NCBI GenBank assembly: GCA_020200935.1
Contig: JAIVHR010000211.1
Location: 1-11,943 of the forward strand
Length of the DNA: 11,943 nt
From: Sphingomonadales bacterium
GTDB taxonomy: Bacteria > Pseudomonadota > Alphaproteobacteria > Sphingomonadales > Sphingomonadaceae
Direction of reading: 5' to 3'
The position numbers and the translations under genes are program-made. Positions 1 through 11,943 of this stretch are shown piece after piece (positions within the stretch are counted from its first letter, which is position 1; each line of letters starts with the position of its first letter). Under the pieces are notes generated by a model. It was not told the DNA's origin. It saw nothing but the letters and a program-made list of their open reading frames with translations, and made no database searches.

Positions 1-1
1 C

Positions 2-79
2 CGCGACTATGGCGCGCTCGATCCCGAAGGCTATGCCTGGAGCTTCGGCAGCTACGATCCCTCGGCGGACGCGCCGTAG
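2..79 (+). CDS. C-terminal end of a VOC (glyoxalase/bleomycin-resistance-like) family protein, partial
   Basis: Only the last 25 codons are inside the window, ending in TAG at 77-79. They read RDYGALDPEGYAWSFGSYDP followed by SADAP. The core D-P-E-G-x-x-W-S-F-G-x-Y-D-P is the characteristic last strand of many small VOC-superfamily proteins (glyoxalase I-like, PhnB-like), where the Glu of DPEG is usually a metal ligand. The family is well supported by this motif, but substrate and function cannot be told from the tail alone. The stop codon is followed at once by sequence resembling an IS1595-type transposase, so the original downstream flank of this gene has been replaced. The gene starts upstream of the window. 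Confidence 0.7.
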   Translation, partial: RDYGALDPEGYAWSFGSYDPSADAP

Positions 80-337
80 CGGTCAATCGCGTCAATCACA
101 GCATCGCTTTCATGGACGAAGGGGCTTGCCAATCAGGCCGAAAGCTTCTTCTCGGTGGATGTCGGCACCCATTCCCATATCGCTGGCCGCTATCTCAATG
201 CCTGCGCTGGCGAGGCGGCATGGCGCGAGAACCGCCGCCGCGTCGATATCGGCATACAGGCCATGACGGTTGGCGCTGCCGCGATGGCGAGCCAGAACAG
301 CCGTCAGTGGGCGGGATATTGGCAGCGGGCGGCTTAG
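80..337 (+). pseudogene. IS1595-type (ISXO2-like) transposase, 3' remnant with frameshift
   Basis: Translation gives RVNHSIAFMDEGAC in one frame (about 89-130), then NQAESFFS in the next frame, then HIAGRYLNACAGEAAWRENR, RVDIG and WAGYWQRAA to the TAG at 335-337. This order matches the C-terminal third of IS1595/ISXO2-like DDE transposases as I know the family: NHS-x-FMDEGA-x-TNQAESFFSR, then H-x-IAG-x-YL-x-x-YA-x-E-x-x-WRE-x-x-RR, then GYWQR. The frame changes at the GCTTGCCAATCAG stretch (about 126-137), where roughly two bases of a Thr/Cys codon are missing. A few residues after FFS, normally a basic R-x-R-R-A-E segment, are also lost. The catalytic N-terminal two thirds are absent, since the match begins a few bases after the preceding gene's stop. 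It is a dead remnant. I could not identify a terminal inverted repeat, because the downstream gene's stop codon overlaps the remnant's end. Confidence 0.75.
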
Positions 338-648
338 CAGTCCAAGCCCGTCCAAGCCGAGTAAACGGCGGTAAGTTCCTTTGGCTCGCTACCGCCGGCG
401 GAAATCATTTCCCCTACGCGCTTCGCCACCAACCGAATCCGCCCCCAGACTTCGTCAGTGAGACCGTCGTCGATTCGATCGGCGAGCAGCAACAGTATGC
501 TGTGAGCACATATCAATGTGCCGGGCCGCGAAGATTTCTTCGCCGCATCCCGGCATTGGGTCGCTAGGCTGCGCAAGCTTTCTGGAGAGGAAACGTTCTT
601 TAGAGCCGCCGTGAGGTAGCTAGTTTCCGTCGATGAAGGCGCGGGCAT
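334..648 (-). CDS. Small hypothetical protein overlapping the 3' end of pyrE
   Basis: A 104-residue reading frame starts at ATG 646-648, preceded on its own strand by AGGGG about 8 nt upstream. It overlaps the last 29 bases of pyrE, which suggests translational coupling in one transcript. The protein looks mostly helical: a helix around residues 22-40 ([18 protein letters not shown]), a hydrophobic helix around 44-60 ([17 protein letters not shown]), and an amphipathic helix around 63-84 ([20 protein letters not shown]). No signal peptide, catalytic motif or known domain is recognised. The stop (334-336) lies inside the last codons of the IS1595 remnant on the other strand, so the natural C-terminus may have been altered by that junction. 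The frame is open further upstream (to about 738), but that part is antisense-frame to pyrE and has no better start. Function unknown. That it is a gene is inferred from its start signal and position. Confidence 0.5.
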
Positions 649-1261
649 GTAGCACACCCCTAAGTTCAACGCCGTGCCCTGCGAGAAGCTTTGACGCCCC
701 TTCGTCACGGTCCACGACACAAGCGGCATAATCAACAATTCCGCCCGCTTCCCGGACGGCTTTAATTGCAGTCAGGATCGAGCCGCCGCTAGTGGCCACA
801 TCATCCACAACGAGAACGTTCCTGCCTCTGAGGCTCTGGTCAGGTCCAAGACCTTCGATCAAGTCTTTGGTGCCGTGCTTTTTGGCGGATTTCCGTACAA
901 AAGTGGCTATGATCGGGCGTTCGTCTACCGAGCTTAGTGCAGCCATTGAGCCAATGATGGGGACGGCCCCCATCTCCAGGCCGCTCACAATTTCAATGTC
1001 TAGCTCTCGCATGATGTCCAAAAACGCCCGCGCGGTGAGTTCGGCTCCTCGGGCATTCATCATAGTCGGCTTCATATTGAAATAGAGATTGCTCTTCTTG
1101 CCTGACGCAAGCGTGAAGTCACCCGTCCGGAACGAGCGCTCCTTGACGAGTGCAAACAGCTCGCTGAGCGGTGGATCGACCTCCATGTCGGTCCAACGCG
1201 GCGCGCAGCATTCTGTGCCCTCGGCCTCAATAGAGGGAGAGGGTCTAAGGACGGTCGCCAT
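620..1261 (-). CDS. pyrE: Orotate phosphoribosyltransferase (accessory-looking copy)
   Basis: This enzyme transfers phosphoribose from PRPP to orotate to give OMP, the fifth step of de novo pyrimidine synthesis, in the cytoplasm. The 213-residue product has the PRPP-binding loop [14 protein letters not shown] (148-161), the lysine/histidine-rich catalytic loop [12 protein letters not shown] (121-132), the [10 protein letters not shown] segment (95-104) and the N-terminal [13 protein letters not shown] strand (49-61), in family order. ATG 1261 was chosen because GGGGGA (1268-1273) lies 6 nt upstream. A TTG at 1282 extends the frame but sits inside a strong hairpin, and Met26 (position 1186) would give the more usual length. 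The first 25 residues have no counterpart in typical PyrE. Base composition looks lower in GC than prs or gltX next door, and the gene sits between mobile-element remnants, so transfer is likely (inference). A second, housekeeping pyrE elsewhere would be expected. Confidence 0.88.
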
Positions 1262-1275
1262 TGCGAATCCCCCGC

Positions 1276-1317
1276 GAGTCAAGCGCCCGCGCTCGGTTGG
1301 CGCGGGCTTGCGGACTC
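1276..1317 (-). promoter_or_regulatory. Strong hairpin in the pyrE 5' leader
   Basis: The arms GCCCGCGC (1285-1292) and GCGCGGGC (1300-1307) are perfect 8-bp complements around a 7-nt loop. A further 5-bp pair, GAGTC (1276-1280) with GACTC (1313-1317), closes the base across an internal loop. On the pyrE strand the hairpin ends two bases before the GGGGGA ribosome-binding site. If the promoter called at 1320-1349 is right, transcription would start at about its base, so the mRNA would begin with this structure. It could stabilise the 5' end or hinder ribosome loading. No U-run follows, so it does not look like an intrinsic terminator. Confidence 0.55.
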
Positions 1318-1319
1318 AA

Positions 1320-1349
1320 CTTATGAATCAGATTGTCCCGCAAGGTCAA
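1320..1349 (-). promoter_or_regulatory. Candidate pyrE promoter overlapped by a 9-bp inverted repeat
   Basis: Reading the minus strand, TTGACC (1344-1349) is separated by 18 nt from CATAAG (1320-1325), a plausible -35/-10 pair 59 bases or more upstream of the pyrE start. The -35 lies inside a perfect inverted repeat, CCCGCAAGG-CTTGA-CCTTGCGGG on that strand (1337-1359). A factor bound there would compete with RNA polymerase, so an operator is possible. This is inferred from spacing and symmetry only. Confidence 0.4.
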
Positions 1350-1374
1350 GCCTTGCGGGTGGAATAACATTCCA

Positions 1375-1700
1375 GTCGTGGGGGGTACCTAGGCACCGGA
1401 ACTCGTCATTCAAGGACTCGCGCTTGCCCGTCCCGCCAACTTCATTGATCGCGGTGTTTCATGCGGCGCTGGCGCATATCCCGGTCGGTCAAGGGGACTA
1501 GGCGCTTGGTGCGTCCGCTACATAATGCCGGAATTTTGGCGGGCGGGAAAAGATTCTGCTTCAAATGTTGGAAAAGGTCTGTCAGCCTTGGCAAGCGAAT
1601 CGCCTTGCGGCGCCGCCGGCTCTTTGGTTTCGTCGATAGCTGCTCTCCGATCCGCGCGCCGGTCGCGTCGGCCCCGCCGGTGAGATTGCCCGCGACAATC
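1375..1700. other. Stretch with no recognisable gene
   Basis: About 330 bases between the pyrE leader and the IS-end-like repeats. Short frames exist on both strands (for example 1442-1702 minus, 86 codons), but none has a recognisable protein, a good ribosome-binding site or a typical codon pattern. The stretch includes a locally AT-richer segment around 1520-1575. It may be the wreck of a mobile element, given the repeats at 1705-1766, but I see nothing that identifies one. Confidence 0.5.
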
Positions 1701-1704
1701 AACT

Positions 1705-1766
1705 GTCAACCCGGTGCGAACTTAGGAGATCGCAGGGGCGTTTCGCGTCAACCAGGCGGGAACTTA
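1705..1766. repeat. Two direct repeats resembling IS termini
   Basis: GTCAACCCGGTGCGAACTTA (1705-1724) and GTCAACCAGGCGGGAACTTA (1747-1766) match at 17 of 20 positions and are 42 bp apart. Closely spaced ~20-bp imperfect direct repeats near an element's end are a known feature of IS21-family elements, and the first copy is preceded by T, giving TGTCAAC, an end-like sequence. No istA or istB coding remnant is seen beside them, so assignment to an IS family is tentative. Confidence 0.4.
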
Positions 1767-1794
1767 AGCGCTCCGCCGCCCCGGGCGAAAACCC

Positions 1795-1822
1795 GTCATG
1801 CCGGACTTGATCCGGCATCCAG
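1795..1822. repeat. Dispersed palindromic repeat, CTTGA-loop type
   Basis: ATGCCGGA (1798-1805) and TCCGGCAT (1811-1818) are perfect 8-bp arms around the loop CTTGA, flanked by GTC and CCAGGG. The same type with compensated stem bases recurs at 9,891-9,919. A degraded inverted partner (AATCAAGCCGGACATTAC) lies near 1,859-1,876. Such short intergenic hairpins are common in sphingomonad genomes. Confidence 0.7.
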
Positions 1823-1900
1823 GGCCGCAAGCGATGTCGCCCGCGATTTTGAAACCCGAATCAAGCCGGACATTACTTCCTACGACAAGTATCGCCCTTG

Positions 1901-1990
1901 CGTCACCCCGGCGAAGGCCGGGGTCCATCCCGCGTCCGCGCTTGCGCAACCGCCAGATGGGATAGATTCCAGCCTTCGCTGGAATGACGA
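1901..1990. repeat. Pair of inverted dispersed repeats with GAAG-type loops downstream of prs
   Basis: The first hairpin is CCCCGGC-GAAG-GCCGGGG (1906-1923), preceded by CGTCA. The second is ATTCCAGC-CTTC-GCTGGAAT (1966-1985), followed by GACG, and is the reverse complement of the same repeat type with different stem bases. Together they form a head-to-head pair. They lie 70 bases or more past the prs stop, so their transcripts could protect or terminate the prs mRNA, though no U-run is present. Confidence 0.65.
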
Positions 1991-2057
1991 TGTACCTGCC
2001 TGACGGGAATAGTTGTCGACCAAATTCGGGGCGACGCGATCCGACTCGGCGAAAGCC

Positions 2058-2993
2058 CTAATCGAACAGGCTCGAGACCGAGCTTTCGTCGGCGATGCGG
2101 CGGATCGCTTCGGCGAAAAGCGGGGCGATCGTCAGGTGGCGGATCTTTTCGGTCTCGGCGATCGCCTCGTGATTGCCGATCGAATCGGTGATCACCAGCT
2201 CCTTCATCGCCGAGGCGTCGACCCGCGCCACCGCGCCGCCCGAGAGCACGCCATGGGTGCAATAGGCGACGACATTCTCGGCTCCGGCCTCCTTCATAGC
2301 GGCGGCCGCGTTGCACAAAGTGCCGGCCGAATCGACGATATCGTCGACGATGATGCAGAAGCGCTGCTCGACATTGCCGATGATGTTCATGACTTCCGAT
2401 TCGCCGGGCTTCTCGCGGCGCTTGTCGATGATCGCCAGCGGCGCGTTGTCGAGCCGCTTGGCCAGCGAGCGGGCGCGCACCACGCCGCCGACATCGGGCG
2501 AGACGACGGTGACATTGCCGGTCGAGAAGCGCGCCGCGATGTCCGAGGCCATCACCGGCGCGGCATAGAGATTGTCGGTCGGGATATCGAAAAAGCCCTG
2601 GATCTGCCCGGCATGGAGATCCATCGTCAGCACGCGGTTGGCGCCGGCGGTGGTGATCAGGTTGGCGACGAGCTTGGCCGAGATCGGCGTCCGCGGGCCG
2701 GGTTTGCGATCCTGCCGGGCATAGCCGAAATAGGGCAGCACGGCGGTGATCCGCTTGGCCGAGGCGCGCTTGAGCGCATCGACGATGATCAGCAGCTCCA
2801 TCAGATTGTCGTTGGCCGGATAGCTCGTCGACTGGACGACGAAGACATCCTCGCCGCGGACATTTTCGAGTATCTCGACGAAGATCTCCTCGTCGGCGAA
2901 GCGCCGGACATTGGCCTCGGTGATCGGAATCTCGAGATATTGCGAGATCGCATTGGCGAGCGGCAGGTTCGAATTGCCGGCGAGAAGTTTCAT
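2058..2993 (-). CDS. prs: Ribose-phosphate pyrophosphokinase (PRPP synthetase)
   Basis: This cytoplasmic enzyme makes PRPP from ribose 5-phosphate and ATP, feeding purine, pyrimidine, NAD, histidine and tryptophan synthesis. The 311-residue product is full length for the family. Visible landmarks in order are [11 protein letters not shown] (31-41), the ATP-contacting [20 protein letters not shown] (88-107), the signature [20 protein letters not shown] (125-144), the flexible catalytic loop [12 protein letters not shown] (191-202) and the PRPP/ribose-5-phosphate loop [10 protein letters not shown] (216-225). ATG 2993 has AAGGGGAG about 9 nt upstream. The gene is divergent from gltX with about 106 bp between starts. 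No lesion is seen. Its product is the co-substrate of the pyrE enzyme about 800 bp away, but they are separated by repeat-rich DNA and are not an operon. Confidence 0.97.
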
Positions 2994-3019
2994 GAATCCG
3001 GGCTCCCCTTGGTGACGCT

Positions 3020-3047
3020 CTTATGACGGCTCGCCGGGCGGGCGCAA
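3020..3047 (-). promoter_or_regulatory. Candidate prs promoter
   Basis: On the minus strand TTGCGC (3042-3047) is followed after 16 nt by CATAAG (3020-3025), with the prs start 27 bases further downstream. The -10 hexamer is identical to the one proposed for pyrE. Inferred from spacing only. Confidence 0.35.
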
Positions 3048-3099
3048 CAGGCTGATCCACGCTTGTTGCCCGTTCGGCTTCGGCCTAGAGGCTTGCGGC

Positions 3100-4431
3100 A
3101 TGTCCGTCACCACCCGTTTCGCCCCCGCGCCGACCGGTCGGCTGCATGTCGGCAATATCCGCACCGCGCTGCATAACTGGCTGCTGGCGCGGGCGCGGGG
3201 CGGGCGGTTCCTGCTGCGCTTCGACGATACCGATGCCGAGCGATCGCGCCAGAGCCATGTCGAGGCGATCCGCGCCGATCTCGACTGGCTCGGGCTCGAC
3301 CGCGACGGCGAAGCGCGCCAGTCCGAACGCTTCGACCATTACGAGGCCGGTTTCGAGGCATTGCGCGAAGCCGGTCGCGTCTATCCTTGCTACGAAACGC
3401 CGCAGGAGCTCGAGCTCAAGCGCAAGGTGCTGCTCGGCCGCGGCAGGCCGCCGGTCTATGACCGCGCCGCGCTCGCGCTGACCGAGCGGCAGATCGCCGA
3501 TTTCGAGCGCGCGGGCCGCACGCCCCATTGGCGCTTCCGGCTCGATCACGATCATCCGATCGCCTGGGACGATCTGATCCGCGGGCCGCAGCATTTTGAC
3601 CCGAATTTGCTGTCCGACCCGGTGATCCGCCGCGAGGACGGCAGCTGGCTCTATATGCTGCCGAGCACGATCGACGATATCGAGATGGGCATCACCCATG
3701 TGCTGCGCGGCGAGGACCACGTCACCAATACCGGGCTGCAGATTCAGATCTTCGAGGCCCTCGGCGAAGCGCCGCCGACCTTCGCGCATGAGGCCTTGCT
3801 CGTCGGCAGCGAGGGGAAATTGTCCAAGCGGCTGGGCTCGCTCGGCGTCGAGGCGTTCCGCGAGGCCGGCATCGAACCGTCGGCGGTGACGTCCTTGCTG
3901 GCGCGGATCGGTACGGCCGACCCGGTCGAGCCCTTCGCCGCGCTCGCTCCGCTGGTCGAGAGCTTCGATCTCGACCGTTTCGGCCGCGCCCCGGCGCGCT
4001 TCGACCGGACCGAGCTCGAAGCGCTCAACGCCAGGATCGTCCACCAGCTGCCCTACGAGGCCGTCGCCGATCGGCTGCCCGCGGGGATCGATGTGGCGGG
4101 CTGGGAGGCGATCCGGCCGAATCTTCGCACGGTCGGCGAAGCGGAGGGTTGGTGGCGCATTGTCGAGGGGCCGGTGGCGCCGCCCAATGTCGATGCCGAA
4201 ATCGCAGCCTATCTCGATATCGCCGCCGCCAGCGCAGAGGCGATCGACTGGAGCGCCGATCCCTGGCACGCGCTGACCGACGCGCTCAAGGCAGAGACCG
4301 GCCGCAAGGGCAAGCCGCTGTTCCTGCCGCTGCGTCAGGCGCTGACCGGCCGCGAATCCGGCCCCGAAATGGCGAAATTGCTGCCGCTGATCGGCAAGGA
4401 CGAGGCGGTGCGGAGACTGCGGCGCAAGTAG
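3100..4431 (+). CDS. gltX: Glutamyl-tRNA synthetase (class I)
   Basis: This enzyme charges tRNA(Glu) with glutamate in the cytoplasm. The 443-residue product begins with FAPAPTGRLHVGNIRTAL, where HVGN (16-19) is the HIGH motif. It continues with RFDDTDAERS (40-49), RGEDHVTNT (203-211) and the KMSKS loop as KLSKRLGS (240-247), then a C-terminal anticodon-binding helical part to residue 443, so it is not the short GluQ form that modifies tRNA(Asp). Many alphaproteobacteria carry two gltX genes, and the length and PSTIDDIEMGITHVLRGED wording suit the shorter type. Which tRNA it prefers cannot be told here, although these bacteria make Gln-tRNA through Glu-tRNA(Gln) and GatCAB. ATG 3100 has AGAGG about 9 nt upstream. 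Intact. Confidence 0.96.
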   Translation: MSVTTRFAPAPTGRLHVGNIRTALHNWLLARARGGRFLLRFDDTDAERSRQSHVEAIRADLDWLGLDRDGEARQSERFDHYEAGFEALREAGRVYPCYETPQELELKRKVLLGRGRPPVYDRAALALTERQIADFERAGRTPHWRFRLDHDHPIAWDDLIRGPQHFDPNLLSDPVIRREDGSWLYMLPSTIDDIEMGITHVLRGEDHVTNTGLQIQIFEALGEAPPTFAHEALLVGSEGKLSKRLGSLGVEAFREAGIEPSAVTSLLARIGTADPVEPFAALAPLVESFDLDRFGRAPARFDRTELEALNARIVHQLPYEAVADRLPAGIDVAGWEAIRPNLRTVGEAEGWWRIVEGPVAPPNVDAEIAAYLDIAAASAEAIDWSADPWHALTDALKAETGRKGKPLFLPLRQALTGRESGPEMAKLLPLIGKDEAVRRLRRK

Positions 4432-4439
4432 ATCATCGT

Positions 4440-4459
4440 GCTCCTGCGAAGGCAGGAGC
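4440..4459. repeat. GAAG-loop palindromic repeat downstream of gltX
   Basis: GCTCCTGC-GAAG-GCAGGAGC is a perfect 8-bp stem with a 4-nt loop, followed by CCAGGG. It starts 9 bases past the gltX stop. It belongs to the same dispersed family as the hairpins at 1,906-1,923 and 1,966-1,985. It may protect the 3' end of the gltX mRNA, but there is no T-run for classic termination. Confidence 0.65.
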
Positions 4460-4597
4460 CCAGGGCCGCAGCGACACGCCCTGCCGCTCTGATCTCCTGC
4501 TTCCGCACGAGCACGGAGCCATTTGCCGGCCGTCTTGCCAAACCCGCACGGTCGAGCAATGAGAGTTGCAACCAACAACCTAACTGGGGGTGCGTTG

Positions 4598-5720
4598 ATG
4601 ACCGTGGGAATCGATCGCCGCCGCTTTCTCGCAAGCCTCGGCGCCGGCGCCGCCATGCTGGCTTCCGGAACCGGCGCCCGCGCTGCCGCGCAAATCTGGA
4701 CGCCGACCGACTGGCCTTCCACCCAGGCCTTCCTCTCGGCCTACCGGATGACCACGCCACTGCCCGGCGCGATGGCCGCGATCGGCCGCGGCACCGAGCC
4801 GCCGGACTATCTGATCAGCGGCGCCAGCGCCTTCGCCGGCGGCCACTCGCTCGGCCCCGACACGATCTGGCGCATCTATTCGATGACCAAGCCGGTCACC
4901 GGCATGGCGGCGATGATTCTCGTCGATGACGGCAGCCTGACGCTCGATCAGGATATCGGTGAGCTGCTGCCCGAATGGGCCTCGCCGCGCGTGCTGACCG
5001 ATCCCGAAAATTCGCTCGACGCCCGCCCGGCGGCCCGACCGATCACCGTGCGCCATCTGCTGACCCATACCGCCGGGCTCGGCTATTCGATAGTGCCGCC
5101 GCGCCCGCTGCAGGCGGCGATCGTCGAGGCGGGGGGGGATGGGTTACGAGGAGTTCCTGCGGCGGCGGATATTCGCGCCGCTGGGCATGAACGACACCTT
5201 CTTCCAGGTTCCCGCCGCCAGGGCCGGCCGGATGACCGACAACCACGCTGTCTACCAGGGCAATGTCATCGTCGTCGATCCCGCCGATTCGATCTATCTC
5301 GATCCGCCGCCGATCGCCTTCGGGGGCGGCGGGCTCGCCTCGAGCGCGCATGATTATGACCGCTTCCTGACGATGCTGCTCGGGCTCGGCGCGATCGGCG
5401 ATGCGCGGATCATGCGCGAGGAGACGGCGCGCCTCGGCATGTCGGACCTGCTGCCCGAGGGGGTCGACAAATCGCGCATGTATGTGCCGTCGGGCTTCGG
5501 TGCGGGCGGCTCGGTGGCGATCACGGGGCAGGATCGCGGCCAGCCCGTCGGCAGCTATGGCTGGGGCGGCGCCGCGGGCACCGCGGCCTGGGTCGATCAT
5601 AGCAACGCGATTCGCGTGTCGGGCTACATCCAGCTCCTCGGGCAGCAGAATAACGATTTCCGGGCCGGTCTGACCAACGCCGTCTATGCCGACCTCGCCT
5701 CGCAGCGGGCCGACGATTAG
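4598..5720 (+). pseudogene. Serine hydrolase of the beta-lactamase/class C esterase family, Tat-exported, internally deleted and frameshifted
   Basis: From ATG 4598 (GGGGG seven nt upstream) the product has a twin-arginine signal (DRRRFLASLGAGAAMLASG, residues 6-24), then the catalytic SxxK as SMTK (95-98), and HLLTHTAGLGYS (153-164). At a run of eight G (5131-5138) the frame shifts. The next frame (from about 5136, ATG 5139) resumes with YEEFLRRRIFAPLGMNDTFF, a GGGGLASSAHDYDRF segment and the late GWGGAAGT motif, ending at TAG 5720. In this family about 55-60 residues lie between those blocks, including the catalytic Y-x-N/S motif (typically in a YS-x-x-x-D stretch). That block is absent here. 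So it is a deletion plus frameshift, not a simple indel. Intact relatives hydrolyse esters or beta-lactams in the periplasm. As written, this copy cannot be active. A sequencing or assembly error at the G-run is a real alternative. Confidence 0.85.
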
Positions 5721-6154
5721 CCCGGCCCTTCGACCCGCTTCGATTCGAGTAGCGCGCGCCAGTCGTCATCGATCGGCGTCGGCTTGCCGTCGCGCAGCCG
5801 GACGAAGACCGTCTCGCATACGGCGATGCGGCGATCCTCCTGAAAGGCCGCTTCGAGCACCCGCCAGCTCGACGAACCGATCGTCCCAATGCCCGCGGTG
5901 ACGAACACCGGCGCCGGATAGAAGCCCTCGGCGAGATAATCGATATGCACCGCCGCCACGAGACCGCGCGCGCCGACCGGCCGCCGCCCGCCCGCCAGCT
6001 CGGTCTGGAATCGGACGCGCGCATCCTCGAAATACCTGGCGATCGCGACATTGTTGAGATGCCCGTTGGTATCGAGATCGCCGTATCGTGTGCCAATCAG
6101 AATCGAGAAGGGATAGTTCGCCGGATCGAGCCGGAATGCATCGGGCTTTGTCAT
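5717..6154 (-). CDS. Acyl-CoA thioesterase-like protein, 4HBT hot-dog fold
   Basis: The 145-residue product contains TRYGDLDTNGHLNNVAIARYFEDAR (22-46), the helix-and-loop signature of YbgC/FadM-type 4-hydroxybenzoyl-CoA thioesterases, with the usual catalytic-region Asp followed by GH-x-NN. The strand HIDYLAEGFYPAPVFV (70-85) and the SSSWRVLEAAFQEDRRIAVCETVFV strands (94-118) complete a single hot-dog domain. Relatives hydrolyse acyl-CoA thioesters, and the natural substrate here is unknown. ATG 6154 is chosen because it starts just before the domain. An upstream in-frame ATG at 6184 adds 10 residues, and neither has a clear ribosome-binding site. The gene converges on the hydrolase pseudogene with a 4-bp overlap of the ends, and is divergent from the MFS gene. 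Confidence 0.85.
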   Translation of the reverse strand: MTKPDAFRLDPANYPFSILIGTRYGDLDTNGHLNNVAIARYFEDARVRFQTELAGGRRPVGARGLVAAVHIDYLAEGFYPAPVFVTAGIGTIGSSSWRVLEAAFQEDRRIAVCETVFVRLRDGKPTPIDDDWRALLESKRVEGPG

Positions 6155-6237
6155 TCGCCGGTCATTCCATATCACGCCGGGCACCGCCAGACCCGCCGCG
6201 CTTGCGTCGCCGCCCGGCGACCCATAAGCGCCGGATC

Positions 6238-7488
6238 ATGGCGAAGCGGACAGCCGACGGAAGCCTGCGCGATCTCTGGGCGATCGTCGCCGCCTTGGCG
6301 CTTGTCCAGGCGGCGGCGGCGGCGATCGGCTTCGCGATTCCGCTTTGGCTCGCCACGACCGGATCGAGCAGCTTCCAGATCGGCATCGCCGCCTCCTGCT
6401 ACATGGCGGGCTTTCTGATCGGCGCCCGGCTCGCGCCCGAGCGCATCGCCGGGCTCGGCCATATCCGCGCCTTCATCTTCTTCGCCGCCTGCGCCGGGCT
6501 CGCGATGCTCGGCTTTTTCGCGGTCGGCCCCGGTTTCCTCGCCATCGCGATTGTCGAGCTGGCGCTCGGCCTCGCCATCGCCGGGCTGTTCGCGACCGGC
6601 GAAAGCTGGATCGCCGATGCCGCGCCGGCAACCGGGCGCGGTCGGATCATCGGGCTCTATTATCTGATCGCCAAGCTCGGCACGATGGCCGGGCCGTTTC
6701 TCGTCGCCGGCTTCGCGCCCGGCGCGGCGGCCGGCTTCATGATGATGGCGGCCTTGTTCTTCTTCGCCATCCTGCCGGTCGCGACGACGTCGCAGGCGCA
6801 GCCGGTGCCGCATCCGGGCGGCGCCTTCACCCTGCGCGATCTCTGGCGCGAGGCTCCGGCGAGCCTGCAGGCGGCGCTGGTCGCCGGCGCGGTCAACGGC
6901 GCGGTGCTGCAGCTCTATCCGGTCTATCTCGCCGGCATTGCCCCGGCCGCCGGCCTCGCCGCGGTCGCCGGCTTCAATGCCTGCGCCCAGATCGGCGCGC
7001 TCTCCACCCAATGGCCGGCCGGCCTCTATTCGGACCGGATGGACCGCCGCGTTGTCATCGCCCTGCTCGCCGGTTTCGGCGCGGCGGCGGCTTTGTTGCT
7101 GGCATTGCTCGGCGATTCGCTGCCGGTGGCGATGCTGTTGCTGCTGGCCGCGCTGTGGGGTGCCGGGAGCCTTTCCTTCTACGGCATCGCGGTCGCCCAT
7201 GCCGTCGATCGGGCCGGCGAGGGCAAGGCGACCCACGCGATCGCCGGGCTGCTGATGGCCTGGGCCTTCGGCGCGACGCTCGGTCCGGTCACCGCCGGGG
7301 CGCTGATGAGCGCGGCGGCGGGCCCGCGCGGGTTGTTCCTGTTGGCGGCGGCTCTGCTCGGCCTGTTGGCGATCGCGATGGTCTATCGCCGCGCCACCCA
7401 TCGTCCTTCCCCGGCGCTGGAGAAGGAACCCTTCGCCCCGGTCAGCACGACCAGCGTCAACATCGCCGAATTCGATCCGCGCCACTAG
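6238..7488 (+). CDS. Major facilitator superfamily transporter (YcaD-like)
   Basis: A 416-residue, strongly hydrophobic inner-membrane protein with about 12 likely helices. It has a first helix at residues about 13-35 (LWAIVAALALVQAAAAAIGFAIPLW), a loop carrying RLAPERIAGLGHIRAF in place of the usual loop 2-3 MFS motif, and a central junction around 180-205 rich in small polar residues. The second half contains YSDRMDRRVVIALLAGFG, the loop 8-9 MFS signature (D-R-x-D-R-R) expected after helix 8. The pattern GESWIADAAPATGRGRIIGLYYLIAKLGTMAGPFL fits YcaD/YfkF-like MFS members. Substrate unknown. ATG 6238 is chosen because upstream in-frame sequence lacks membrane character and overlaps the divergent gene's start region. 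The C-terminal tail (about 390-416) is cytoplasmic and proline-rich. Intact. Confidence 0.88.
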   Translation: MAKRTADGSLRDLWAIVAALALVQAAAAAIGFAIPLWLATTGSSSFQIGIAASCYMAGFLIGARLAPERIAGLGHIRAFIFFAACAGLAMLGFFAVGPGFLAIAIVELALGLAIAGLFATGESWIADAAPATGRGRIIGLYYLIAKLGTMAGPFLVAGFAPGAAAGFMMMAALFFFAILPVATTSQAQPVPHPGGAFTLRDLWREAPASLQAALVAGAVNGAVLQLYPVYLAGIAPAAGLAAVAGFNACAQIGALSTQWPAGLYSDRMDRRVVIALLAGFGAAAALLLALLGDSLPVAMLLLLAALWGAGSLSFYGIAVAHAVDRAGEGKATHAIAGLLMAWAFGATLGPVTAGALMSAAAGPRGLFLLAAALLGLLAIAMVYRRATHRPSPALEKEPFAPVSTTSVNIAEFDPRH

Positions 7489-7524
7489 GGGCCGCGAAAA
7501 GACTCTGGCATTCCGCGCTCCCAT

Positions 7525-7538
7525 ATGTTATATAACAT
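7525..7538. promoter_or_regulatory. 14-bp perfect palindrome upstream of tonB, Zur-box-like
   Basis: ATGTTATATAACAT reads the same on both strands and sits in a short AT-rich island (about 7,521-7,552) of an otherwise very GC-rich region, 28 bases before the tonB start. The half-site ATGTTAT/ATAACAT resembles the operator of the zinc regulator Zur in proteobacteria (ATGTTATA...TATAACAT halves), which represses zinc uptake and some TonB-linked genes. The match is by eye. A start codon at 7,525 also falls in it but lacks a ribosome-binding site. Confidence 0.5.
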
Positions 7539-7566
7539 CATCTCATACAGGAGAAGGAGCCCGATC

Positions 7567-8214
7567 ATGCCCTATCGTTCCCCCGCCGAAAGGGGTTCGC
7601 GCATTTCGAGCCTCGCGTTGGTCGTCGGCTTGCATGGCGCGGCAATTGCCGCAGCCTTGCTGGCGAAATCGACGATCATGATGGTGCCCGAGCCGCCGAT
7701 CGTCGATATCTACAATGTCGATCCGATCGACGATCCCGAGCCGTTGCCTCCGCCCGAATCCGAAGCCGACGTGCCGTCGCCCGCGCCCTATGTGACGCCC
7801 AATCCCGTGATCAGACCTCAGCGGCCAACGATCCGTGACATCGACCCGATCGGCGATCTCGCCTTTGTGCGGCCCCCGCCGCCGCAGCCGCCGGTCACGC
7901 GCGATCCGGCACCGCCGCCGCCCCCCGTGCTGATCGATGCGCGCTTCGCTTCGAGCATGCTCGGACGGCTGCAGCCGCCCTATCCCGCGGCGCTGTTGCG
8001 CGCCGGGATCGAGGGCGAGGTCCGGGTGCGGGTGACGATCGGACCCGACGGACGGGTCAAGCGGGTCGAGAAGATCGGCGCCGGCCATGACGCTTTTTTT
8101 GAAGCCACCGAACGCCATGCCCGACGCGTCTGGCGCTTCGAGCCGGCGACCCGGGACGGTCGGCCAATCGAAAGCAGCCAGGTGCATATCGTGCGCTTCG
8201 AGATCCACGGCTGA
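7567..8214 (+). CDS. tonB: Energy transducer TonB
   Basis: TonB spans the inner membrane and passes proton-motive energy from ExbB/ExbD to outer-membrane TonB-dependent receptors. The 215-residue product has a short basic cytoplasmic end, one N-terminal membrane helix (about 14-33, SSLALVVGLHGAAIAAALLA), a periplasmic proline- and acid-rich stretch (about 40-120, with PEPLPPPESEADVP and PAPPPPPV), and a complete TonB C-terminal domain (about 130-213) including LQPPYPAALLRAGIEGEVRV, the GPDGRVKRVEKI hairpin and ARRVWRFEPATRDGRPI. ATG 7567 is chosen because GGAGAAGGAG lies just upstream, whereas ATG 7525 lies in the palindrome and would add 14 residues. No exbB or exbD is in the window. A run of seven T at 8,094-8,100 lies inside the domain, and the frame is intact. 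Confidence 0.92.
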   Translation: MPYRSPAERGSRISSLALVVGLHGAAIAAALLAKSTIMMVPEPPIVDIYNVDPIDDPEPLPPPESEADVPSPAPYVTPNPVIRPQRPTIRDIDPIGDLAFVRPPPPQPPVTRDPAPPPPPVLIDARFASSMLGRLQPPYPAALLRAGIEGEVRVRVTIGPDGRVKRVEKIGAGHDAFFEATERHARRVWRFEPATRDGRPIESSQVHIVRFEIHG

Positions 8215-8259
8215 CGCGAAGGCTGGCGCCGGCGACGCTTGGGGCCTATCCTGGCGGGC

Positions 8260-8703
8260 ATGGTCATGATCCCCCCCAAGCCCAAGGTGATCGCCGGCGA
8301 CGTCAAATCCTTCTTCGCCCGGCGCGAGCGGCATAGCTGGGTCGCGCTGCTGTTCGCGATCGCGATACCGGTCGGCATCATCTATCTCTTCGTGCTCGAC
8401 GGGAAGACCAACCTCTTCGATGACGAGCCGGTGGTGATCTATGCCGAAAGCTGGCCGCTCGACCGGAGCGATGCCGATATCCGACAGCGGCAGAGCGAGC
8501 TGGCGCTTGAGGCCGACGCCCGGCGCGCCGCCGGCCGCGAAAGCTTCCAGCGCCTCGCCGATGGCTTCGGCATCGAATATGACCGCGAAGCGGCGGCCGA
8601 GGCGGAACGGATTAGCGAAGCGAACCGGGAGCTCGCGGAACAGCTCGAGGCTCAAGAGGCCCAGGAGGCCGCGATTGCGGAGAGCTGCACTGCCGATTGC
8701 TGA
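8260..8703 (+). CDS. Small membrane protein with coiled-coil tail, function unknown, upstream of ribD
   Basis: The 147-residue product starts MVMIPPKPKVIAGDVKSFFARRERHS, has one membrane helix at about 27-46 (WVALLFAIAIPVGIIYLFVL), then a soluble part. The latter includes an acidic, charged region around 50-110 and a strongly helical, Glu/Ala-rich likely coiled coil at about 105-140 (REAAAEAERISEANRELAEQLEAQEAQE), ending CTADC. The positive-inside rule puts the N-terminus in the cytoplasm and the coiled coil in the periplasm. ATG 8260 is preferred to 8239 and 8266. The gene follows tonB by about 45 bp and its stop overlaps the apparent start region of ribD, so it is probably co-transcribed with both. 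I recognise no family. A structural role near the envelope is a guess. Confidence 0.7.
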   Translation: MVMIPPKPKVIAGDVKSFFARRERHSWVALLFAIAIPVGIIYLFVLDGKTNLFDDEPVVIYAESWPLDRSDADIRQRQSELALEADARRAAGRESFQRLADGFGIEYDREAAAEAERISEANRELAEQLEAQEAQEAAIAESCTADC

Positions 8704-8716
8704 CGACAGCCGCTGG

Positions 8717-9257
8717 ATGCGCTCGGCGATCGCGCTGTCGCAGCGCAGTCGCGGCCGGACAGCGCCCAACCCCAATGTCGGCTGCGTCATCATCCGCGAT
8801 GGCAAGCTTATCGGCCGCGGCTGGACCCGGCCCGGCGGCCGCCCGCATGCCGAGGCGGTGGCGCTCGAAAGCTGCGACGCGGCCGGCGCCGAGGTGTATG
8901 TGACACTCGAACCCTGCGCGCATGAGAGCGCGCCGCGCGGTGCTGAGCAACGACAAGGCCTGGGCGGAAGGGCTCGAGGGCGAATGGATTCACCTCCCCC
9001 GGCCAGAGGCGATAGCCGATCTCGAAAGGGCCGACCATGTCCTGGTGGAAGGCGGCGCCGGTGCGGCGGCGGCCTTTCTGGCGGCCGATCTCGTCGACCG
9101 GCTGCTCGTCTATCGCGCGCCGATCCTGATCGGGGCCGGCCAGGCGGCGGTCGGCGATATCGGGCTCGATAGGCTCGCCGATGCCCATGGCCGTTGGCGC
9201 CAGACCGATTCTCGCCCGCTTGGCAAGGACCGGCTCGAAGTCTACGAGCGTGCTTAG
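8717..9257 (+). pseudogene. ribD: Riboflavin biosynthesis deaminase/reductase RibD, large internal deletion with frameshift
   Basis: Intact RibD deaminates and then reduces the pyrimidine intermediate made from GTP. The N-terminal part from ATG 8717 has RTAPNPNVGCVI (14-25), the zinc ligand motif HAE (44-46) and the first Pro-Cys zinc-site motif, LEPCAHE (64-70). At about 8,928-8,940 the frame changes and the next residues, RRAVLSNDKAW...VLVEGGAGAAAAFLAADLVDRLLVYRAPILIGAG, belong to the end of the reductase domain, finishing DRLEVYERA at TAG 9255-9257. The second zinc Cys of the deaminase motif and most of the NADPH-binding reductase domain, roughly 130-140 residues by family length, are missing. 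The upstream end may begin at an ATT (8696), where ATG would be expected from relatives' MAD-x-x-RWM start. As written the gene cannot work. Confidence 0.85.
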
Positions 9258-9862
9258 TGTTTACCGGTATAATCACGGATGTCGGCACGATCCGGAAGGT
9301 CGAGCAGCGCGGCGATCTCAGGCTCGAGATCGCCTGCGGTTACGCGATGGACGGCGTTCCGCTCGGCGCCTCGATTGCGTGCTCGGGCGCCTGCCTGACG
9401 GTCGTCGACAAGGGCGCCGACTGGTTCGCCGTCAATCTTTCGGCCGAGACGGTGGCGCGCACCGCCCACGGCCTCTGGGACGAGGGCGGCCGGCTCAATC
9501 TCGAACGCGCGCTGACATTGGGCGAGGAGATGGGCGGCCATATCGTCACCGGCCATGTCGACGGCGTCGGCGAGGTGACGAAGGCTGAAAAGAGCGGCGA
9601 TTCGCTCGCGGTGACGGTCCGCGCGCCGGCCGATCTCGCGGCCTATATCGCCGCCAAGGGCTCGATCGCGCTCGACGGCGTCTCGCTGACCGTCAACGCC
9701 GTGCGCGATCTCCCCGACGCACTCGAATTCGATTGGAACCTGATCCCGCACACCGCCGACGTCACGACCTTCGACGCGCTCGATACGGGCCGCGAACTCA
9801 ATATCGAGATCGATATAATGGCGCGCTATTTGGCGAGATTGGCGGAGGTAAGGGCGCGCTAG
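9257..9862 (+). CDS. ribE: Riboflavin synthase alpha subunit
   Basis: This enzyme dismutates two molecules of 6,7-dimethyl-8-ribityllumazine into riboflavin plus a pyrimidine that re-enters the pathway. The 201-residue product has two similar lumazine-binding halves: MFTGIITDVG (1-10) with SGACLTV (43-49) and LNLERAL (80-86), then GGHIVTGHVDGVG (93-105) with GVSLTVN (141-147), and a C-terminal LNIEIDIMARYLARL (181-195) trimerisation helix. The start is GTG 9257-9259, which reads Met-Phe-Thr-Gly-Ile-Ile, the invariant family start. It shares one base with the ribD stop (TAGTG), so the two were translated together. Intact. It cannot be fed if the ribD and ribBX lesions are real. Confidence 0.95.
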   Translation: MFTGIITDVGTIRKVEQRGDLRLEIACGYAMDGVPLGASIACSGACLTVVDKGADWFAVNLSAETVARTAHGLWDEGGRLNLERALTLGEEMGGHIVTGHVDGVGEVTKAEKSGDSLAVTVRAPADLAAYIAAKGSIALDGVSLTVNAVRDLPDALEFDWNLIPHTADVTTFDALDTGRELNIEIDIMARYLARLAEVRAR

Positions 9863-9898
9863 CCTCTTTTCGTCACCCCAGCCTCTTCTCGTCACCCC
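9861..9898. repeat. 19-bp tandem duplication just after ribE
   Basis: AGCCTCTTTTCGTCACCCC (9861-9879) is followed directly by the same 19 bases with one T-to-C change (9880-9898). The second copy runs into the palindromic repeat at 9,891. The ribE stop TAG shares its last two bases with the start of copy one. It looks like a local slippage or repeat-insertion duplication. Confidence 0.8.
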
Positions 9899-9919
9899 GG
9901 ACTTGATCCGGGGTCCAGG
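9891..9919. repeat. Dispersed palindromic repeat, CTTGA-loop type, between ribE and ribBX
   Basis: ACCCCGGA (9894-9901) and TCCGGGGT (9907-9914) are perfect 8-bp arms around CTTGA, preceded by GTC and followed by CCAGG. It is the same repeat as at 1,795-1,822 with compensated stem bases. It separates ribE from ribBX and may attenuate or stabilise the upstream mRNA. Confidence 0.75.
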
Positions 9920-9985
9920 GCAACAGGCGGTATCGCTTGCGGCTCTCGATGGCGGGTTCCACACAACGCAATGTGCCAAAGCTAT

Positions 9986-10008
9986 TGTGAATCACATTAC
10001 AGTGTGAT
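9986..10008 (+). promoter_or_regulatory. Repeated TGTGA dyads just upstream of HTH-ribBX
   Basis: TGTGA (9986-9990), its complement TCACA (9992-9996), and a second TGTGA (10003-10007) occur within 23 bases, giving both TGTGA-A-TCACA and ATCACA-N6-TGTGAT inverted repeats, ending 12 bases before the start codon. The surrounding bases are AT-richer than the genes. This looks like an operator. The spacing does not fit a CRP site. The downstream protein carries its own helix-turn-helix, so autoregulation is a possible reading (inference). Confidence 0.45.
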
Positions 10009-10020
10009 AGGCGGCGCGCC

Positions 10021-11057
10021 ATGTCGACACCTCTCATAGAAAACATCCGCGAAATCGTCACCTCGGGCGAGTTGAGCAAGGCTGGCCTCGCCCGCGCCGC
10101 GGGGCTGCATCCCAACTCGCTGCGCAGGCTCGACGAGGAGGACTGGAACCCGACTGCCGACACCTTGAAGAAGCTCGAACGCTTCATCGTCTCGGGCGGC
10201 GGCGAGGTGATCGCCAGCGCCGAGGAGATCCTCGAAGAGGCGCGCAACGGGCGGATGTTCGTGCTCGTCGACGATGACGATCGCGAGAATGAGGGCGATC
10301 TCGTCATCCCCGCCCAGATGGCGACGCCCGACGCGATCAACTTCATGGCCAAGCATGGCCGCGGGCTGATTTGCCTCGCGTTACCGAGGCCGCGGTCGAT
10401 GTCGCGCGGCTCGCCGGGCTCAACCCCTCGGGGGTGATCTGCGAGATCATGCGCGACGACGGCTCGATGGCGCGGATGGACGATCTGATCGAATTCGCCC
10501 GGCTCCACAATCTCAAGATCGGCACGATCCGCGATCTGATCGCCTATCGCCGCCAGCACGACCATCTCGTCGAGAAGCAGGCCGAGGCGCCGTTCACCTC
10601 GCGCTGGGGCGGCGAATGGCGGGCGATGACCTTCTTCAACAAGGCGACCGGCACCGAGCAGGTGGCGCTGGTCAAGGGCAAGGTCGATCCCGACAAGCCG
10701 ACATTGGTGCGCATGCACGCGCTCTCGGCCTTTGCCGACGTGTTCGGTGAGGAGGGGCCGCGCGGCGCGATGCTCGCCCGCTCGATGGAGATCATCGGCG
10801 AAGAGGGCGCCGGCATCGTCGTCGTCATCAACCGCACGATGCAGGGCGCCTTCACGCAGGCGCTGAAGCTCAAGACCGGCGAGGCGCGGCCCGACATGGA
10901 GGAATTGCGCGACTACGGCGTCGGCGCGCAGATCCTGACCGAGCTCGGCGTCCAGGACATGATCCTGCTGACCAACACACACCACAGCCTGGTCGGGCTC
11001 GACGCCTACGGATTGTCGATCGTCGGCGAGCGGGCGGTCGAGATTGAGGCGGCTTGA
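10021..11057 (+). pseudogene. ribB: HTH-RibB fused to a degenerate RibA-like domain (RibBX type), internally deleted and frameshifted
   Basis: Intact RibB makes 3,4-dihydroxy-2-butanone 4-phosphate from ribulose 5-phosphate. From ATG 10021 the product has an Xre-like helix-turn-helix (about 10-55; [20 protein letters not shown]) and the RibB start [49 protein letters not shown] (73-120), with the acidic metal-binding loop. At about 10,377-10,384 the frame shifts to [24 protein letters not shown], the end of the RibB domain. About 70 residues are lost, including the RHETAFTVSIE and TTGISA-x-DRA blocks needed for catalysis. The rest (to TGA 11055-11057) is a GTP cyclohydrolase II-like domain with no zinc cysteines: its only Cys lies in VICEIM. 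It is thus the RibBX type described in Proteobacteria, with a non-catalytic second domain. Its stop overlaps the ribH start. Confidence 0.85.
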
Positions 11058-11512
11058 TGGCCAAATTCCTGATTGTCGAGGCGCGCTTCTACGACGCTTT
11101 CAACGACTGGCTGATCGAGGGCGCAAGCGCCGCGCTCGAAGCGGCGGGCCACGAGCATGAGACGATCGCCGTCCCCGGCGCGCTCGAAATTCCGGCGGCG
11201 ATAGCGCTCGCCGCCGAGACCGGCCGCTATGACGGCTTCGTTGCATTGGGCGTCGTCATCCGCGGCGAGACATATCATTTCGAGATCGTCGCCGGCGAAA
11301 GCGCGCGCGGCATCATGGCGCTGACGATGGACGGCATCGCGATCGGCAATGGCATCCTGACGGTCGAGAATGAGACGCAGGCCGAAGAACGTGCTCGGCC
11401 CGACCACAAGGACAAGGGCGGCGAAGCTGCCAAGGCGGCGATCGCGCTGTTCGAGCTGGCGCACGCCTTGGCGGCTAGGGCGCGACAGGCCGGCCCCAAC
11501 CGTTCGCCCTGA
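11057..11512 (+). CDS. ribH: 6,7-dimethyl-8-ribityllumazine synthase
   Basis: This enzyme condenses the RibD-derived pyrimidine with dihydroxybutanone phosphate to lumazine, the substrate of riboflavin synthase, and usually forms pentamers or 60-mers. The 151-residue product has [10 protein letters not shown] (4-13), [11 protein letters not shown] (39-49), [18 protein letters not shown] (65-82) with the catalytic His at 74, GNGILTVEN (97-105) and the C-terminal [12 protein letters not shown] (118-129). ATG 11057 is preferred to the TTG three bases earlier and overlaps the ribBX stop by one base (TGATG), so translational coupling is likely. The last four residues (NRSP) and the stop TGA come from the left arm of a dispersed inverted repeat (11,500-11,526), so the C-terminus has been remodelled by the repeat. 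Otherwise intact. Confidence 0.95.
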
Positions 11513-11586
11513 GCCTGTCGAAGGGCTGTATTTCTTCTCCCCGGAGCAAAGGAAAAGCAGGGCTTCGACAAGCTCAGCCCGAACGG
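11500..11586. repeat. Long inverted repeat of the CCGTTCG...CGAACGG type, overlapping the ribH stop
   Basis: The left arm at 11,500-11,526 and the right arm at 11,560-11,586 are imperfect reverse complements over 27 bases, around a 33-base spacer. Each arm can also fold alone: GCCCT...AGGGC in the left and GGGCT...AGCCC in the right. The stem bases of these small hairpins differ but stay paired, which is compensatory change. Such pairs of inverted units are abundant in sphingomonad genomes. It could end or stabilise the riboflavin transcript. Confidence 0.8.
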
Positions 11587-11612
11587 AAGGGAGTATTTGC
11601 GATCGCGCGCAT

Positions 11613-11943
11613 CTACCGCGCCTTGCCGAGACCCGGGATCAGCATTCCGACCCGCTTGCGATATTCGCGGTACTGGTCGCCGAGATGCGCGCTCAGGTCG
11701 CGCTCTTCGTAGCGGATCGCGATCAGCACGTAGATCGTCATGGCGGCGGCGAAGAGCATGTGTCCCTGCCTCATATCGGGGATTGCCCAGAAGGCGATCA
11801 GGAAACCCGCATAGAGCGGGTGGCGCACGCTCTTGTAGAAGAGCGGCGTGCGGAATCGCTGCACCGGCAATTCGGTGCCGCGAAAGTCGGCCCAGGCCTG
11901 GTGGAGCCCGAACAATTCGAAATGGTTGATCAGCCAGGTCGAG
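11613..11943 (-). CDS. MddA-like membrane methyltransferase (ICMT/NnrU-like family), C-terminal part
   Basis: On the minus strand the frame enters from the window's right edge and reads STWLINHFELFGLHQAW, FRTPLFYKSVRHPLYAGFLIAFWAIPDM, an aliphatic membrane helix, then IRYEERDLSAHLGDQYREYRKRVGMLIPGL to the stop at 11613-11615. The RHPLY-x-GFL-x-AFW block, the EERDL motif and the Y-x-x-Y-x-x-x-V-x-M end are characteristic of isoprenylcysteine-methyltransferase-like integral membrane enzymes. The wording is closest to MddA, which methylates methanethiol with S-adenosylmethionine to give dimethyl sulfide. The substrate remains inferred. It converges on ribH, with the inverted repeat in between. 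The N-terminal part lies outside the window, so the true start cannot be given. Confidence 0.8.
   Translation of the reverse strand, partial: STWLINHFELFGLHQAWADFRGTELPVQRFRTPLFYKSVRHPLYAGFLIAFWAIPDMRQGHMLFAAAMTIYVLIAIRYEERDLSAHLGDQYREYRKRVGMLIPGLGKAR

Follow-up and report, generated by a model that had tools for sequence, protein, structure and literature searches.

Low coverage and poor assembly are recognised sources of spurious pseudogenes, and coverage and the choice of assembler are both described, in the part of the source drawn on here, as influencing them (Cooley and Wright, 2024; PMC11017572). A second precedent lies in paired-end scaffolding as laid out for Meraculous, where an estimated gap below zero is taken as an overlap and the two ends may be joined (PMC3158087). 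The draft genome considered here would resemble the cases of the pseudogene study (PMC11017572) in that genes that are whole in the organism look broken in a poor draft, and, under the mechanism proposed below, it would resemble Meraculous (PMC3158087) in that ends are joined at negative gap estimates. It departs from each in one respect. Frameshifts and internal stops are what the pseudogene study, in the passages that bear on this comparison, counts (PMC11017572), whereas in the present draft a block of 74 to 413 bp is absent at an unmarked join. Similarly, Meraculous, in the steps considered here, requires reads that splint a join (PMC3158087), whereas the joins in the present draft show little overlap, whichever program made them.

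Missing central blocks in three genes of the window

The stretch of DNA analysed, hereafter the window, makes up contig C315 (11,943 bases) in full; the contig comes from a fragmented draft that comprises 2,107,072 bases in 343 contigs, has a completeness of 66.09%, and groups with the genus Parasphingopyxis. A sequence-only reading of the window had claimed that a serine hydrolase, ribD, and ribBX each keep their ends but have lost a central part, with a change of frame at the junction. Alignments to relatives, among them the closest complete one (G006), and Pfam profiles that are split between two frames placed all three lesions where that reading had put them, and gene order around them is the same in the aligned relatives of the same genus. 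The pieces and junctions are as follows.

4598..5131, + strand: serine hydrolase (Beta-lactamase fold family), N-terminal piece; PF00144 profile 14-119, E 1.7e-22; collinear with relatives
5131..5139, + strand: junction 1, within a G-run; by alignment, about 173 bp of the G006 gene have no counterpart
5139..5720, + strand: serine hydrolase, C-terminal piece in another frame; PF00144 profile 163-309, E 1.3e-16
8717..8935, + strand: ribD, N-terminal deaminase piece; PF00383 (dCMP deaminase) profile 8-85 of 102; matches RibD of G006
8928..8940 (about 8,929-8,934), + strand: junction 2; 413 bp absent, from relatives' alignments and fits
8922..9257, + strand: ribD, C-terminal reductase piece in another frame; PF01872 (RibD_C) profile 120-194
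10021..10382, + strand: ribBX, N-terminal piece (leader domain plus the beginning of DHBP synthase); PF00926 (DHBP_synthase) profile 1-52
10377..10384, + strand: junction 3; 250 bp absent relative to all eight relatives fitted
10383..11057, + strand: ribBX, C-terminal piece in another frame (DHBP synthase end and GTP-cyclohydrolase-like domain); PF00926 profile 136-191 and PF00925

Alignment with close relatives, a check that the earlier reading had itself proposed, found the missing block in every relative that aligned across a junction: six of six for the hydrolase, four of four for ribD, and eight of eight for ribBX. In the hydrolase, the block amounts to 173 bp, or 58 residues, against G006, in agreement with the loss of about 55-60 residues that had been claimed; it measures about 174 bp in five of the six aligned relatives and about 198 bp in the sixth. 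The exact break is uncertain because the anchors beside junction 1 are poorly conserved, with left-anchor identities of 0.50-0.68 in six junction fits, none of which was used for block size. For ribD, fits to three of four relatives (the fourth fit was poor) gave a block of 413 bp, or about 138 residues, which bears out the claimed loss of about 130-140 residues; the figure becomes 428 bp if an adjoining natural length difference is included. For ribBX, where the position, the central loss, and the frame change were all borne out, the claimed size of about 70 residues was too small, as all eight fits gave 250 bp, or about 83 residues.

Among the neighbouring genes of the window, gltX, the MFS gene, the TonB C-terminal domain, ribE, ribH, prs, and a pyrE-like gene each match Pfam in a single frame, and the first five had been read as intact beforehand (tonB is judged here by its C-terminal domain). 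Three further observations concern the window itself. At 85-334 lies a remnant of the C-terminus of an IS1595/ISXO2-type transposase with a 2-bp frame change, the G006 homologue of which matches Pfam DDE_Tnp_IS1595; the window thus contains one ordinary lesion as well. An intergenic repeat lies at 9884-9955: the query had 63 matches in the draft (a number that includes some single places counted on both strands), and every one of them except the window's own covers about this stretch, at 75-90% identity, so that it looks like a dispersed REP-type element. Between tonB and ribD, an open frame of 154 amino acids (8239-8703), in which a hydrophobic stretch can be seen by eye, had no match in a Pfam search.

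Recurrence of the lesion in the draft

A systematic sample was drawn from the rest of the draft by taking every 8th contig from C4 to C316, that is 40 of 343 contigs, of which 12 read wholly as N; together with the window it held 210,680 readable bases. The sample was compared with genes predicted, and picked by codon usage, in about 1.6 Mb of G006, and those with an orthologue in that part of G006, a total of 96 genes on 15 contigs, were comparable. Eight of these 96 genes, including the three of the window, showed a central loss of at least 74 bp. The other five, with the length lost relative to G006, are listed here.

C28: rho, 141 bp
C92: dnaE, 104 bp
C100: sdhA, 74 bp
C244: coxB, 149 bp
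C300: phoR, 223 bp

The frame is kept across the rho loss and shifted by the other seven, a proportion expected where the reading frame is of no account. The same method found no such loss among 112 genes of seven congeners, nor among 46 genes in eight more loci of one relative (G008), which partly overlap. The difference between eight of 96 and zero of 112 gave a Fisher exact P of 0.0017, or 0.015 if the window is left out (five of 87), with the understanding that the control set comes for the most part from around the rib genes, comprises other genes than the 96 of the draft, and was held to an identity floor of 50% as against 55% for the draft. Within the seven control genomes there were three small frame changes (about -56, -1, and +5 bp) and no missing block of at least 40 bp, and the eight further G008 loci showed two in-frame insertions of 54 bp. 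Three of nine compared genes carry a lesion in the window, against five of 87 in the rest of the sample, and this higher density needs either poorer local coverage, which is the presumed cause, or another reason. Seven further partial loci of the draft, which stand outside the 96, contributed 10 genes and no lesion.

Other differences in the sample were kept outside the count of eight. C52 has a 117-bp in-frame loss (at 55% identity) and a 2-bp frame change, C204 a 45-bp in-frame loss, C100 an insertion of 42 bp, and C244 an insertion related to a repeat; the transposase remnant, with its 2-bp change, was likewise set aside. Also outside the count is a 40-bp loss with a frame change in ccmB, in a diverged stretch at about position 10,300 of locus L067 (G000:C244). 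Among the 96 genes, a single stop occurs in each of four aligned stretches, and the stop in C244 lies near the end of its alignment. The counterparts of positions 1-2116 and 3971-14373 of locus L061 (G000:C196) are separated by about 1.85 Mb in G006 and by about 90 kb in G008, which may reflect either a rearrangement or a misjoin.

The identity of the struck genes bears most directly on the cause. Rho in the draft is without profile positions 155-204, which contain the ATP-binding P-loop. Among nine relatives Rho is complete in six, partial in two fragmented ones (positions 2-248 in G001; positions 2-154 and 290-415, on separate contigs, in G003), and represented by a weak match only in one (G007). 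DnaE, the replicative polymerase, is split in the draft into two pieces that lie in different frames and lack positions 485-519 between them; it is whole in seven of nine relatives, a nearly whole open piece in one, and a fragment in one, itself a fragmented draft. The genes rho and dnaE, and also sdhA and coxB, are indispensable, and a dividing bacterium that lacked both rho and dnaE could not live. Since these two are struck, the causal process most likely lies in the assembly and not in the organism.

Compensation by a second gene copy was considered and, for the part of the genome that the draft covers, rejected. Searches of the draft, from which about a third of the genome is absent, gave weak matches only for a second rho (24.3 bits or less in a profile search), a single weak partial match for a second ribBX (29.5 bits), and none for a second ribD. 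The sole other dnaE-like gene in the draft (C78) falls below the family cut-off, as do the second copies of the relatives.

Origin of the missing blocks

It is very probable that the three lesions of the window are assembly artefacts of one kind or another, and the collapse or loss in assembly that had been named among the possible causes in the sequence-only reading is strongly supported by the finding that indispensable genes elsewhere in the draft are struck in the same way. A scaffolding route specifically, in which contig ends are tied by read pairs, is likely. By this route, stretches of some 170-410 bp would have been left unassembled at each of the three window sites, presumably because low local coverage caused holes. 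The two contig ends would then, most likely, have been tied by read pairs, and where the gap was judged to be about zero or negative the ends would have been abutted without Ns.

Three N runs, of 6, 17, and 83 bases, lie inside the sampled contigs, and such short runs suggest the mark of a gap-estimating scaffolder. Where C244 has its 6-N run, G006 and G008 each have about 320 bp, so that the run is short by about 315 bp, an error that comes from one of the three runs, relatives not being aligned on both sides of the 17-N and 83-N runs. That six Ns stand in place of about 320 bp indicates that gaps in the draft were squeezed; with one such gap put at close to nothing, an estimate only a little lower would come out as zero or negative. 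A fixed error of about 315 bp alone would not hide the 413-bp gap in ribD. Joining at zero gap would fit the block sizes of 74-413 bp, the few bases shared at the junctions, and the lack of regard for frame.

The dropout of coverage driven by GC content is not supported as a cause, because the missing blocks are not clearly GC-richer than their own genes. Their GC was 0.59-0.70, against 0.61-0.71 for the genes, in a range for which the ribD block was misfitted; on refitting, the ribD blocks (413 bp) gave 0.67-0.73 and the ribBX blocks 0.64-0.72. The earlier argument that GC-rich junctions favour template or assembly loss is thus not supported, and the G-run that had been reported at the junctions is found at that of the hydrolase and not at those of ribD and ribBX.

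Another kind of artefact, in which strain variants collapsed in the assembly graph or amplified molecules were chimeric and carried deletions, is unlikely, though it has points in its favour: strains are mixed in metagenome drafts, short overlaps are possible in chimeric joins after whole-genome amplification, and six bases are shared at the rho junction and, depending on the relative, up to six at that of ribBX. Against G006, the shared bases number two for sdhA, two for coxB, one for phoR, and zero for dnaE, while the ribBX junction shares 0-6 across eight relatives and the ribD junction 1-5 across four; these numbers vary with the relative because relatives stand in for the missing sequence of the draft species itself. 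An overlap of 0-6 bases would be smaller than a k-mer based path normally needs, and the N runs of 6, 17, and 83 bases, the measurable one of which is short by its 315 bp or so, point instead to a gap-estimating scaffolder. At the rho junction, a real deletion could also yield both the six shared bases and the in-frame loss.

That the deletions are real, and reflect gene decay in a lineage that is giving up riboflavin synthesis along with other functions, is very improbable. The breakpoints are clean, and two of the three window genes belong to one pathway, as such a process might produce, but rho, dnaE, sdhA, and coxB are struck alike, and within the cluster ribE and ribH are whole. Decay under relaxed selection is likewise not supported by the pattern of substitution, which in the eight struck genes is not distinguishable from that in 86 other compared genes (Mann-Whitney P 0.55), amino-acid-changing substitutions not being raised, in a test that very recent gene loss would escape. 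Genuine short-homology deletions by slippage in the organism are less probable still. The six bases shared at rho, and the maxima of six at ribBX and five at ribD with some relatives, would suit them, while the same window junctions share 0-2 bases with other relatives and those of dnaE, phoR, sdhA, and coxB similarly few with G006, so that the shared bases speak neither for nor against such deletions; the main objection, on which this candidate was rejected, is that essential genes are struck. It is scarcely credible that part of the sampled population belongs to a Parasphingopyxis lineage that accumulates real, clean excisions of 70-410 bp, with rho and dnaE among the genes hit, and survives alongside intact kin, or that has an undescribed excision process.

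Implications for gene loss in draft genomes

The finding is almost certainly an ordinary artefact and not a real biological feature. Unmarked joins of this sort mimic clean deletions, and work on gene loss, auxotrophy, or excision that draws on draft environmental genomes can be led astray by them. Inspecting rho, dnaE, and further indispensable genes of a draft for a like lesion is quick and helps to separate artefact from biology when raw reads are not available. Taken at face value, the draft would mark its organism as a riboflavin auxotroph whose esterase is broken; in the living cell, the hydrolase, ribD, and ribBX genes are most likely full-length.
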